From: Marinoscillum sp. 108
GTDB lineage: Bacteria; Bacteroidota; Bacteroidia; Cytophagales; Cyclobacteriaceae
Length of the DNA: 64,000 bases
Direction: 5' to 3'
Assembly (NCBI RefSeq): GCF_902506655.1
Contig: NZ_LR734808.1
Span: 1,984,001 to 2,048,000, forward strand
The notes beneath the pieces were generated by a model. The model was not told the DNA's origin. It did not search any database and saw nothing but the letters and a program-made list of their open reading frames with translations. Position numbers and translations under genes: made by a program. This document shows, in pieces, positions 1 to 64,000 of the stretch (position 1 is the stretch's first letter; each line of letters starts with the position of its first letter).

Positions 1-1585
1 AATAGTTTTTCACCAGCCAGAAATCTCCAGTGCTCTCCGATTGGTTAAGGCTGTTCACATCATTGGAAAGTACCCCCCACTGATAGGTAGGATGAAAAGC
101 TCTGTTCAATGAGTGGTTTTTGCTGATACCGTACTCTGTTCTAAATTTAAGACCTTTCATCAATTGCAGGTCCGCGAAGAAGTTGGCATACAGTTGCTCT
201 CTTTCAAGCGTGTTATTTCTCATCAAAGCCAATGCCACCGGGTTGGCGCCTATTTCTGCTGAGTTAGCAGTAGGTCCCGCAAAATTGCCATCCAAATCCC
301 GAACAGGTACTGCAGGAGACATCACCAATGACTGGGCGATTACACCATCTCCACCGTCATTCAGGGTGATGACCTCATCAATATCGGCATAAGAAATACT
401 TGTTCCCACCTTAGCCCACTCGTTGACTTTGGCATCTACATTCAATCGCATAGAAACTCTTTCGAATCCTGAGCCGATGATGATTCCATCCTGAGAAAAA
501 TATCCTCCTGACAAGGCATAAGTAAAGGCGTCATTACCACCAGCAAACGACATCTGATGACTCTGCATTGGCGCTACCTCAAACACCTCTTCCTGCCAGT
601 CTGTACCTTCTCCCAATATGGATGGATCCAGGAATCTTTCATTCACATTGATTCCGTCAATCTCGGTGCTCACCGAATTCTGAAATTCAGCGTATTCACG
701 CAAATTCATCATGTCTACCTTTTTAGGCAATGACTGAAAAGCATAATAACCATCATAGGTGATCATGGCTTCTCCGGACTTCCCTCTTCGGGTAGTTACC
801 ATCACCACTCCATTGGCTGCTCGTGAACCGTAGATGGCAGTGGCCGAAGCATCTTTCAACACTTCTATACTTACAATGTCATTGGGGTTGATAGCGGCCA
901 AAGGATTCACCTTATTTTGACCATTGGCTCCACCTGACCAGTCGAAACCAGTGATGGTAGGACCACCGCCATCGATAGGAATACCATCGATTACGTACAG
1001 AGGCTCATTGCCTCCACTCACCGAACTGGTACCACGTATACGAATAGAAACGGCTCCACCTGGAGCACCCGAGTTTTGGTTCACCTGTACTCCGGCGATT
1101 CTACCCTGAAGTGCCTGGTCCATGTTGGTGACCACCGTACCTCTGAGTTTGTCTCCTGAAATAGAAGCTACAGCTCCGGTCAGGTCACTCTTCTTTTGAG
1201 TACCATAGCCTACCACCACTACTTCTTCCAAAGTGGAGATGTCTATGTCCAAAGTCACATCAATACTCGACCTGGTTCCGACAGGGAATTCCTGTGTCTT
1301 AAAACCAACAAAAGAAACCACGAGGGTAGCGTCCTCCGGGACACTAATCTTGTAGTTGCCATCAATATCTGTGATGGTTCCGTTTGTTGTACCTTTCACT
1401 AAGACTGTCACCCCCGGAAGAGTGCTGCCATCTTCTCCCGAAGTAATCACTCCGGAGATTGTTCTTTCCTGACCGAATGCTGTGGTTACACTCAGCGAGA
1501 GGGTAAGGAAAGTCATGAAACAAACTCCCATTAATCGCTTAATAGAACTTTGAATCATTTCACTTCTACTGTAAACCTTTCTCAT
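1..1585 (-). CDS. SusC/RagA-family TonB-dependent receptor, N-terminal part (cut by window edge)
   Basis: Outer-membrane TonB-dependent transporter that would import oligosaccharide with a SusD partner. Reading frame is open from an ATG at 1585 to the window edge (528 codons). After a signal peptide (about residues 1-39) comes a carboxypeptidase-D-like regulatory domain, the SusC signature LEEVVVVGYGTQKKSDLTGAV, and a plug domain with ALQGRIAGVQV, PLYVIDGIP and ATAIYGSRAANGV. The barrel is only partly present. There is no STN domain at the N terminus, unlike the two other SusC proteins here, so it is not expected to signal to an ECF sigma/FecR pair. That agrees with the HTCS regulator encoded just upstream (starting at 6030). 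A susD should follow outside the window. Substrate is inferred from context only. Confidence 0.93.
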   Translation of the reverse strand, partial: MRKVYSRSEMIQSSIKRLMGVCFMTFLTLSLSVTTAFGQERTISGVITSGEDGSTLPGVTVLVKGTTNGTITDIDGNYKISVPEDATLVVSFVGFKTQEFPVGTRSSIDVTLDIDISTLEEVVVVGYGTQKKSDLTGAVASISGDKLRGTVVTNMDQALQGRIAGVQVNQNSGAPGGAVSIRIRGTSSVSGGNEPLYVIDGIPIDGGGPTITGFDWSGGANGQNKVNPLAAINPNDIVSIEVLKDASATAIYGSRAANGVVMVTTRRGKSGEAMITYDGYYAFQSLPKKVDMMNLREYAEFQNSVSTEIDGINVNERFLDPSILGEGTDWQEEVFEVAPMQSHQMSFAGGNDAFTYALSGGYFSQDGIIIGSGFERVSMRLNVDAKVNEWAKVGTSISYADIDEVITLNDGGDGVIAQSLVMSPAVPVRDLDGNFAGPTANSAEIGANPVALALMRNNTLEREQLYANFFADLQLMKGLKFRTEYGISKNHSLNRAFHPTYQWGVLSNDVNSLNQSESTGDFWLVKNY

Positions 1586-1971
1586 AAAATTGACATTTTA
1601 AAAAAATCAAAATTCATTACCATTTAGTTGTTAACACTTCAAAAAAGCATACTTCGTGTATTCGACTTTTATCGAATAATCAATATTAAGCGTTAGCAAA
1701 CTCCCTTAGGTGCATCATTTGCTTACAAAAGGGTATCAAAATGTAAAAGTGTAATTTTGAGTACCTAAAAGCCCTTTTAAGGCTTGAAACGGACATTCTC
1801 AATTGTATTATTCGAAGGAATAGCGCGGCGGTGAATTGGGATATTCTACAACTAAGGGGCAAAAAAAAGAAAATTCGTTACTGAAAACGCTTGCTCATTG
1901 AAAAATCAATAGCTATTAGGTCGAAATACTGCCAAAGCTGTCCGAAGGGGTATGAAATGTTGATATTAGGG
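1586..1971. other. Intergenic region upstream of susC, no gene seen
   Basis: This 386-bp gap lies between the HTCS stop and the susC start and must hold the susC promoter. I see an AT-rich stretch near 1590-1680, a short inverted repeat ATTCGA-N6-TCGAAT at 1660-1677, and a weak AAGCC/GGCTT stem near 1769-1785. None is convincing as a named site. It is the natural place for binding by the HTCS AraC domain. Confidence 0.4.
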
Positions 1972-4900
1972 CTACTTTTCGCCCTTTTGGGCAGTGGCCT
2001 GAGCTGCATACTTCGATGGAAGCATTTTATACTCCATCTTGAAGTACTTGGTGAAATACTTGGGGTTATTGAACCCAACTTTATAAGCCACTTCCGCCAC
2101 ATTGAGCTGGCTCCGCTCTAAAAGGGCGGCAGCTCGTTTGATCCTGATGGAGCGGATAAACTCTATCGGGGTTTTCCCGGTCAGTTCGAGTGTCTTTTTA
2201 TAAAGCTGACCCCTGCTCACCGCCAGTTCCCGGCTAAGCTCCTGTACGGAGAAATCCGAGTTGGAAATATTGACCTCTACCAGCTCCATCGCCTTCATGA
2301 TAAACTGCTCGTCCAGAGAGGTAATCTCGATCTCACGAGGCTTGGCTTCTATACGATGTTCCGAAGCAAAAATGAGTTTTTGAAGCTGCACCGCTGAGCG
2401 AATGCTTTGTACCAGTATTTCGAAATTGAAGGGCTTGGTAATGTATTCGATGGCTCCGGCTTCAAACCCCTCCAGCTTTTGATCGTCAGAGTAATGGGCT
2501 GTCAGCAAGATCACGGGAATGTGCCCCGTGCGTGGATCACCTTTGATCTTCTTACAAAGTTCTATTCCATTGATCTCAGGCATCATGATATCAGACACCA
2601 CCAAATCAGGCTGAAAATTCAGGATCTTCTTCCAGGCTGCCTTGCCATTGGGTGCCTCATAGATGTTGTAGAGTCTTTCCAGGTTATCTTTCAGGTAAAA
2701 CCTAAAATCATCATTGTCATCGGCCAAAAGGATGGTTGCCTTTGAGGCTTCGTGTGGCAGCGGCACTGACTCTTCCATGAAATCATCCACCACATCCTGA
2801 ACTTTGTAGTCACCGGACAGCTTTTTCATGGGGAGTTCAAAAATGAACGAGCTGCCTTTTTCCATTTCGCTTTCTACCCAGATGTTTCCACCGTGCATTT
2901 CCACAAACTCCTTGGTAATGGACAAACCAATACCGCTTCCATGGTTGAGATTTGCTGTATGCTTGTTGTCCACCTGGAAAAACCTGTTGAATATATCTCC
3001 CTGACGCTCTTTGGGTATACCAATACCATCGTCGGTCACACTAAAACGAATGGTGTGAATGTCTTCCCTGTAAGCAATGTCACTGACTTTCACCACTACC
3101 CTACCTCCCGTATGAGTAAACTTAAAGGCATTTGAAAGGAGGTTAAACATGATCTTTTCCATCTTGTCCCGATCAAACAAAGTCAGGAACTCCGATAGGT
3201 TGCTTTCAAAATCCAGCCGAACACGGCGGTCAGCCGAAAGGTCAGAAAACGACTCTACAATGCTATTTGTAAAATCAATCACATCTCCGGTAGCCAATGA
3301 GATTCTGTGCTGATTGGCCTCCATCTTTCTGAAATCCAGCAACTGATTGACCAGTGTTAACAACCTTTTGGCATTCCTGAAAATCAACTGAAAGTGCTTT
3401 TGATCCTGTGGATCTGTGCTTTTCTTCAGCATGCGCTCGATTGGAGTGAGGATGAGGGTGAGTGGCGTGCGAAACTCATGGCTGATGTTGGTGAAGAATT
3501 TGATCTTCATCATATCCAACTCATGGAGGCGCGTGGCTTCCATCTGATCCTGTGTGACCTTGGCACGAAAACGCTCCTTCTGAATGATCGCCCTGCGTGT
3601 AAGGAAGAGTACCAGGAGAACAAAGAGAACATAGATCAAATTGGCCAGAGGAGTCTTCCAAAAAGGGGTCAGAATCACGATATCGATGGCTATGGGCTCA
3701 TCGCTCCATTGATGCGTCCTGTCAGAGGCCATTACCTCAAAACGATAGTTTCCCGGATCCAGGTTCGTATAATTGGCACGGTGTACATTGGCCCGCTGTA
3801 TCCAGTCCTGATCAAAACCCACCAACCGATACTTGTACACGGTATTTTCCTGTTGGTAAAAATTGAGGGAGGTAAACTCCAGCGTAAAAGAATTTTCGGA
3901 GGGCTCCAGCACGAGTTTTTCTACGTTATTAATACCTCGTTCAAACCACTTTCTTCCGTTATATTCATCTCCGGGCTTAATGAGCCTGTTGGACAGGTAA
4001 AAATCCAGAAAGACGAGTTTGTTTTCCTCGTTGGTCACTTTGATGGCTTCCGGATCAAACACGTTTAGCCCGTTTTTACCACCAAAAGCCAAATGGCCAT
4101 TTTTGAGTCTGAGGGCAGACCGCTCGTTGAACATATCACCCTGAAGTCCGTCAGAAATATCAAAATTCTCGAAAATTGGCGCCTCGTTTTCAAAATGAAG
4201 TTTGGACAGTCCCGTATAAGTACCCAGCCAGATGTTGCCATCCAAATCTTCCATGACCGAGGTAACGATGTTTTCCGGCAACCCATCTTCCTTCACAAAG
4301 GAGTCAAAATCGTTCGTCGCCCTGTTGAACCGGCTCAAACCATACATGGTACCTACCCAAATACTATTTTCATGATCGCAGTAGATATCCAAAATGGAGT
4401 TATTCACCAAAGAGCGGTCATTTCCCTCCTCCTTGAGCAAGTGAGTCATGGTGCCATCTGCATAGTTATAGGCCTCTATTCCATAGCCTGTCCCTATCCA
4501 GATATTCCCATCCTTATCTTCACACAGTGAGGTCACATAGTTTGAGTGTATCCCCTGATTGTCCAGCCCAAAATGGTGAATTTTGTTAAAATCCGCATCG
4601 TACACATCTACACCACCTTTGAGCGTTCCTACCCAGATCAACCCTCTGGAATCGAGGAGCAGGTTCCAAATGCTGTTATCACTAATGGAGTTGGAATCTT
4701 CAGGGTTGTGATAATAGGCCTTGAATTTCTTACCATCGAAATAATTCAACCCTCCAAAGTAAGTCCCCAACCAGAGCCCCCCATTAGCGCCCGGTGCCAT
4801 GCTGACTACAATGTCTGAGCTGATACTTTTTGGATCATTCTCTTTGTGTCTGTAATTGGTAAACTCCCCTTTTCTCAGGTCAAAGTGAACCAACCCACCT

Positions 4901-6030
4901 CCATCTGTGCCTATCCAGAGATTACCCTCGTCATCCTCTACCAGGGGCCAGATGTCATTGGCATTGGGCGTTTGATTATCCGTTTGTTTATAGAAATTAA
5001 ATGACACTGACTTAGGCGAAAAGTAGTTGACTCCTCCCTTGTTGGTACCTATCCACACGAGACCAGTACGGTCCTGATAGAGCGCAATGATGCTGTTGTG
5101 ACTGAGTGACCTGGGATCCGAAGGGTTGTTGCTAAAGCTCTGCAACTTCCAATCAGCTTTGGAGATCATGGTGAGCCCGCCATGATCCGCTCCGATGATA
5201 ATGCGCTCAGATTCGTCCTGAATGATACCTGTGACGAGGTTAGATCCAAGATCTTTATTATCTAAATGAATACAGGTGCCTACCGATGGGCGGTAATAGC
5301 AAACCCCAAAAGAGTATGCCGAGCTGTAAAACCAATAATCTCCATCCTTGTCAATGAAGACCGTCAGTCCCTGAATATTCGCGATGTGCTCGGGATAACG
5401 CATAAAGCTGCTGTTTCGCAAATCAGACACATCTGCCAGTTCTATTTCACCATCCAAATGCACGAGGGCCATATTGCCCTTATTGTCGGGTTGTACAGAG
5501 GATACATCCCGGTACGCACCTCCGTAGTGATAAATCTCTTTGGTGTCACTCAGGTATTTTTTCACCCCGATGTTATCAATCACAAACCAGAAGTTGCCCA
5601 ATCCATCCTTTACCATGACGCTCAGGTTGTAATGATTGATGTCTAGCTCAGCCAGCAGCGGCCGGATATCTACATAGCTTTCCTTGTAGATATCGTAAGC
5701 AAAAACTCCGTAATCAGATTTGATCCAAAGATATCCTTCCGGGCCTTCTTTGATCCAGACGATATTTTGATCACTTAAGGAGAATGAGTTATCATCTTCA
5801 TGCTCAATGACTTTAATGCTATTGCCATCATACCTATTGAGACCAGAACGGGTGCCAAACCACATGAAGCCCAGCTGATCTTTGTAAATGGAAGTGACAC
5901 GATTATGCGACAACCCATCTCGGGTATCCAGCTTTTCGAAACGAATCTGTGAGAATTGTCCAAAGCTGACTTGTGTAAACACCAGCCAGAAGAGCACCAA
6001 CAAAAGTTTAATGTTGCGCATTTTCGTCAT
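1972..6030 (-). CDS. Hybrid two-component system regulator (HTCS)
   Basis: One-protein sensor and regulator of 1352 aa that spans the inner membrane, senses oligosaccharide in the periplasm and activates polysaccharide utilisation genes. Order: signal peptide (1-24), a long row of two-component propeller repeats (WIGTxxGGV-type motifs, about 30-700), a Y_Y_Y domain (about 715-785), one membrane span near 797-818, histidine kinase with SHEFRTPL (phospho-acceptor His near 851) and ATPase motifs, a receiver with VVSDIMMPE (Asp near 1146), and a C-terminal AraC-type HTH (about 1240-1340). Length and order are normal for HTCS. It lies between the GH27/esterase/GH26 group and the STN-less susC, so these are its likely targets. 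The ligand, perhaps a mannan oligosaccharide, is inferred. Confidence 0.96.
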   Translation of the reverse strand: MTKMRNIKLLLVLFWLVFTQVSFGQFSQIRFEKLDTRDGLSHNRVTSIYKDQLGFMWFGTRSGLNRYDGNSIKVIEHEDDNSFSLSDQNIVWIKEGPEGYLWIKSDYGVFAYDIYKESYVDIRPLLAELDINHYNLSVMVKDGLGNFWFVIDNIGVKKYLSDTKEIYHYGGAYRDVSSVQPDNKGNMALVHLDGEIELADVSDLRNSSFMRYPEHIANIQGLTVFIDKDGDYWFYSSAYSFGVCYYRPSVGTCIHLDNKDLGSNLVTGIIQDESERIIIGADHGGLTMISKADWKLQSFSNNPSDPRSLSHNSIIALYQDRTGLVWIGTNKGGVNYFSPKSVSFNFYKQTDNQTPNANDIWPLVEDDEGNLWIGTDGGGLVHFDLRKGEFTNYRHKENDPKSISSDIVVSMAPGANGGLWLGTYFGGLNYFDGKKFKAYYHNPEDSNSISDNSIWNLLLDSRGLIWVGTLKGGVDVYDADFNKIHHFGLDNQGIHSNYVTSLCEDKDGNIWIGTGYGIEAYNYADGTMTHLLKEEGNDRSLVNNSILDIYCDHENSIWVGTMYGLSRFNRATNDFDSFVKEDGLPENIVTSVMEDLDGNIWLGTYTGLSKLHFENEAPIFENFDISDGLQGDMFNERSALRLKNGHLAFGGKNGLNVFDPEAIKVTNEENKLVFLDFYLSNRLIKPGDEYNGRKWFERGINNVEKLVLEPSENSFTLEFTSLNFYQQENTVYKYRLVGFDQDWIQRANVHRANYTNLDPGNYRFEVMASDRTHQWSDEPIAIDIVILTPFWKTPLANLIYVLFVLLVLFLTRRAIIQKERFRAKVTQDQMEATRLHELDMMKIKFFTNISHEFRTPLTLILTPIERMLKKSTDPQDQKHFQLIFRNAKRLLTLVNQLLDFRKMEANQHRISLATGDVIDFTNSIVESFSDLSADRRVRLDFESNLSEFLTLFDRDKMEKIMFNLLSNAFKFTHTGGRVVVKVSDIAYREDIHTIRFSVTDDGIGIPKERQGDIFNRFFQVDNKHTANLNHGSGIGLSITKEFVEMHGGNIWVESEMEKGSSFIFELPMKKLSGDYKVQDVVDDFMEESVPLPHEASKATILLADDNDDFRFYLKDNLERLYNIYEAPNGKAAWKKILNFQPDLVVSDIMMPEINGIELCKKIKGDPRTGHIPVILLTAHYSDDQKLEGFEAGAIEYITKPFNFEILVQSIRSAVQLQKLIFASEHRIEAKPREIEITSLDEQFIMKAMELVEVNISNSDFSVQELSRELAVSRGQLYKKTLELTGKTPIEFIRSIRIKRAAALLERSQLNVAEVAYKVGFNNPKYFTKYFKMEYKMLPSKYAAQATAQKGEK

Positions 6031-6105
6031 TTTGGGTTGGCAATGGGGTTGGTACTCAATATAATCATTTGCATTGAAAGTATCCTTACAATTTAGACGA
6101 GAGGC

Positions 6106-7308
6106 CTAGTTTGCAGAGAGCCTAAACATGAGCACATCATGGCCAGGAATACTCGCTTTGAGTACTTTTTTAGTGGTCCCCTGCTGCTTCCCGGACCATA
6201 CATTCAATAAGTCATAAGTGTTTCGGGTAAAATCAAAGGTATAGTCAAAATCAGGATCTTTCATTGGATTTGATTTCCAATCAAAATTAAGGTCCAATGG
6301 CTCCACAGCTCGGTTCAAGAAACAAACTGCCAGGTCTCCTTTTGCCAGAGGCTTCACCCACACTTCAAAATTTTCATCATCAATGTGCTTAAATGCCTGA
6401 ATTCCCAGAGTATCCTGATCGATCGCTATCACTTCCTTATTCGTGAGGATAGCGATGGTCTCCGGGGACATATTCCGAAGGTCGTTACCGGCTATGAGCG
6501 GTGCAGCCATCATGGCCCAGAGCGAAAAGTGCGCACGATCTTCATTCACGGTCATTCCATTGCCTATCTCCATCATATCCGGATCATTCCAATGGTCTGG
6601 CCCCGCATACTTTCTAATGTCCTTTCTCATATCCAGGATCTGAAGCACTCCCCAGCTGGACCATGTACCGTGGTTATATTCACAGTCGAAGCAGTTGTAG
6701 ATATCTCCGGTAGTGCGCCACAGGTGACCAATGGGCCCAGCCCACTCCCAGGGCTGATTGTCTCCCCACTCACATATACTCAGTACTATCGGCCTTCCTG
6801 CTTCATACAGGGCATCTCTCATGGTCAGATAAGCGCCCTCAGCTTTGAGTCCTTCTGTATTACACCAGTCATATTTCAGATAATCCACACCCCAGCTGGC
6901 GTACCGCTGTGCATCCTGATACTCACGCCCCCTGCTGCCGGGCCGACCACCACACGTTTGCCATCCGGCATCCGAGTAGATCCCAAACTTCAGGCCTTTA
7001 GAATGTATGTAGTCTGCAAGCGCCTTTATACCGGAAGGAAACCTGACCGGATCGGGCTGGATGAACCCAAGGCTATCCCGTTCACCATGCCAGCAGTCAT
7101 CGATCACGATGTATTCATAACCAGCATCTTTGAGTCCACTCGCCACCATGGCATCTGCGGTCTCCCTGATGAGACTTTCGGTCACATCACAAGAAAATTT
7201 ATTCCAACTGTTCCACCCCATAGGAGGAGTAAGCGCCAGTCCGTCAAACTTCTGGGCACCTGCCAGAAACACGCTCAGGGTAAATATTATTGACAAGGTA
7301 GTTTTCAT
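6106..7308 (-). CDS. GH27 alpha-galactosidase
   Basis: Exported enzyme of 400 aa expected to remove alpha-1,6-galactose side chains from galactomannan. It has a signal peptide (about 1-18), the family start LTPPMGWNSWNKF, the motif YLKYDWCN with nucleophile Asp147, and WRTTGDI with acid/base Asp202, then NDPDMMEIGNG and a C-terminal beta domain. Both catalytic residues are present and length is usual for GH27. Its start lies 35 bp beyond the stop of the acetylesterase gene, so the two are probably cotranscribed with the GH26 mannanase. Together they deacetylate, debranch and cut galactomannan. A related activity such as beta-L-arabinopyranosidase exists in GH27 but fits the context less well. 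Confidence 0.95.
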   Translation of the reverse strand: MKTTLSIIFTLSVFLAGAQKFDGLALTPPMGWNSWNKFSCDVTESLIRETADAMVASGLKDAGYEYIVIDDCWHGERDSLGFIQPDPVRFPSGIKALADYIHSKGLKFGIYSDAGWQTCGGRPGSRGREYQDAQRYASWGVDYLKYDWCNTEGLKAEGAYLTMRDALYEAGRPIVLSICEWGDNQPWEWAGPIGHLWRTTGDIYNCFDCEYNHGTWSSWGVLQILDMRKDIRKYAGPDHWNDPDMMEIGNGMTVNEDRAHFSLWAMMAAPLIAGNDLRNMSPETIAILTNKEVIAIDQDTLGIQAFKHIDDENFEVWVKPLAKGDLAVCFLNRAVEPLDLNFDWKSNPMKDPDFDYTFDFTRNTYDLLNVWSGKQQGTTKKVLKASIPGHDVLMFRLSAN

Positions 7309-7343
7309 GGTCTCTTGAAAATTGCTGGTTGATCTAATGACAC

Positions 7344-9239
7344 TTATTGATCTGTTCTAAAAGGCACCGCAGGTAAGCCTTCCTTGTTGTACAGATTACA
7401 GGCAGGATTGTCCGCCCAGGCATATCTGACATACTCAGGGTTGGCAATCTGATCATTCCAGACCACCACCTGGTCGCCTTCTATTTTGGCTTCTGCCCAG
7501 ACAAACTGCTTGTCGGCACCCGCTATAGCGAAACCCACAGGATCCCCAGAAGTGGTCATCAAACCACTACCCACCTGATCGAAACTGAGAATGATGCGGT
7601 CTCCCTGTATTTCCTGTGAACTAAAAGATGGCCCTGAAAAAACAACCTCCTCATTGAAAACCACTTTGCGCGCCGCAGCCCATAGTCTCCTACCAACATC
7701 CTGCTTGTTTCTGGGGTGAATGTCATTGGCCTCCCCAATATCTATGATGGTAGCCATTCCGGTATTGGGCAACTGTAGTGCCTGAGTCTGAGCTTCGCGA
7801 AGTTCGGCCCACTGACTCTCCTGTGGCAGATCTTTTCTTTCCATAAAATTGGCTAACTGAACAAAGAGGAAAGGAAAATTGCCCTGACGCCAGCGAATCC
7901 TCCAGTCTTCGATCATGGCCTCAAAGAGCTCATTGTAAAGGTGGGGTTTATCAGCATTGCTTTCCCCCTGGTACCATATAGCTCCGCGAATGCCATAGCC
8001 CGCTATTGGCTGAATCATGCCATTATACAACACTCCCGGCTTCCAGTTGAACCGCTCCACTTTCGGCATGGCCGGTTCAAGGGTATTAGAGTACTTCCAT
8101 TCTCCCTCAAGGCTCTGCTTCTTACCAGATGCCTCCAGCCACATCTCTCCAGATCGACCGATCCACACCCTGTTATCCCAACTGTTGCTGGCACGAATGG
8201 CAATCACATTATCTCCCTTTCGGGCAATATCCGGAGATATCTCCACTATCCCTGTGCTGTCCTGCCAGCTTTCTTTTGATACCAATTGTCCATTCATAAA
8301 AACCGAACACAGCTGGGTAATCTCACCCATATAGAGCCGCACTCCCTTGGCAGACTTCAAATTGACATGCTTTCTCACCCACACAAAATCCATAATAGGC
8401 TCCTTGTTGGGCAATGAGACCGTCTTCCACGCTGAATCATCATACTCCACCAAATGAGCTCCCAAAGACATGAAAGAGGTTTCATCCCCAATCAACTCCC
8501 ATTTAAGCTTTTCTCTATCATCATTGGCCTTCTTCAGTGCTTCCCAATCTATAGTAGCATCCAGCATTTCGGCTGCTGTCTTTTCATACCCGGGCACTTC
8601 CAATAAGCGCTCGGCTGAGGTCCAGGCCTCAGCAGGAGTGCCGCCCCAGTTGCTCTGGATCAGCCCCACGGGTACACCTTTCTCCAGGTGATTACTCTTG
8701 GCAAAGAACCATCCTACAGCGGAAATATCTGCAGCGGTTTTCGGGCCCGCGACTCTCCACTCTCCTCCACTGATATTATCCTGAGGTGATAAAGCCAGTT
8801 CTCTGGGTACATCAAAAAATCTGATCTGAGGATAGTCACTATCCGCGATCTCAGCTTCCCAGTTATTAATCTTTCCCCCTAGCTTCCACTCCATATTGGA
8901 CTGGCCACCAGCCACCCACACATCACCAAACCACACATCTGTCAGCTCTATCCGAGTGGATGCCTTCACCGCTACGGTATAGGGCCCTCCTGCTACATGA
9001 GAAGGGTAAAGAACCTCCCATTTGCCTTCCGGACTTGTTTTGGTAGTCACGGCAAATCCATCAACCTCTACAGATATCTGCTCATTAGGTGCTGCCCATC
9101 CCCAAAATCTAACATTTTGATCGCGCTGGAGCACCATATGATCCCCGAAGACCTGAGGTAGCACAAGCTGAGCCTCAGCCCATGAGGGCATCACAAGCAT
9201 AAAAATTACGATGGTTAAAGGTCTGAACAATCTGATCAT
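7344..9239 (-). CDS. SASA-family carbohydrate acetylesterase (sialate O-acetylesterase-like)
   Basis: Exported SGNH-fold esterase of 631 aa. Sialate O-acetylesterase is the usual database name, but in a mannan locus the likely job is removing O-acetyl groups from mannan. Signal peptide about 1-23. A beta-sandwich precedes GGQSNMEW, with catalytic Ser near 114. A jelly-roll galactose-binding-like domain is inserted around 255-395. The second half carries AIWYQGESN and the DIHPRNK motif with the catalytic His. Its start is 12 bp past the GH26 stop. It is a paralogue of the gene at 60881-62815, with the same architecture and many shared motifs (VWFGDVW, AIWYQGESNA, NPEYVRYAWADNP). Substrate is inferred. 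Confidence 0.9.
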   Translation of the reverse strand: MIRLFRPLTIVIFMLVMPSWAEAQLVLPQVFGDHMVLQRDQNVRFWGWAAPNEQISVEVDGFAVTTKTSPEGKWEVLYPSHVAGGPYTVAVKASTRIELTDVWFGDVWVAGGQSNMEWKLGGKINNWEAEIADSDYPQIRFFDVPRELALSPQDNISGGEWRVAGPKTAADISAVGWFFAKSNHLEKGVPVGLIQSNWGGTPAEAWTSAERLLEVPGYEKTAAEMLDATIDWEALKKANDDREKLKWELIGDETSFMSLGAHLVEYDDSAWKTVSLPNKEPIMDFVWVRKHVNLKSAKGVRLYMGEITQLCSVFMNGQLVSKESWQDSTGIVEISPDIARKGDNVIAIRASNSWDNRVWIGRSGEMWLEASGKKQSLEGEWKYSNTLEPAMPKVERFNWKPGVLYNGMIQPIAGYGIRGAIWYQGESNADKPHLYNELFEAMIEDWRIRWRQGNFPFLFVQLANFMERKDLPQESQWAELREAQTQALQLPNTGMATIIDIGEANDIHPRNKQDVGRRLWAAARKVVFNEEVVFSGPSFSSQEIQGDRIILSFDQVGSGLMTTSGDPVGFAIAGADKQFVWAEAKIEGDQVVVWNDQIANPEYVRYAWADNPACNLYNKEGLPAVPFRTDQ

Positions 9240-9251
9240 GGCTGTAAGCTA

Positions 9252-10412
9252 TTACTTATCACTACTCTTTAGGGCTTTTCCTCGCTTGTAAGGGTTATTC
9301 ATGTCTTTCTCAAAGTAAGTCAAAGGGTCTTCGTCAAACTTCTGAAAGTCCGGTACACTGGGGTGCCCGGCATAGGGAGCGTAATGGTGTGTGGTGTTGG
9401 CATTGCGCCATACCAGCACCCATGCAATGTCTATTTCCTGGTCGTTGGCTTTGATGGGGTTCAGAATAATCTCCGTAAACCAATCGGGCTTAGTCACACC
9501 CTCCAGGCCCGTCTCTGTCAAGGCTGCCACTTTTCCTTTTTCCCGGGCTATTTTAGTAATTAGTTTGAGGCTCTGAATGAAATTTTCCTGCTGCTCCGGG
9601 GTATTCGGGCCACCAATGCGGCCTACATCTCCATAGTTATCTATGCCAATGATGTCTACATACTCATCACCAGGATACCCATACAGGTAATTCTGCTCAG
9701 GAATGGTATCTAACCGCAGGCGGCTCCTGTCTGGTGAAAAGGCATAAAGCAAGTGATGGATGTTCTTTTCATTTTTGAGGTAATCAACTGTAAACTGAAA
9801 AAGCGCTATGTACTCTGCTTCAGTGCAGTTGCCTTTTCCCCACCAAAACCAGTCTCCATTATGCTCATGCCAGGGTCTGAATACGATGGGAATTCGTGTG
9901 AATGTAGTTCGCATGCCCTCGAGCATCTCGGCCAGCAAATCCAGTTGCTCTACAAATTCGGCATGTTTGGATCCTCCCGGCAAAATATCCGCCACCGACG
10001 GGGTTTTATCCCAACTGTTAGTACCAGTAGTCAGGTTGTCCAGATGCCAGGAAAGGGTATTGATCGTACCCATTTTGTAAGCCTTCTTTATCCATGTCTT
10101 CATATTACTGAAACGGATGTCATCCAGGTTGCTTTCGCGATCCAGACGGCTTCCCACATCCCAGCCATGCACCGCCGGGAAGCTTCCAGCGGTTTCCTTC
10201 ACATCCGAACGTCCCTCCTCGGCCTTCCAGCCCACTCCATAGGCCTGATCATCCTGATGACCAAACATGAAGCCTTGTGAGGAAATCGCATGCAAATTGG
10301 TAAGTAGGTTTCGCGTTTTTTTGGTGGCCTTTTGATCAATAGGCGTCTGGGCAGATAATGATAACCCAAGCAATAGAAAAGATAGGTATGAAATGCGCTT
10401 TTTGTAGTTCAT
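9252..10412 (-). CDS. GH26 endo-beta-1,4-mannanase
   Basis: Exported mannanase of 386 aa that cleaves internal beta-1,4-mannosidic bonds. Signal peptide about 1-21 (ends SLSAQ), so it is periplasmic or secreted; there is no lipobox and no sorting domain. The GH26 barrel shows HLDN near 123-126, FRPWHEHNGDWFWWG with acid/base Glu183, and ALTETGLEG with nucleophile Glu300. It is the first gene after a terminator at 10488-10508, so it probably starts a separate transcript that continues into the esterase and GH27. One of three GH26 genes here, and closest in build to the lipoprotein GH26 at 31198-32403. Confidence 0.95.
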   Translation of the reverse strand: MNYKKRISYLSFLLLGLSLSAQTPIDQKATKKTRNLLTNLHAISSQGFMFGHQDDQAYGVGWKAEEGRSDVKETAGSFPAVHGWDVGSRLDRESNLDDIRFSNMKTWIKKAYKMGTINTLSWHLDNLTTGTNSWDKTPSVADILPGGSKHAEFVEQLDLLAEMLEGMRTTFTRIPIVFRPWHEHNGDWFWWGKGNCTEAEYIALFQFTVDYLKNEKNIHHLLYAFSPDRSRLRLDTIPEQNYLYGYPGDEYVDIIGIDNYGDVGRIGGPNTPEQQENFIQSLKLITKIAREKGKVAALTETGLEGVTKPDWFTEIILNPIKANDQEIDIAWVLVWRNANTTHHYAPYAGHPSVPDFQKFDEDPLTYFEKDMNNPYKRGKALKSSDK

Positions 10413-10671
10413 CGCTGGTTAATAGTCACTGAAAATATTTCAAAATGAATGATCCAATGCTCCGCTTTCATATGAAGTTTCAAAAAAAAGAGCCATCGAA
10501 TGGCTCTTCTTTTAAAAGGTAAGTATGAAGAGGATACTATCGTATCAACTATGCTAATATTATCAATAACAATTGCGCTTTATAATTTATGAACATTTGA
10601 TCCCTCTATTAAAGCCTTTTGATACGCTGACCACACCGTGAAAGCAAAATAACCGATGCCCAAAGCTCCTT
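10413..10671. other. Intergenic region with terminator and probable promoter for GH26
   Basis: This 259-bp gap separates the epimerase operon from the GH26 gene. It contains the hairpin at 10488-10508. Between the hairpin and the GH26 start, the minus strand has a TTG and, 17 nt later, TATTTTCA. That resembles the Bacteroidota -33/-7 promoter (TTTG, TAnnTTTG) only loosely. A short repeat GATAC-TATC-GTATC lies near 10534. No gene seen. Confidence 0.4.
10481..10508 (-). terminator. Rho-independent terminator after the epimerase operon
   Basis: A perfect 9-bp stem AAGAGCCAT / ATGGCTCTT with a 3-nt loop lies at 10488-10508. Read on the minus strand it is followed by a run of T. It sits about 165 bp past the epimerase stop and before the GH26 start, so it separates two minus-strand transcripts. 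Confidence 0.8.
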
Positions 10672-11841
10672 TCAGGGCAAGCGCTCGTACAGTTCCAGCA
10701 GTGCGCGACCATTGTGGTAGGGGCATTTCCAGGGGCCCGCTTTGTCTTCATCCAAAACCACCTGCCCGGTCCTGGTCACTCTCCAGTGCCACTCGCCTTT
10801 TGGATCAATGAGCCTGGTTTTGATGAAACTCCAGGTTTTCTCAGCTTCCCTGAGATAACGCTCTTCTCCACTGATCTGCCAGGCATTGATCAAACCCACC
10901 AATGCCTCCGCCTGTGGCCACCAATGCTTGTCCGTATCTGTCAACCCCTCCGGGCCAGCTTCATTCATCAGACCACCATCATCGTCCATGCCCTCCAAAG
11001 ATGCGTCAGTCATCTTCAGCGCCAACGCCCTGGTAGAGGAAATAAGACCCGAATCCTGATGCACCTCAGCTGCCTCACACAAGAGCCAGCTCCCTTCTAT
11101 GTCATGACCAAAGGATACTTCGTGCGATTGTAGCTCCCATTGATCATTGAAGAATAAATGGAAATGATTGGTGTCCGAAATAAACTTTGTGGACATTAAC
11201 TCCACCAGGTTCTGAAGGGCTTTTTTCAAAGGTTCATGCTCCCACACCATCAGCAGATTGGTATAGGCTTCCAACACATGCAGATGCGTATTCATGGTCT
11301 TGGTAGCATTCATGTCCTTGTCACTCAGGCGAACGTCAGACAGTACCCCCCACTGGCGATCGAAAGCTTCAAAATATCCGTTGTCCTGTTTATCCAGACT
11401 GTGGGTTTCCAATAGGTTAAACAAGGTCACAGCGTGCTCCAAAGCCTGACCTTGTGGAGCTATTTTATGGTATTCACTAAAGGCATAAATCGCAAACGCC
11501 TGGGCATACACCTGCTTTTTATCATTGGAAACATGCCCTGTATGATCCAGCGTCCAATAGACCCCTCCGAACTCTGGATCCATAAAATGCTCTACGATGT
11601 ACTGATATGCCCTGTCAGCAACCTTTTTATGCTCGCTGTTTTGAGTGACCTGATAAGCCGCAGAAAAGGTCCACAAGATTCGCGTGTTGAGAATGATGGC
11701 CTTATCCGCCTTTGGGTGGAGCTGGTCATGGCCGTCAATGCGCCCATAAAATCCTCCCCACTCCTCATCCACCATCCTGCTCTGCCAAAAATCCAGAACA
11801 TTTTCATTCAGGACTTTATAGAGTTCGCTTTTTACAATCAT
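10672..11841 (-). CDS. Cellobiose/mannobiose 2-epimerase (AGE family)
   Basis: Cytoplasmic epimerase of 389 aa that interconverts glucose and mannose at the reducing end of beta-1,4 disaccharides, here Man-Man to Man-Glc. There is no signal peptide. Family motifs are visible: MNTHLHVLEAYTNL, SFGHDIEGSWLL, HWWPQAEALVG and CPYHNGRALLELY, which hold the His residues used for catalysis in cellobiose 2-epimerases. Length fits that group (about 390-410). It is last in the operon with GH130 and the GPH transporter, the known partner set for mannobiose use in Bacteroides fragilis and Ruminococcus albus. N-acylglucosamine 2-epimerase is the generic family name but is a poorer match to the neighbours. 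Confidence 0.92.
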   Translation of the reverse strand: MIVKSELYKVLNENVLDFWQSRMVDEEWGGFYGRIDGHDQLHPKADKAIILNTRILWTFSAAYQVTQNSEHKKVADRAYQYIVEHFMDPEFGGVYWTLDHTGHVSNDKKQVYAQAFAIYAFSEYHKIAPQGQALEHAVTLFNLLETHSLDKQDNGYFEAFDRQWGVLSDVRLSDKDMNATKTMNTHLHVLEAYTNLLMVWEHEPLKKALQNLVELMSTKFISDTNHFHLFFNDQWELQSHEVSFGHDIEGSWLLCEAAEVHQDSGLISSTRALALKMTDASLEGMDDDGGLMNEAGPEGLTDTDKHWWPQAEALVGLINAWQISGEERYLREAEKTWSFIKTRLIDPKGEWHWRVTRTGQVVLDEDKAGPWKCPYHNGRALLELYERLP

Positions 11842-11859
11842 TCTTCTCTATCACTTCCT

Positions 11860-12897
11860 TCAGACCCTACCTACCTTTTCAAGCAATTTTTTGGTGGCTT
11901 TGATGCCGTCTGCCTCGGACAATACGTTCCCTTCATATTCCACACCCACGTAGCCTGTAAACCCGGCATCCTTCACAATTTTCATCATGCGCTCATAATC
12001 AGTATGGGTCTCATTGCCTTCCTGATCAAAGTCATGAGACTTGGCACTCACACCTTTGGCAAACGGCATAAGTTCTTTCACACCCTGATAGCGGTCATAC
12101 TCTCTGATGCAGTTGCCATGTCCACCTTCTACACAGAAGTTGCCAAAATCAGGAAGGGTACCACAATAATCGCTGGCCACTTCCGCAATCACGCTACTGA
12201 GCCATTGACCATCGGACGAATAACCACCGTGATTCTCCACGATCACATTAATTCCGTTATCCTGACCATAGGCCGTCAGTCTGCCCAGCCCGTCTATGGC
12301 AGCCGCTTTCACTTCTTCGGCAGTACCATTGCCAGCTGCATTCACGCGAATGGAGTGACATCCGAGGGTCTTCGCGGCATCCACCCAACCATAGTGATTT
12401 TCCACCGCCTGGGTTCGTGCCGCTTCATCAGTATCGCCCAGATTGCCTTCCCGGTCACACATGATCATTAAACTTTTCACCCCTTGATCGTCACATTGCT
12501 TTCTCAAATCCTTCCAGAATTGAAGGTCATTCTTCTTTGAGTAATAGAAGACATTCACATACTCCACCGCATTGATCCCGAAATCCCTTTTGGCAATTGT
12601 GGGGAAATCAACGGGATTGAGTACCCCCTGCAAAACTTTGTCGGGATGTTCATCCCATAGCTTTCCGAAATTTTCCCATGAGCTCAGTCCTTCACCAAAA
12701 AATGATTTATGTAAAGACCACTGGGCCAATGAGATATTGAAAAATAGCGCTGCCGCTTTTTCTTCTGAAGACGCCTCGGCTGACTGCTCCTTTTTACCAG
12801 GGCCACAAGCAGATACAAGATTAGCACCTCCAAATAAGGCAAGTCCGGTGCTGGCTGCACCTAGGGTTTTAATTACATTTCGTCGATTGGATTTCAT
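11860..12897 (-). CDS. Tat-exported xylose-isomerase-like TIM-barrel lipoprotein
   Basis: Sugar phosphate isomerase/epimerase-like protein of 345 aa (AP endonuclease 2 superfamily). The N terminus has a twin-arginine motif (NRRNVIKTLG) and a lipobox (LVSAC, Cys about 31), so it is likely folded in the cytoplasm, exported by Tat and anchored in the periplasm. Possible metal ligands lie in VIVENHGG, GTLPDFGNF, SAKSHDFD and VGVEYEGN. Its ATG overlaps the PQQ dehydrogenase stop by 4 bp (ATGA), so the two are translationally coupled. The true reaction is unknown; an exported protein is unlikely to act on a sugar phosphate. Isomerisation or lyase action on an oxidised sugar made by its partner is an inference. 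Confidence 0.85.
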   Translation of the reverse strand: MKSNRRNVIKTLGAASTGLALFGGANLVSACGPGKKEQSAEASSEEKAAALFFNISLAQWSLHKSFFGEGLSSWENFGKLWDEHPDKVLQGVLNPVDFPTIAKRDFGINAVEYVNVFYYSKKNDLQFWKDLRKQCDDQGVKSLMIMCDREGNLGDTDEAARTQAVENHYGWVDAAKTLGCHSIRVNAAGNGTAEEVKAAAIDGLGRLTAYGQDNGINVIVENHGGYSSDGQWLSSVIAEVASDYCGTLPDFGNFCVEGGHGNCIREYDRYQGVKELMPFAKGVSAKSHDFDQEGNETHTDYERMMKIVKDAGFTGYVGVEYEGNVLSEADGIKATKKLLEKVGRV

Positions 12898-15800
12898 TCT
12901 TTTGATGGGTTTATGGAAAATTTGATTTCGTTTATTCCGAGTTGGTACGCACCTTCGGAGGATTTCAATATAAAGTATAAATCGTAAGTCCCGCTGGTAT
13001 TCAACTCCATTCTTGCTTCTCTACCGGACTGGACCGGGTTCAAACCCACCTTGCCGGCCAATGGGCCATCGGGGGTATCCAGGTACAGAGCTATTTCAAC
13101 AGGAGCCACGGTTTCGTTAGCCTCTGAGAAGAAATAAGCCACGGATAAGCTACTGATGTTGGTAAGATCTACGCCACGATAAACCATAGTGGGATTGCTA
13201 CCACTATTCACCACAAATCGGGCATCTCCATTCTCTACAGGCCCCACAATGGATAGATCAATCAGCTCATCTGCCTGCTCCGCCTGTAGCACAGGTATGG
13301 ACAGTGTTTTTTCTATGGTGCCTGTAAGCTTATCCACTCCGGGATTTCCATCATCTGTATAAGAAGCAGAAATACGAAGGTGTTCGTCAGTCATGCCCGT
13401 AGTGCTCAATCTCCCTTTCACACCAATAGACTCAAATTCATCCTCCACCGGATCATTGACTGAAAAGATATAGTCCACGATCTGTTTGGCAGCTGCCATG
13501 CTAAAGTCCGGGTGGCCGATCATCATACCATCGCCCCATACGCCACTTCCTCCATTGATGATCTTCTTTGCCAGAAGCTCTATGGCAATGTAATCCTGGT
13601 CATATTTCTCTGCGATCTGATAAAAGCTTGGCCCAATGGACTGTTCGTCTAGCTTATGACAGCTCTTGCAATCACTCGCCTGGATCAACTGAAGCCCTGG
13701 AGCCAACCCTTTGGTGTTTTCGGCATCCAATGCGGCCAGACTTGCAGGTGCCCTGTTGTCACTTCCGTTGTATTTGGATAACCCTACCGTCACCCGGTCG
13801 GGCGCAATCCCATCACCGAGGATTCCATCCTCAACGTCTGTCACCAGTACCTCATAAACCACCGGCCGGCCTGGCCAGTAGAAGGATTGATTATCAGCAA
13901 ATTGTATAGACACCTGCGGAGCGGTATTGCCGGCAATCACCTGCATCTGATCGGTGGATGTGGCACCGTGCTCATCTCTGGTCAGTAGCTGTACTTCATA
14001 AGTTCCTGCTTTGGTCAGGTTGATCTCATTCAGATCTCCCTCCAGGCTAAAGTTTTCAGGCCCGGTAACCTGCCAGCTGTGCGCAAGCTGGGCCCGGTCG
14101 TCCGGATCAGAGGATTCTTTAGCAGAAAGCATCAGCTTTAAAGGCAATGCTCCATTGGTCACCGTCTCCGCAATACGGGCTACCGGCGGACGGTTACCAT
14201 TGATAAAATGAAGCTTGATCAGCTTAGAGTCGCGGTTGTCCGTAAAATAGCCAATGCCATACTCCAGCACATAAAGTGCTCCGTCCGGGCCAAAAGCCAT
14301 GTCAATAGGCGAGGCTAAAGTGGTCTGATCCAGGAATGGCTCTATGGACAGGAAATTGCCTTCTTTATCTTGCGAAACCACCTTGATCCAATCCCTCGCC
14401 CAGTCGAATGCGAAAAGTTTGTGATGGAAATATTCTGGGAATTCATACCCGTGTCTCCGGGTATTGTCATAATCATACACCTCGCCAACTCCCACAGATC
14501 GTGAGCCTTTCCCCACGCCGGGAAACTGCGCTGTCTCATCGAAAGTATAATACACCATGGCAGGCACCGCCGGAGGCAAATTCACAGCGCCCGTATTATT
14601 CACAGAAGTGTTCCTGGGAGCAGATGGATCGAACCGTGGGCCCAATTCGCCAGTTTCAAAATCATAATCGGCATACGCCAGGTTATTGGCATTGAAATAA
14701 GGCCAACCATAATTGCCCGGCCGGGTGGCAAAATTAATTTCGTCATGAGCTGTAGGCCCGCGTTCAGAAGTTACGTTACCATCAGGGCCCACATCTCCCC
14801 AGTAGAGCCATCCTTTGTCTTGATTGATCGCCACTGTAAAGGGATTTCTGGCCCCCATAACGTAAATCTCTGGCAGGCCTTCGGTGGTATCTTGGGGAAA
14901 CAAATTGCCCTCCGGAATGGTGTACGTACCGTCTTTCTCAGGGTGGATTCTCAGGATTTTGCCTCTTTTATCCATCGTATTGGAAGATGACTTTTGCGAA
15001 TCAAAAGCCGAGCGACCAGGTCGTTCATCGAGTGGAGTAAAGCCATCTGACGCTCGGGAGAAGGTATTATCTCCTGTAGCGATGTACAAATTTCCTTCAC
15101 GATCAAACTCCAGGTCACCTGCCGAATGGCAGCACTCATCCCGCTGAGTGGGGATTTCTATAATGACCTTCTCGGAATCCCTATCGAATCCTTCCGAAGT
15201 GAAACAAAACCGTGAAACATGCTGCTTGGGCTCATCGCCAGGCGGCGAATAAAATACATACGCCCAGTGGTTTTCTTTATAATTGGGATCCAATACCATA
15301 CCCAGCAGGCCATCCTCCTCCCCGGTGTACACCTCCAGCTTATCTATTTCTTCTGACTGGCCGGTACCCGGATCATACCTGTTGATAGTACCCTTTCGCT
15401 CGATCCAATACACCACGGAGTTTTCCGTCACCACCAGGGCCATGGGCTCCCGCAAGGGTGCCACCAGCACCTCGCGCACCAGTCGATCCATCCCAGGCCT
15501 GACCCTGGTCTTTGCTCTGGAATAATCTGGAAATGAGATGCCCAAAGCAGGATTTTCTTCGCATTGAATTTGCGCTGTTTTGCTTTCCAAAAACCCTGTG
15601 ATCTGTCCCCAGTTGTAGATGGTATCCCTGCAACTAAAGGTCACGAGTCCGCCAGCTTCCAGGTAGCGCTCGATGTATGAGCGCTCGTCGAAGCCCAGAT
15701 CCGTCACTGGCGTGCCCAGGTATAAGTGACTCGCCTTAGTCAGTATTTTCTCATCCAGCTTCTCCACATTCGTCACAGAATCAAATGCCTCTGTCTGCAA

Positions 15801-15938
15801 GGTTGACGCGTCGGGAGCCCGTATCACCAGCAGCGATTCCCTGCTTTGGCAACTGCCAATGACCCCTAAGCAGATGACACTTAACAGTAGGTTAGAATAA
15901 TGGGATAGCCCTTTTTGACTCTTTTTACCTATTAGCAT
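12894..15938 (-). CDS. Multidomain PQQ-dependent sugar dehydrogenase with cytochrome c domain
   Basis: Periplasmic lipoprotein of 1014 aa (lipobox VIGSC). Order: a short ThuA-like segment (about 35-130, with YLEAGGLVTFSCRDTIYNW), a glucose/sorbosone dehydrogenase propeller (about 145-590, with HSAGDLEFD and NYGWPY), a PKD-like domain (about 600-680), a class I cytochrome c domain with haem motif CKSCH near 757, and a C-terminal CBM6-like beta domain (about 880-1010). It should oxidise an aldose with PQQ and pass electrons to the attached haem and then the respiratory chain. Its start overlaps the transporter stop by 14 bp and its stop overlaps the TIM-barrel gene by 4 bp, placing it firmly within the mannobiose operon. 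Substrate unknown. The ThuA segment is much shorter than a full ThuA domain (about 200 aa). Confidence 0.88.
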   Translation of the reverse strand: MLIGKKSQKGLSHYSNLLLSVICLGVIGSCQSRESLLVIRAPDASTLQTEAFDSVTNVEKLDEKILTKASHLYLGTPVTDLGFDERSYIERYLEAGGLVTFSCRDTIYNWGQITGFLESKTAQIQCEENPALGISFPDYSRAKTRVRPGMDRLVREVLVAPLREPMALVVTENSVVYWIERKGTINRYDPGTGQSEEIDKLEVYTGEEDGLLGMVLDPNYKENHWAYVFYSPPGDEPKQHVSRFCFTSEGFDRDSEKVIIEIPTQRDECCHSAGDLEFDREGNLYIATGDNTFSRASDGFTPLDERPGRSAFDSQKSSSNTMDKRGKILRIHPEKDGTYTIPEGNLFPQDTTEGLPEIYVMGARNPFTVAINQDKGWLYWGDVGPDGNVTSERGPTAHDEINFATRPGNYGWPYFNANNLAYADYDFETGELGPRFDPSAPRNTSVNNTGAVNLPPAVPAMVYYTFDETAQFPGVGKGSRSVGVGEVYDYDNTRRHGYEFPEYFHHKLFAFDWARDWIKVVSQDKEGNFLSIEPFLDQTTLASPIDMAFGPDGALYVLEYGIGYFTDNRDSKLIKLHFINGNRPPVARIAETVTNGALPLKLMLSAKESSDPDDRAQLAHSWQVTGPENFSLEGDLNEINLTKAGTYEVQLLTRDEHGATSTDQMQVIAGNTAPQVSIQFADNQSFYWPGRPVVYEVLVTDVEDGILGDGIAPDRVTVGLSKYNGSDNRAPASLAALDAENTKGLAPGLQLIQASDCKSCHKLDEQSIGPSFYQIAEKYDQDYIAIELLAKKIINGGSGVWGDGMMIGHPDFSMAAAKQIVDYIFSVNDPVEDEFESIGVKGRLSTTGMTDEHLRISASYTDDGNPGVDKLTGTIEKTLSIPVLQAEQADELIDLSIVGPVENGDARFVVNSGSNPTMVYRGVDLTNISSLSVAYFFSEANETVAPVEIALYLDTPDGPLAGKVGLNPVQSGREARMELNTSGTYDLYFILKSSEGAYQLGINEIKFSINPSKE

Positions 15939-17313
15939 TCAACTCCATTTTTACTTTTTGCATGAACTTCTCGTCCAGCTTATACATTCTCATGAAGCCG
16001 AACGAAATCAGCGCCCCCAATCCGGCGATCACACTGATCATGAGTCTGATCCCTAAAAGTGCTTCAGTAGTCTGCTCTACATTGGGTTCAAAACCAAAAC
16101 CAGCCAATAAATAGCCAGAAATAGCCCCTCCGATGGTCCACCCAAACTTCTGTGACATGGAAGAGGAAGAAAAGACCAATCCTGTGGCCCTTCGTCCCGT
16201 TTTCCACTCTGAGTAATCAGCAATATCGGCATACATAGACCATCCCAGCGGAAGGATTATGCCCGCAGAAATTCCAATAAAGACATTCAGAATAAAAATA
16301 AGCAATAGTTGATCGGGTTGTATAAAAAAGAACAAAAAGCTGAATGCCGCTGAAATAAGGGCTGCATAGCTGAAGGTGGTTTTCTTGCCAAATCTGGCCG
16401 CCATGGGCTTAGCCAGGAGTACTCCAATAATATTGGTGCCCAACCAGATAGACATGTATGCTGATGAAAGCACCGATGAGGTGACCTCATAGGAGGCACC
16501 AAAAAAGTCAAGGGTTTGATCCTTCACATAATACTTGAAATAGTAAAGAATGGAGCCATCGCGCAGGGAGTTGAAAATCAACACGAAAATATTGGCGCCC
16601 AGCATGATGAACCAGGGAAGGTTTTTCCCCAGATCCTTCAAATCATCTTTCAGGCTGTTCTTCTCCTCTTTTGGCGGTGCCAAGCGCTCCCGTGTCCACA
16701 GAAAGGTGAGCATAAACAACACCGCAGCCACCACCGCGTAGATGGAGATGGTAAACTGAAAGCCCGTAGCCTGGTCACTGTTTTGGCTAAAGTATTCTAC
16801 CAGTGAATTGGCCGTAGCAGTCACAAACAACCCACCTGAGAAAGCTCCAATAAACCGCCAGGAAGCCAATGAAGTACGCTCCACACCATCATTGCTCATG
16901 ACAGCCATCAGTGAGCCATAGGGCACATTGACCGCAGTGTACACCATCATCATGAGCGTATAGGTGACATACGCGTAGATGAGCTTACCATCTGCAGACA
17001 GATCTGGAGTAGAAAACGTCAACACCCCAATAATCCCAAACGGGATGGCGACAAAAAGCAAATAAGGTCTGAACTTCCCCCAGCGGGTCTTGGTGCGGTC
17101 AGAAATGAGCCCCATAATGGGGTCATTGAGGGCATCCCATACCCTGGTAACCAAAAACATGGTGCCCACAGCCGCTGCAGATATTCCGAAAACGTCGGTA
17201 TAGAAGAACAGCAAAAACATGGAAAAAAGCTTCCAAAACATGGAGGAAGCAAAATCCCCAAAGCTGTAGGCAATTTTTTCCTTTAACCGGATGGGTTGGT
17301 TCAGATCATTCAT
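15925..17313 (-). CDS. GPH-family glycoside:cation symporter
   Basis: Inner-membrane transporter of 462 aa with about 12 membrane spans, MelB-like. The N-terminal half has the family signature WDALNDPIMGLISDRTKTRW followed by GKFRPYLL. It would carry disaccharide, probably mannobiose or mannosylglucose, into the cytoplasm with a cation. It starts 5 bp past the GH130 stop and overlaps the next gene by 14 bp, so it belongs to the same message. This is the usual transporter type in mannan loci that use the epimerase/GH130 route. The exact sugar is inferred from neighbours. Confidence 0.93.
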   Translation of the reverse strand: MNDLNQPIRLKEKIAYSFGDFASSMFWKLFSMFLLFFYTDVFGISAAAVGTMFLVTRVWDALNDPIMGLISDRTKTRWGKFRPYLLFVAIPFGIIGVLTFSTPDLSADGKLIYAYVTYTLMMMVYTAVNVPYGSLMAVMSNDGVERTSLASWRFIGAFSGGLFVTATANSLVEYFSQNSDQATGFQFTISIYAVVAAVLFMLTFLWTRERLAPPKEEKNSLKDDLKDLGKNLPWFIMLGANIFVLIFNSLRDGSILYYFKYYVKDQTLDFFGASYEVTSSVLSSAYMSIWLGTNIIGVLLAKPMAARFGKKTTFSYAALISAAFSFLFFFIQPDQLLLIFILNVFIGISAGIILPLGWSMYADIADYSEWKTGRRATGLVFSSSSMSQKFGWTIGGAISGYLLAGFGFEPNVEQTTEALLGIRLMISVIAGLGALISFGFMRMYKLDEKFMQKVKMELNANR

Positions 17314-17318
17314 GATGT

Positions 17319-18509
17319 TTATTTTAGACCATTGGCCTTCAGGAAAGCCAGGTTTCTGTCGATCAATTCATTTCGGGTTTGCACGCTGGTAGCTGAGCGA
17401 AGGCCATCTTCAGGGGTGTTTTTACAATAATCCACCAACTGCTCCACCGTGGAGGTGGCCACATGCATGCGTGTATCTGACGAAGCGTAATAGATGTACA
17501 CTTCACCACTTTCTTTGGCAATCCAGCCATTGGTAAAAAGGACATTGGATACGTCACCCACACGCTCATCACTCAGTGGCCCCATGAAGTGACCCGCAGG
17601 CCTGTGGGTCACTTTGGATGGGTCCTCCAGGGCGGTCATGAACATGTATAGTACGTAGCGCAAACCAGCAGCAGTATTTCTTACACCATGGGCCAGATGG
17701 AGCCAGCCTTCGTTCGTTTTGATGGGTGGCGGGCCTTGACCGTTTTTCACTTCCTTGATGGTGTGGTAAATTTTCGGATCAATGATCTTCTCATCCCTTA
17801 CACTGGCATTTTCCATACTGGACACAAGGCCCCAACCAATACCACCACCCTTTCCGGCATCAATGAATCCATCCTGCGGGCGGGTATAGAGCGCATACTT
17901 ACCTTCCACAAATTCTGGATGAAGCACCACATTTCGTTGCTGGCTACCACCCGAATCCAGATCTGCCAGCCGCTCCCATGCGACCAAATCCCTGGTGCGG
18001 GCTATGCCGCACTTGGCTGTAGCCGCAGACTGATCTGCCTCCGAAGCACTGTGATCTCGTCTTTCTGTGCAAAAAAGACCATAAATCCAGCCATCCTCAT
18101 GCCGGGTTAGCCGCATGTCATAGACATTGGTATCCGGCTCATGGGTCTCAGGCAGTGTAATCGGGTGATCCCAAAATCTGAAATTATCAATACCGTTTTC
18201 GCTCTCGGCCACTGCAAAAAATGACTTCCGATCATAGCCTTCCACCCGCACGACCAGGCAAAATTTACCATTGAATTCAATGGCGCCCGAATTAAAGGCC
18301 GCATTCATCCCCTGACGCTCCATCAGCATGGGATTGGTCTCGGGATTGAGGTCGTATCGCCAGTGGATTGGCGTATGTGCGGCGGTCAGTATCGGGTTTT
18401 TGTATCGCTGATAGACACCATTGGTATCGGCCGTCGGTTCATTTTTGATGCTAAGAAATGCTTCGTGATCGGCTATTAATTTCTTTATTTTATTGAAAGC
18501 GTCGCTCAT
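17319..18509 (-). CDS. GH130 beta-1,4-mannosylglucose phosphorylase
   Basis: Cytoplasmic phosphorylase of 396 aa without signal peptide. It should convert Man-beta-1,4-Glc plus phosphate to alpha-mannose-1-phosphate and glucose. The five-bladed propeller shows the GH130 subfamily 1 pattern GMNAAFNSGAIEFNGKF, TNVYDMRLTRHEDGWIYG (catalytic Asp131) and GPPPIKTNEGWLHLAHGV. Length matches characterised 4-O-beta-D-mannosyl-D-glucose phosphorylases. It is the first gene of the operon that ends with the 2-epimerase, which supplies its substrate. A mannooligosaccharide phosphorylase (subfamily 2) is the alternative, but the sequence looks more like subfamily 1. Confidence 0.94.
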   Translation of the reverse strand: MSDAFNKIKKLIADHEAFLSIKNEPTADTNGVYQRYKNPILTAAHTPIHWRYDLNPETNPMLMERQGMNAAFNSGAIEFNGKFCLVVRVEGYDRKSFFAVAESENGIDNFRFWDHPITLPETHEPDTNVYDMRLTRHEDGWIYGLFCTERRDHSASEADQSAATAKCGIARTRDLVAWERLADLDSGGSQQRNVVLHPEFVEGKYALYTRPQDGFIDAGKGGGIGWGLVSSMENASVRDEKIIDPKIYHTIKEVKNGQGPPPIKTNEGWLHLAHGVRNTAAGLRYVLYMFMTALEDPSKVTHRPAGHFMGPLSDERVGDVSNVLFTNGWIAKESGEVYIYYASSDTRMHVATSTVEQLVDYCKNTPEDGLRSATSVQTRNELIDRNLAFLKANGLK

Positions 18510-18663
18510 AAAAAGTAATAGATGTAATGGTCTTATTTGTTATTTTTTTATAAAAAGGCACACTGAAGATGATACTTTTTCATCAGTCTGATCCATGCAT
18601 TAATCATTTGGTACCTACATTTTAATCAATTGATGTGCTGTTCACGGAGGTTCTTATATCCCC

Positions 18664-19569
18664 TCAATCCAGCAACGACAGCATTTTGAGTGCATATCTT
18701 TCACCTAATTCTCTGACACCCTGAGAATCGAAATGAATACTGTCTGACTGGGCAGTGCACCCGCTCGATGGTATCACATGGGCAGTGGGAACTGTTTCAG
18801 GCAGCGTAGCAATAATCTCATTCATACTGGCGCACACCCCACCCTGATCTGCATGCACCACCTCTCCGGCCAGCAAAGGCACCGTTTCTGCATCCAAAGA
18901 CAAATCAGTGAGCATGTTTTCATAGATGGTTTTCACATAAGTCGGCCATTGGCTATTGCCCGTATTGGTCTCTCCCTGATGTAATAAGATTCCTTTGATC
19001 ACTCCATCCTTTTGTGCTTTTTTAGCCAAATCAATAAGACGCTGGTAGGGATTCCCTCCATAACCGGCAATCTTATTCTGAAACCAATCCTCGGGATAGG
19101 TATTGACATAATTCTGATACTGATCTTTGTCAAACAAGCGTATGTCACAGCCTCCAATCGCCACGGAGATAACGCCTACTCTGATGCTATCCGGGAGATG
19201 ATCAGTCATCGTGCGCCCAAAATAATCTGCAGGAGACAGTCCTACACCGCACTGAGACAGGGGTGGTATGGCGGTATACCAGCGACCTTCAGTCCGGCCC
19301 GGATTAGTACAAGTCATAGGCTGCATCATCTGAAACCGCTCTTTTCCCACTCTGTCCTGTGATTCTATTTTGGCTGAACCTTCCATGTTCGATTGGCCGA
19401 AGCACAGATAGATATGAAAATTCGGATCAAGTGATATTACCTTCTCTGTAGGTGGGATCTCTGGTTCCTGCTCCATGTCCTCAGTTTTGTCGCACCCATA
19501 AAATGGCACGGACATCAGACTACTCAACAAAATCAAAATAGTCACATTCATTTTACGCATTTTCATCAT
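18664..19569 (-). CDS. SASA-domain acetylesterase lipoprotein
   Basis: Exported SGNH-fold esterase of 301 aa, simpler than the two large SASA proteins here. The N terminus has a signal with lipobox-like VPFYGC (Cys about 26), so it is probably a lipoprotein. The motif FGQSNMEGSA holds the catalytic Ser; GILLHQGETN and the C-terminal DSIHFDSQG (catalytic His) complete the active site. It resembles acetylxylan esterases of CE6 type, and in this context acetylmannan is the likely substrate. It is the last gene of the long ECF-controlled locus, 158 bp after the PQQ dehydrogenase, so it could also have its own promoter. ATG at 19569 or 19566 are equally possible. Confidence 0.85.
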   Translation of the reverse strand: MMKMRKMNVTILILLSSLMSVPFYGCDKTEDMEQEPEIPPTEKVISLDPNFHIYLCFGQSNMEGSAKIESQDRVGKERFQMMQPMTCTNPGRTEGRWYTAIPPLSQCGVGLSPADYFGRTMTDHLPDSIRVGVISVAIGGCDIRLFDKDQYQNYVNTYPEDWFQNKIAGYGGNPYQRLIDLAKKAQKDGVIKGILLHQGETNTGNSQWPTYVKTIYENMLTDLSLDAETVPLLAGEVVHADQGGVCASMNEIIATLPETVPTAHVIPSSGCTAQSDSIHFDSQGVRELGERYALKMLSLLD

Positions 19570-19727
19570 TCTTACGATCTAAATAAGTCAATCGGCAAAC
19601 TGCCTTCATAGTGTCAATTTGACTCAATTATTCATCGTCTGAAAAGTTCATCATCATTTCACACCCTTATTTTGATGAATTGATACACTTAAGCTCTGGT
19701 TCATTTCTAGTTTTGATTCAATCAAAC

Positions 19728-21341
19728 TTATCTTAATACCTTCCTTTCCTCATGAACTTCTCCTGGGATAACAGCACCTGCATCATTTTCAAATGCGCTT
19801 CGGACATAGCTCAGAACATTTGCTATTTCATCATCAGAAAGGTTAGCAAAGGCAGGCATCTCTTGTTGGTAGGCCTGACCATTCACCTCGATTTTACCTG
19901 ACAAGCCTTTAAGTAACACTTGTATCAACCTTGACTTATCACCTGTTACCCAATCTGTATCCTTCAATGGAGGATACAAGCCATTCACACCTTGCCCATT
20001 GGCCTGATGACATTGAATGCAATGCTTTCGGTAGACCGATTGGCCTTCAGAGATCTCATTACTATTTGCCTGAAAGTCCCACACCTCGTCCTCTATAGTG
20101 AGCGCCATGGAATCTTCCTTTAAAGTCAAAACCGGTAGCTGATCACTTAGCTTACGCTTCATCACTTCAGTTAAAACCTGAATGCGAAAAATCCGATCAC
20201 TACCCTCAGGTAGAGAATCATACATCCATGGCTGAAGCTGTGGATGCCAATCCAGGTTACTGGTTGAAAGAAAAATATCACCGTTTTGGCTCACACACAG
20301 ATCCCTTATTCTTCCAAAAACCTTTTGAAAAAAGATGTGTTCATCCAGTACTTCTGAGCCGTCTTCACTTAGGTTCAATACTCTCAAGGCACGACCCTTC
20401 AGATTAGCCACCAGCAGGCTGTTTCTCCACTCCGGAATGGCTGTATGATTATAATAGTCTATACCTGCTACAGCCACTGTTGGAGACCAGGAGAATATAG
20501 GTTCATTAACATTGCATACATGGCATGACTCTATTTCAGCTGGTAAATCACACTTCCCCTCGACCAAGGGCCATCCGTAATTCTCAGCTTTTTTGAGCAG
20601 GTTGATTTCGTCATCATTGTTCACCCCATGCTCAGAGCTGTAAAGCTGTCCTTTTTGGCCAAAAATCAAACCCTGAGGGTTGCGATGACCATAGGTCCAT
20701 AGAGGGTTATTTGTAAAAGGATTGTTAGAAGGAATAGAACCATCCAGGTTGATCCGAAGCACTTTCCCGTTTAGGTGATTGATATCCTGGCTTAACTTCT
20801 TTTCACCTGCATCACCCATGGAGAAGAACAGTTTTTCATCTGAAGAAATAACCATTCTGGAGCCGTTATGATAGGTCATTCCGGGTATGCTATCCAGCAA
20901 AACAAAGGGTGACGTAAGCTTCTCATTGACATAAGAATACCTGACAATTCTGGATTTAATAGTGGAATCCACAGAAAATGCATAGTGCAAATAGACATAA
21001 GGATTGTCGCTAAAGGATGGGTGAATGGCCATACTTAATAGTCCCAGGGACTTTTTGTAAAGCACATCAGGGATCATCAGAATAACCCTCGTTTCACCTG
21101 TCTCAGGGTTCAGTCTGTTGACCATTCCATTCTGCTCAGTGAACCAAATCCATCCATCCGGTCCAACTGTAATTTCCCAGGGAACCTCGAGATTACCTCT
21201 TACCTCTGTGACCAGGAGCTCAGTGGAATCAAGTTTTAATTGAGCTGCAAACCCATTGGTCAACGAGTGCTTTTCGGGAGATTGACACCCTGGTAGGTTC
21301 ATCAGAAGGATGAGAAAACAGCAATTAAGGAAAGTTCTCAT
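19728..21341 (-). CDS. PQQ-dependent sugar dehydrogenase fused to cytochrome c
   Basis: Periplasmic lipoprotein of 537 aa (lipobox NLPGC) that should oxidise an aldose with PQQ. The glucose/sorbosone dehydrogenase propeller (about 35-390) shows VPWEITVGPDGWIWFTEQNG, YGHRNPQGL and NNDDEINLL. A C-terminal cytochrome c domain (about 420-520) has haem motif CIQCH and a possible distal Met in QEMPAFANLSDDEI. I chose the ATG at 21341 rather than the in-frame TTG at 21356: it gives a clean signal peptide and overlaps the preceding stop by 4 bp (ATGA). Partner of the TIM-barrel gene directly upstream. Compared with the 1014-aa homologue it lacks the ThuA, PKD and CBM-like parts. Confidence 0.88.
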   Translation of the reverse strand: MRTFLNCCFLILLMNLPGCQSPEKHSLTNGFAAQLKLDSTELLVTEVRGNLEVPWEITVGPDGWIWFTEQNGMVNRLNPETGETRVILMIPDVLYKKSLGLLSMAIHPSFSDNPYVYLHYAFSVDSTIKSRIVRYSYVNEKLTSPFVLLDSIPGMTYHNGSRMVISSDEKLFFSMGDAGEKKLSQDINHLNGKVLRINLDGSIPSNNPFTNNPLWTYGHRNPQGLIFGQKGQLYSSEHGVNNDDEINLLKKAENYGWPLVEGKCDLPAEIESCHVCNVNEPIFSWSPTVAVAGIDYYNHTAIPEWRNSLLVANLKGRALRVLNLSEDGSEVLDEHIFFQKVFGRIRDLCVSQNGDIFLSTSNLDWHPQLQPWMYDSLPEGSDRIFRIQVLTEVMKRKLSDQLPVLTLKEDSMALTIEDEVWDFQANSNEISEGQSVYRKHCIQCHQANGQGVNGLYPPLKDTDWVTGDKSRLIQVLLKGLSGKIEVNGQAYQQEMPAFANLSDDEIANVLSYVRSAFENDAGAVIPGEVHEERKVLR

Positions 21342-22285
21342 TTTGATTCCTCCCAATATTGTTTCACTCGATTCAGGTCGTTTTTCATTGCTTCAAAGAC
21401 GATGCCCTGATCACAGCTTAGCTGTCTGTGACCATGCTCAGCCCCGCCCAATGGATACTCCAGATGAAGAGAGACCGGTACTTCAATCTCATACTTTCTG
21501 ATCAAACGGAAGAAGGCTGGAAAATCAACCATTCCCTCACCGATGGGTGTATTGACAAGGATCCATTTCCCTCCTATCTTTTCCCATTTAAAGTCTTTGA
21601 GCACTATGGATTTCACTTGACTTTGCACAAGCCTCAAACCATTTGGCCAGGAGACACCACCCTCCACTGTTGCATGCCTGATGTCATACTGTACCCCAAA
21701 GAATTTTGGGTCTGATAACTTCAGCAATTCATAAACTTCCCAAAGTGATGCGCCCACCAGATTGCCAGCATGATTTTGATAGCAAGCGATCAGACCTAGT
21801 CGCTCGTTTAGTACACCCAAGTCTGCTACCTGCTTCTGGAGTGATTGTAACTGGTCCATCATACTCACTTGCTGATCATAGCGAAACCAGTTCATTCGGT
21901 AAGTCTTAACCCCGAGAACAGCAGCCGTCTCTAGTACGCTTCTATCAACCGGGTCTAAGGCATCTTCTACAGCGGTGGTAATGGTCTCAAAACTGAGTCC
22001 TTCATTTCGAATTGCTGTAATCGCTTCAGGAAGATCCTTTTGCACATTGGCTGGCTCTACATGGCCATTAGGCCTCACTGTCAAATCCACTCCGTCAAAC
22101 CCAATCATTTTCGCCACCTCTGCCATCCGTCCATAATTCAGAAACTGAAGGTGTTTAGAGAAGATGTTCACCTTCAAACTCCTTTCACCATTAAAAAGTG
22201 ACATTGCCTGGGAAGGAAGTCCCAAAGCAATGCCACTAATCAAGCTTATGTTCTTTACAAATTGTCTTCTGTAGGTATTTGTCAT
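21338..22285 (-). CDS. Tat-exported xylose-isomerase-like TIM-barrel protein
   Basis: Second sugar phosphate isomerase/epimerase-like protein, 315 aa. The N terminus YRRQFVKNISLISG is a clear twin-arginine signal; I see no lipobox, so it should be soluble in the periplasm. Candidate metal-site motifs are ACYQNHAGN, VQYDIRHATVEGG, VLKDFKW and SLHLEYPLGG. It is translationally coupled to the following PQQ dehydrogenase by a 4-bp ATGA overlap. Here the TIM-barrel gene comes first, whereas at 12894-15938 the dehydrogenase does, so this is not a simple copy of that cassette. Reaction unknown; work on an oxidised sugar is inferred from the partner. Confidence 0.85.
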   Translation of the reverse strand: MTNTYRRQFVKNISLISGIALGLPSQAMSLFNGERSLKVNIFSKHLQFLNYGRMAEVAKMIGFDGVDLTVRPNGHVEPANVQKDLPEAITAIRNEGLSFETITTAVEDALDPVDRSVLETAAVLGVKTYRMNWFRYDQQVSMMDQLQSLQKQVADLGVLNERLGLIACYQNHAGNLVGASLWEVYELLKLSDPKFFGVQYDIRHATVEGGVSWPNGLRLVQSQVKSIVLKDFKWEKIGGKWILVNTPIGEGMVDFPAFFRLIRKYEIEVPVSLHLEYPLGGAEHGHRQLSCDQGIVFEAMKNDLNRVKQYWEESK

Positions 22286-22324
22286 GGTTTAGGTTACGGG
22301 ATTAACTAACTCCTTTCTTTACTC

Positions 22325-25300
22325 CTACTCCGTTTTGATAATTTTTCCATTAATTCGATGATTCTTGTTATCAATTTGGTAATGATAAACACCCAACGGC
22401 ACCAACTCACCGGTCATGGACTTTCCATCCCAAAATACCTTACCGTTAGTAAAATCAGATTTGCTGAACACTCGAATCAGACTACCTGATAGATCAAAAA
22501 TTCTAATTTCCAGATTGGACCCACCTAATTCATTTAGCGGAAATACGATACTTTCTTTAAATGGGTTAGGATATGGGTATTTAGTTATCTCTTCAGATAT
22601 TTCAATTTCAGCTCCATCGACCCTTGATCCACCGGCCGGAGTGATACTGAACCAGTTGATATTCCAGCCACTGCTCACAGCGAGGATTCTGATATCCTGA
22701 ACACCAGCGGTCAACGTTACGCTCTGATCCACAGTAGCCCAGGTAGACCAGCTACCAGTAGAAGGTAAATTTACACTTCCATGCACGGTTCCTCCGCTAC
22801 CCTGATCCAGCTGAATAGTGCCTCCACCACCTTCACTTGAAATTCGGTAGGAGACGGTGTAATTTCCAGAAGAAGGAATATTCACATCTTCATAGAGCAT
22901 CCAATCTCCTGATGAAATTGCTCCTAAATGACTACCTCCACCTGTATCTGAGGTGCTATAAGTGTTCACTCCACTCATGCTATCATAATCTTCAGCTTCA
23001 ATGACTATGGGTTGATTGCCGCCAGAATTGCTCCCAAATACCCGAAACTCGACCAAAGCAGCCCAACTGCCAGAGTAGCCAGAGGCTCCGCTCACTGAGA
23101 TGCGAACATACCGGGCATTTACCGGTCCAAAGCTATCGGTTATCGGAGAAGACACTGTACCAGGAGTAGTATTACTGCTCCTGTTCACAATCGTAGTATA
23201 TGACCCTCCGGCACTTGTCTTTGACTCGATAACAAACTGGTAAGCCCGGTCCTGATAAGCAACCACTTGTGTTTGGCTGATACTGTAAACATCGCCAAGA
23301 TCTACCTCCAGCCACTGTGGAAAACCCTCTGCCGACCATCGGGAAGTCTCTGCCGTATTGCCATCCACTGCGTATCCGCCTGCTCCCGACGAGGTAGTCA
23401 CAGATTTGTTCAACGAAAGATTGGTCAGTGATCCTCCTCCGGATTGAGTACTGACATTCACCACATTGCTGGCTGCCGAGTAATTTCCAGCTGCATCAAA
23501 TGCCTTGGCTGTAAAAGAATAAGCAGTCCCGGGTGAAAGTCCCGTCACATTGACACTTGTACCAGAAGATGAAGCAACCCAACTGCCGTTATTGTAAATA
23601 TCATAGCCGGTTACTCCTACGTTATCAGATGAGCCTCCCCAGGATAATGATACGGTTGTTGTGGTAGAGGCCGTACTCGTGAGGTTGGATGGTACTGTGG
23701 GGGATTGATTGTCTCCAGAGGACGTTCCTCCAAAAACACTAAACTCTACCAATGCAGCCCAACTACCAGAGTAGCCTGAAGCTCCGCTCACTGTAATACG
23801 AACATACCGGGCATTTACCGGTCCAAAGCTATCGGTTATCGGAGAAGACACTGTACCAGGTGTAGTATTACTGCTCCTGTTCACAATCGTAGTATATGAC
23901 CCTCCGGCACTTGTCTTTGACTCGATAACAAACTGGTAAGCCCGGTCCTGATAAGCAACCACTTGTGTTTGGCTGATACTGTAAACATCGCCAAGATCTA
24001 CCTCCAGCCACTGTGGAAAACCCTCTGCCGACCATCGGGAAGTCTCTGCCGTATTGCCATCCACTGCGTATCCGCCTGCTCCCGACGAGGTAGTCACAGA
24101 TTTGTTCAACGAAAGATTGGTCAGTGATCCTCCTCCGGATTGAGTACTGACATTCACCACATTGCTGGCTGCCGAGTAATTTCCAGCTGCATCAAATGCC
24201 TTGGCTGTAAAAGAATAAGCAGTCCCGGGCGAAAGTCCCGTCACATTGACACTTGCACTAGAAGATGAAGCAATCCAACTTCCGTTATTGTAAATATCAT
24301 AGCCGGTTACTCCAACATTATCTGATGAAGCACTCCATGTCAATGATACTGTTGTGGTAGTGGTAGCGGTACTGGAAAGGTTAGTAGGCGCTGTGGGGGA
24401 TTGGTTATCAGTTGATCCGCCACTTCCAGTCCATCCTGGCATTTCATCCCGAACCAGCACATTGGATGCCCAAATTACGTTTTGAATCTCAGAGTTGGTA
24501 TTGTATTGCTGCCACACATTTTGATCCCAACCCATGAAAAATACATACTCGTCCTGTGTAGCTAACTGAGAGGAAGTCGGTAAGTCCCAACATTCACCTA
24601 TGGCAATCGGCTTACCGTCTGCCACGGATTTTACATAGTTATACCAACTGGTACTGTGACCGCTTCCATAGATGTCCATCGCCAGTACTTGCCAGGTATT
24701 TGACGCAGGCTTGTAGTCATTCCATCCTTGTCCCAAGTCTTGCATATCCCAGGTCCAGATCAGATTGGTAAGACCTTTGGTATAGGTCATGTAGTCATAC
24801 ATCTGCTCGAAAAGTTTCCGGGTTCCATTTGGTCCGGGTCTTCCGCCCCACCAAAAATTACCCTGATTCATTTCATGAAGAGGTCTCCAAAGCACCTCCA
24901 CTCCTTCATCCTCCAAATACTGCAGGTACACTGCAATGTCATCCATTCTCTGTTTCCACACATTATTGAGATAGGTACCGTTGGTAATAAGGTCATTCCA
25001 TTGAGATGAGGTTAGAGAGCTTTTGACGCCTCCCTCCCAGTTGCATGGCTCACTCTGATCCGGTGGGCATGGATGCCACATGAGATTGACCAAAGCTCCA
25101 GCATTCCATTGCTCCACTGCCTCATAAACCATGGCCCAGCGTGAGCTAGAGTTCATACGACTATCATAAGAAAAGTCGCCTCCCCATAGACCCGGATAAT
25201 CACCGGTCAAACTATTGATATGGTTGGTGTGATAATCCGGATCATCTCCCGTCTTTCGGTCATTGTGCATGCCGGATACGGTATAGTTACCTGAAATACT

Positions 25301-25390
25301 ATATAAGTAGTTCAAGGTCTCAAATTGCGTTTGTGAGTAGCCTGTGAGGCTGATACACATCAATAACAGGTAAATCGCTGAGTTCTTCAT
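22325..25390 (-). CDS. Modular GH26 beta-mannanase with FN3, CBM32 and CBM6 modules and T9SS sorting domain
   Basis: Secreted enzyme of 1021 aa. Signal peptide (1-20), GH26 barrel (about 25-320) with WRPLHEMNQGNFWWGG (acid/base Glu173) and AIGECWDLP (nucleophile Glu266), FN3 (about 329-416), discoidin/CBM32-like module (420-555), a second FN3 (561-648) and CBM32-like module (652-787), a CBM6-like module (about 795-920), then a type IX sorting domain (about 940-1021, with YPYPNPFKESI). It should act on the cell surface or outside the cell. The GH26 sequence differs from the other two here (WRPLHEMN versus RPWHEHN/RPYHEHT), suggesting another cleavage mode. The two FN3-CBM32 units are almost identical. 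It precedes the TIM/PQQ pair by 39 bp. Confidence 0.93.
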   Translation of the reverse strand: MKNSAIYLLLMCISLTGYSQTQFETLNYLYSISGNYTVSGMHNDRKTGDDPDYHTNHINSLTGDYPGLWGGDFSYDSRMNSSSRWAMVYEAVEQWNAGALVNLMWHPCPPDQSEPCNWEGGVKSSLTSSQWNDLITNGTYLNNVWKQRMDDIAVYLQYLEDEGVEVLWRPLHEMNQGNFWWGGRPGPNGTRKLFEQMYDYMTYTKGLTNLIWTWDMQDLGQGWNDYKPASNTWQVLAMDIYGSGHSTSWYNYVKSVADGKPIAIGECWDLPTSSQLATQDEYVFFMGWDQNVWQQYNTNSEIQNVIWASNVLVRDEMPGWTGSGGSTDNQSPTAPTNLSSTATTTTTVSLTWSASSDNVGVTGYDIYNNGSWIASSSSASVNVTGLSPGTAYSFTAKAFDAAGNYSAASNVVNVSTQSGGGSLTNLSLNKSVTTSSGAGGYAVDGNTAETSRWSAEGFPQWLEVDLGDVYSISQTQVVAYQDRAYQFVIESKTSAGGSYTTIVNRSSNTTPGTVSSPITDSFGPVNARYVRITVSGASGYSGSWAALVEFSVFGGTSSGDNQSPTVPSNLTSTASTTTTVSLSWGGSSDNVGVTGYDIYNNGSWVASSSGTSVNVTGLSPGTAYSFTAKAFDAAGNYSAASNVVNVSTQSGGGSLTNLSLNKSVTTSSGAGGYAVDGNTAETSRWSAEGFPQWLEVDLGDVYSISQTQVVAYQDRAYQFVIESKTSAGGSYTTIVNRSSNTTPGTVSSPITDSFGPVNARYVRISVSGASGYSGSWAALVEFRVFGSNSGGNQPIVIEAEDYDSMSGVNTYSTSDTGGGSHLGAISSGDWMLYEDVNIPSSGNYTVSYRISSEGGGGTIQLDQGSGGTVHGSVNLPSTGSWSTWATVDQSVTLTAGVQDIRILAVSSGWNINWFSITPAGGSRVDGAEIEISEEITKYPYPNPFKESIVFPLNELGGSNLEIRIFDLSGSLIRVFSKSDFTNGKVFWDGKSMTGELVPLGVYHYQIDNKNHRINGKIIKTE
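23015..24406. repeat. Two tandem 696-bp units encoding FN3-CBM32 modules
   Basis: Units at 23015-23710 and 23711-24406 repeat with a period of 696 bp (232 codons). From 23104 to 23533, compared with 23800-24229, I find only two mismatches (an A/T and, at the end, a T/C), while the outer parts of each unit differ more. This is a recent duplication or a product of gene conversion, inside the modular GH26 gene. Confidence 0.93.
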
Positions 25391-25436
25391 AGTAGAAGGG
25401 GTTTTGATTAGATATTTATTTCATAATTGGGTGGAA

Positions 25437-27125
25437 TCATTCTGTAGTGGGGGTAAGAACAAAAAGCATTTCGTCCATACCTTTCAAGGTCAAATCAGGA
25501 AGAGACACTGGTTCATTTGCTGCTTTTAAAACATTGGATGACTCAAACTCACGAGTATCCGGATCATAGACCTGAACTTTGTAGTTACCTGAATCTAGCT
25601 GCAGCCGAAAGGCGGAGTTCATTTGTTCATAGTCATTGTTCAGGACACATACGAAATAGGTCTCGCCACACTTTACACCAAAGGATTGCAAACCTTCTGA
25701 CTCCACATCTATACGCTCAAAACTTCCTTTGCCAGCATCAAGCATCATGTCACTAATCTGCCTGACGCTATTGAAATATGGTGTCATATTACGCTCATCA
25801 AAAAACTCCCACCACCAAGTCATTGGCAAAATAGGCGTTGGGTTAAAGAGTCCATACCAAAGTCCACGCTTATAGTCATAGTCAGACTCTTCTTCAAATT
25901 CCGAGAAATCAAGATTCCAGTCCCACTCATATCCAAACTCACCCCAACTGAAAGGCTTATTGTATTCGGATACATACATGAGTATTTCTTCAGGAATCTG
26001 CTTGGTGCGCTTATAGACATGCATTTGATTTAAGTCCAGTTCGTCCAGGGCATACATTCCTTCTATTTCCCTGTGAGAAACACTGGTAGTGACTATGTGA
26101 TCATATGGGTCGATGCTCTTCAGGTAAGCCGCCATCTCCTGATGCCAATCTGTAATAACTTCATGTGGGATGACTATGCTATCCTTCTTGGTAAAAGCAG
26201 CATTATCTATTTCATTGAAAAACTCCCATGCTCCCACACTGGTAGAGTATCCCCAGCGAGCTACAAGGTATCTGAGCCTGTTCTTATATCGCTCACGAGA
26301 CTCAGGTAGCGAAAAGAACTCATCTGGCGTATCGGCCGGACCACCATTCGCTGAGTTGTAGTTATGGATCTCCCACTGTCTTCCTGGCATCAAAGTATTG
26401 TGAGAGTCAAAAGCTATCATTATGTACAAGCCCAGAGAGTCACACAGCTCCAACACTTCGTCGAGTCGTTGTGCACCTCCAGGATGAAAATATTCATCTG
26501 AATCTGAATACCTTTTGGTTTGAACTACTTTATGCCACTCCAGCGGAAAGTTGTTTGGAGCCATCCACGAGCGGAAGAAATTTGCTCCATTATTTGCCAG
26601 AGTGGGCAGCAAGTAATCATAATCATATTTAGGATCTTCGTATGAACGTGACTCCCATCCTACATTCTCACCTATCCCTCTGAATGGTTTACCTGAGTCA
26701 AACTTGAGGGTCCAAAAATCATTGATATGAAGAAAACCATCATCTGAGGATGCCGCCGCACTAATCGTATTCTTCTCACTCTTATTGACAATTTTTCCGG
26801 CTTTTTCTACTAAAAACTGATAGGTATAGGTGCCTGCCGATCTAGGTGCAAATCGAGCTTTCCAAACGGCGCTTCCAGATTCACCTTTCTCGTAATAGCA
26901 TGGCAGTAAGATGGAATCTCCAGCCGGATTTTCTAATACCATATTAACCGCTATCTCCCGGGCATCGTAAGGATTCTCAAAACTTTCCTTTACATAAATT
27001 TCAAACTCAGTCTTATCATATTGTTTAGGCTGCTCAGAAATCTGCTTCACCTCCAGGCTTGCGCATCCGGTCAGCCAAAAGGCGAATACGAGTAGGAGAT
27101 TTATTGTAGTATTAATCTTTTTCAT
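25437..27125 (-). CDS. GH5-like clan GH-A glycoside hydrolase with N-terminal DUF5060-like domain
   Basis: Lipoprotein of 562 aa (lipobox LTGC near Cys20). An N-terminal beta domain (about 30-120) resembles DUF5060. It is followed by a TIM barrel with SVGAWEFFNEIDN (probable acid/base Glu) and KPFSWGEFGYEWDW (probable nucleophile Glu), then a short C-terminal beta domain. The two catalytic Glu and the order fit clan GH-A; GH5-like is my best label, and I cannot assign a subfamily. Its place between a modular GH26 and an Nramp-like transporter in the ECF-controlled mannan locus suggests a mannanase or mannosidase acting at the outer membrane. Confidence 0.8.
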   Translation of the reverse strand: MKKINTTINLLLVFAFWLTGCASLEVKQISEQPKQYDKTEFEIYVKESFENPYDAREIAVNMVLENPAGDSILLPCYYEKGESGSAVWKARFAPRSAGTYTYQFLVEKAGKIVNKSEKNTISAAASSDDGFLHINDFWTLKFDSGKPFRGIGENVGWESRSYEDPKYDYDYLLPTLANNGANFFRSWMAPNNFPLEWHKVVQTKRYSDSDEYFHPGGAQRLDEVLELCDSLGLYIMIAFDSHNTLMPGRQWEIHNYNSANGGPADTPDEFFSLPESRERYKNRLRYLVARWGYSTSVGAWEFFNEIDNAAFTKKDSIVIPHEVITDWHQEMAAYLKSIDPYDHIVTTSVSHREIEGMYALDELDLNQMHVYKRTKQIPEEILMYVSEYNKPFSWGEFGYEWDWNLDFSEFEEESDYDYKRGLWYGLFNPTPILPMTWWWEFFDERNMTPYFNSVRQISDMMLDAGKGSFERIDVESEGLQSFGVKCGETYFVCVLNNDYEQMNSAFRLQLDSGNYKVQVYDPDTREFESSNVLKAANEPVSLPDLTLKGMDEMLFVLTPTTE

Positions 27126-27162
27126 TTTCTAATTTTTTTTGAATCTATGATGAAGAATTCGT

Positions 27163-28401
27163 TCATTTTGCGAACATTTCCATGAGTGAATTAACTGATA
27201 TGAACAAGGCAAAAAATAAGATCAGCACCATCTGAACATTAGAGATCAGACCAAAAGAATACTCGCCCATTAATCGCTTTTTATTACCAAGAAAAAGCAT
27301 AGCTGCTACAGTAAAAGGGAGCAATAATGCTCCAAAAGCCTGAGACAGCACCATCAGTATGATTGGTCGCGCATTAAAGAGAGGAACCACCAATCCGAAT
27401 ATGGAGAGTATCAATACCACCAATCTGGCTGACGTTTTCTTCAGATTAAGCTTGTCCTGATTTTTATAGTCACTGATCATCATCAGCGGCAGAAGCACAT
27501 TGGGAAGCTGAGACGATACACCAGCGGCCACAATCCCAATCACGAAAAACACAACAGCGAATGATCCGGCGAGTGGTTCTAAGAGTGAAAGCATCTGCGA
27601 AGTGTTCTCAAGTCTCAAGCCGGACTGGTGCAAACCTGTAGCCGCAGCTGCCATAATGGAAAAACTGATAATGAACATGATCAATGAGGAGATGGCGGCA
27701 TCTCGGTTTTGAACCTTTAGATCCTTTAGAGTCCAGCCAGAGTCTCTAACCAGAACCGTCCTGATAATAAACAAACCTGAAAAAACCGTAGTACCAACCA
27801 TGGAAGCCACCACCAGGTATGGAGTCTGACCTCCAGGAGAAACGGTTCCTGGAATTTGCGGAATCAACCCAGAAAGAACTTGCCCTGCTGAAGGTGACAA
27901 AATCAATAAATTGGCCAGAAAAGCCAAGGACATCAGGGCAACCAAAATCCCCATAATACGCTCCATCATCGAAGATTTTCCCACTAAAAAAATGAGGTAA
28001 ACCACGCCAATGAAAAACACTGCAAAGTAGATAGCAGGGACCCCGCCTGGCGTGTAGGATAATGACCAATGATAGCACACATCAGAGATCACTCCTATCA
28101 CTCCCATGATACTCCCACAAACATTGATGGTCAGAGCCACCACAAAAAATCCGGCAAATACTGGATGGATGTATTCCTTGAAAGAGTGGAGCGCTGTTTC
28201 TCCAGTGACAATGGTAAACCTGCCAAACACCTTGATCAGAAAATATGTGATGTAACAGGAAATGGCTATCGTCCACAAAAGATCCAAACCATAGTCAGCT
28301 CCGGCGTTGGACATAGCAGTAACACTTCCGGTACCAATATTGAGTCCTACCAGAAACAATCCCGGCAGGATGGATTTCATAAAGGTTTTAATCTTGCCCA
28401 C
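27163..28401 (-). CDS. Nramp-fold transporter lacking the usual metal-binding motifs
   Basis: Inner-membrane protein of 412 aa with about 11 spans, similar to Nramp divalent-metal transporters. In canonical members, span 1 has DPGN and span 6 has MPHN, which bind the metal. Here the matching positions read LNIGTGSVTAM (near residue 20-30) and GTTVFSGLFIIRT (near residue 200), so both motifs are absent. The fold assignment rests on GLFLVGLNIGTGS at the start, the span pattern and the GW-LKDLK-type loop after span 6. It starts 19 bp after the GH42-like gene and precedes the GH5-like gene by 37 bp. The substrate is unknown. A role in sugar, organic acid or other uptake for this locus is possible, and metal uptake is doubtful. 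Confidence 0.8.
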   Translation of the reverse strand: MGKIKTFMKSILPGLFLVGLNIGTGSVTAMSNAGADYGLDLLWTIAISCYITYFLIKVFGRFTIVTGETALHSFKEYIHPVFAGFFVVALTINVCGSIMGVIGVISDVCYHWSLSYTPGGVPAIYFAVFFIGVVYLIFLVGKSSMMERIMGILVALMSLAFLANLLILSPSAGQVLSGLIPQIPGTVSPGGQTPYLVVASMVGTTVFSGLFIIRTVLVRDSGWTLKDLKVQNRDAAISSLIMFIISFSIMAAAATGLHQSGLRLENTSQMLSLLEPLAGSFAVVFFVIGIVAAGVSSQLPNVLLPLMMISDYKNQDKLNLKKTSARLVVLILSIFGLVVPLFNARPIILMVLSQAFGALLLPFTVAAMLFLGNKKRLMGEYSFGLISNVQMVLILFFALFISVNSLMEMFAK

Positions 28402-28420
28402 TTGTTTGATCGATTAATGA

Positions 28421-30649
28421 TTATTTGATTAGGAATAGCGTGGTTCTTCTTGGAGAAATACTCGTATTGATGGAGATACCGTCTCCCTTTGATTTAAATA
28501 CCACCTCTTCTCCACTTATCAGCTCCTTGATGCTTTTAGCTCTGTTCCCGGAATTCGATATTTCCAGATCACCTTCAAAAGTCTCATTTGACAGATTCAT
28601 TACGTACAGGAGGCGACCCTCTTTATGAGTGTGTTCGCGAATCATGAGATGGGTCTTATTTTGACCGTTTACAGTTGCCACAGATTTTACGCCAGCTTCA
28701 CGGGCAATAGAAACGAGTACCTTGCCCGCTCCATCGTGACCATTGTAGTAGCTACCTCCAAGAGAAGTTGCACTGAGATAAGCACTTCCTTTATTTGATC
28801 TATTCTTAATCAAAGCCGGGGCCTGGACATCATCAAAGCTGGCAACCACTTCCCCGTTAGCAATCGGCTCGAGAAGCTCCTGATAATACAATCCTTCATA
28901 CTCATGCTGATCACCGGCAATGGAACCGCTTATTGAAAAAGCTGTACTGGCTGAATAAATATCCAGTCGTCTGCCTCCAAACAAAGTATCCAAGCCATAA
29001 CCAGGATTGATGGGGAAACCGAAATCGAACTCATCCATTACAAAGGAGTGTGCATCTGCTACCAGCACTCCGCCTTCTTTGACAAAACGCTTGAGCAACT
29101 CTGATACTTCTTTCCGGATCACCAACTGATAGGGTGCATATAGTACCTTATATTTCTTTAGTGTTTCCCAACTCAAAGGCATATCAGTCCTAATGATATC
29201 AACCTGAATGTTGGCATCAAACAAGGCTTTGTATGTGCCTTCAAAACTTTCTTGCATAAAGTAGTTCATCTTGCCAGCACTACCAGGTCTCCCCACGGCT
29301 TCCTGAGACTTCTGTAGTGCTACTATATCATATAGAATACCTGCTTCGGATTGATTTAAACTTGCTTCATACAGCATTTTTCCATGCTCTTTCAGTACGG
29401 CTCCCACATCCTTCGCGGCTTCCCCACGTGGTGCCAACTCCCCGTTAGCAAGTGTCAGGCCACGACCAAAAGCTTGCTGACCTCTGTAAAAAGGGTCCCA
29501 TTTCCAAAATACAATCCCTTTGCAATTATCAGCCAGGGCAATCCAGGACATCAGATGAATGTCATCATAGCTCATAAACTGGAACAGTCCCATTCCATTT
29601 TGCTGGTTGGTCTGAGCCTCCACCAGGAAGTATGGTTTATCACCAGCATCGGCTCTGGTCACATCATACATACAGCTATATTTCCAGTAAGGCATCGGCT
29701 CCTGCGTACGATTCATATACTTGTCAGGATAGAAGGAAATCCCCCAAATATCCGTGTATGGGGATATCTGACGGCCATCTACGGTCCACTGGCTATAATC
29801 CGTATTGTTCTCAACTGTACCTACAGTGTTGATCGTCACAAAGTGCTTCTTGTCGTATTTTCGAATGGTACTTCGAGCCCATTTAGCAATGTCTCCATTA
29901 TTGGCATATCTAAATAAGTCCCAATCAATGGCCGCCATCGACGACTCCCAGTTTCGGCTCATAAGTGGTGTTATCTGATTCCAATCGCCATAATCTTCTG
30001 CCCAAACCCGATTCAAAGTTTGAAGGTCTCCATACTTTGATTGGAGCCACTGACGAAACTTGGGAATGGTGATCTCGTCAATAGAGTTATAATGAGCTTC
30101 ATTCCACAGGTTGTAACCTACCAGAGACTTTCGGTTTCCATACCGGTTAGCTATACTTTCAAAGTAATCCTCAATGGAGTGCATCACTTCGGGATGCATG
30201 TACTTGACCTCCTCACTAGACCTGCCAACTTCTGGGAACTCCCTGATGGCATCATCCATTTCCACCCATTTCCAGGTTGGTAAATACGCTCTATGTGTAG
30301 ACTTGAGCATGATAGGCATCAAGTTCAACTGGTTCTCCTCAAGCTGATCTACAAGGTAATCTGTCCTTTTCCATGATTGAGTCTTCGTCTTTGCATCCCA
30401 CTGTCCGAAAGGAAAAGGCATCACCAGATTAAAGTTGGCCTTCTTAATATTGGTCATATCCTGATCTACAGCCTTGAAGAAATCTTTATCGGTAGCGTAT
30501 TCATCATGAAAGATGTTGTAAACCGTACCATAGACAATAGTTTCAGGCATTTGCACCTGTGCCATAGTGTTCTGGTAGCAGAGCAAGAGGCATACCAATA
30601 GCATCAGAATACTCGCTTTTTGCTTCGCTGATTTATAGTTCATATTCAT
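28421..30649 (-). CDS. GH42-like glycoside hydrolase
   Basis: Exported enzyme of 742 aa with a signal peptide (about 1-30). The barrel shows YNLWNEAHYN (acid/base Glu184), FRQWLQSKYGDLQTLNRVW (a GH42-type stretch), and PYFLVEAQTNQQNG (nucleophile Glu344). A trimerisation-like domain follows (about 430-640), then a C-terminal beta domain. GH42 members are mostly beta-galactosidases. In a mannan locus an exo-beta-mannosidase role is also plausible, since GH164 beta-mannosidases share this fold. The ATG overlaps the cupin stop by 4 bp (ATGA), indicating coupled translation. Family GH42-like is fairly sure; substrate is not. Confidence 0.8.
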   Translation of the reverse strand: MNMNYKSAKQKASILMLLVCLLLCYQNTMAQVQMPETIVYGTVYNIFHDEYATDKDFFKAVDQDMTNIKKANFNLVMPFPFGQWDAKTKTQSWKRTDYLVDQLEENQLNLMPIMLKSTHRAYLPTWKWVEMDDAIREFPEVGRSSEEVKYMHPEVMHSIEDYFESIANRYGNRKSLVGYNLWNEAHYNSIDEITIPKFRQWLQSKYGDLQTLNRVWAEDYGDWNQITPLMSRNWESSMAAIDWDLFRYANNGDIAKWARSTIRKYDKKHFVTINTVGTVENNTDYSQWTVDGRQISPYTDIWGISFYPDKYMNRTQEPMPYWKYSCMYDVTRADAGDKPYFLVEAQTNQQNGMGLFQFMSYDDIHLMSWIALADNCKGIVFWKWDPFYRGQQAFGRGLTLANGELAPRGEAAKDVGAVLKEHGKMLYEASLNQSEAGILYDIVALQKSQEAVGRPGSAGKMNYFMQESFEGTYKALFDANIQVDIIRTDMPLSWETLKKYKVLYAPYQLVIRKEVSELLKRFVKEGGVLVADAHSFVMDEFDFGFPINPGYGLDTLFGGRRLDIYSASTAFSISGSIAGDQHEYEGLYYQELLEPIANGEVVASFDDVQAPALIKNRSNKGSAYLSATSLGGSYYNGHDGAGKVLVSIAREAGVKSVATVNGQNKTHLMIREHTHKEGRLLYVMNLSNETFEGDLEISNSGNRAKSIKELISGEEVVFKSKGDGISINTSISPRRTTLFLIK

Positions 30650-31074
30650 CCTTTTTTCACCTGATTAAAGTCCCAACCTTGCTCTTTACAAATCACTTTG
30701 ACGTGTGATTCCCAGGTGGGTTCATCCTCATTGCGGATGCCTCCAAAGCAGTCTATAGCCAGATACTTCACCTCTTCGCCTCGATCAGCGACTATAGAGT
30801 GCCAGGTTGATACCGGAATTCTCACCACATCTCCCGGTGATACTTCATATTCTTCTTCAACATTCTGACCAATCCGAAGTGTACCCGTACCATTCAGCAC
30901 ATAAAATACCTGCTCGGTATCATCATGCTTGTGAATTGGTGGAGCTTTCTCAGTTTCCAATACAACCATGAAAACTTCAGAAAACCGGGCCTCTGATCGA
31001 TCCATGACAATGTCATTGATATGGGTGGGAAAATTATATCGTGTGTTATTTTCTGTTTTAAAAATATAGTCCAT
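30646..31074 (-). CDS. Cupin-domain protein
   Basis: Single-domain cytoplasmic cupin of 142 aa. The metal site is visible: PPIHKHDDTEQVFYVLNG gives two His and a Glu, and STWHSI gives the third His. No signal peptide. It might be a sugar isomerase, a lyase, or a small sensor of a sugar. The gene lies between the GH26 lipoprotein and the GH42-like enzyme and overlaps the latter by 4 bp, so it is an integral part of the mannan operon. I cannot assign a reaction from sequence alone. Confidence 0.85.
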   Translation of the reverse strand: MDYIFKTENNTRYNFPTHINDIVMDRSEARFSEVFMVVLETEKAPPIHKHDDTEQVFYVLNGTGTLRIGQNVEEEYEVSPGDVVRIPVSTWHSIVADRGEEVKYLAIDCFGGIRNEDEPTWESHVKVICKEQGWDFNQVKKG

Positions 31075-31170
31075 TGTACGTATTAAGAATTAAAATTTAG
31101 ACATGAATATCTCATGAGAACATTTCAAAAACGAATATTCTCCTTAATCTATGTTAACAATCAGGTTTGT

Positions 31171-31198
31171 AAAAAAATGATCGGGATTACGTGATCAT
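31171..31198 (-). terminator. Weak hairpin with T-run after GH26, possible attenuator
   Basis: On the minus strand, a 6-bp stem ATGATC / GATCAT with a 10-nt loop begins at the GH26 stop codon and is followed by seven T. The stem is short, so termination is likely to be partial. It may lower expression of the cupin and downstream genes relative to GH26. Confidence 0.4.
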
Positions 31199-32403
31199 CA
31201 CTCGACGGTTATGTCTTCTACCATTTCATACATATCAGGTAAGTCCACACTGAACAACGTGTAAGAACTCTCATAGAAAGTCTGAAAATTTGCAGCAGAA
31301 CTGTGATCGATCCATGGTCCATAAAAGTGGTGACCAGTGCGTAATGGGTCATATTTATTTCTCCACATCACCACCATTCCCACTCCTTCACCTGCCAACG
31401 GTTTCAGTATCTCATTGGTCCAATACTCCGAGTACTCTTGTCCGCCATTCCTCACTCCTTCTATACCAGTCTCCGTGATTCCACAAGGTTTCATCTTTTC
31501 CTGTGAAAGTTTGGCAAGATTTTCGGCGTTTGTTGCCAGTGCGTTGGTATTTGTGCCATTGTAGCTATCCATCCCAATGAAATCCACATAGTCATCCCCA
31601 GGCCATCTGAAAAGTAAGCTACTTGTAGTGGCTGCAGCATCGAGCTGTGGTGATATCGCATAGATAAAGCTGTGCACTCCTTTCTCATCTTTCAAATAAT
31701 CAATGGTGAATTTCCAGAAACTAATAAATTCATCTTCGGTAGTGCATGCCCTACCCCACCAGGACCATGTCTGCGTATGCTCATGGTATGGTCGGAAAAT
31801 AATCGGGATCAACTTTCCATCATCATCCTTAAGATTATTGACAAAATCGGCCAGGTTATCCAGCCAGCCCTTGTACTTGACATTGACCTCACTACCAGTT
31901 TCGAGAATCTGCCTGACTACTGTCTGATCTGAATTGTCCCAGGAGTCACCTCCTGTGAGAGGGTTGTTAATGTGTAAGCAAGCTGTGATGACCTCACCCC
32001 TTCGTCTTGCATCCAGGATAGCCTGTCTGCGCTCTACGGTGGTAGCGGCATTGAGTGGCTGACCATTGTCCTTTCTGTCGTCCATGATCTGTGCAAAATC
32101 CACGCTAAATACTGCTGGATAATCTCCACAAACTTCTTTCACATCTGACCTGCCTGGTTCCGACACCCAATCTCTGCCGTAGATCAAACCATCGTGATGT
32201 CCGAACATAAAACCTTCTTCCTGAATGGCCCAAAGGTTGGCATACAAGGCCCTGGTCTCCTCGGTGGCCTGGTTATCTACAAGTGTTAGGGTCACTTTTT
32301 CCAATTCGTCTTTTTTCTCTTCAATGTGCGGCTCTTCCACATCCTCGCAACTCAAAATAAAAGAGCTAAGCAAGATGATACTGACAAATAATGCTCTCAA
32401 CAT
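31198..32403 (-). CDS. GH26 beta-mannanase lipoprotein
   Basis: Lipoprotein mannanase of 401 aa. I chose the ATG at 32403 because it gives a signal peptide MLRALFVSIILLSSFILSC with lipobox; an in-frame ATG at 32460 would add 19 residues without sense. GH26 motifs: CLHINNP, FRPYHEHTQTWSWWG (acid/base Glu about 208) and CGITETGIEG (nucleophile Glu about 311). First enzyme gene after susC/susD/SusE-like, the usual place of the surface endo-mannanase that makes fragments for the SusCD importer. A hairpin at 32424-32488 lies directly upstream. Confidence 0.93.
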   Translation of the reverse strand: MLRALFVSIILLSSFILSCEDVEEPHIEEKKDELEKVTLTLVDNQATEETRALYANLWAIQEEGFMFGHHDGLIYGRDWVSEPGRSDVKEVCGDYPAVFSVDFAQIMDDRKDNGQPLNAATTVERRQAILDARRRGEVITACLHINNPLTGGDSWDNSDQTVVRQILETGSEVNVKYKGWLDNLADFVNNLKDDDGKLIPIIFRPYHEHTQTWSWWGRACTTEDEFISFWKFTIDYLKDEKGVHSFIYAISPQLDAAATTSSLLFRWPGDDYVDFIGMDSYNGTNTNALATNAENLAKLSQEKMKPCGITETGIEGVRNGGQEYSEYWTNEILKPLAGEGVGMVVMWRNKYDPLRTGHHFYGPWIDHSSAANFQTFYESSYTLFSVDLPDMYEMVEDITVE

Positions 32404-32423
32404 AAAATAATTAGTTAAATGAA

Positions 32424-32488
32424 AGGAATAAGGGACATTAACCTCGTTTGACAAATTCAAGCCATCCTCAGAAAATGTCCTTATTCCT
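32424..32488 (-). promoter_or_regulatory. Intercistronic hairpin between the SusE-like gene and GH26
   Basis: AGGAATAAGG-g-ACATT at 32424-32439 pairs with AATGTCCTTATTCCT at 32474-32488, giving 15 bp with one bulged base and a 34-nt loop. No T-run follows on the minus strand, so it looks like an mRNA stabilising or processing element rather than a terminator. The second ECF-type locus has a hairpin at the matching place (45729-45780). Confidence 0.7.
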
Positions 32489-32509
32489 ATTGTATGAAGA
32501 AGTAATCAA

Positions 32510-33445
32510 TTATTGTTTAGTCACATCGATCCAATACCTTCTTGGCCGTCTTACAAACTTGTCATAATCAGAATAGATATTGTCCCAATCGTCTGTTCCA
32601 CTCAAGCTAAACACAAAGGCCTGGTTTTCTGTAGTCTTACTTTTGTCATACCCCATATCCTCAGTACCAGCACCAATCAGCGTACCTGTAGTAGTGGAGC
32701 CATCAGAGAATGTGAAGTTGATATTTCCCGTGGTGTAATTACGCTCCCACTGACCTTCACCTGTGGGTATTTTTCGATAGAAATTGTTCACATCAGTCAC
32801 CGGATCCCTGGTGAAAATAAAATCCGCATAGAGTCCATCATCTCCGGCATTATTGATCACTGTACCATAGGTATTACCTTCTTCGGTGAATCCACCAAAC
32901 TCAAAGGTCAGCGTATTGTCAAGCTCTGCGCTCGGTCCATTGGTTTCATCCCAGAGCCAAGGTTTGTTCATCATAGGAATGACCGAAGCTCCGCCATATT
33001 CGGGACCTGTCCCTCCGTATACCACTACGTTTGTAATCGCATAGGTACCCACCAGAGTTTCCTCAAAAGGATCTACAGTAATAGTATATTCTCTGGTCTT
33101 TCCAGTAGGGGACGAAACCATCAACGTAGCACTGTTGGATGCATTATCAAAATTGAGTGTTTGGCCAGCCTCTACAGAGGACTCTCCTCCATAAGACAAT
33201 GTAAGCTTCATGATTTTTATTGCACTGAAATCCTCAACAGCATATGTATTGATGGTAAACTCAATATTTCCGGTCTCAGTATTCACTCGTTCAATACTTG
33301 CTGTACCGACCTGATTTTCAAACTGAATATCAAGCACACTTCGCTCGTTATTCCATCCGCTTTCTTCCACATCATCCCATGGATCCTGAACACATGAGGT
33401 CATGGATACGATGACTATTGCTAATATGTATGTTATCTTTTTCAT
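32510..33445 (-). CDS. SusE/F-like surface glycan-binding lipoprotein
   Basis: Lipoprotein of 311 aa (lipobox SMTSC). The N-terminal region (about 35-125) is an Ig-like beta domain of the DUF5018 kind, and the C-terminal region (about 130-311) is a beta-rich domain I do not recognise. It directly follows susD with a 12-bp gap. Genes in this place usually encode surface proteins that hold the target glycan next to SusCD. No enzymatic motif is visible. Mannan as ligand is inferred from the neighbours. Confidence 0.75.
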   Translation of the reverse strand: MKKITYILAIVIVSMTSCVQDPWDDVEESGWNNERSVLDIQFENQVGTASIERVNTETGNIEFTINTYAVEDFSAIKIMKLTLSYGGESSVEAGQTLNFDNASNSATLMVSSPTGKTREYTITVDPFEETLVGTYAITNVVVYGGTGPEYGGASVIPMMNKPWLWDETNGPSAELDNTLTFEFGGFTEEGNTYGTVINNAGDDGLYADFIFTRDPVTDVNNFYRKIPTGEGQWERNYTTGNINFTFSDGSTTTGTLIGAGTEDMGYDKSKTTENQAFVFSLSGTDDWDNIYSDYDKFVRRPRRYWIDVTKQ

Positions 33446-33457
33446 CTTTACCCTCTT

Positions 33458-34960
33458 TTAATCACCTAATCCTTTATTAAGATTTGTTTCAACTTGTGGC
33501 AGTGGATAGAAAGTTGTCTCTTCATCTGACAAACCAGCCGCATTCGGCACAACGCTCGCCACTCTTTTAAAGCGTCTCAAGTCATAGAGTCTGTTACCCT
33601 CAAATGACAGTTCCCACGCACGCTCTTGCCAGATAGCTTCTCTAAAGTCAATGACTGACAACCCTGGAGTTAAATCACCCAAACCAGCTCTGTTGCGAAC
33701 AGTATTGATCTGATTATAACCTTCAGCAGTAGGCCCTACAGCCTCAGCATATGTCAGTGCGATATCTGTATATCTGATCAAAAATGGCTTGGTACTGGTT
33801 TTATCACCAATGAACTCAGGATCTATATACTTTCTTGAAAAAGGATACAACAACCCATTGTCTGGATAACTAGCGACCTCATTACCATTAGCGTCATATA
33901 CAGCGTCAACCATAAGCAGGTTGCCTCTTATATCATCATCCTGAAAGGAGTTGTAAAAAGCATCGTTGGTAATGAACGCACTCCAGCCATCATGTGAAAC
34001 CGTATAGCTGCCGTCTCCATCTGCCATATAGATATCTCCACCAGCCACATAAGGAATGAACAACTTCGAGATTTTCGAGTAGTCTCCTTCAATAGTACCA
34101 GATCGATCCATCGACATAATGAAGATATGCTCCGGTCCGTCAGCCTGATCTACATCATAAATATCAAGCAGATTATCATCAAAAGTATATTGAGATTGGT
34201 TGAAGAGAACTTCTCCTGAGAAGTAGGCAGCACTGTCGTACATAGCTGACACATCTCGGCTCATATCTGTATACTGAGGTACGCCATGCTCCTTAGCTGA
34301 AGCTATGAATATGTAAGCCTTCGCAGCAAGGGACTGAGCAGCTACTTTATCTGCACGTCCAAGACGCTGCTGAACACCCAATAGCTCTATTGCTTTTAGA
34401 CAATCTGAAATTATGAGGTCATAAACCTCATCAATGCTACCAGCGATAGGCGCTGCAGTCTGATCTAAAGTCTGCACATAAGATGTGTGCATAGGCACTC
34501 GACCAAAGTTTCTAACCAGATTAAAGTAATTCCAAGCTCTTAGGAAATAAGCCTCACCCAAATAGCTGTTTTTGACGTCTTCATCAAATTGAGCCGCTGG
34601 TAATTGATCGAGTATGTAATTGCTTCGATTGATTGCTATATACGCATACTTAAAGAAATTTACCAGACTGGAATTCGTTGAAAAGTTCTGTACAGTCCAT
34701 TCGTTCAGCTCATGTCGGTCTATAGATGCATCTTGTTTTGGGCCAGCCTCTTCCGTGGGCATATCTCCTACCAAAAAGACAGTTCTTGAATATTCTAAGA
34801 AGGTCAACGCATCGTAGGCATATGAGATCGCTGACTCTGCATCGCCTGGAGTATTCAGGAAGTTTTCTTCCGAATAAAATCCGTATGGCTCTTCCTCGAG
34901 ACTACATGCACTCACAATAAGCAATGCAGTCGCTAATATTTGTATTTTGAATAATTTCAT
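33458..34960 (-). CDS. SusD/RagB-family nutrient-binding lipoprotein
   Basis: Outer-membrane lipoprotein of 500 aa (lipobox IVSAC) that caps the SusC barrel and binds oligosaccharide. It shows the family N terminus (EEEPYGFYSEENFLNTPGD), helical TPR-like segments such as GEAYFLRAWNYFNLVRNFG, and the C-terminal WQERAWELSFEGNRLYDLRRF. It begins 13 bp after susC, as expected for a SusCD pair. Expression is likely controlled by the ECF/FecR pair upstream through the STN-bearing SusC. Ligand probably mannan oligosaccharide. Confidence 0.95.
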   Translation of the reverse strand: MKLFKIQILATALLIVSACSLEEEPYGFYSEENFLNTPGDAESAISYAYDALTFLEYSRTVFLVGDMPTEEAGPKQDASIDRHELNEWTVQNFSTNSSLVNFFKYAYIAINRSNYILDQLPAAQFDEDVKNSYLGEAYFLRAWNYFNLVRNFGRVPMHTSYVQTLDQTAAPIAGSIDEVYDLIISDCLKAIELLGVQQRLGRADKVAAQSLAAKAYIFIASAKEHGVPQYTDMSRDVSAMYDSAAYFSGEVLFNQSQYTFDDNLLDIYDVDQADGPEHIFIMSMDRSGTIEGDYSKISKLFIPYVAGGDIYMADGDGSYTVSHDGWSAFITNDAFYNSFQDDDIRGNLLMVDAVYDANGNEVASYPDNGLLYPFSRKYIDPEFIGDKTSTKPFLIRYTDIALTYAEAVGPTAEGYNQINTVRNRAGLGDLTPGLSVIDFREAIWQERAWELSFEGNRLYDLRRFKRVASVVPNAAGLSDEETTFYPLPQVETNLNKGLGD

Positions 34961-34973
34961 GATTCAGTGTTTT

Positions 34974-37900
34974 TTAGAATGAAAGATTTAAGCCCAATGT
35001 CCACTTTCTCAATCTTGGAATACCACCCCAGTAGCGACCGTCAAGGCCAACTTCAGGATCGTACCCCTCGAACTTCGTGAATGTGAATACATTGGATGCA
35101 TTCATAAATATTCTTGCTGAAATATTTCCAGGCATACCAATCGTATAACCTAAGTTGAGGTTCTGAATTCTGACAAAGGATCCATCCTCGATCCACCAGT
35201 CTGAGAACCGGTTGAACCGACCATCTCGCAAGCTTGGAAATTCGTTAGTCGGATTATCAGGAGTCCATCTAAATGGTCTGTTATTTGGCTGATTAAATGC
35301 TTGAGTATTAATTACATCATTACCAAAAACACCATTTAAGAATATGCTAAAATCAAAATTCTTGTAAGAAGCACTTAGGTTCAAACTCGCTGTGAAATCA
35401 GGATTTGGGTCACCAATAACCGTCTTATCATTGTTGTCTATTACTCCATCGTCATTGATGTCCACATACTTATACTCTCCCGGATCAGCATCATCACCAT
35501 CCAATCCTGCATCCAGACCTTCCTCCAGGGTTTGGACTATGCCGTCTGTCTTATATCCATAAAACACATTGACTGGCAAACCCACAGCCAATAGGTTAGG
35601 ATTGTCACGGTACATCTCAATACTGTTGCCATAAAACTGATACAGCATTCCCGTATTTGGATCTATGGACAACCCAGATTGCTCAACGGTACCCAAATCG
35701 GTCACTTCATTCCTATTTCTTGAGTAAATTAGGGTGGTGTTTATGTTAAAATCTTCTTTTTGAACAACCCCTGCATCAATAGTTACTTCAAAACCCTTAT
35801 TGGTAATTGATCCCTGATTGACAAGCATTCTGTCATATCCTGATGATAGTGGGAGAATTCTTGATTGGATCAAATCATGGGTATTCTTTACATAGTAGTC
35901 AAAAATCACCTTTACTCTATTACCCACAAAACCCATATCTGCTCCCAGGTTATACTGAGCGGTGGTTTCCCATCTTAAATCGGGATTAGGAATACCTCCC
36001 CATAACACCTCAATTCCGTCCTGTCCAGTGCGACCCACCTCTCTACCCGGTCCTATAGCCGTGATCCACTGGCCATTATTATAGTACTCAGACAGCCCAA
36101 ATCGACTCAAAGTCTCATAGGGACTCAATCCCTGATTGCCCGAAATACCATAGCTTCCCCTGAACTTCAACTGATCAAACACGCCTAGTTGGCTTATAAA
36201 AGCCTCTTCATGCGCTTTCCAACTTATGGCTCCTGAAGGGAAAAAAGCCCATTTGTTATTCGAACCAAACTTGGAAGACCCATCAGCACGAGAAGTAAAT
36301 GTCAGAAGGTACCTATTCTTTAAGGTATAGTTCAATCTGAAAATACCTGACATCAACGTACTTTCCTGAAAGCTATTGCTTACTTCATTCTGCTCCGGAT
36401 TTCCTGATCCAATATTTTCATTTTGAAGGTTTGAATTGACAAAATCGAATGCACCAAGATTTGTCCCTCTGTATCGATCATTTTGATACGACCATCCGGT
36501 AGTTATTCCAAACGTATGGATGTCCAGTGTTTTGTTGAAATTCACAAAGGTTTCAGAGACGAGCGTTTGCTCCTGCCAATTTCTGATGTACCCTGCTCCA
36601 TTGTTGTTTTGGCCGTTTAAGGTGTAAATTGGGGGGTCATACTGATCCTGCAAGGAACTACCAAACTTGTAGTTTAACCTTGAGGTTACCTTCACTGATG
36701 GGGCAATCTCCCATTCTGCATCTAAAAATGACAACACATCCAGAGTCTTGGTTTTATTCAGCCTGTTCTCTGTTAGGGCAATTGGATGATCAAAGTCATT
36801 GTTGTTGTAGCGATGATAAGTACCATCTTCATTATACACAGGTAACAGTGGATTTCGCCAATAGGCAAGGCCGCCATTATTGTTTCTATTGCCCCTATTT
36901 ACAATGCTTGCTACAGTGACTTTCAAATCATCAAAAACCTGGTGACCAACATTTAGGTTCACATTGATTTTGGAATAGTCATCGTCTATAAAAACTCCTT
37001 GATCCGTGTAATAATTACCACTCAAATTGAAGGTAGTTGTGGGATTGGAGCTCGAAACACTAAAAGTGGTGTTATTGGATACGGGTCTATCCCTGAATAC
37101 AATTTCATCCCATTGTGTATTGTGTGGCCATTCTCCACTTTCTATCTCTGCTATGGATGGATAATAAATGCCGATGTTGTTTTCTGCACCGATATATTGT
37201 GGATTGAACCCGCCGTTAATTGCTGCCTCATTACTCAACCTGGCCATCAAAGCCGGATCTCTCCACAAATTCAAACGTGAAGAAAACTCAGAAAACGTGA
37301 CTTGTTGCCGAACATTCACCGTGGTTTTCCCTGTCTTGGCTTTACGGGTAGTAATGATTATTACACCATTTGCACCTCTTGATCCATAAATAGCCGCCGC
37401 GGATGCGTCTTTTAAAATCTCGATCGACTGAATATCTGCTGGATTAATTTGGCTCAAACCACCGGCACCTCCCCACGGAAAACCATCGACCACTACCAAA
37501 GGAGAATTAGAACCGCGCAATGAACTCCCTCCACGAATTCTCACAGTAGCACCAGCTCCCGGGTCTTGAGATGAGTTGATCACTTGCAACCCTGCTGCCC
37601 TACCCTGTAGTATCCCTTCCACAGAATTGGCAGGAATATCTTCAACATCCTTCATGTCTACCTGAGTGACAGATCCTGTAAGGTCGCTTTTCTTCACCGA
37701 GCCATACCCCACTACCACTACTTCTTCCAGACTGGTAAAGTCCGGCTGCATGCGAACATCTATCACTGATCGACCCTCCAAGGGTACCTCTATGGTCTGA
37801 AAACCCACAAAGGACACAATAAGTATGCCCCCCTCGGAAACATTCAGCTGGTAATTGCCCTCCACATCAGAGATGGTACCATTGGTAGTCCCCTTCTCCA

Positions 37901-38363
37901 AAATGGTAGCTCCGGGCAAGGCATCGCCGTATTCGTCGGTGATTTTTCCGGAAACATCAGTTTGCTTATTGATGATCACCTCAATAGGCTCTGTTATTTG
38001 CCCCTTTGCTTTGCTTATACTAATCGTTTGATTCACCTGCCTGAAATGAACTCCAGTCTGTCCGGACACTTCCAACAGCAGGTCAGCAACTGCCGCACGC
38101 TTTCGGGAAAGCGATAAGTCCACATTTTCACCCAAACTTTTATCTGTATAGAAAAACCTGAAGTTGGTCTGTCTCTCAATGTCCTTCAGCACCTCATCTA
38201 GTGAGCCCTCAGGAACATTCAGCTTAATAAACACATCTTTGACACTCTTCACCTGTCCTGTCACCGAATCGGCCAGAATAGAGGACATGGTAAGCACCAG
38301 GACCATAAAAGTGTACATAGAATATTTAGTAACCATAATGATGGTTTGAAATATGTATTTCAT
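34974..38363 (-). CDS. SusC/RagA-family TonB-dependent transporter with STN signalling domain
   Basis: Outer-membrane importer of 1129 aa. Order: signal peptide (about 1-36), STN domain (about 48-118), carboxypeptidase-D-like domain (about 133-215), TonB box and plug (LEEVVVVGYGSVKKSDLTGSV near 213-235, GILQGRAAGLQV, AAAIYGSRGANGVI), then the beta barrel ending in LNLSF. The STN domain is used to contact the FecR anti-sigma factor when substrate is transported, and fecR and the sigma gene are directly upstream. A conserved hairpin at 38452-38476 lies in the leader between fecR and this gene. It pairs with SusD 13 bp downstream. Confidence 0.96.
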   Translation of the reverse strand: MKYIFQTIIMVTKYSMYTFMVLVLTMSSILADSVTGQVKSVKDVFIKLNVPEGSLDEVLKDIERQTNFRFFYTDKSLGENVDLSLSRKRAAVADLLLEVSGQTGVHFRQVNQTISISKAKGQITEPIEVIINKQTDVSGKITDEYGDALPGATILEKGTTNGTISDVEGNYQLNVSEGGILIVSFVGFQTIEVPLEGRSVIDVRMQPDFTSLEEVVVVGYGSVKKSDLTGSVTQVDMKDVEDIPANSVEGILQGRAAGLQVINSSQDPGAGATVRIRGGSSLRGSNSPLVVVDGFPWGGAGGLSQINPADIQSIEILKDASAAAIYGSRGANGVIIITTRKAKTGKTTVNVRQQVTFSEFSSRLNLWRDPALMARLSNEAAINGGFNPQYIGAENNIGIYYPSIAEIESGEWPHNTQWDEIVFRDRPVSNNTTFSVSSSNPTTTFNLSGNYYTDQGVFIDDDYSKINVNLNVGHQVFDDLKVTVASIVNRGNRNNNGGLAYWRNPLLPVYNEDGTYHRYNNNDFDHPIALTENRLNKTKTLDVLSFLDAEWEIAPSVKVTSRLNYKFGSSLQDQYDPPIYTLNGQNNNGAGYIRNWQEQTLVSETFVNFNKTLDIHTFGITTGWSYQNDRYRGTNLGAFDFVNSNLQNENIGSGNPEQNEVSNSFQESTLMSGIFRLNYTLKNRYLLTFTSRADGSSKFGSNNKWAFFPSGAISWKAHEEAFISQLGVFDQLKFRGSYGISGNQGLSPYETLSRFGLSEYYNNGQWITAIGPGREVGRTGQDGIEVLWGGIPNPDLRWETTAQYNLGADMGFVGNRVKVIFDYYVKNTHDLIQSRILPLSSGYDRMLVNQGSITNKGFEVTIDAGVVQKEDFNINTTLIYSRNRNEVTDLGTVEQSGLSIDPNTGMLYQFYGNSIEMYRDNPNLLAVGLPVNVFYGYKTDGIVQTLEEGLDAGLDGDDADPGEYKYVDINDDGVIDNNDKTVIGDPNPDFTASLNLSASYKNFDFSIFLNGVFGNDVINTQAFNQPNNRPFRWTPDNPTNEFPSLRDGRFNRFSDWWIEDGSFVRIQNLNLGYTIGMPGNISARIFMNASNVFTFTKFEGYDPEVGLDGRYWGGIPRLRKWTLGLNLSF

Positions 38364-38451
38364 ATTTTTGTTAAGAGTTAATTGAACATTAGGTCAGATT
38401 GGCAATCATGAAAGCGACAACTTTCTGTCATGCTGATTTTGATGATTTCAA

Positions 38452-38476
38452 CCGGGGATTTACCACAAGTCCCCGG
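38452..38476 (-). promoter_or_regulatory. Structured leader element between fecR and susC (copy 1)
   Basis: A perfect 7-bp stem CCGGGGA / TCCCCGG with an 11-nt loop lies 34 bp after the fecR stop and about 90 bp before susC. On the minus strand the inner part reads GGACTTGTGGTAAA. The fecR-susC gap of the other ECF locus carries a hairpin with GGACTTTGGGGAAA (50701-50739). No T-run follows, so it is not a standard terminator. Confidence 0.65.
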
Positions 38477-38509
38477 ACTTTTTAGAGAGTCATTTTTTCT
38501 TCATACGCA

Positions 38510-39511
38510 TCATTTTTCGTTGAATTCAAGTTTCACTTTTTTGCCTTCCAGCTGATATCTGAAGCCAACCGAATGGCTGAGTATATCCAGGACATTGGAC
38601 AAATATTCGTTCTTCTGGAAAGTACCAGAGCATTTGATAGAAGGTAAATCCCCGAAAGCCGATATATCTACTCCATACCAGCGCTCCAGCGTTTCTACTA
38701 CTTCGTTCAGGTCGGTCTTGTCAAAGTACAGGACTCCTTCCTTCCAGTAGGTGACAGCCAGTAAATCTGCTTTCCCTTTGATAATAGATTGATCTGTTCC
38801 CAGTGCCGCTCTCTCTCCAGGAGTGAGGTAAACGATCTCATTGGAATTGTTTTTTTCTACTTTGACCTTTCCGGTAACCAGAGTTACTTCTGTTTGTTCG
38901 TTGTTATACGATCGTATATTGAAAGAAGTACCCAGAGCCGTAGTGGCCAGATAGCCGCTGTAAACAGTAAATGGTCGGGAGGCATCCTCTGTCACATCAA
39001 AGAAGGCCTCACCCACTAGGTACACCTTACGCCCCTCAGCAAACTCATCAATGAAAGAAATGCTACTTTCGGAATTGAGGCTGACAATGGTGCCATCCGG
39101 GAGATACACTTTAGACTTTTGTCCGGCAGGGTTGGTCTTTACTACTCGAGCCATTGGCTCTGGAGTAGAAGTAGGGCCGGCTTGATTGTACAGAAGTACA
39201 GAAGAAACAGCCAAAATAAGCACAGCTGCTGCTACTTTCCACCACCTGTGCTGATTGCCCCTCTTAGGAGCTTGAATGTGACGCGATACCCCAAGGGTTC
39301 GTTCATTGTCTTTCTTAGATGCTAATTTCTTGTACAACTCATCCCCATTCCACTCAAACTCACTTTTCCCTTTGGCCTGCCAGAGTTTATCAATCTCTGC
39401 ATACACCTCCTCTTCACTTTTTTCAGAAAGATACCATTCCAAAAAGTTCTCGGCTTCCTTTTGCGAAAGCTCTCCATCAAAGTATTTCCTGATTCGTGTG
39501 AGTCGATCCAT
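38510..39511 (-). CDS. FecR-family anti-sigma factor
   Basis: Inner-membrane anti-sigma factor of 333 aa. The cytoplasmic N-terminal part (about 1-85) should bind the ECF sigma factor. One membrane span is visible (WWKVAAAVLILAVSSVLLY, about 90-110). The periplasmic FecR domain (about 130-225, with LPDGTIVSLNSESSISF and GEAFFDVTED) is followed by a DUF4974-like STN-contacting end (about 260-333, with LEFNEK at the end). It lies between the sigma gene and the STN-bearing susC and should release the sigma factor when SusC transports its substrate. Confidence 0.95.
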   Translation of the reverse strand: MDRLTRIRKYFDGELSQKEAENFLEWYLSEKSEEEVYAEIDKLWQAKGKSEFEWNGDELYKKLASKKDNERTLGVSRHIQAPKRGNQHRWWKVAAAVLILAVSSVLLYNQAGPTSTPEPMARVVKTNPAGQKSKVYLPDGTIVSLNSESSISFIDEFAEGRKVYLVGEAFFDVTEDASRPFTVYSGYLATTALGTSFNIRSYNNEQTEVTLVTGKVKVEKNNSNEIVYLTPGERAALGTDQSIIKGKADLLAVTYWKEGVLYFDKTDLNEVVETLERWYGVDISAFGDLPSIKCSGTFQKNEYLSNVLDILSHSVGFRYQLEGKKVKLEFNEK

Positions 39512-39646
39512 TGTTTCTGGTTTACGCTACTATATAGCCTCAACTCACTCCTGATACTCACTGGTATTTTGATATTTACAATAAAATCATCAAAACAGAT
39601 CAAACGCTGAATTAAAAAACATAAACACACTAATTTGATGCAATTA

Positions 39647-40243
39647 TTACAACATAAAGATCAAGCCCACTACTCCAGGGGCAACCACCTTCATCTCAAT
39701 AAGCTTCTCTCTGAGCGATTTCGTGGCCCGATAAATCTGATTTTCAACGGTGCGGGTGGAGAGTTTGAGCCGCTCGGCGATCTCTTCATTGGTGAGATGC
39801 TCGAAGTTCTTCATCATGAAAACCTGCTTCTGTTTAGTAGGAAGCTCATCTATAGCCTTGCTGGACAATTCGTCCAGATCTGAAAAAATAACATATTCCT
39901 CAGTTTCATTGCTCTCACCTGGCCAATAAGTGATGGCATAGTGCTGAAAAGCCAGAAACCTGGCCCTCTTTCTGGATTGCTTAAATACGATAGACCGAAC
40001 GATAGAAATGATGTAGGCATTGAAAGAAAGTGAACTATCAAGGTTCTCTCTGTTCCGCCATATTTTCATAAAAACATCCTGCACCACCCCTTCTGCATCT
40101 TCATGAAGAAGCCCCATCTTACGGCTGATGTTGTATATTTTGCTGGCATACTTCTCATATAGCTTACTATAGGCATACTCGTCACCATCACGAAGACGTG
40201 TCACCAATTCGCTATCACTACCAAATTTCACAGAAAATGCCAC
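39647..40243 (-). CDS. ECF-type RNA polymerase sigma factor
   Basis: Sigma factor of 198 aa. Region 2 covers about 10-80 (AYSKLYEKYASKIYNIS, EDAEGVVQDVFMKIW) and region 4 about 125-185 (LPTKQKQVFMMKNFEHLTNEEIAERLKLSTRTVENQI). The C terminus has a short hydrophobic tail, seen in other Bacteroidota ECF factors of PULs. Likely targets are its own locus: fecR, susC and the mannan genes down to about 18664. The 135-bp gap to fecR leaves room for a regulated promoter. Confidence 0.95.
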   Translation of the reverse strand: MAFSVKFGSDSELVTRLRDGDEYAYSKLYEKYASKIYNISRKMGLLHEDAEGVVQDVFMKIWRNRENLDSSLSFNAYIISIVRSIVFKQSRKRARFLAFQHYAITYWPGESNETEEYVIFSDLDELSSKAIDELPTKQKQVFMMKNFEHLTNEEIAERLKLSTRTVENQIYRATKSLREKLIEMKVVAPGVVGLIFML

Positions 40244-40565
40244 CAGCTTTTAAGAAGATTAGGGTTTTACCCTCTAAGCTGGGGCATTTTTTTTCAATTT
40301 CAAAATCCCTTAAAACTGAATGTGAAATTTTGGATTCAACTTTCACTGTCAATTATTGAGGGCAAAACAAAAAACCATCGAGCTGACTGGCTCGATGGTT
40401 TTCATTACAAATAGACCAGTTGTTCTGCTTTCTCTGGCACCAAAAAAAAGATAAAAGCATACTGAAAGAAGCCAAGGATTGGTTTTTCCTATCATCTGAA
40501 AATTCTTAAAAAGATAGATCGGCACCAGCAAAGCATCTTCTACCCGAATAGTAAATGCTATCCTG
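40244..40565. other. Intergenic region between two minus-strand loci
   Basis: This 322-bp gap contains the strong terminator at 40371-40402 for the GH43 locus, and between it and the sigma start (40243) an A/T-rich stretch that should hold the sigma gene promoter. A weak repeat AGGG-TTTT-ACCCT lies near 40261. No gene seen. Confidence 0.5.
40364..40402 (-). terminator. Rho-independent terminator after the GH43 locus
   Basis: A perfect 13-bp stem AAAACCATCGAGC / GCTCGATGGTTTT with a 6-nt loop lies at 40371-40402, with T-rich sequence after it on the minus strand. It lies 164 bp past the stop of the last gene of the second ECF-type locus and insulates it from the mannan locus. Confidence 0.85.
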
Positions 40566-41540
40566 TTATTCTGAAACCTGTTTGGGCACAATTATCTGAT
40601 CAGCATCCACTTTAAAATCATAGCGATTCATCTTTCCATTCCAGGTTTTTATTACAGGAACAATGCGGGTCCTTCTTGGAGTCACCTGATGCTCGCTGTA
40701 GTGTACGTGATATACATAATACAACTGGCCATCAGGCCCATTAAATAAATCTCCATGACCAGAACCATTTTCGCCTACGATAGACCTATGCAAAATCGGG
40801 TTACCCTCATTTTTGATCCATGGCCCGTACGGTGAGTCTGCCACTGCATAACCCATAGCATAGTCAATGTTCATGAAGTGATTGGCCGAATAGAACAGAT
40901 AGTATTTATCTTTTAGCTTAATCACCGTTGGACCTTCCATGATTGGATCTGATTCGTAATTGGGTGTTGCCTCCCAAGGCTCTGTCTGATCAAAACATTT
41001 GGTAAGTGTCTCTAGCTTGATCTCCCCGTTCTTTAGGTCAAATTCCGCTACCCAGAGGAAGTTTCCATGGTCGAATCGAACATGATACAAGTAATACTTA
41101 CCATCATCGTCTTTGAAAATGTAGGAATCAATATTTTTCTCCGAGCCATCGATTGGCCCTACTTCTCCCTGTCTAAACGGCCCCATCAGAGAATGGGATT
41201 TTGTTAATACCGTCTGCTCATTAGCTGTATGAGTCAGGTAGTACGTAGTGCCCTCTTTCAGTATCTGGGGAGCCCAAAATCCTTTGGTTCCGAATGTTTG
41301 ATCTCCCTGATTCAAAATCATGTACAGTGAGTCCCCTTGATTGCCCGGTACCGCCCAGTTTTTTAAGTCTTTGGAGGTCAACACCGAAAAACCAAGGGGT
41401 GGCCTATTCTTGGTTCCCACGAGATAGTAGGTATCTTTTTCCTGATAGATTGTTGGGTCCGCCAAAAAAATCTCTTGTCTATTTTGAGCTAGCAAGTGGC
41501 TTGTTGCCAGTAACATGATGGAATAAATGATGTATTTCAT
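40566..41540 (-). CDS. GH43-family glycoside hydrolase
   Basis: Exported five-bladed-propeller enzyme of 324 aa with signal peptide (about 1-18, ends HLLAQ). Catalytic motifs: IFLADPTIYQEKDTYYLVGT (general base Asp), a central Asp region around KNIDSYIFKDDDGKYYLY, DPIMEGPTVIKLKDKYYLFY (general acid Glu), and GENGSGHGDLFNGPDGQLYY. GH43 enzymes usually remove arabinose, xylose or galactose. It follows the second GH43-like gene by 25 bp and is the last gene before the terminator. It may remove side chains of a hemicellulose or pectin. Subfamily not assigned. Confidence 0.88.
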   Translation of the reverse strand: MKYIIYSIMLLATSHLLAQNRQEIFLADPTIYQEKDTYYLVGTKNRPPLGFSVLTSKDLKNWAVPGNQGDSLYMILNQGDQTFGTKGFWAPQILKEGTTYYLTHTANEQTVLTKSHSLMGPFRQGEVGPIDGSEKNIDSYIFKDDDGKYYLYHVRFDHGNFLWVAEFDLKNGEIKLETLTKCFDQTEPWEATPNYESDPIMEGPTVIKLKDKYYLFYSANHFMNIDYAMGYAVADSPYGPWIKNEGNPILHRSIVGENGSGHGDLFNGPDGQLYYVYHVHYSEHQVTPRRTRIVPVIKTWNGKMNRYDFKVDADQIIVPKQVSE

Positions 41541-41565
41541 AATATCTCTGCTTAATTCCTATTGG

Positions 41566-42594
41566 TTAATCTTCCTTCTCAATTCCAAATTCATCGACCA
41601 GCTGATTATACTCCAGCCTACTAATGGTTATCATACATCCGTGACGCACTTTTTCGGGAAGCGAGTATTTGTCCCAGTCAGCGAAAAAGGTATATCCCGA
41701 CGCCTGGTACCAGGGGCCACTTAGACTATCAGCTATGGAAAGGCCGTAAGATACACCTGGGTACTGTTCATAATACAAGTACCATACCGCTCCATTTGGC
41801 GATGGGATCAGCATGGGTGCCTCTCTGAAATTAGGACTAATGGGATCTGATAGATTATCATATGGGCCCAATGGCGACTCAGAATTCGCTATGCGGATGG
41901 TTTTGCCAGTCACCCAATCCAAAGTTGGGTAACGCTCATCTTTAATAATCGTCCAGTATTTCCCTTCTGCCTTTCTTATGAATACATCAATGGTACCCAT
42001 ATCCCAAGGCAATAGTCTCTCAGGGTACGCCGAAAAGGTTTTCAGGTCTTTGGAGGTGACATAAAGTGTGCGCTGACTTGCCCAGTACCGCTCAGGATCC
42101 TCCTTTGTTCCTTCCTGATGTGGAGTATGCCAGGTCATTACATACTCACCGGAGGCCTCATCATAATAGAGCTTTGGAGCTCCTATCCGCTGCAGTGCTT
42201 GTGAGTATCCGGGGGTTTTCTTCAGTTCAGGTATATAAACGCTATGTGTCTTCCAGTCGATCAGATTCTCCGAAACCCAGATATTAATCTCAGGAGAGGC
42301 ATCGCTCCGGTTTCCAGCAATATAATAGCGCCCGTCATGTCCTTTGGTGATATCCGGGTGCCCTTTGTAGTCTTCAAATACACAATTGCCATCGTTCAAG
42401 CGGTACCAGTGCAGACCATCGAGACTCACGGAGTAGTACAACCGACCATAATCCTCATGGGTCATGTGAGCAAAGAGATATGCTTCGTTAACGGGCTGTT
42501 CTCCCACCTCAACTTGCCCTGGTGGATCTGGCTGTTGTGCCAGAAGCGAAAAAGCACTTATGCCGATCAGCGCGACAACTGTCAGGTACTTCAT
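41566..42594 (-). CDS. GH43-like five-bladed-propeller glycoside hydrolase
   Basis: Exported protein of 342 aa. I chose the ATG at 42594, which gives a good signal peptide (MKYLTVVALIGISAFSLLAQ). An in-frame ATG at 42684 would add 30 residues that look like another signal peptide. The fold resembles GH43/GH32-type propellers, with GHPDITKGHDGRYYIAGN, APKLYYDEASGEYVMTWHT, IDVFIRKAEGKYWTIIKDE and FREAPMLIPSPNGAVWYLYY (possible acid Glu). Family placement is less certain than for its neighbour. It might act on the same side chains. Confidence 0.78.
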   Translation of the reverse strand: MKYLTVVALIGISAFSLLAQQPDPPGQVEVGEQPVNEAYLFAHMTHEDYGRLYYSVSLDGLHWYRLNDGNCVFEDYKGHPDITKGHDGRYYIAGNRSDASPEINIWVSENLIDWKTHSVYIPELKKTPGYSQALQRIGAPKLYYDEASGEYVMTWHTPHQEGTKEDPERYWASQRTLYVTSKDLKTFSAYPERLLPWDMGTIDVFIRKAEGKYWTIIKDERYPTLDWVTGKTIRIANSESPLGPYDNLSDPISPNFREAPMLIPSPNGAVWYLYYEQYPGVSYGLSIADSLSGPWYQASGYTFFADWDKYSLPEKVRHGCMITISRLEYNQLVDEFGIEKED

Positions 42595-42869
42595 TTTGGA
42601 TAGATTAGTGAGGGTTAGCTGCCCTTGGGCCCAAAGGCTTTGGAGCAGCATCACCAACAAACAGGTGTTCTTTCTTGGTGTCATAGTTTGGGATTAATTA
42701 GCAGGTATTTCTTTATTGATTACTCGAGCCCATGTCAATGTAGCGTGGACCTTTCTGAAGGAGACGAGACTGGTGAAACCAAAAGGACCAAGACATACAC
42801 TGAGCAGGTATTTTCTCATTTTTTTGATGGTTTGTGAGATAAATCAGGCGGACACACAACACCACCCCA
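42595..42869. other. Gap with signal-peptide-like fragments
   Basis: This 275-bp stretch lies between the clan GH-A gene and the GH43-like gene on the minus strand. It encodes a short frame beginning MRKYLLSVCLGPFGFTSL at about 42819 and the 30-residue in-frame extension with KNTCLLVMLLQSLWAQGQ. Both look like isolated leader peptides without a following domain. They may be relics of lost genes or chance. Confidence 0.3.
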
Positions 42870-43982
42870 TTAATCTCCACTAGAGCTTACAGTAAGCTCT
42901 TTAATCAGGTCAACCTCTTCCTGACTGTATACAGAGCCATCCTTTCGGAAAATATCGTGAAACCAAACCTCCGGCTCCTCACCACTGGCTATCGGGGTAT
43001 CCCAGGCATAAATGGTGTTGGACTTGCCGGCCACCAATCCCCAGTTATATGCAGCAATGTTATGTGCTTTGAGCATCGGCATGATGTCGGCAAAAGTGCT
43101 ATTTCTAGTCCTGGCCATGTATTCGGTACAGAGCATTGGTTTACCATACTGCTTCAGGGTATCAATCATTGCGGCATGATGAGCACTGTCTTCGTAATTG
43201 TGATAGGTGATCACATCCGAATTGGCCAACTGATACTTATTGAGGTCGGTAAGCGAGCTATTCCACACGCCAGCAGAAAGTGGCTGAGAGGGATTTACCT
43301 CACGCCCCCACTGAAAAATACTAGTCAAAAGTGGCATAGATCGATTGCCATAGCCAGAGTTGCCGGGTTCGTTATAGACATCCCAAAGTACAATGCGTTC
43401 ATCATCGGCGAAATGCTTCATCACGTCCTTCACATAAGCTTCCAATTGCTCCGACAATTGAGGTTCGTCATAGATCAGCTGCCCGGGATCCTGCACCCAG
43501 CCGGAGTTATGTGTGCCCGTTTTTGGCTCGGGCTGCGGGCCAGCCGCATAGGTATTATTCCAGCAGTCGTCAAAAAAGACAAACATGGTGGCGATTCCAT
43601 GGCCATCAGCTGTCTTTAAGTACTGTTCCATTCGGTTTTTGAAACCTTCCGGATCTTGCTCCCATGCCAGGTGATGCAGGTAGACCCGCATAGAGTTCAT
43701 TCCAATATCCGCTGCCCAGCCGAGCTCACGATCTATGGTTTCCAGATCAAAAGACTCAGCCTGCCAGGTTTCCAACTGATTGATGGCCGAACTTGGGTTG
43801 AAATTAGCTCCCCGGAGCCAGCCCCACTTTTCATACCACTGATTGGCTTGTTCTTTTGACCAAACAGCTCTCACTACGGGCTTTTCGATTGATTCTTTAG
43901 ATTGTTCTTTGGGCGTGCTACAGGCAAATACCACCAATATGGTGAGTAGAAACAGTAGGTTGGATGGTTTTGACTTTATCAT
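42870..43982 (-). CDS. Clan GH-A glycoside hydrolase lipoprotein, family unclear
   Basis: Lipoprotein of 370 aa (lipobox VFAC near Cys21). The TIM barrel shows GWLRGANFNPSSAINQLETW, MNSMRVYLHHLAWEQD, IVLWDVYNEPGNSGYG (probable acid/base Glu) and KPMLCTEYMARTRNS (probable nucleophile Glu). These fit clan GH-A. It resembles GH5 or the barrel part of GH2, and relatives are often named beta-xylanase without proof. No extra module is present. Between the sialidase-fold protein and the GH43-like pair, it probably acts on the same heteropolysaccharide at the outer membrane. Confidence 0.78.
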   Translation of the reverse strand: MIKSKPSNLLFLLTILVVFACSTPKEQSKESIEKPVVRAVWSKEQANQWYEKWGWLRGANFNPSSAINQLETWQAESFDLETIDRELGWAADIGMNSMRVYLHHLAWEQDPEGFKNRMEQYLKTADGHGIATMFVFFDDCWNNTYAAGPQPEPKTGTHNSGWVQDPGQLIYDEPQLSEQLEAYVKDVMKHFADDERIVLWDVYNEPGNSGYGNRSMPLLTSIFQWGREVNPSQPLSAGVWNSSLTDLNKYQLANSDVITYHNYEDSAHHAAMIDTLKQYGKPMLCTEYMARTRNSTFADIMPMLKAHNIAAYNWGLVAGKSNTIYAWDTPIASGEEPEVWFHDIFRKDGSVYSQEEVDLIKELTVSSSGD

Positions 43983-43992
43983 ATCTATTTGT

Positions 43993-45711
43993 TTATTCTG
44001 TTAATTTCAATGCAGACCAGGTATATGGCTGATCTGGCTTGTTACTGGATAAATTTTCGGTATATGTGGCGGTGGCTGATTGCTCGTGCAACTGTACATG
44101 GTAGCCAATACGCTGATCCATGATAGGCAGATCACCCAGTTCACCCCATGGGATTTTGGTTTCCAAGACATAACCTTCGCTGGTGGTTTGAGCAAATATG
44201 ATTGTCTCAGAGTCGTTGATAGTTTTCCATAACCCATGATCACCTATACTCCATTCCAATTCGCCATTGTGATAAAACCGAAAGGCATAAACACCCTCCG
44301 CCGGTGCTTCATAGGATCGATTTTGAGGGTCCAGATACAGAGAAATACCATCTGTACCACGTACCTCCTGATCTTTGACTATGGTCCTGAGGTACAGATA
44401 TTGCTCATCATAGGAGAATCTGAAACGAGCCTGAGTAGCTCCTCTCCCACCTATGAATACACTATCTGCAGCTAGGAAATTTTCTGGGAAATCCTCATCA
44501 GATGACACAATTGCTTTAGGAACCTTAAGCACCGCTGGTATCACCACTCCTTTGATCATCCAGACCGCTATATTCGGACCAAAAGCATTGGTAGAGCCCA
44601 ATGCAATCACCTCATGATCATTGATCACCCGAATGGAGTTCCAAAGACAGGTTTTTTCCGGGTTTTCGAAATAAAATGGCCTGCTCTTACAGCCAAATGA
44701 CCAGGTATTCGCATCTCCAATGGCAACCACCATGTCTGACTGATCCCATTGGTTTCGTGCTCTGAACTCGTCGCTTTGATAAGACAACAACACCTCACCT
44801 CCTGGTAGCTGTTGGACATACGGCGCTCCGGCGTATTTGGTGCCTGCTATTCTGTTTTCACCCTCAAATAATGATTTTCGCGCTGAGGCCGACCCGCCAA
44901 CAGGTGCTTGTGCCCAACTGCCATCTTCACTTTCGATGATCACAGGCTTAAATTCAGGGGGCAAAACACCATTATCTTCTATAGACATAACCACCCGACC
45001 GTCGTTCAGGATCAGTGGTACAGGCATGCCGTCCCGGTGTCCACTCCTGAAACTGATAGTCTTTCCGTCAGACCATGTCAGCCCATCATCGATGGAGCTA
45101 AACATAGTTATTTCCTGCTCGGCACTATTGGTATAAGGCCCCTCATTGGCGATGTACAACTGTATTTCACCATTTGGAAATTGGATCTGAGCGGGTTCCC
45201 AGCATCCATTTTCGAAAGCCGTGCCTGCCTGATAAACTTCTGTATAGACCGACCAGGTAACACCAAAATCCTGGCTCATCTTGATGCGTATTCCAAACCG
45301 GCTCCCAGTGGGTGCCTGAGCTCCCGGCCGCATGTTATAAGATACCATCACCGTACTATTTTGCAACTGGAGGATTTCCGGAACGGTGGCCAGGACTCCA
45401 CCCTCGGGTGAAGCTATTACCACATCCTCACTCCAGGTTTCGCCCTCATCCCAACTCTTGCGACCATGTATATGACCTTCACTTTCGTAGACGACAAACC
45501 ATGAATTATCCTCCAATACTGACATGCGGGCATAACCACCGTATCCTGAACCAGCTGGAGACAGCTGCTGACGGGTGGAATAGTCCCAGGCCAATCTAAT
45601 CCCATGAGTAGGCTCCTTACTACCCACCGATAGCTCGGGAATGGGTGCATCATTTTTGCAGGCTACTGAAGCCAGTAGAAGTAGAAAAAACGTACTTAAT
45701 TGATAGTGCAT
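43993..45711 (-). CDS. Sialidase-superfamily protein with C-terminal CBM9-like domain
   Basis: Lipoprotein of 572 aa (SVAC, Cys about 18). The first 370 residues form a six-bladed propeller with Asp-box motifs (SWDEGETWS, SQDFGVTWS, SIDDGLTWS) and the stretch GHRDGMPVPLILNDGRVVMS. The C-terminal 180 residues look like a CBM9-type domain (RFRFSYDEQYLYLRTIVKDQ, VLETKIPWGELGD). Exo-sialidase is the generic name. GH93 exo-arabinanase shares this fold and fits better with the GH43 neighbours, but I cannot decide from sequence. First gene after susD, where the surface enzyme or binding protein usually sits. Confidence 0.75.
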   Translation of the reverse strand: MHYQLSTFFLLLLASVACKNDAPIPELSVGSKEPTHGIRLAWDYSTRQQLSPAGSGYGGYARMSVLEDNSWFVVYESEGHIHGRKSWDEGETWSEDVVIASPEGGVLATVPEILQLQNSTVMVSYNMRPGAQAPTGSRFGIRIKMSQDFGVTWSVYTEVYQAGTAFENGCWEPAQIQFPNGEIQLYIANEGPYTNSAEQEITMFSSIDDGLTWSDGKTISFRSGHRDGMPVPLILNDGRVVMSIEDNGVLPPEFKPVIIESEDGSWAQAPVGGSASARKSLFEGENRIAGTKYAGAPYVQQLPGGEVLLSYQSDEFRARNQWDQSDMVVAIGDANTWSFGCKSRPFYFENPEKTCLWNSIRVINDHEVIALGSTNAFGPNIAVWMIKGVVIPAVLKVPKAIVSSDEDFPENFLAADSVFIGGRGATQARFRFSYDEQYLYLRTIVKDQEVRGTDGISLYLDPQNRSYEAPAEGVYAFRFYHNGELEWSIGDHGLWKTINDSETIIFAQTTSEGYVLETKIPWGELGDLPIMDQRIGYHVQLHEQSATATYTENLSSNKPDQPYTWSALKLTE

Positions 45712-45728
45712 AAGGAAAAATCAAAGAC

Positions 45729-45780
45729 AGGGTAGCCACCGAAACAGACCATGGCAAACGATCCGTTTCGGCGCTACCCT
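45729..45780 (-). promoter_or_regulatory. Intercistronic hairpin between susD and the sialidase-fold gene
   Basis: AGGGTAGC-ca-CCGAAAC at 45729-45745 pairs with GTTTCGG-c-GCTACCCT at 45765-45780. This gives 15 bp with a small internal loop and a 19-nt end loop. No T-run follows on the minus strand. It probably protects or separates the abundant susCD message from the downstream enzyme genes. Confidence 0.75.
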
Positions 45781-45807
45781 ACTCTATGAGAGAGGATTCA
45801 GTGAAAA

Positions 45808-47337
45808 TTAATATTCTGCGTGCTGATCCAGGTTCGGGTTGTTTTCTACATCCACCTGTGGAATGGGCAGTCGGTGAGACTTACCCACTACGAAATTGTT
45901 AAAATCGGGATCTCTGAGTGCAATAGCATCCACTCTCGCCTGGGTATTAAGATCACCCCATCGCTTCAGATCCATCCAGCGGGTACTTTCTCCACAAAGC
46001 TCCAGTACGCGCTCCACTTTTAGCCGCTCAAGGAAAAGGTCTTGGTCCACCCCAATGGCTGGATAAGCGGTGGCCAAAGGAAGCATATTAGCTCTGGCAC
46101 GTACTTCATCTACATACTGATAGGCCTGCGCTGTATTTCCCAACTCATTGAGTACTTCAGCATACAAGAGCAGGATGTCTGCATAGCGGATCAGCCTCAG
46201 GTTTACCTGTGAGAAGTAATCCTCATTGTCTCGGTAATAATCCCGCTGATATTTCCTGAAGTAAGCATCATCAGGTCCCCACTGCCAGTCGCGACCATAG
46301 GTTTTGTCTCCGAAATCAGCCTCCAGCTCTGAATATATCGCAGAGTGTCTCAGTCTTTCATCCAAATTGCCATCCTGATCGAGTTCTTTCTTAAACTCAT
46401 CCACTACCCAATGTCTTAACTGACCATCTGACCATCCAATGCCCCCGGGTGCAAAAAATTGCGCTCGGTTATTTCCCATACTGGCATTGGGAACTTCTCC
46501 ATCACCTCCACCAAAATTGGCATCCGAAAACTGTATTTCGAATACGGATTCGGAGTTGTTCTCATTGAGGTGGGTAAAGTTGTCTTTGAAGTTTGGTACC
46601 AATGAGTACAGCCCGCTGCCCTCCCCTGTAAAGAAGTAATCAAGAGCAGTTTTGGCGTCATTCCACATATGCTGCTGCATATAGGTTTTGGCGATAAATG
46701 CCTGGGCCGCGCCTTTGGTAGGTCTCCCTACATTGGCATCATCCCAGGAAGGCGGCAGCACGGCCAACGCTTCGGTCATGTCGGTCACTACCTGCTCCCA
46801 TATCTCCGCCTGAGTTCTTTTTTCCGGCAGGTCTTCAGGGCTAGAAGGCTCTAAAACAATGGGTGCGTCCTCCCACAAATTGGCAATATTGAAGTAGTAA
46901 AACCCTCTAAAAAACTTGGCCTGAGCCAAAATCAATTGCTTCTCGGTCTCATCCATATCGATATCCGGCACATTGGCCAACACCTGATTGCAACGATAGA
47001 TAGCCTTATAGTGATCTCTCCAGGTCTGCACCTGTCCTTCCCAGAAGTTATAGTTGATATACTGAAAGCGTGTCCAATCCGCCAGCTCTATCCAGGGACT
47101 CTTGCTATAGCCAATATCTGAGGTCAGGTCATATCGGAAATAAATCCACCTGCTCCAAAGTCCTGGCTTGTACTGCATGGCGTAGATGGCATTGACACCC
47201 AATCTGGCATCTTCGGCTGAGGCCCAAAACTGATCCTCGGTAAGCGTATTTGGATTTTTGACATCCAACAGGTCCTCATCACAGCTATAAAGTGTCAATC
47301 CGACCACTACTAGAAATATATATTTAAGATTTTTCAT
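45808..47337 (-). CDS. SusD/RagB-family nutrient-binding lipoprotein
   Basis: Outer-membrane lipoprotein of 509 aa (lipobox LYSC) that partners the SusC encoded 18 bp upstream. Family motifs: DLLDVKNPNTLTEDQFWAS at the N terminus, KFFRGFYYFNIANLWEDAP, and ERVLELCGESTRWMDLKRWGD near the C terminus. This pair differs from the first SusCD and should take up another oligosaccharide. Control is likely through the ECF/FecR pair at 50758-52524. Confidence 0.95.
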   Translation of the reverse strand: MKNLKYIFLVVVGLTLYSCDEDLLDVKNPNTLTEDQFWASAEDARLGVNAIYAMQYKPGLWSRWIYFRYDLTSDIGYSKSPWIELADWTRFQYINYNFWEGQVQTWRDHYKAIYRCNQVLANVPDIDMDETEKQLILAQAKFFRGFYYFNIANLWEDAPIVLEPSSPEDLPEKRTQAEIWEQVVTDMTEALAVLPPSWDDANVGRPTKGAAQAFIAKTYMQQHMWNDAKTALDYFFTGEGSGLYSLVPNFKDNFTHLNENNSESVFEIQFSDANFGGGDGEVPNASMGNNRAQFFAPGGIGWSDGQLRHWVVDEFKKELDQDGNLDERLRHSAIYSELEADFGDKTYGRDWQWGPDDAYFRKYQRDYYRDNEDYFSQVNLRLIRYADILLLYAEVLNELGNTAQAYQYVDEVRARANMLPLATAYPAIGVDQDLFLERLKVERVLELCGESTRWMDLKRWGDLNTQARVDAIALRDPDFNNFVVGKSHRLPIPQVDVENNPNLDQHAEY

Positions 47338-47355
47338 TTCGCTTTGATGTTTTAT

Positions 47356-50300
47356 TTAAAATCCAAAATTCAGACCCATAGAAAAGGTTTTCACATTGGG
47401 AAAGGCCCCCAGATCAAACCCTCGCTCATAGATACCCGGGCCTCGAAACTCAGGATCCAGGCCACTGTACTTGGTGAGGGTGATCAAGTTTTGACCGGAG
47501 ATTGATACCTGCGCTGTTTCGAACCCAATGCGCTCTACCCAGGCGCTGGGCAGGTTATAAGCCAGGCTGATGAACTTCATCCTCGCAAAATTTCCGTTCT
47601 CCAACCATCGATCCGCATCACCTCTAGAATTGAGGGTGGTCCCGTAATAGGCCCTGGGCACGTCCGTATCGGGATTTTCAGGGGTCCAGGGTTTAATTCC
47701 GGCCGGGTAGTTGGAGTTGTCATCAAATCGCCCCATCAAAGACATGGGACCATTGTAGACGGTAGCGCCTAATGAACTGAACCATGTCATGGAAAACTCA
47801 AAGTTTTGGTACGACGCATTAAAGTTGAAACCAAGCTCTATATCCGCCCATGGGTTGCCCATTACTACTTTATCGTCATTTGTAATCTGGCCGTCACCAT
47901 TGTGATCTACGAAGCGGATATCGCCCGGCTGTGCTCCAGGCTGAATGATCTGACCGTCGGTCGTGTGTCCCTCTATATCCTGAGTGGTCTGAAATAGACC
48001 ATCTGTCTCCAGCACGTACCACATCCCGATGGGTTGTCCCACTTCTGTCACGGTATTGCCTACGTAGATGTCATTTCTACCATAGCCCAGGCTGAGCACC
48101 TCATTTTTGATAGTAGTAACATTCAGCGTGGTGTTGTATTTGAATGCTTTCTCTGCTTCAGAGTAAGTCAGTGATAGCTCAAATCCTGAATTTTTCAGCG
48201 AGGCTGCATTTACAACAGGGTTGCCCCCATCGTTACCAGTGGTCAACGTGATTGGTGCCTCTGTGAGGACATCCTTGGTCTCGGAGATGTAATATTCAGC
48301 TGTAGCGGTAAGTTTGTTTTTCAACAAGCCAAGATCCAGGCCGAAGTTCTTCTGGGTCAGTGTTTCCCATCTCAAATTATTGTTGGCCAATCGGATATTT
48401 GTTCCACCTGGTTCTATGTGCTGATCCCGTCCCATGGCGATGGTCGGAAAAGTATTGATGGTCTGCTGATAATCCCAGTAGCCAATATTGCTACTCCCCA
48501 GCGTACCATAGTTTGCTCTTAGCTTCAGGTTGCTGATCAGGCTGCTATTGAAAAATGCCTCGTCGCTGATTCTCCATGCTGCTGCCAGGGATGGAAAGCT
48601 TGACCATCTGTTATCCTTGCTTAGTCTGGAAGTACCATCCTTTCTAAACACAGCATTCAGAATGTATTTATTGTCATAGGTATAGTTGATCCTACCCAGA
48701 TACGAAATCAATACTGCCTCCTGTCTAAACCCTGTAACTACTGCCTGATCTCCCTGATCCAACACGGTATAGTACTGGCCTGTGGTCGGATTCTGAGGAA
48801 GGTTGCGCTTTACCCCTTCCATTCTGGCATATTTGTCATTTTGAAAGGTCTGCCCCAGTAGAACGTCAACCTGATGTTTGCCAAAGTCCTTGTTGAAATT
48901 AAGGGTGTTTTCCACCAAAAGCGTACTTGATTCACCTCTATTCTCAATAGCTATGGAAGGATCATAAGGCTGATTCAGGGTCCAATTACCCTCCTTTCTC
49001 AGGAACTGATAATGATCATTGCTCCTTTCATAACCCATGTTTACCCGGTATTTGAGTGAGGGCAAAAACTGCAACTCAGACCAAACATTGCCGCGCACCC
49101 TGAAATTAGCATTGGTGCGGTCTTCCAGCTCAGCAATAGCAACTGGGTTGGTGCCAAATGTACGAGCACGTGCCTCATTCCCATAGCCATAGCCACCAGG
49201 GTTGTTTTCATCATACACAGGAATAGTAGGCATCAATCTGATCACATCAAAGATTGGATTTCCTGACATTTCATCTGCTTGAGCATTGGTGATAGCGATG
49301 TTTTCCCCAACACTAAAAATTCCTTTTTTCGCTGACGTATTCACCCTGAAGCTCATTCGTTCAAAGCCCGTGCTGATAACCGTGCCTTTGTTTTCGAAAT
49401 AGTTGCCTGAGATCAGGTAGTTGCCATTGGGGCCGCCACCAGAAAAGGACAAGTTATAATCCTGAATTCTCCCTGACTGAAAGGCTTCATCCTGCCAATC
49501 GGTATCATTAGTCAGATCATGATCCTGTCTGGGTACGCCGGCATTGTCATAAGCCATATTATTGAGTTGGATATACTCATCACGATCTGCCAGCTCATAC
49601 CTCGGGATCTGTTGTACCCCGGTTTTTCCCGAAAACTTGACCTGAAGTGGGCCTTCCCGCCCCTTTTTGGTAGTAATAATGATCACACCATTGGCCGCTC
49701 TGGATCCGTAAATAGCCGCTGCAGACGCATCCTTCAGAATCTGAATGGATTCGATATCGTTGGGATTGAAGTCACGGTTGGCCGTGGTGATCATCCCGTC
49801 AATTACGTACAGTGGAGGCTGATTGCTGAAGTTACTCAGCCCACGAATTTGAATTTGAGCTTCGCTACCCGGCTGGCCTCCTCCTCTGATATTTACGCCA
49901 GTGGCAAGTCCCTGCATAGCTTCCGCTACAGTGGTAGCTTGTCTCTTTTGCAACTCTTCAGTATCAACTACGGACACTGCCCCTGTTAAATCTGCTTTCT
50001 TTTGCTCTCCGTAACCGATCACCACTACCTCCTGCAAACTTGTGTAATCAGGCTCCAGCGTGATGTCAAAATTAGTACGATCACCCACCGTAACCTCCTG
50101 GGTATGATAGCCTACAAATGAGATAAGCAAGCTGGCTTCCTCTGACACTTCGATCTTAAACTGTCCGTCAATGTCAGTGATGGTACCATTGGTAGTGCCT
50201 TTTTCTACAATAGTAGCACCAGGCAATCCTTCTTCATTCTCGTCAATAACCCGTCCGGAAATCTCTCGTTTGACATACACCACTTCTGACACTACCGGCA

Positions 50301-50670
50301 GCTTCTCTGCCTCATTTACCTTCTTGATGGTAATGGTCTCATTGATCCGCCTGAGTGAAACCCGTGCCTGCACGGAGATTTCTTTCAGCAGATCATCCAT
50401 ATTCCACTTACCTGTTGTTAGGTAAATACTTTTGTCCTTTAACTCCCTTTTGGAGTACGCAAAGGAAAACTCACTGGAACCTTCGATCTCTTCCAAAAGA
50501 TCAATGAGTCTCTTCCCTTCGTAATTCAATTCGAAGCTGATCTCGCTCAGGTATTTACGCTGAGCGGAGGTCTCATATGCGAACGCCATGGTGAGCGAAT
50601 AGCACATGATAATCGCATAAATCGCAATTTTGGACATGCGAATGATTAATTTTTGTAATTTTGCATGCAT
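47356..50670 (-). CDS. SusC/RagA-family TonB-dependent transporter with STN signalling domain
   Basis: Outer-membrane importer of 1104 aa. Signal peptide (about 1-37, ends YETSAQ), STN domain (about 45-115), carboxypeptidase-D-like domain (about 128-210), TonB box and plug (LQEVVVIGYGEQKKADLTGAV, AMQGLATGVNI, AAAIYGSRAANGVI) and a beta barrel ending in LNFGF. The STN domain indicates regulation through the FecR protein encoded just upstream. The leader between fecR and this gene carries the hairpin at 50701-50739. Substrate unknown; GH43-type neighbours suggest a substituted hemicellulose or pectin fragment. Confidence 0.96.
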   Translation of the reverse strand: MHAKLQKLIIRMSKIAIYAIIMCYSLTMAFAYETSAQRKYLSEISFELNYEGKRLIDLLEEIEGSSEFSFAYSKRELKDKSIYLTTGKWNMDDLLKEISVQARVSLRRINETITIKKVNEAEKLPVVSEVVYVKREISGRVIDENEEGLPGATIVEKGTTNGTITDIDGQFKIEVSEEASLLISFVGYHTQEVTVGDRTNFDITLEPDYTSLQEVVVIGYGEQKKADLTGAVSVVDTEELQKRQATTVAEAMQGLATGVNIRGGGQPGSEAQIQIRGLSNFSNQPPLYVIDGMITTANRDFNPNDIESIQILKDASAAAIYGSRAANGVIIITTKKGREGPLQVKFSGKTGVQQIPRYELADRDEYIQLNNMAYDNAGVPRQDHDLTNDTDWQDEAFQSGRIQDYNLSFSGGGPNGNYLISGNYFENKGTVISTGFERMSFRVNTSAKKGIFSVGENIAITNAQADEMSGNPIFDVIRLMPTIPVYDENNPGGYGYGNEARARTFGTNPVAIAELEDRTNANFRVRGNVWSELQFLPSLKYRVNMGYERSNDHYQFLRKEGNWTLNQPYDPSIAIENRGESSTLLVENTLNFNKDFGKHQVDVLLGQTFQNDKYARMEGVKRNLPQNPTTGQYYTVLDQGDQAVVTGFRQEAVLISYLGRINYTYDNKYILNAVFRKDGTSRLSKDNRWSSFPSLAAAWRISDEAFFNSSLISNLKLRANYGTLGSSNIGYWDYQQTINTFPTIAMGRDQHIEPGGTNIRLANNNLRWETLTQKNFGLDLGLLKNKLTATAEYYISETKDVLTEAPITLTTGNDGGNPVVNAASLKNSGFELSLTYSEAEKAFKYNTTLNVTTIKNEVLSLGYGRNDIYVGNTVTEVGQPIGMWYVLETDGLFQTTQDIEGHTTDGQIIQPGAQPGDIRFVDHNGDGQITNDDKVVMGNPWADIELGFNFNASYQNFEFSMTWFSSLGATVYNGPMSLMGRFDDNSNYPAGIKPWTPENPDTDVPRAYYGTTLNSRGDADRWLENGNFARMKFISLAYNLPSAWVERIGFETAQVSISGQNLITLTKYSGLDPEFRGPGIYERGFDLGAFPNVKTFSMGLNFGF

Positions 50671-50700
50671 AGAGTTTTTGTTTAAGTCAGAAACTTTTCC

Positions 50701-50739
50701 GAGAGCTGAGAACCTTTCCCCAAAGTCCTCTCAGCTTTC
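50701..50739 (-). promoter_or_regulatory. Structured leader element between fecR and susC (copy 2)
   Basis: An 11-bp stem (one G-U pair) formed by 50701-50711 and 50729-50739, with a 17-nt loop, lies 18 bp after the fecR stop and 30 bp before the susC start. The minus-strand loop reads GGACTTTGGGGAAAGGT. Its first 14 nt match 11 of 14 positions in the copy at 38452-38476, though the stems differ in sequence. Confidence 0.68.
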
Positions 50740-50757
50740 TTTTTTTATATATTAGGT

Positions 50758-51741
50758 TTACTTGATAATTACTTTTTTTCCATCTATTTCATATTCAAAA
50801 TCATAAGCATAGGATAAGCTCTCCAAAACGGCTTTCAGTGTCGGATTTTTATATCGAGCAGTAAAAGCCTTTTTGTAATCCAGTTCGCGCTTAATCTCAA
50901 ACTTCACATCATACCACCTGGAAAGTTCCTTGATAATATCCTTAATACCCCGATCTTCAAAAATCAGCGCCTGATCCATCCAGCCGAAAACCTGTTGGCT
51001 GTCCTCTATCCTCTTTTTGTCAAAGAAATTGCTCCCCGTGGTGTACACGACCATTTCGTCAGGCACCAACACCACATCTGATTCAGAAAACGAACTTTCT
51101 ACCGAGACGCTACCAGTTTTCACGGCTACTTCTATCTGCTCAGCATCTGGATATGAGCGCACATTGAACGAAGTTCCTAGCACCTGCACATTTACTTCGC
51201 CGGATTTGATTTTGAAAGGCCGTGACTCATCCCTTGCCACATCAAAAAAGGCCTCCCCTACCAAAGTAACTTCCCGTTTGCTCTCAGAGAAGACCTTAGG
51301 ATAAGAGAGCATACTTCCAGAATTCAGTTTTACTATGGTGCCATCCGATAGCTCAAAGGTCAGTTTCTGACCATTGGCCGCTTCTTTCTCTATCTGAACC
51401 TCCTGCGTGGCTACATGGCTGGTTTCAGCCGAGTTGGTAGCATCCCACACAAGATAGAGTCCAATTCCCAAAACCATGACTGCCGCCACCCTGATCAGAT
51501 AGTCAAAAGCTCCAAGCGATCTTTCTTTTGGCAACTCATGAGAGGGCGTAGCACTGTTGACAATGCGATCAAGCACGGCTGATTTTGAAGTGAGAATCTC
51601 GTCAGCCGACAATTTCCAATCTGCCACAATGTTCTCAAACACTTTGCGATTGAGAGCGTCCTCCTCCAGCCAAGACTTGAGCTTCACCTCCTCCTCTCGG
51701 GTGAGATCGTTTATTAGATATTTTGAAATAAGGTGCTCCAT
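50758..51741 (-). CDS. FecR-family anti-sigma factor
   Basis: Inner-membrane anti-sigma factor of 327 aa. N-terminal cytoplasmic part (about 1-85), one membrane span (LIRVAAVMVLGIGLYLVWD, about 86-105), FecR domain (about 130-220, with LSDGTIVKLNSGSMLSYPK and GEAFFDVARDES) and a DUF4974-like C-terminal part (about 255-327). It should hold the sigma factor encoded at 51898-52524 until the STN domain of the following SusC signals transport. Same layout as the pair at 38510-40243. Confidence 0.95.
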   Translation of the reverse strand: MEHLISKYLINDLTREEEVKLKSWLEEDALNRKVFENIVADWKLSADEILTSKSAVLDRIVNSATPSHELPKERSLGAFDYLIRVAAVMVLGIGLYLVWDATNSAETSHVATQEVQIEKEAANGQKLTFELSDGTIVKLNSGSMLSYPKVFSESKREVTLVGEAFFDVARDESRPFKIKSGEVNVQVLGTSFNVRSYPDAEQIEVAVKTGSVSVESSFSESDVVLVPDEMVVYTTGSNFFDKKRIEDSQQVFGWMDQALIFEDRGIKDIIKELSRWYDVKFEIKRELDYKKAFTARYKNPTLKAVLESLSYAYDFEYEIDGKKVIIK

Positions 51742-51897
51742 TGTATTTTAATCCTTACACCTAGAAGAGTCAATTCACCGTGGAAATACTGACGAGATTG
51801 CAAACAAATACAATCTAAACACCACATAACCCAATACACTATTACATTTCATAATGAAAGGCTTATTCTGTTAAAAATATTAAAACAAAGGGTTTTA

Positions 51898-52524
51898 CTA
51901 AAGCTGAGCCAACAGGGTGCTAATGACGAGGGCTGATAAGGAACCAATGCTTGTGAAGAAGTGGTAGTTTTTATCAGATTCCTTAAAGTGTTCCCGTAGT
52001 CCTTCTTTGATTTTTCGGAGCGCTAAATGCAAGTGGCTCTCCACTGTGCGTTTGGAGATCCCCAGCTCATCTGCAATCTGTTGATTGGTGTAGCCCTTGT
52101 TTTTGGCCAGGTCATACACCACCCGATTGTGCAGCGACAAATCGGAAAGAATGGTAGTCACCAACTCATCCAATTCCTTGCCTAAGAGGAGGTTTTCAGG
52201 GTCCACGGCATCTGAGATCTGCAGAGTTTCATCATAATTGGAATAAGAGAAACGTCGCAAATCTTTGGAAGCCATGCGTATGGCCAAATGCTTTACGGAG
52301 ACGTGCAGATAAGAGCCTAACTCCTGTATATTGGAATAATCCGGACGCTTGTTCCAGATGTTGAGAAAGACTTCTGATACAACATCCTCGGCGAGTTGCT
52401 TGCCCTTGGTGATCGAAAACGCATACCTAAAGAGACGTTCGAAGTTGGCTTCATAGACCTCTTCGAACCATCCCTTGAATGAATCGTCATCAGAAAGCTT
52501 CCGTATGTTCGTTTTCTTTGTCAA
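51898..52524 (-). CDS. ECF-type RNA polymerase sigma factor
   Basis: Sigma factor of 208 aa. Region 2 about 20-90 (YEANFERLFRYAFSI, AEDVVSEVFLNIWNKRPDY) and region 4 about 130-185 (LHNRVVYDLAKNKGYTNQQI, ELGISKRTVESHL). A C-terminal hydrophobic tail (IGSLSALVISTLLAQL) may tether it to the membrane. It differs clearly from the sigma factor at 39647-40243, so promoter choice may differ. It heads the locus running to 40566. Confidence 0.95.
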   Translation of the reverse strand: MTKKTNIRKLSDDDSFKGWFEEVYEANFERLFRYAFSITKGKQLAEDVVSEVFLNIWNKRPDYSNIQELGSYLHVSVKHLAIRMASKDLRRFSYSNYDETLQISDAVDPENLLLGKELDELVTTILSDLSLHNRVVYDLAKNKGYTNQQIADELGISKRTVESHLHLALRKIKEGLREHFKESDKNYHFFTSIGSLSALVISTLLAQL

Positions 52525-52707
52525 AAGAGTTGATTATGAACCTCTCAAAACTCCGGGATTTTGATCCACTTGTTTTGAATTCAATCGGAAAAATAAGAAA
52601 GATTATTAGAAATTTATCACTGATTTGAAAATTACCCCACCTGACACCTAGCTGATTTAGGTGGATAAATGACATGCTCCCAGTGTGATACACTGGGGTG
52701 TGCCCAT
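52525..52707. other. Upstream region of the ECF gene with two small hairpins
   Basis: Beyond the sugar-porter terminator and before the sigma start I see two perfect small stems: CCCAGTGT / ACACTGGG at 52679-52697 (3-nt loop) and CACCTA / TAGGTG at 52645-52663 (7-nt loop). On the minus strand they would follow the terminator and might lie in the sigma gene leader or overlap its promoter. No gene is convincing here. Confidence 0.4.
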
Positions 52708-52750
52708 AAAAAAAGCATGGGTAACGGAGCTGATGCTCCGTTACCCATGC
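52708..52750 (-). terminator. Strong rho-independent terminator after the sugar porter
   Basis: A perfect 16-bp stem GCATGGGTAACGGAGC / GCTCCGTTACCCATGC with a 4-nt loop lies at 52715-52750. Seven T follow on the minus strand. It lies 25 bp past the porter stop. Confidence 0.93.
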
Positions 52751-52775
52751 CCTCATTCAAATATCTGTTAATGAC

Positions 52776-54191
52776 TTACTTATGCCATAAATTCTCAATC
52801 TCTTCCAGGCTCTTGCCTTTGGTTTCGGGGACAAACTTCCATACAAACCATGCAGCGATGAAGCCAATGATTCCATAAATCCAGTAAGCAAAACCATGAT
52901 TGAATTTTTCCACCAACCAGGAATTGTTATTCATCATCGGGAAAGTCTGTGAAACCACAAAGTTGGAAATCCACTGAGCGGCTACCGCGAAAGCCATGGC
53001 CTTGTCTCGGATGGTATTGGGGAAAATCTCTGAAAGTAATACCCAAGTAACAGGCCCCCAGGAGATGGCAAAAGCAGCTACATAAAGCATCATAAACACC
53101 AAAGAGCCCACACCCATGGCATCCATAGAGAAGGTAAGTCCAAGCCCCACCATGCTGACACCCATCGCCAGACCTCCTATGATCTGGAGTGGCTTTCTGC
53201 CGAGCTTATCTACCAACAATATGGCAATGACCGTGAATAACAAATTGACGGCACCCACCACGATGGTCTGGAGCAATGCCGCATTGGTGCCGGAGCCTGC
53301 ATTCTTGAAAATTTCCGGTGCATAATAAAGAACGACATTGATCCCGACAAACTGCTGAAACATGGACAACAGCAAGCCAATGAAAATAACCACAAAACCG
53401 AACGACCAAAGCGCACTGCTCTTGTTGAGGTTTATAGCATCTTTGATTTCTTTAAAAACCTCGTTGGCAATCTTTTCTCCATTGATGTTTTTCAGGATCT
53501 GTAACGAATCTTCATACTTTCCCCTCAGGGCCAGCCATCTTGGACTTTTAGGAATGGTGAAAAGAAAGGTGATAAACAAGGTAGCAGGAATCAGTTCAGA
53601 AGCAAACATCCATCTCCAACCAATCCTTTCCAGCCACTGATCGTCCCCTTGAAGGGAGATGTAGTAGTTGACAAAATAAACCACCAGCATCCCGAAGATG
53701 ATGGCAAACTGATTCCAGGAAACGAAAAATCCACGCTTATCAGCCGGAGACACCTCGGCCAGGTACATAGGTGAAAGCATAGAGGCAATACCCACACCAA
53801 GCCCACCGATGATCCTATAGACCACAAAATGGGTTAGAAAAGTATGGTCACCATCTCCTATAGCCCTGAAACCTAACTCAGGAACGGCAGAGCCCAGTGC
53901 CGAGATGGCAAACAATCCGGCGGCCAGCATCAATCCGCCTCTCCTTCCTAGTCTGTGGGCAATGAGTCCGCCTATGGCCCCGCCAATGATACATCCTATC
54001 AAAGCGCTGGAGACTGCAAAGCCAAGCAGAGAGTTGGACGAGAGCTCATCTAATCCCCGCGGATCCACAAAAAAAGCCTGCAGTGAACCCACGGTACCAG
54101 AGATCACAGCTGTGTCATAGCCAAAGAGCAACCCTCCGAGGGTTGCCACAAGTGCTATCGACTTGATATTTGTTTTAGGTCTTTCTGTCAT
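52776..54191 (-). CDS. MFS sugar porter (XylE/AraE-like sugar:H+ symporter)
   Basis: Inner-membrane sugar transporter of 471 aa with 12 spans. Sugar-porter signatures are clear: GGLLFGYDTAVISGT, HRLGRRGG, PKSPRWLALRGKYE, QQFVGINVVLYYAPEIF, VDKLGRKPL and the C-terminal PETKGKSLEEIE. It would import a monosaccharide such as xylose, arabinose, glucose or mannose. It is monocistronic, bounded by a terminator on each side, and lies between the LacI/SDR group and the second ECF locus. Which sugar cannot be told from sequence. Confidence 0.94.
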   Translation of the reverse strand: MTERPKTNIKSIALVATLGGLLFGYDTAVISGTVGSLQAFFVDPRGLDELSSNSLLGFAVSSALIGCIIGGAIGGLIAHRLGRRGGLMLAAGLFAISALGSAVPELGFRAIGDGDHTFLTHFVVYRIIGGLGVGIASMLSPMYLAEVSPADKRGFFVSWNQFAIIFGMLVVYFVNYYISLQGDDQWLERIGWRWMFASELIPATLFITFLFTIPKSPRWLALRGKYEDSLQILKNINGEKIANEVFKEIKDAINLNKSSALWSFGFVVIFIGLLLSMFQQFVGINVVLYYAPEIFKNAGSGTNAALLQTIVVGAVNLLFTVIAILLVDKLGRKPLQIIGGLAMGVSMVGLGLTFSMDAMGVGSLVFMMLYVAAFAISWGPVTWVLLSEIFPNTIRDKAMAFAVAAQWISNFVVSQTFPMMNNNSWLVEKFNHGFAYWIYGIIGFIAAWFVWKFVPETKGKSLEEIENLWHK

Positions 54192-54512
54192 TATTAAATT
54201 CTGTTAGGTTTCTACTCTTTCGCTGGGAATCAAAAAATGCATAGATCTGGTTTCTTCCACCTACTCACATGCGCACATGCCCAACACCCTCTAAAATAGC
54301 TCGCTCATAGGAAAGAAGCTGCCATCATTCAATTAAGCGCATATCCAAATGACCAATGAGCCCCATATTAGAGACATATTAATCCTTTGATCGTTCTTAT
54401 TCAGATCTTTTACAATCATGTCCGTCTCACTAAAAGAAAAGGATGGAGTTTTAATCCACCCTTTTCGAGAAGTATGAAGAAGGGTCTTTAAAATTTTCTT
54501 GACAGAATATCC
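54192..54512. other. Intergenic region between SDR and sugar porter
   Basis: This 321-bp gap contains the SDR terminator at 54437-54465. The rest up to the porter start at 54191 should hold the porter promoter. I see no open frame with coding character, no LacI-type operator and no other clear site. Confidence 0.5.
54437..54465 (-). terminator. Rho-independent terminator after the SDR gene
   Basis: AAAAGGATGGA at 54437-54447 and TCCACCCTTTT at 54455-54465 form an 11-bp stem with one mismatch and a 7-nt loop. On the minus strand it is followed by CTTTT. It lies about 47 bp past the SDR stop. Confidence 0.7.
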
Positions 54513-55325
54513 TCAGACACCACTAAAGGCACTGAACCCACCATCCACTGGCAACACCACACCTGTGATAAAACTGGCAGAATCCGAACACAAAAACTGC
54601 ACGGCTCCAGCAAGCTCCCTGATCTCGCCAAACCTACCCATGGGCGTTTTGTTGATGACCTTTTTGCTTCTGTCCGTCAATGACCCATCAGGATTGAGCA
54701 ACAGCTCTCTATTCTGATCTCCTATAAAAAATCCGGGAGCTATCGCATTCACACGCACTTTATCCCCATATTTTCTGGCTAGCTCACAGGCCATCCACCT
54801 TGTGAAGGTATTTACTCCAGACTTAGCAATAGAGTATCCAAGCACTCTGGTAATAGCCGAATAGGTGGCCATGGAGGAAATATTAATGATACTTCCTGAC
54901 CCGTTTTCAGCGATGGACCTACCAAAAACCAACGAAGGGTAAACAGTCCCTTTCAGGTTGAGATCCATGGCCTGGTCAATGGCCTCAATTTTCAAATCAA
55001 AAATCTGCTGATCATGAGACTGAGTTGCTCCGGGAATATTACCCCCGGCGGCATTGATCAGAATATCAATCCTGCCGAACTCATCCAGAATGAGCTTATT
55101 GGTTTCTTCCAACTCCTTAACATTCAACACATCACAGACCCGCCCCATCACATCCGGGGTGATTTTCTTAAGTTCCGCTACACGTTGGTCTATTTTGGTT
55201 TGGTCCCGGTTTAGAATAACAAGCTTACATTTGGCCTCAGCCAGACTTCTCGCCAGCGTACTCCCGATCACCCCGGCTCCTCCGGTAATTATTACTACTT
55301 TCCCTGATAAGTCAAATAAATTCAT
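54513..55325 (-). CDS. SDR-family oxidoreductase, possibly D-mannonate/fructuronate oxidoreductase
   Basis: Cytoplasmic NAD(P)-dependent short-chain dehydrogenase of 270 aa. It has the nucleotide-binding TGGAGVIGS, the NAAGG motif, catalytic Ser in IINISSM, and the active-site YSIAK. The C-terminal GFFIGDQNRELLLNPDGSLTD resembles SDR enzymes described as D-mannonate oxidoreductase in uronate use. No mannonate dehydratase (uxuA) is nearby in the window, so this name is tentative. It is divergent from lacI; a LacI-type operator lies at 55610-55629 between them, so the regulator may also control it. Confidence 0.85.
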   Translation of the reverse strand: MNLFDLSGKVVIITGGAGVIGSTLARSLAEAKCKLVILNRDQTKIDQRVAELKKITPDVMGRVCDVLNVKELEETNKLILDEFGRIDILINAAGGNIPGATQSHDQQIFDLKIEAIDQAMDLNLKGTVYPSLVFGRSIAENGSGSIINISSMATYSAITRVLGYSIAKSGVNTFTRWMACELARKYGDKVRVNAIAPGFFIGDQNRELLLNPDGSLTDRSKKVINKTPMGRFGEIRELAGAVQFLCSDSASFITGVVLPVDGGFSAFSGV

Positions 55326-55609
55326 TATTTGGTTGATACGATTTTAAAGAATTGTGTTCTATTCATGAGACCAATATTTTAAGATTGGAAATTCAACACC
55401 TGCAGAAACACGCAAGATATCACCCTTTCCATATTTCATTCGATAAACAAAAGTTTAGATGCTCTCTTTTTACCTAAAAAAATAGGAACTCAACAGTTGT
55501 CTACTTAAAATACTCAACAATACACCTTCTGTAACACAATTGATTGCCTTTTAAGTGACCCAATATTGGTTTTCAAGATCATTTTCGAAAGGTATAATAC
55601 TTTTTTGAA

Positions 55610-55629
55610 TTACGCAATCGGTTGTGTAA
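55610..55629. promoter_or_regulatory. LacI-type operator O1 upstream of lacI
   Basis: TTACGCAATCGGTTGTGTAA is a near-perfect palindrome with the central CG typical for LacI-family binding. Its core CAATCGGTTG (55615-55624) recurs exactly at 56818-56827 and with one change at 56896-56905. The place, 98 bp before the lacI start, suggests autoregulation and perhaps control of the divergent SDR gene. Confidence 0.72.
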
Positions 55630-55702
55630 TTTAATCGTACAATTAAGCACAATGAATCCCCACAACCGTTTTTTTGCTATCTTTAGGTGTTTGAAATTAT
55701 GA

Positions 55703-55710
55703 TATTTTTG
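55703..55710 (+). promoter_or_regulatory. Candidate Bacteroidota -7 promoter element for lacI
   Basis: TATTTTTG matches the TAnnTTTG consensus and lies 17 bp before the lacI start codon. I see no well-spaced -33 TTTG, and the resulting leader would be very short, so this is tentative. Confidence 0.3.
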
Positions 55711-55727
55711 GATGGAAATTCCACGCG

Positions 55728-56780
55728 ATGAAGAAGAATAACAAAGAGATAACCATATATGACATTGCCAAAGAACTGAATGTGTCACCGTCCACCGTAT
55801 CCCGGGCCCTCAAAGATCACCACAGCATCGGAAAAAAGACTAAAAAAGCCGTTCTCAAACTCGCTCAAGAACGGGGCTACCAACCCAACACCATTGCCGC
55901 GAGCCTCCGGAGCAACAAAACCACCACTATTGGAGTCATCATCTCCTGGATCAACAAGCCTTTTATCTCCTCAATGATCAGCGGTGTAGAAATAGCTGCC
56001 AACAAAGCAGGCTACAATGTAATCATTTCACAATCACATGATAATTATGAGCATGAAGTAGCCAACGCTCAGGCGCTTTTTGCCAGCCGTATACAGGGAC
56101 TAGTGGTGTCTTTGGCAATGGAAACTACCAACTATGACCACTTTCAGCAGTTTGTGCAGAAGAATATCCCACTGGTTTTTGTAGACAGGGTAACGGAGGA
56201 ACTTAACGCTGACAAGGTGATTATTGACAACTTTTTGGCCGGATTCAAAGCTACGGAACACTTGATTCAGGAAGGATGCAAAAGAATTGCCCATATTGGA
56301 GGTGCCCAGCACAGAAATGTATACCGTGAGCGAAGGGAAGGCTACCTGGCAGCATTGAAACAATACAATATGGAAATCAATGAAGATTACATCATAGAAA
56401 ACCCAGCACTGAGTTCGGAGGAAGGTCATAGGGAAAGTGAATACCTGATGAATCTACCCAACAGACCAGATGGCGTTTTTTGCGCCAATGATACCTCGGC
56501 TGTAAGCGTAATCCAATATGCAAGAAAAGCAGGGATCAAGGTGCCACAGGAGCTGGCCGTTATCGGGTTTAACAATGATCCGGTCACAACCATTATAGAC
56601 CCCCCGCTCTCCACAGTAACCCACCCAGCCATAGAAATGGGCAAATTAGCAGCCATGCAAGTACTCGGGTATAAGGAACACAAAGAAATCGTCAGGTCCC
56701 AAACCATCGTACTGGAGACCGAACTTTTAATCAGAGAGTCTTCTTCAAGGAAAAAGTATCACCCCACTCCAATCGTTTAA
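55728..56780 (+). CDS. LacI-family transcriptional regulator
   Basis: DNA-binding regulator of 350 aa. N-terminal HTH (about 8-55, ITIYDIAKELNVSPSTVSRAL with hinge region QPNTIAASLRS) followed by a periplasmic-binding-protein-like sugar domain (about 65-340, with TTIGVIISWINKPF, PLVFVDRV, DGVFCANDTSAVSVIQYARK and IGFNNDPVTTIIDPPLSTV). It is the only regulator of this class here. Three operator-like palindromes flank it (55610, 56816, 56893), so it probably controls itself and the GH9-deacetylase-esterase-GH3 operon that follows. The ligand is likely a mono- or disaccharide released from glucan or glucomannan. Confidence 0.95.
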   Translation: MKKNNKEITIYDIAKELNVSPSTVSRALKDHHSIGKKTKKAVLKLAQERGYQPNTIAASLRSNKTTTIGVIISWINKPFISSMISGVEIAANKAGYNVIISQSHDNYEHEVANAQALFASRIQGLVVSLAMETTNYDHFQQFVQKNIPLVFVDRVTEELNADKVIIDNFLAGFKATEHLIQEGCKRIAHIGGAQHRNVYRERREGYLAALKQYNMEINEDYIIENPALSSEEGHRESEYLMNLPNRPDGVFCANDTSAVSVIQYARKAGIKVPQELAVIGFNNDPVTTIIDPPLSTVTHPAIEMGKLAAMQVLGYKEHKEIVRSQTIVLETELLIRESSSRKKYHPTPIV

Positions 56781-56815
56781 TTCCACAGAGATCTTCCCTT
56801 AAATCAAGCAAAAAA

Positions 56816-56833
56816 ATCAATCGGTTGCTTGAT
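56816..56833. promoter_or_regulatory. LacI-type operator O2
   Basis: ATCAATCGGTTGCTTGAT, with the core CAATCGGTTG identical to that of the operator before lacI. It lies 36 bp after the lacI stop and upstream of the GH9 operon. Confidence 0.68.
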
Positions 56834-56892
56834 GATATTTATGTTTCACCTACACATACAAACCTTTATCAACTTATTTTATATATTTAAAA

Positions 56893-56908
56893 AATCAATC
56901 GATTGACT
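56893..56908. promoter_or_regulatory. LacI-type operator O3
   Basis: AATCAATCGATTGACT contains the perfect palindrome TCAATCGATTGA with central CG. Its core differs in one base from the other two operators. It lies about 200 bp before the GH9 start. Confidence 0.7.
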
Positions 56909-57109
56909 AGCGTGAGGGCCAGCATGAATCTTCCCTTATGCCACAAAGAAATTCACACTTACGAATGGCAGGAAACCAACAATTACCTTTGAAACAAGGT
57001 CCTTTCAATGCACATATTCTCTGGCAGCATTGGTCTGTCTTTCCATGCCCCATCCTGATAGCCCTTGCCAACAACAGTAATCCAAGCTACAAGTACCAAC
57101 CTAATTGAT

Positions 57110-59599
57110 ATGAAAAAAAATAGCAATATAAAGTTGCACATCACAATCTTTCTGGCCTTTGCCACTTTGATCCTGTCTTGTGACAAAAAGCAAAACAACC
57201 ACCTCAAACTGAACGATCAAGAGTACTTCCAAAGTCGTGGGCTTAATGTACTTGTCTACACCAGCTGGTACAATGGGCTCTTCAGTGATGAGAAAAAAAG
57301 TGGTATCGAACTGATTCACCATGAAGTGCGAACAGCCACCAACGGCGATGTTCGCCTGGGGCCTACCCCAGAGCAATGGGACCCGATCCCAACGTTCAGG
57401 GAACGCAAAGTAGATCATGAAAATGGGACAATTGAAGCATTTCTGCACTATCCGGCGTTCAACTTCGAATACAGTGTAAAAGTAAGTCAGGAAGGCCCTT
57501 CTGTAAACATTAGCGTCAACCTTGAAAATCCAGTTCCCGAGGAACTGATTGGCAAAGCCGGATTCAACCTGGAGTTTATCCCTCCCGCCTATTTTGAAAA
57601 AGGATACCTCATGGATGAAAAGAGTGGCACCTTCCCTCTCTACCCGAGTAGCAGCATGGAAATCAAAAATGGAGTGGTCGATCCTTTGCCACTGGCAACG
57701 GGCAGCAGCCTGGTACTTTCGCCCGAAGATCCAAAAACCAGGGTAGCCATTACTTCAAGAATGGGCGATCTGGCCCTTTACGATGGACGCGATAAAGCGC
57801 AGAATGGGTGGTTTGTAGTAAGGTCGCTCCTACCAGCAGCTAAAACAGGGAAAGTATTAGAATGGACATTGGAAGCCAACACCATTCCAGGGTGGACCAG
57901 ATCTCCGGTAATTGGTCATTCACAACAAGGGTATCACCCCGATCAGCCAAAAAAGGCAGTAGTCGAACTGGATAGAAATGACCAGTCCACCTCATCAGCC
58001 AAGCTCATCAAAATAGCAGGAGATGGCAGTGAAGAAATCGTCATCGGAAAAGCACTCACTCAGTGGGGCGCCTACCTCCGTTACAATTACGGAACTTTTG
58101 ACTTCACCGAAATAAAAGAGAACGGCCTGTATGTCATCGAAGCTGGAAACACCCGAACGGAAGCATTCAAAATCTCTGCCGATGTATATGGCACTGCCTG
58201 GCAACCTACCCTGGATATTTTCTTTCCAGTACAGATGGATCACATGTTTGTGAACGAAGCCTACAGAGTATGGCATGGAAAATCACACATGGATGATGCT
58301 CTTCAAGCACCTGTGGACTGGGTGCACTTTGACCTCTATGCCCAGGGGCCTACTACAGACACTCCATACCAACCAAGTGAGCACATTCCGGGGTTGGACA
58401 TTGGCGGATGGTATGATGCCGGGGATTTTGACATTCGTACTCAGACCCAGTGCTATGTTGTACAAAACCTTGTCAATACCTGGGAGGCATTCGGTTTGGA
58501 TCGTGACCAGACCTCTATAGATCAAACCCTACAGTACGTAGACATTCACAAACCTGACGGGAAAGCAGATTTACTGCAGCAAATAGAGCATGGAACCCTG
58601 GCATTAATTGCGCAACACCGGGCTGTAGGACATGCCATTCACGGGATAGTGGCCGCCCATCTTTCTCAATATACACACCTGGGTGATGGCGTGACCAAAA
58701 CAGACAACCTTATCTATACACCCCAGCTGGACAGTTTTAAGACTGACGGTTTCAGAAGTGGCACATTTGATGACAGATGGGCATTTACCAGCCGCACCAC
58801 TCCGCTCAACTACCGCTCAATAGCCGCCCTGGCTGCCGCCAGTAGGGCACTGAAAGGATATAATGATGCGCTGGCAGATGAGTGCCTCACCACGGCTATC
58901 AGTGTCTGGAAGGAGGAGCATGCCAAGGAGCCGGATCTTTTTCACCATGGAAATACTACGGGTGGAGCATTAGATGATGAAGAGCTTAAAGCAGCCACCC
59001 AATTACTTCTCACTACACGAGACCCACAGTATGCCAAACGGATTTCGGAACTATGGCCTACCATCGATAGGAATTTTGGACAGCATGCCTCCAGAATAGC
59101 TGCAGTACTTCACCTACTGGATGATGACCTTAAAAACAAAATACCACAACGGGTAGCTCAGTACAAAATATGGATGGACTCTATCGAAACTCAGAATCCA
59201 TACGGTGTTCCGGTAACCACGGGAGGTTGGGCTGGTTCGGGTGCAGTAGTGGGTTTTGGTATCACCGCTTATGATTTACATCAGGCCTTCCCTGATATCA
59301 TCGGGTCTGAATATGTATTTAAGTCCCTCAACTATCTTTATGGAAATCACCCCGGTTCAGACATCTCGTTGGTATCGGGGGTAGGCACCAAATCCAAGAA
59401 AGTAGCTTATGGAAACAACCGTGCAGATTACTCTTTTATAGCCGGGGGTGTAGTCCCCGGAGTGCTGATCTTACCTCCTGATTTTCCTGAAAACAAGGAA
59501 GATTGGCCCTTTCTCTGGGGAGAAAATGAGTACGTCGTTTCTGTGGCTTCCGCATATCTCTACCTGGCAAATGCTGCCGACCATTTGTTAAACAAATAG
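57110..59599 (+). CDS. GH9 glycoside hydrolase with extra N-terminal domain
   Basis: Lipoprotein of 829 aa. I chose the ATG at 57110 because it gives a signal peptide with lipobox (LILSC); an in-frame ATG at 57065 adds 15 residues without sense. An N-terminal domain of about 230 residues is not recognised. It is followed by a CelD-type Ig-like domain (about 270-355) and the GH9 (alpha/alpha)6 barrel with GGWYDAGDFDIRT (Asp436, Asp439), GNHPGSDISLVSGVG and GENEYVVSVASAYLYL (acid Glu807). GH9 enzymes act on beta-1,4-glucan, so cellulose or the glucose-containing part of glucomannan is a likely target. First gene of the LacI-associated operon, 15 bp before the next gene. Confidence 0.9.
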   Translation: MKKNSNIKLHITIFLAFATLILSCDKKQNNHLKLNDQEYFQSRGLNVLVYTSWYNGLFSDEKKSGIELIHHEVRTATNGDVRLGPTPEQWDPIPTFRERKVDHENGTIEAFLHYPAFNFEYSVKVSQEGPSVNISVNLENPVPEELIGKAGFNLEFIPPAYFEKGYLMDEKSGTFPLYPSSSMEIKNGVVDPLPLATGSSLVLSPEDPKTRVAITSRMGDLALYDGRDKAQNGWFVVRSLLPAAKTGKVLEWTLEANTIPGWTRSPVIGHSQQGYHPDQPKKAVVELDRNDQSTSSAKLIKIAGDGSEEIVIGKALTQWGAYLRYNYGTFDFTEIKENGLYVIEAGNTRTEAFKISADVYGTAWQPTLDIFFPVQMDHMFVNEAYRVWHGKSHMDDALQAPVDWVHFDLYAQGPTTDTPYQPSEHIPGLDIGGWYDAGDFDIRTQTQCYVVQNLVNTWEAFGLDRDQTSIDQTLQYVDIHKPDGKADLLQQIEHGTLALIAQHRAVGHAIHGIVAAHLSQYTHLGDGVTKTDNLIYTPQLDSFKTDGFRSGTFDDRWAFTSRTTPLNYRSIAALAAASRALKGYNDALADECLTTAISVWKEEHAKEPDLFHHGNTTGGALDDEELKAATQLLLTTRDPQYAKRISELWPTIDRNFGQHASRIAAVLHLLDDDLKNKIPQRVAQYKIWMDSIETQNPYGVPVTTGGWAGSGAVVGFGITAYDLHQAFPDIIGSEYVFKSLNYLYGNHPGSDISLVSGVGTKSKKVAYGNNRADYSFIAGGVVPGVLILPPDFPENKEDWPFLWGENEYVVSVASAYLYLANAADHLLNK

Positions 59600-59613
59600 A
59601 ATCGATACTAAGA

Positions 59614-60870
59614 ATGAAAAGTAAATACACAGCACTGACTGCAGCACTATTAATGAGCTTATCAGTGGGAGCTCAGATTGATGAAAGTTATGAGGTGGCC
59701 ACATGGCATGGTTTTAAAACCTCCGCAGTGAGCTACACATTTGATGACAACACTAGTAATCAGTTGCCTGTGGCTCTGCCACTATTTGACCAATATGGTT
59801 TCAAGGTTACCCTGTATACGGTGACTAACTGGGGTCCTGATTGGACTGCCCTGCAGAAAGCTTCGAATAATGGTCACGAAGTGGCCAGCCACACCATTTC
59901 TCATCCCAGCCTCCCGAGTATTAGCGCAGAGGAGCAAGAGGCACAACTACAACAATCACAAAGTACCATAAGATCCAATGTGCAGGGTGCGGAAGTGCTC
60001 ACCCTTGCTTACCCCAATTGTAACATTGGAGATTTGGCCACCATTGAGAAATACTACATCGCAGGCAGGGTTTGCAGTGGGCAAATCATCTCTGCGAAGC
60101 CTGGTGATTACTATAGATTGAGCTCAATGATCGTTGGCTCACAGGGTGAAGTCAACAGTACGTCGGCATTTCAAACAAAAGTAGAATTGGCTAAATCCTC
60201 AGGGGGATGGGCGGTCTTTCTCATCCATGGCGTTGACAATGATGGTGGGTACTCACCAGTGGCTTCTTCTGTACTTAGCGAGCATGTAGATTTTATGAAT
60301 GCCAACAGTGATGATTACTGGATAGGTACATTTGCTGAAGTAGTCAAATACATCAAAGAGCGCGAATCAATAAGTATTTCAGAGTCTGCCATTACGGCTG
60401 ACTCGCTGAAGGTCATCATTTCTGATGGTCTGGAAGATGCCCTATATAATCAGGCCGTTTCTATCAGACGAAAGCTCCCTGTCAATTGGAGCACCGCCAG
60501 CGTATATATAGACGGTGCTGCTATTGAATCAGACGTGCAATCGGAAAATGGCATTTCATATGTGGTATTTGATGCCGTACCAGATCAAGGAGTGATCACA
60601 ATAGGAAGTGCTGGTGGGCCGGCAATAGCACTGGCCACACCCAATGACATCTCTCCGGTTGCATTTCACCCCAACCCATTCAGCGACACCATACAAATCA
60701 AGTCTGGTGGTTCCTTCAAATATTCTATTTATTCCCTAACCGGCCAGCAACTCAGCTCCGGTGAGGGGAATAATTCCATTTTCGTAGGCAAAAGCCTACC
60801 TTCAGGCACTTATCTGGTTCGGGTAAACGATCATTCTAGTATCAGTCAATTCAAAATCGTGAAACAATAA
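59614..60870 (+). CDS. NodB-like polysaccharide deacetylase with T9SS sorting domain
   Basis: Secreted protein of 418 aa with signal peptide (about 1-20). The NodB/CE4-type domain (about 25-250) has SYTFDDN (Asp44, Asp45) and HEVASHTISHP (His93, His97), which give the usual Asp-His-His metal site. A beta-rich part follows (about 255-340), then a type IX sorting domain (about 345-418, with HPNPFSDTIQI and SGTYLVRV). CE4 members remove acetyl groups from xylan, chitin or peptidoglycan. Next to a GH9, an esterase and a GH3, deacetylation of a plant polysaccharide is likely, but the substrate is open. Confidence 0.85.
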   Translation: MKSKYTALTAALLMSLSVGAQIDESYEVATWHGFKTSAVSYTFDDNTSNQLPVALPLFDQYGFKVTLYTVTNWGPDWTALQKASNNGHEVASHTISHPSLPSISAEEQEAQLQQSQSTIRSNVQGAEVLTLAYPNCNIGDLATIEKYYIAGRVCSGQIISAKPGDYYRLSSMIVGSQGEVNSTSAFQTKVELAKSSGGWAVFLIHGVDNDGGYSPVASSVLSEHVDFMNANSDDYWIGTFAEVVKYIKERESISISESAITADSLKVIISDGLEDALYNQAVSIRRKLPVNWSTASVYIDGAAIESDVQSENGISYVVFDAVPDQGVITIGSAGGPAIALATPNDISPVAFHPNPFSDTIQIKSGGSFKYSIYSLTGQQLSSGEGNNSIFVGKSLPSGTYLVRVNDHSSISQFKIVKQ

Positions 60871-60880
60871 GTCATTGATC

Positions 60881-62815
60881 ATGCGCAAAGTATTAAAGTC
60901 TCTTCTCCTACCTCTTCTTTTACTCCTTTCACTCTGCACTACCGGACAGCTTCGGCTACCCCGGTTAGTCAGTGATGGGATGATCCTACAAAGAGGAGCT
61001 GATGTGAAAATATGGGGATGGGATACTCCCAATCAAGCCATCAATATTGATTTCAGAGACGTTACTTACCTGGCTAAAACCACTCCTGAAGGAACCTGGG
61101 AGATAAAGCTCCCCTCACTGGAAGCGGGAGGCCCCTACCAAATGACGATTTCAGGCTCAGAGGTAATCACCCTGGAAGACATCCTCATTGGTGATGTGTG
61201 GATATGCTCGGGCCAGTCCAATATGGAACTCACCATGCAAAGAGCCAGTCCCATCTATGCTAAGGAGATTGCTACTGCCGAGAATCCTTTGATCCGACAG
61301 TTTAATGTATCCACAAGGTATGATTTCAAAAAACCTCAATCCGACTTTGAGAAGGGTGAGTGGGTGAAAGCCACCCCTGAAACCGTCATGAGTTTTTCTG
61401 CTGTCGCCTACTTCTTTGGTCGTGCCCTTTTTGAGAAGTACCAGGTACCGATAGGCCTCATCAATACCAGCCTGGGCGGATCTCCGGCGGAAGCATGGAT
61501 GAGTGAAAAAACGCTCATGGAGTTTCCAAAGCACTTTGATGAGCTTCAGCGCTTCAAAGACGATGACCTGATCAATGAAATCCAAAACAGTGACAATGAG
61601 CGTATCGGCGCATGGTATCGCACCCTCTTGCAAAAAGATGCCGGCAATAAGAATACCCCCTGGAACACTCCTGACCTGAACACCGATGCCTGGCCATCGA
61701 TGCCCATACCAGGATACTGGGCGGATCAGCCAATAGGCCCTGTCAACGGGGTGGTCTGGTTCAGAAAAGAAATCAACCTCCCACCCTCTATGAAGGATCA
61801 ACCGGCAAAACTGCTGATGGGCAGAATCATAGATGCTGATTCGGTATTCGTCAATGGAGTATTCGTAGGAACTACCAGCTACCAGTACCCACCTCGCAGA
61901 TATGAAGTGCCCGCCGGAGTACTCAGGGCTGGTAAAAACATCCTCACTGTGCGGGTGATCAACAGCAGCGGGAAAGGTGGATTTGTACCAGATAAGCCCT
62001 ACACCCTCACTGTTGGTCATAAGACCATTGACCTGACCGGCGATTGGAAATACCAATTGGGGGCCGAAATGGAACTGCTCGGCCCTCCTACTTTCATTCG
62101 GTGGAAGCCGGGTGGCCTGTACAATGGCATGCTCGCGCCGCTTTTTAATTACACCATCAAAGGGGCTATCTGGTATCAGGGTGAGTCCAATGCCAGCCGG
62201 GCCAAAGAATACAGAACCCTCTTTCCTGCCATGATTGCCGATTGGCGCACGCAATGGGATCAGGGTGATTTTCCTTTCCTTTTTGTGCAGCTAGCCAACT
62301 ACATGGAAACCAAAGCCACCCCAGGCCCCAGCGACTGGGCCATGCTGCGCGAAGCCCAGCTACAGGCTCTATCGGTTCCCAATACTGCCATGGCAGTCAT
62401 TACCGACATTGGGGAGTGGAACGATATTCACCCGCTCAATAAGAAAGATGTGGGTAACCGGCTGGCCCTGGCCGCAGCGAAACTCGCTTATGGAGATGAT
62501 CTGGTCCATTCCGGCCCAGTGTATAAAGATTTTCAGATCAAAGGAAATAAGATGATTCTCACTTTTGAACATACTGGCAGCGGGCTCAAAATCAAAGGAG
62601 AAGAACTCAAGGGCTTTGCTATTGCGGGGAAGAATCAAAAATTCGTTTGGGCAAAAGCCAAAATAAAAGGTAATCAAATCACCGTCTGGAGTGCTGATAT
62701 AAAAGAACCGGTGGCCGTACGCTATGCGTGGGCAGACAATCCAGATCAGGCCAACTTATACAATCAGGAGGGCCTGCCAGCTTCTCCTTTCCGTACTGAC
62801 CAATGGGAGGAATAA
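60881..62815 (+). CDS. SASA-family carbohydrate acetylesterase (sialate O-acetylesterase-like)
   Basis: Exported SGNH-fold esterase of 644 aa with a signal peptide (about 1-23, ends CTTGQ). I chose the ATG at 60881; a TTG two codons earlier is also in frame. It shows VWICSGQSNMELTM (catalytic Ser), an inserted jelly-roll domain (about 255-400), AIWYQGESNASRAKEY and WNDIHPLNKKDVGNRLA (catalytic His). It is a paralogue of the gene at 7344-9239 with the same domain order. In the LacI-associated operon it probably removes O-acetyl groups before the GH9 and GH3 act. It starts 10 bp past the deacetylase stop. Confidence 0.9.
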   Translation: MRKVLKSLLLPLLLLLSLCTTGQLRLPRLVSDGMILQRGADVKIWGWDTPNQAINIDFRDVTYLAKTTPEGTWEIKLPSLEAGGPYQMTISGSEVITLEDILIGDVWICSGQSNMELTMQRASPIYAKEIATAENPLIRQFNVSTRYDFKKPQSDFEKGEWVKATPETVMSFSAVAYFFGRALFEKYQVPIGLINTSLGGSPAEAWMSEKTLMEFPKHFDELQRFKDDDLINEIQNSDNERIGAWYRTLLQKDAGNKNTPWNTPDLNTDAWPSMPIPGYWADQPIGPVNGVVWFRKEINLPPSMKDQPAKLLMGRIIDADSVFVNGVFVGTTSYQYPPRRYEVPAGVLRAGKNILTVRVINSSGKGGFVPDKPYTLTVGHKTIDLTGDWKYQLGAEMELLGPPTFIRWKPGGLYNGMLAPLFNYTIKGAIWYQGESNASRAKEYRTLFPAMIADWRTQWDQGDFPFLFVQLANYMETKATPGPSDWAMLREAQLQALSVPNTAMAVITDIGEWNDIHPLNKKDVGNRLALAAAKLAYGDDLVHSGPVYKDFQIKGNKMILTFEHTGSGLKIKGEELKGFAIAGKNQKFVWAKAKIKGNQITVWSADIKEPVAVRYAWADNPDQANLYNQEGLPASPFRTDQWEE

Positions 62816-62844
62816 TCCCTTTTATCACAAAAACCTGAATAGAC

Positions 62845-64000
62845 ATGTTCTTTAATCGCCCAACGAATACACTGTACTTACTTTCTCTCCTTCTCATTGG
62901 CATGGGCTGTCAACCGCATGCCTCATACGAATTTCCATTTCAAAATCCCGAGCTAACCCTGGAAACCAGAGTGGATGATCTGGTCAGCAGGATGACACTG
63001 GAAGAAAAAGTAAGCCAAATGGTAAACGAAGCACCGGCCATTGAGCACCTTGGGATTCCTGAATACAACTGGTGGAACGAAGGACTGCATGGGGTGGCCA
63101 GAGCGGGCCTGGCCACGGTATTTCCTCAAGCCATAGGCCTGGGAGCCACCTGGGACGAAAGGCACATGCTGAAAGTAGCTACGGCCATCTCCGATGAGGC
63201 ACGTGCCAAGCACCACAACTTTGTCAGCCGCGGTAAGAGAAACCTCTATCAAGGGCTAACCCTCTGGTCGCCAAACATCAACATTTTCAGAGATCCCAGA
63301 TGGGGCCGCGGGCAGGAAACCTATGGAGAAGACCCCTACCTCACAGGCAAAATGGCGGTACAATTCGTCCGTGGGCTGCAGGGCGACGATCCCACTTATC
63401 TCAAAACGGTGGCAACCGTCAAGCATTTTGCAGTACACAATGGGCCCGAACCTGAGCGCCATGTCTTCAATGCTCAGTCCAACTATCGTGACCTATGGGA
63501 GACCTATCTACCTCAATTCGAGATGGCCATTCGTCAGGGCAAAGCCTACTCTGCCATGTGCGCCTACAACCGCTACAATGACGAAGCATGCTGCGGTAGC
63601 AGCACACTCATGACCGATATTCTAAGAAATGAAATAGGTTTTGATGGCTACATTGTTTCAGACTGCGGGGCTATTGAAGACATCTTTAAGCATCATCAGC
63701 TGGTGGCCACGCCTGAGGAAGCTGCCGCTCTGGCTGTCAAAACCGGTTGTGATCTCAATTGCGGCCTTGGCGAAGCAATATTTCCTTACCTGGTGCAAGC
63801 GGTGGAGAAAGGACTGATTGATGAAAATACGATTGACACTTCAGTGAAGCGACTGTTTATGGCCCGTTTCAAATTGGGGATGTTTGATCCTGAGGAGAAT
63901 GTGCCCTTCGCCCAGATCCCCTACTCCGTGGTGGATAGCAAAGTACATCAGGCACTGGCCGATGAAACTGCCAGAAAGTCTATGGTGCTGCTGAAAAATG
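62845..64000 (+). CDS. GH3 beta-glycosidase, N-terminal part (cut by window edge)
   Basis: Exo-beta-glycosidase, 385 codons present, the C-terminal part missing at the window end. The N terminus has a lipobox (LLIGMGC, Cys22), so it is a lipoprotein. The GH3 barrel shows LTLEEKVSQM-type start, YNWWNEGLHGVARAG, NIFRDPRWGRGQETYGEDP, VKHFAVHNGPE and GYIVSDCGAI with nucleophile Asp273. The SDCGA and WNEGLHG patterns are common in the beta-xylosidase/beta-glucosidase branch of GH3. In this operon it probably finishes oligosaccharides from the GH9. It starts 29 bp past the esterase stop. Confidence 0.92.
   Translation, partial: MFFNRPTNTLYLLSLLLIGMGCQPHASYEFPFQNPELTLETRVDDLVSRMTLEEKVSQMVNEAPAIEHLGIPEYNWWNEGLHGVARAGLATVFPQAIGLGATWDERHMLKVATAISDEARAKHHNFVSRGKRNLYQGLTLWSPNINIFRDPRWGRGQETYGEDPYLTGKMAVQFVRGLQGDDPTYLKTVATVKHFAVHNGPEPERHVFNAQSNYRDLWETYLPQFEMAIRQGKAYSAMCAYNRYNDEACCGSSTLMTDILRNEIGFDGYIVSDCGAIEDIFKHHQLVATPEEAAALAVKTGCDLNCGLGEAIFPYLVQAVEKGLIDENTIDTSVKRLFMARFKLGMFDPEENVPFAQIPYSVVDSKVHQALADETARKSMVLLKN

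Follow-up and report, generated by a model that had tools for sequence, protein, structure and literature searches.

Cleavage of glycosides by oxidation followed by elimination is already known from NAD-type pathways acting on levoglucosan and C-glycosides, and the rhizobial thuAB genes are said, going by the title of a 2013 paper of Ampomah, to serve assimilation via 3-keto derivatives. In the levoglucosan pathway (LgdA-LgdB1-LgdB2-LgdC), PF01261 proteins are reported to carry out the beta-elimination and hydration of the 3-keto sugar (PMC7676230, PMC10066097), and PDB entry 7EXZ is described as the 3-keto-C-glycoside lyase PuCGE, a heterodimer (PMC13273386). The sGDH-type propeller enzymes (PF07995) and fungal AA12 are reported to act at C1 (PMC6881810). 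At the locus considered here, as in the Lgd pathway, a dehydrogenase adjoins PF01261 proteins; however, LgdA is an NAD-type Gfo/Idh/MocA dehydrogenase, whereas the dehydrogenases GSDH1 and GSDH2 are predicted to be exported, haem-fused GSDH propellers. Both have the propeller and the catalytic His, Arg and Asn in common with sGDH and AA12, and GSDH2 also has the anchors, but unlike these enzymes they carry a C-terminal cytochrome c and are paired with TIM barrels, while GSDH1 has its anchors replaced and has gained ThuA, PKD-like and CBM6-like parts.

The window, a stretch of 64,000 nucleotides from Marinoscillum sp. 108, contains a mannan locus with GH26, GH5, GPH, GH130 and 2-epimerase genes, and in it two gene pairs, GSDH1-TIM1 and TIM2-GSDH2, with unbroken reading frames that all lie on the minus strand. 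The first pair comprises GSDH1 (12894..15938, 1014 aa) and TIM1 (11860..12897, 345 aa), the second TIM2 (21338..22285, 315 aa) and GSDH2 (19728..21341, 537 aa from its ATG or 542 aa from an in-frame TTG upstream). Above curated Pfam cut-offs, PF07995 and Cytochrom_C match both dehydrogenases and PF01261 matches both TIM barrels. The ORF list and the junction DNA agree with the first-pass annotation on the positions, on the ATGA overlap within each pair and on the opposite gene order (in transcription, GSDH1 then TIM1 versus TIM2 then GSDH2). GSDH1 overlaps by 14 bp the gene of a sugar:cation symporter of the GPH family in the same operon (15925..17313, minus strand; Pfam), beside which lies a GH130 gene (17319..18509, minus strand) close to 4-O-beta-D-mannosyl-D-glucose phosphorylase (PDB identifier 3was, E 1.1e-186), hence of the MGP type. 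On the other side is a cellobiose/mannobiose 2-epimerase-like gene (10672..11841, minus strand; PF07221, best NCBIfam match EpiA, under the cut-off), and a SASA-type carbohydrate esterase gene (18664..19569, minus strand; Pfam) lies downstream of GSDH2. The core genes are those of mannobiose 2-epimerase–mannosylglucose phosphorylase operons in mannan users, to which GSDH1-TIM1 is an addition here.

Both TIM barrels bear a twin-arginine leader, R5 R6 in TIM1 and R6 R7 F9 in TIM2, which is kept in their respective relatives, and TatC is encoded in the host genome; the earlier description of these proteins as Tat-exported is therefore well founded as a prediction. A lipobox-like LVSAC was also noted by eye in TIM1.

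TIM1 belongs near a subfamily of 3-keto-glycoside lyases. Residues E221, H223, D250, K286 and E320 are present in 52/52 aligned rows and E322 in 50/52, while the position of the classical metal His of lyases is occupied by S284 in all 52. The TIM1 profile found nine matches in the PDB, namely 4ovx (no function given), 9m3b (DgpC1), 7xrf, 7bvr/7drd/7exz, 9m3a, 8qvc, 7bvs, 8qrz and 7dnm; of these, 7exz (E 1.6e-9) is tied to lyase activity by PMC13273386, and the others, 4ovx apart, count as lyases by name. H223 aligns with the catalytic His143 of PuCGE and the Glu/Asp positions (E221, D250, E320/E322) align as well, but the metal His of PuCGE is the Ser of TIM1, and no beta-subunit gene adjoins TIM1. 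By these comparisons, the nearest functionally described solved relatives of TIM1 are 3-keto-glycoside lyases.

TIM2 represents a separate subfamily, in which Y169, N171, H172, D201, D231, W234 and H274 are found in 33/33 rows and Q170, H204, K230 and E276 in 32/33. It lacks the metal Glu and His, the position of the latter presumably being the one marked by an H-x-K pattern. Profile matches in the PDB are 3tva, 3p6l, 3wqo, 4kw2, UlaE and 3lmz, with no lyase among them, and the fold search with the TIM2 model is led by SCO6571, Art22 and UlaE, the best matches also including psicose/tagatose 3-epimerases; a lyase assignment from the nearest characterised relatives was accordingly rejected. The E. 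coli 3-keto-glucoside 4-epimerase YcjR (PDB identifier 6wn6) and the A. tumefaciens hydratase AtHYD (PDB identifier 8ro4), whose titles indicate 3-keto sugars or glycals derived from them as substrates, share the fold of the model, but at 14-15% identity and fold-search ranks of 38 and 25, and TIM2 is without two classical metal ligands. The isomerisation step that had been envisaged finds no support, because TIM1 lies near lyases and both TIM families lack some metal ligands of classical isomerases.

GSDH2 matches PF07995 over the whole propeller (272.8 bits, profile positions 1-325 of 332), and is followed by a cytochrome c domain (residues 431-515, 19797..20051, minus strand; Pfam) with its single CxxCH at residue 441. 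In an alignment with 5min, its H158, D177, R220, N221, K315, R344 and R346 correspond to His144, Asp163, Arg228, Asn229, Lys377, Arg406 and Arg408 of sGDH, and all seven are invariant in 9/9 aligned rows, that of the window included. We take Asp163 to be catalytic and Lys377, Arg406 and Arg408 to be PQQ anchors; the roles of His144, Arg228 and Asn229 are given in PMC6881810. GSDH2 keeps the PQQ site, and it is for GSDH2 only that the residues support PQQ. No PqqC was found over the curated cut-off in the host genome, nor in sets of 39 and 14 genomes, though no control genome was matched either; PqqE gave two matches under and none over the cut-off in the host. Scavenging of PQQ by Bacteroidota without synthesis genes has been reported (PMC12124388).

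The pairing of dehydrogenase and TIM barrel recurs beyond chance, as judged by neighbourhood counts. Relatives of TIM2 adjoin a quinoprotein dehydrogenase in 16/80 loci, ten of the 16 from Dyadobacter, while a panel of quinoprotein profiles detected none adjoining in the other 64. Among genes adjacent to TIM2 relatives, 17/156 scored as quinoprotein dehydrogenases versus 1/503 at least three genes away (Fisher p 1.6e-10); according to Pfam, one of the near matches and the single far match are cytochromes only, and the corrected counts are 16/156 versus 0/503 (p 5e-11), or 6/146 (p 1.2e-4) without the ten Dyadobacter positives. The partner belongs to two unrelated families and is, depending on the lineage, either a GSDH or a PF01011-cytochrome fusion. 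Two loci (L248, L294) instead have a DUF7133-HEAT-cytochrome c protein directly upstream, and 18 of the 80 have PL6/PL7-type lyases within two genes. In 7/18 loci, a TIM barrel is encoded no more than two genes away from the GSDH1-type gene (9/69 genes versus 1/96, p 0.0019), and several TIM subfamilies are found paired with GSDH-type proteins. By contrast, most TIM1 relatives stand alone: in a first sample, none of 29 loci shows a GSDH within the flanks covered, which reach at most some 7 kb on either side. The host genome holds a third pair, whose neighbours are a PF06439 3-keto-disaccharide hydrolase gene and two Gfo/Idh/MocA genes. The claim of a repeated, non-tandem association is borne out by this third pair, by recurrence in other families and by the exchange of quinoprotein family beside TIM2. 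Such recurrence in related bacteria hints at an undescribed, oxidation-first way to break or reshape sugars outside the inner membrane.

We consider it an even chance that each pair forms an exported two-step module for periplasmic, respiration-coupled keto-glycoside chemistry, in which a sugar is oxidised and the resulting ketone then processed. Going by domains and residues, the haem-fused propeller would withdraw two electrons from a hydroxyl group of the sugar and pass them to the respiratory chain via the cytochrome c that it carries, with PQQ most likely obtained from outside; the earlier proposal of a periplasmic oxidation step feeding a cytochrome is to this extent upheld. The keto-sugar would be the substrate of the co-exported PF01261 protein, most likely by beta-elimination of the keto-glycoside in TIM1, as in 3-keto-glycoside lyases, and by epimerisation, hydration or elimination in TIM2. 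The products may then be imported, here perhaps via the GPH symporter; candidate substrates are a mannan side sugar, mannose, glucose or an oligosaccharide end, and oxidation of mannose or mannobiose in particular is not supported. What is observed is co-encoding, recurrence, the swap of dehydrogenase family, residue conservation, and the company of ThuA and 3-keto-disaccharide hydrolase domains. An NAD-type pathway of the Lgd or thuB type was rejected for the window: its 28 scanned proteins include no 3-keto-hydrolase and no Gfo/Idh/MocA (hence no thuB-like) protein, two of the latter lying in the host's C8 cluster, and the domain shared with rhizobial thuAB is the shortened ThuA part of GSDH1. 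A bolder version, tentative and on balance doubtful, is a hydrolase-free glycosidic cut in the periplasm: the quinoprotein-cytochrome would oxidise a mannosyl, glucosyl or galactosyl residue at its C3 or C2 hydroxyl, and the TIM partner would beta-eliminate the adjoining bond, so that depolymerisation feeds electrons to the respiratory chain, with such modules built several times in Bacteroidota from different quinoproteins and TIM barrels.

Several points count against the module reading. Action at C1, as in sGDH-type enzymes, would yield a lactone and not a 3-keto-glycoside; GSDH1 is without three PQQ anchors, TIM1 has Ser for the metal His, and TIM2 lacks metal ligands and matches no lyase in the PDB by profile; TIM1 relatives are mostly solitary, most TIM2 loci (64/80) have no adjoining quinoprotein in the panel and 18/80 lie near PL6/PL7-type lyases, the 28 scanned window proteins lack a 3-keto-hydrolase and a Gfo/Idh protein, and the ATGA joint of GSDH1-TIM1 is missing in three congeners, where intergenic gaps of 34, 70 and 83 bp are found instead. 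It is conceivable, if unlikely, that both dehydrogenases turn free mannose, glucose, galactose or oligosaccharide ends into lactones mainly for electrons, the TIM barrels being separate ketose isomerases or epimerases that share only the regulon. The C1 action of sGDH and AA12 (PMC6881810), the retention in GSDH2 of all the catalytic and anchor residues of sGDH that were compared, and UlaE and the 3-epimerases among the best fold matches of TIM2 all fit such lactone formation, but it leaves unexplained the partnering of TIM2 relatives with quinoproteins of two unrelated families, the pairing of several TIM subfamilies with GSDH-type proteins and the company of ThuA and 3-keto-hydrolase domains; moreover, Pfam finds no lactonase domain in either pair.

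For GSDH1, the description as a dehydrogenase-cytochrome fusion stands in so far as PF07995 and Cytochrom_C are both present, but falls short of its further domains. On the minus strand, these run from a shortened ThuA-like remnant (about residues 31-128, 15555..15848; hhalign) through the propeller (about residues 148-575, 14214..15497; Pfam and alignments), a PKD-like part and the cytochrome c domain (residues 746-826, 13461..13703, single CxxCH at 757; Pfam) to a C-terminal CBM6-like domain (residues 885-1008, 12915..13286; below the Pfam cut-off). The ThuA assignment rests on a comparison of the N-terminal parts of 17 GSDH1-type proteins with stand-alone ThuA (hhalign probability 99.95). 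The catalytic His, Asp, Arg and Asn (H271, D290, R364, N365) are invariant in 13/13 aligned rows, but in a profile alignment with the GSDH2 family the equivalents of Lys377, Arg406 and Arg408 are A514, S543 and I545, and 0/13 rows have the Arg pair. GSDH1 retains the catalytic core only, and its cofactor is therefore uncertain; with three PQQ-anchoring residues replaced, the use of PQQ that the first-pass annotation assumed here lacks residue support. The replaced anchors, the PF07995 match over only the first two thirds of the profile and the genome's want of PqqC and PqqE over cut-off would suit a GSDH1 that is no longer a PQQ enzyme but a propeller binding cytochrome and carbohydrate, with a different redox function as an electron relay or as a dock for a partner enzyme, leaving TIM1 as the sole sugar enzyme of the pair. 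We regard this as improbable, given the invariant catalytic core; in TrAA12, PQQ is held by a different set of basic residues according to docking (PMC6881810), and by analogy this suggests that other basic residues could serve as anchors in GSDH1.

The proposed branch of a mannan pathway is not supported as a general feature, because GSDH1-TIM1 occurs at 4/31 GH130 loci, all in one genus (none in the 27 other GH130 regions, several of which are ended by contig ends), and because TIM2 relatives, present in 2/5 congeners, there lie beside alginate-lyase-type genes. Chance landing of mobile pairs in the mannan locus, with no role in mannan use, would suit this narrow distribution, the location of congener TIM2 relatives elsewhere and a pair close to a DNA methylase gene (L240), but is very improbable in view of the unbroken reading frames and of GSDH1 and TIM1 being adjacent in 3/5 congeners, in the same operon and direction, despite changed surrounding gene order and a varying position relative to the epimerase gene.

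Were quinoproteins of the two-step module to perform the oxidation outside the inner membrane, the breakdown of sugars would be coupled to respiration and would rely on PQQ from other microbes, and many environmental Bacteroidota genes called 'PQQ-dependent sugar dehydrogenase', 'ThuA' or 'sugar phosphate isomerase' would gain a function. The analysis yields a concrete set of protein pairs, with a natural comparison in the one TIM2 family, whose neighbours are variously a GSDH, a PF01011 quinoprotein or alginate lyases. At one locus (L098), TIM2 is flanked by one such dehydrogenase on either side.

The 28 window proteins scanned make up a Bacteroidota-type mannan locus with SusC/SusD pairs, GH26, GH5, GH27, GH42, SASA esterases and a hybrid two-component regulator, together with an operon of GH130, GPH symporter and 2-epimerase genes, whose GH130 product is near to 4-O-beta-D-mannosyl-D-glucose phosphorylase (PDB identifier 3was, E 1.1e-186). 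Two gene pairs on the reverse strand each join a PF07995 propeller dehydrogenase, fused to cytochrome c, to a PF01261 TIM barrel predicted to be exported, viz., GSDH1 (12894-15938) with TIM1 (11860-12897), and TIM2 (21338-22285) with GSDH2 (19728-21341). Their coordinates, ATGA overlaps and opposite internal order are as the first-pass annotation had them, and its view that they are not a simple tandem duplication holds; such an origin is ruled out by TIM1 and TIM2 falling into separate subfamilies of PF01261 and by the GSDH1 and GSDH2 profiles being just 24% identical.

The association recurs around TIM2. Among the best 80 of a larger number of TIM2 loci on GTDB contigs, 16 have a gene for a quinoprotein-type dehydrogenase directly next to TIM2. 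Quinoprotein scoring of these 80 gave 17/156 adjacent genes versus 1/503 at a distance of at least three (Fisher p 1.6e-10); according to Pfam, one adjacent match (L247 +1) and the sole far match (L286) are cytochromes only, and the Pfam-corrected counts are 16/156 versus 0/503 (p 5e-11, a value that overstates independence, as 10 of the 16 positive loci are from Dyadobacter). Leaving out these ten, 6/146 versus 0/503 remain (p 1.2e-4). The neighbour in the ten Dyadobacter loci is a fusion of cytochrome to PF01011, an 8-bladed propeller (assigned by Pfam in L260, L285 and L308, and in L092 of the order sample, drawn from genomes of the same order). Six loci have a GSDH-type neighbour, assigned by Pfam in L241, L247 and L268 and by strong phmmer matches in L240, L242 and L290; the L241 and L268 cases are divergent, with weak similarity and a Pfam GSDH match above cut-off. 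The order sample, which has genomes in common with the GTDB set (e.g. L093/L270, on two contigs of equal length) and is thus not an independent test, is positive in 8 of 30 scored TIM2 loci (31 fetched). In one of them, L098, TIM2 lies between a PF01011 quinoprotein and GSDH2. TIM2 and GSDH2 frames overlap in L098, L100, L101, L240 and L242, as they do in the window. Haem proteins outside these counts also adjoin TIM2: a DUF7133-HEAT-cytochrome c protein is encoded just upstream in L248 (3851-6922) and L294 (3847-6945), perhaps a third type of redox partner, and an FG-GAP protein with a weak dihaem match in L277. On the starred branches of a TIM2 tree built by a quick method, the GSDH label changes at least five times and the PF01011 label at least three times. 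That unrelated quinoprotein families replace one another next to the same TIM protein is the best indication that the pairs are functionally coupled.

In the same quick tree, the window row and the GSDH-bearing Flavobacteriia rows diverge below a large clade, many members of which lie near alginate lyases. Genes of the PF14592 (PL6) or PF08787 (PL7) type are found at most two genes from TIM2 relatives in 18 of the best 80 GTDB loci; these labels, and that of Gfo/Idh/MocA, were confirmed by Pfam. A TIM2 paralogue (51% identical) at C1:2341230-2342165 (L021:9228-10175, reverse strand) lies between PF14592 (chondroitinase B) genes, with a PF08787 alginate lyase nearby. The Dyadobacter-type TIM2-PF01011 loci (L092, L093, L250, L254, L259, L260, L263, L267, L270, L272, L285 and L308) have a wider cluster in common, in which Gfo/Idh/MocA-like genes are accompanied by ORFs about 408, 134 and 148 aa in length.

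TIM1 relatives mostly lack a GSDH nearby, as in all 29 loci of a first sample within the stretch covered, which was under 9 kb in four loci. That TIM1 is unpaired with GSDH elsewhere is ruled out by the coordinates of lower-scoring TIM1 matches that adjoin a GSDH. In a second group (L202-L218), GSDH is next door in 10 of 17 TIM1 loci, which is not a rate and is biased upward, these loci having been picked partly for suspected adjacency; in L202 and L205 a ThuA gene (by Pfam) lies behind TIM1. On a TIM1 tree of 52 rows, 16 of them with GSDH, this label changes at least six times, gain and loss being indistinguishable, and the window and its three congeners form a clade separate from the second group. 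The closest TIM1 relative in the order sample (62%; L122, on G227 C287) is followed by seven ORFs in the same direction, each about 250-276 aa long, that resemble an array. Seen from the dehydrogenase, a TIM barrel lies at most two genes away in 7 of 18 scored GSDH1-type loci; two of the 20 sampled, mostly top-scoring and including second copies from two congeners, were dropped over opposite-strand ORF calls. TIM barrels account for 9/69 genes within two of the GSDH1-type gene versus 1/96 further away (p 0.0019, with TIM HMMs built from sets that include those same loci). They belong to four subfamilies (TIM1, TIM2, TIM_C8a and TIM_C8b), the next-door ones being TIM1 or TIM_C8b.

The window genome has 5 GSDH and 12 PF01261 matches in total, including a third pair on contig C8, in which the gene for an 865-aa GSDH-cytochrome protein is directly upstream of that for a TIM barrel whose leader is Tat-like. 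This pair sits behind a 1215-aa fusion of cytochrome c, PA14 and 3-keto-disaccharide hydrolase, a second TIM barrel and two Gfo/Idh/MocA genes. The C8 cluster (L018:4974-17709) also encodes a CarboxypepD_reg/plug-like protein, and its core is kept in two congeneric loci (L230 and L231). GSDH1 is present in 3 of 5 congeners (62-63% identity), in all three with TIM1 behind it and within the GH130-GPH-epimerase operon (L199-L201). The pair follows the epimerase gene in these congeners and precedes it in the window; therefore, GSDH1 and TIM1 stayed together while their position shifted. Their ATGA joint is absent in the three congeners, the gaps being 34, 70 and 83 bp. TIM2 is found in 2 of 5 congeners (G001 and G005), in both adjoining alginate-lyase-type genes.

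The mannan branch first proposed for this locus does not stand as a general feature. In 195 genomes (own and relatives), 31 GH130 matches at E 1e-130 or better occur in 29, and GSDH1-TIM1 accompanies GH130 in just four of these 31 regions (own, G002, G004 and G005), being absent from the 27 others inspected, several of which are cut by contig ends. A 472-aa GSDH-cytochrome gene lies near GH130 in L336 and a PF01261 gene in L337; a PF01261-like TIM candidate in L334 proved to be the mannonate dehydratase UxuA, and a supposed GSDH in L320 a GH5-like/F5-F8 protein, and neither was counted. Given the four of 31 regions and the alginate-lyase-type setting of TIM2 in congeners, either the pairs arrived at this mannan locus recently or few lineages kept them. 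The wider phenomenon is the pairing and not its mannan setting.

GSDH2 (537 aa) combines a GSDH propeller with cytochrome c. Its alignment with the solved soluble PQQ glucose dehydrogenase (sGDH) 5min equates H158, D177 and R220/N221 with His144, Asp163 and Arg228/Asn229, and the anchors K315 and R344/R346 with Lys377 and Arg406/Arg408; these seven residues are invariant in 9/9 aligned rows, window row included. GSDH1 (1014 aa) opens with a ThuA-like region that is shortened (hhalign gives a probability of 99.95 for its match to stand-alone ThuA). The GSDH propeller comes next, then a PKD-like region, cytochrome c and, at the C-terminus, a CBM6-like region; PKD and CBM6 both score below Pfam cut-offs. 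Its catalytic core (H271, D290, R364 and N365) is invariant in 13/13 rows, and three PQQ anchor positions are occupied by A514, S543 and I545 in a profile alignment. Cys-Cys-His at residues 269-271, which includes the catalytic His, is likewise invariant in 13/13 GSDH1-type rows, an adjacent Cys pair at this place being, to our knowledge, unusual in the GSDH family. GSDH1 may still use PQQ despite its replaced anchors, because an AA12 (fungal PQQ) enzyme is modelled as holding PQQ via a different set of basic residues (PMC6881810). Neither PqqC nor PqqE, of PQQ synthesis, has a match above cut-off in the genome, with no positive control genome responding in the PqqC searches, and PQQ for the pairs would thus have to be supplied from outside. 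PqqU producers among Bacteroidota are reported to have no genes for PQQ synthesis (PMC12124388).

E221, H223, D250, K286 and E320 of TIM1 are present in 52/52 aligned rows and E322 in 50/52. A PDB profile search gave nine matches, 4ovx (no function given) and eight more, including 7bvr/7drd/7exz at E 1.6e-9. The entry 7EXZ corresponds to PuCGE, a 3-keto-C-glycoside lyase with His143 as its catalytic residue (PMC13273386). The lyase E-x-H at 141-143 aligns with E221-N222-H223 of TIM1, and its H-x-K with S284-A285-K286. Ser thus stands in TIM1 where the lyase has a His that is presumably a metal ligand. TIM2 carries Q170-N171-H172 (Gln in 32/33 rows) and has no His in the aligned rows where the H-x-K pattern would place one. 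The best fold matches of its AlphaFold2 model (mean pLDDT 92.3) are SCO6571, Art22, UlaE and tagatose/psicose 3-epimerases; AtHYD, a 2-hydroxy-3-keto-glucal hydratase, ranks 25th and YcjR, a 3-keto-glucoside 4-epimerase, 38th. TIM2 may be an epimerase, a hydratase or a lyase.

The best-supported reading is that the exported quinoprotein would oxidise a sugar to a keto-sugar, passing electrons to its own cytochrome, and that the TIM-barrel partner would then process the keto-sugar. A putative keto-glycoside chemistry is suggested for TIM1 by its kinship with a 3-keto-glycoside lyase, by conservation of the catalytic His, by what remains of ThuA in GSDH1 and by the 3-keto-disaccharide hydrolase of the sister C8 cluster. 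The main weakness of the keto-sugar reading is that sGDH-type enzymes oxidise at C1 (PMC6881810). The first-pass proposal of oxidation and isomerization of mannan sugars is partly supported, and the reading shifts to recurrent modules of an exported oxidase and a putative keto-sugar enzyme, two of them in this mannan locus. PF01261 proteins adjoin a dehydrogenase, as in the pairs, in the levoglucosan pathway, where they perform elimination and hydration (PMC7676230, PMC10066097). No description of a quinoprotein-PF01261 pair was found in the literature searched, a weak negative with most subscription papers outside its coverage. Closer prior art would be FAD-type glucoside 3-dehydrogenases and a 2024 Nature paper that reportedly describes another route of glycan breakdown in Bacteroides.

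Behind the TIM2-GSDH2 pair lies a gene for an SGNH-type esterase, in the window (18664-19569, SASA) as in Saonia flava (L240:9604-10305, GDSL), and it may belong to this module. An NRAMP-family transporter is encoded within the mannan locus (27163-28401) and NRAMP genes recur in the TIM2/alginate-lyase loci L252, L255, L303, L306, L315 and L348; in such loci the transporter may carry a substrate other than metal.
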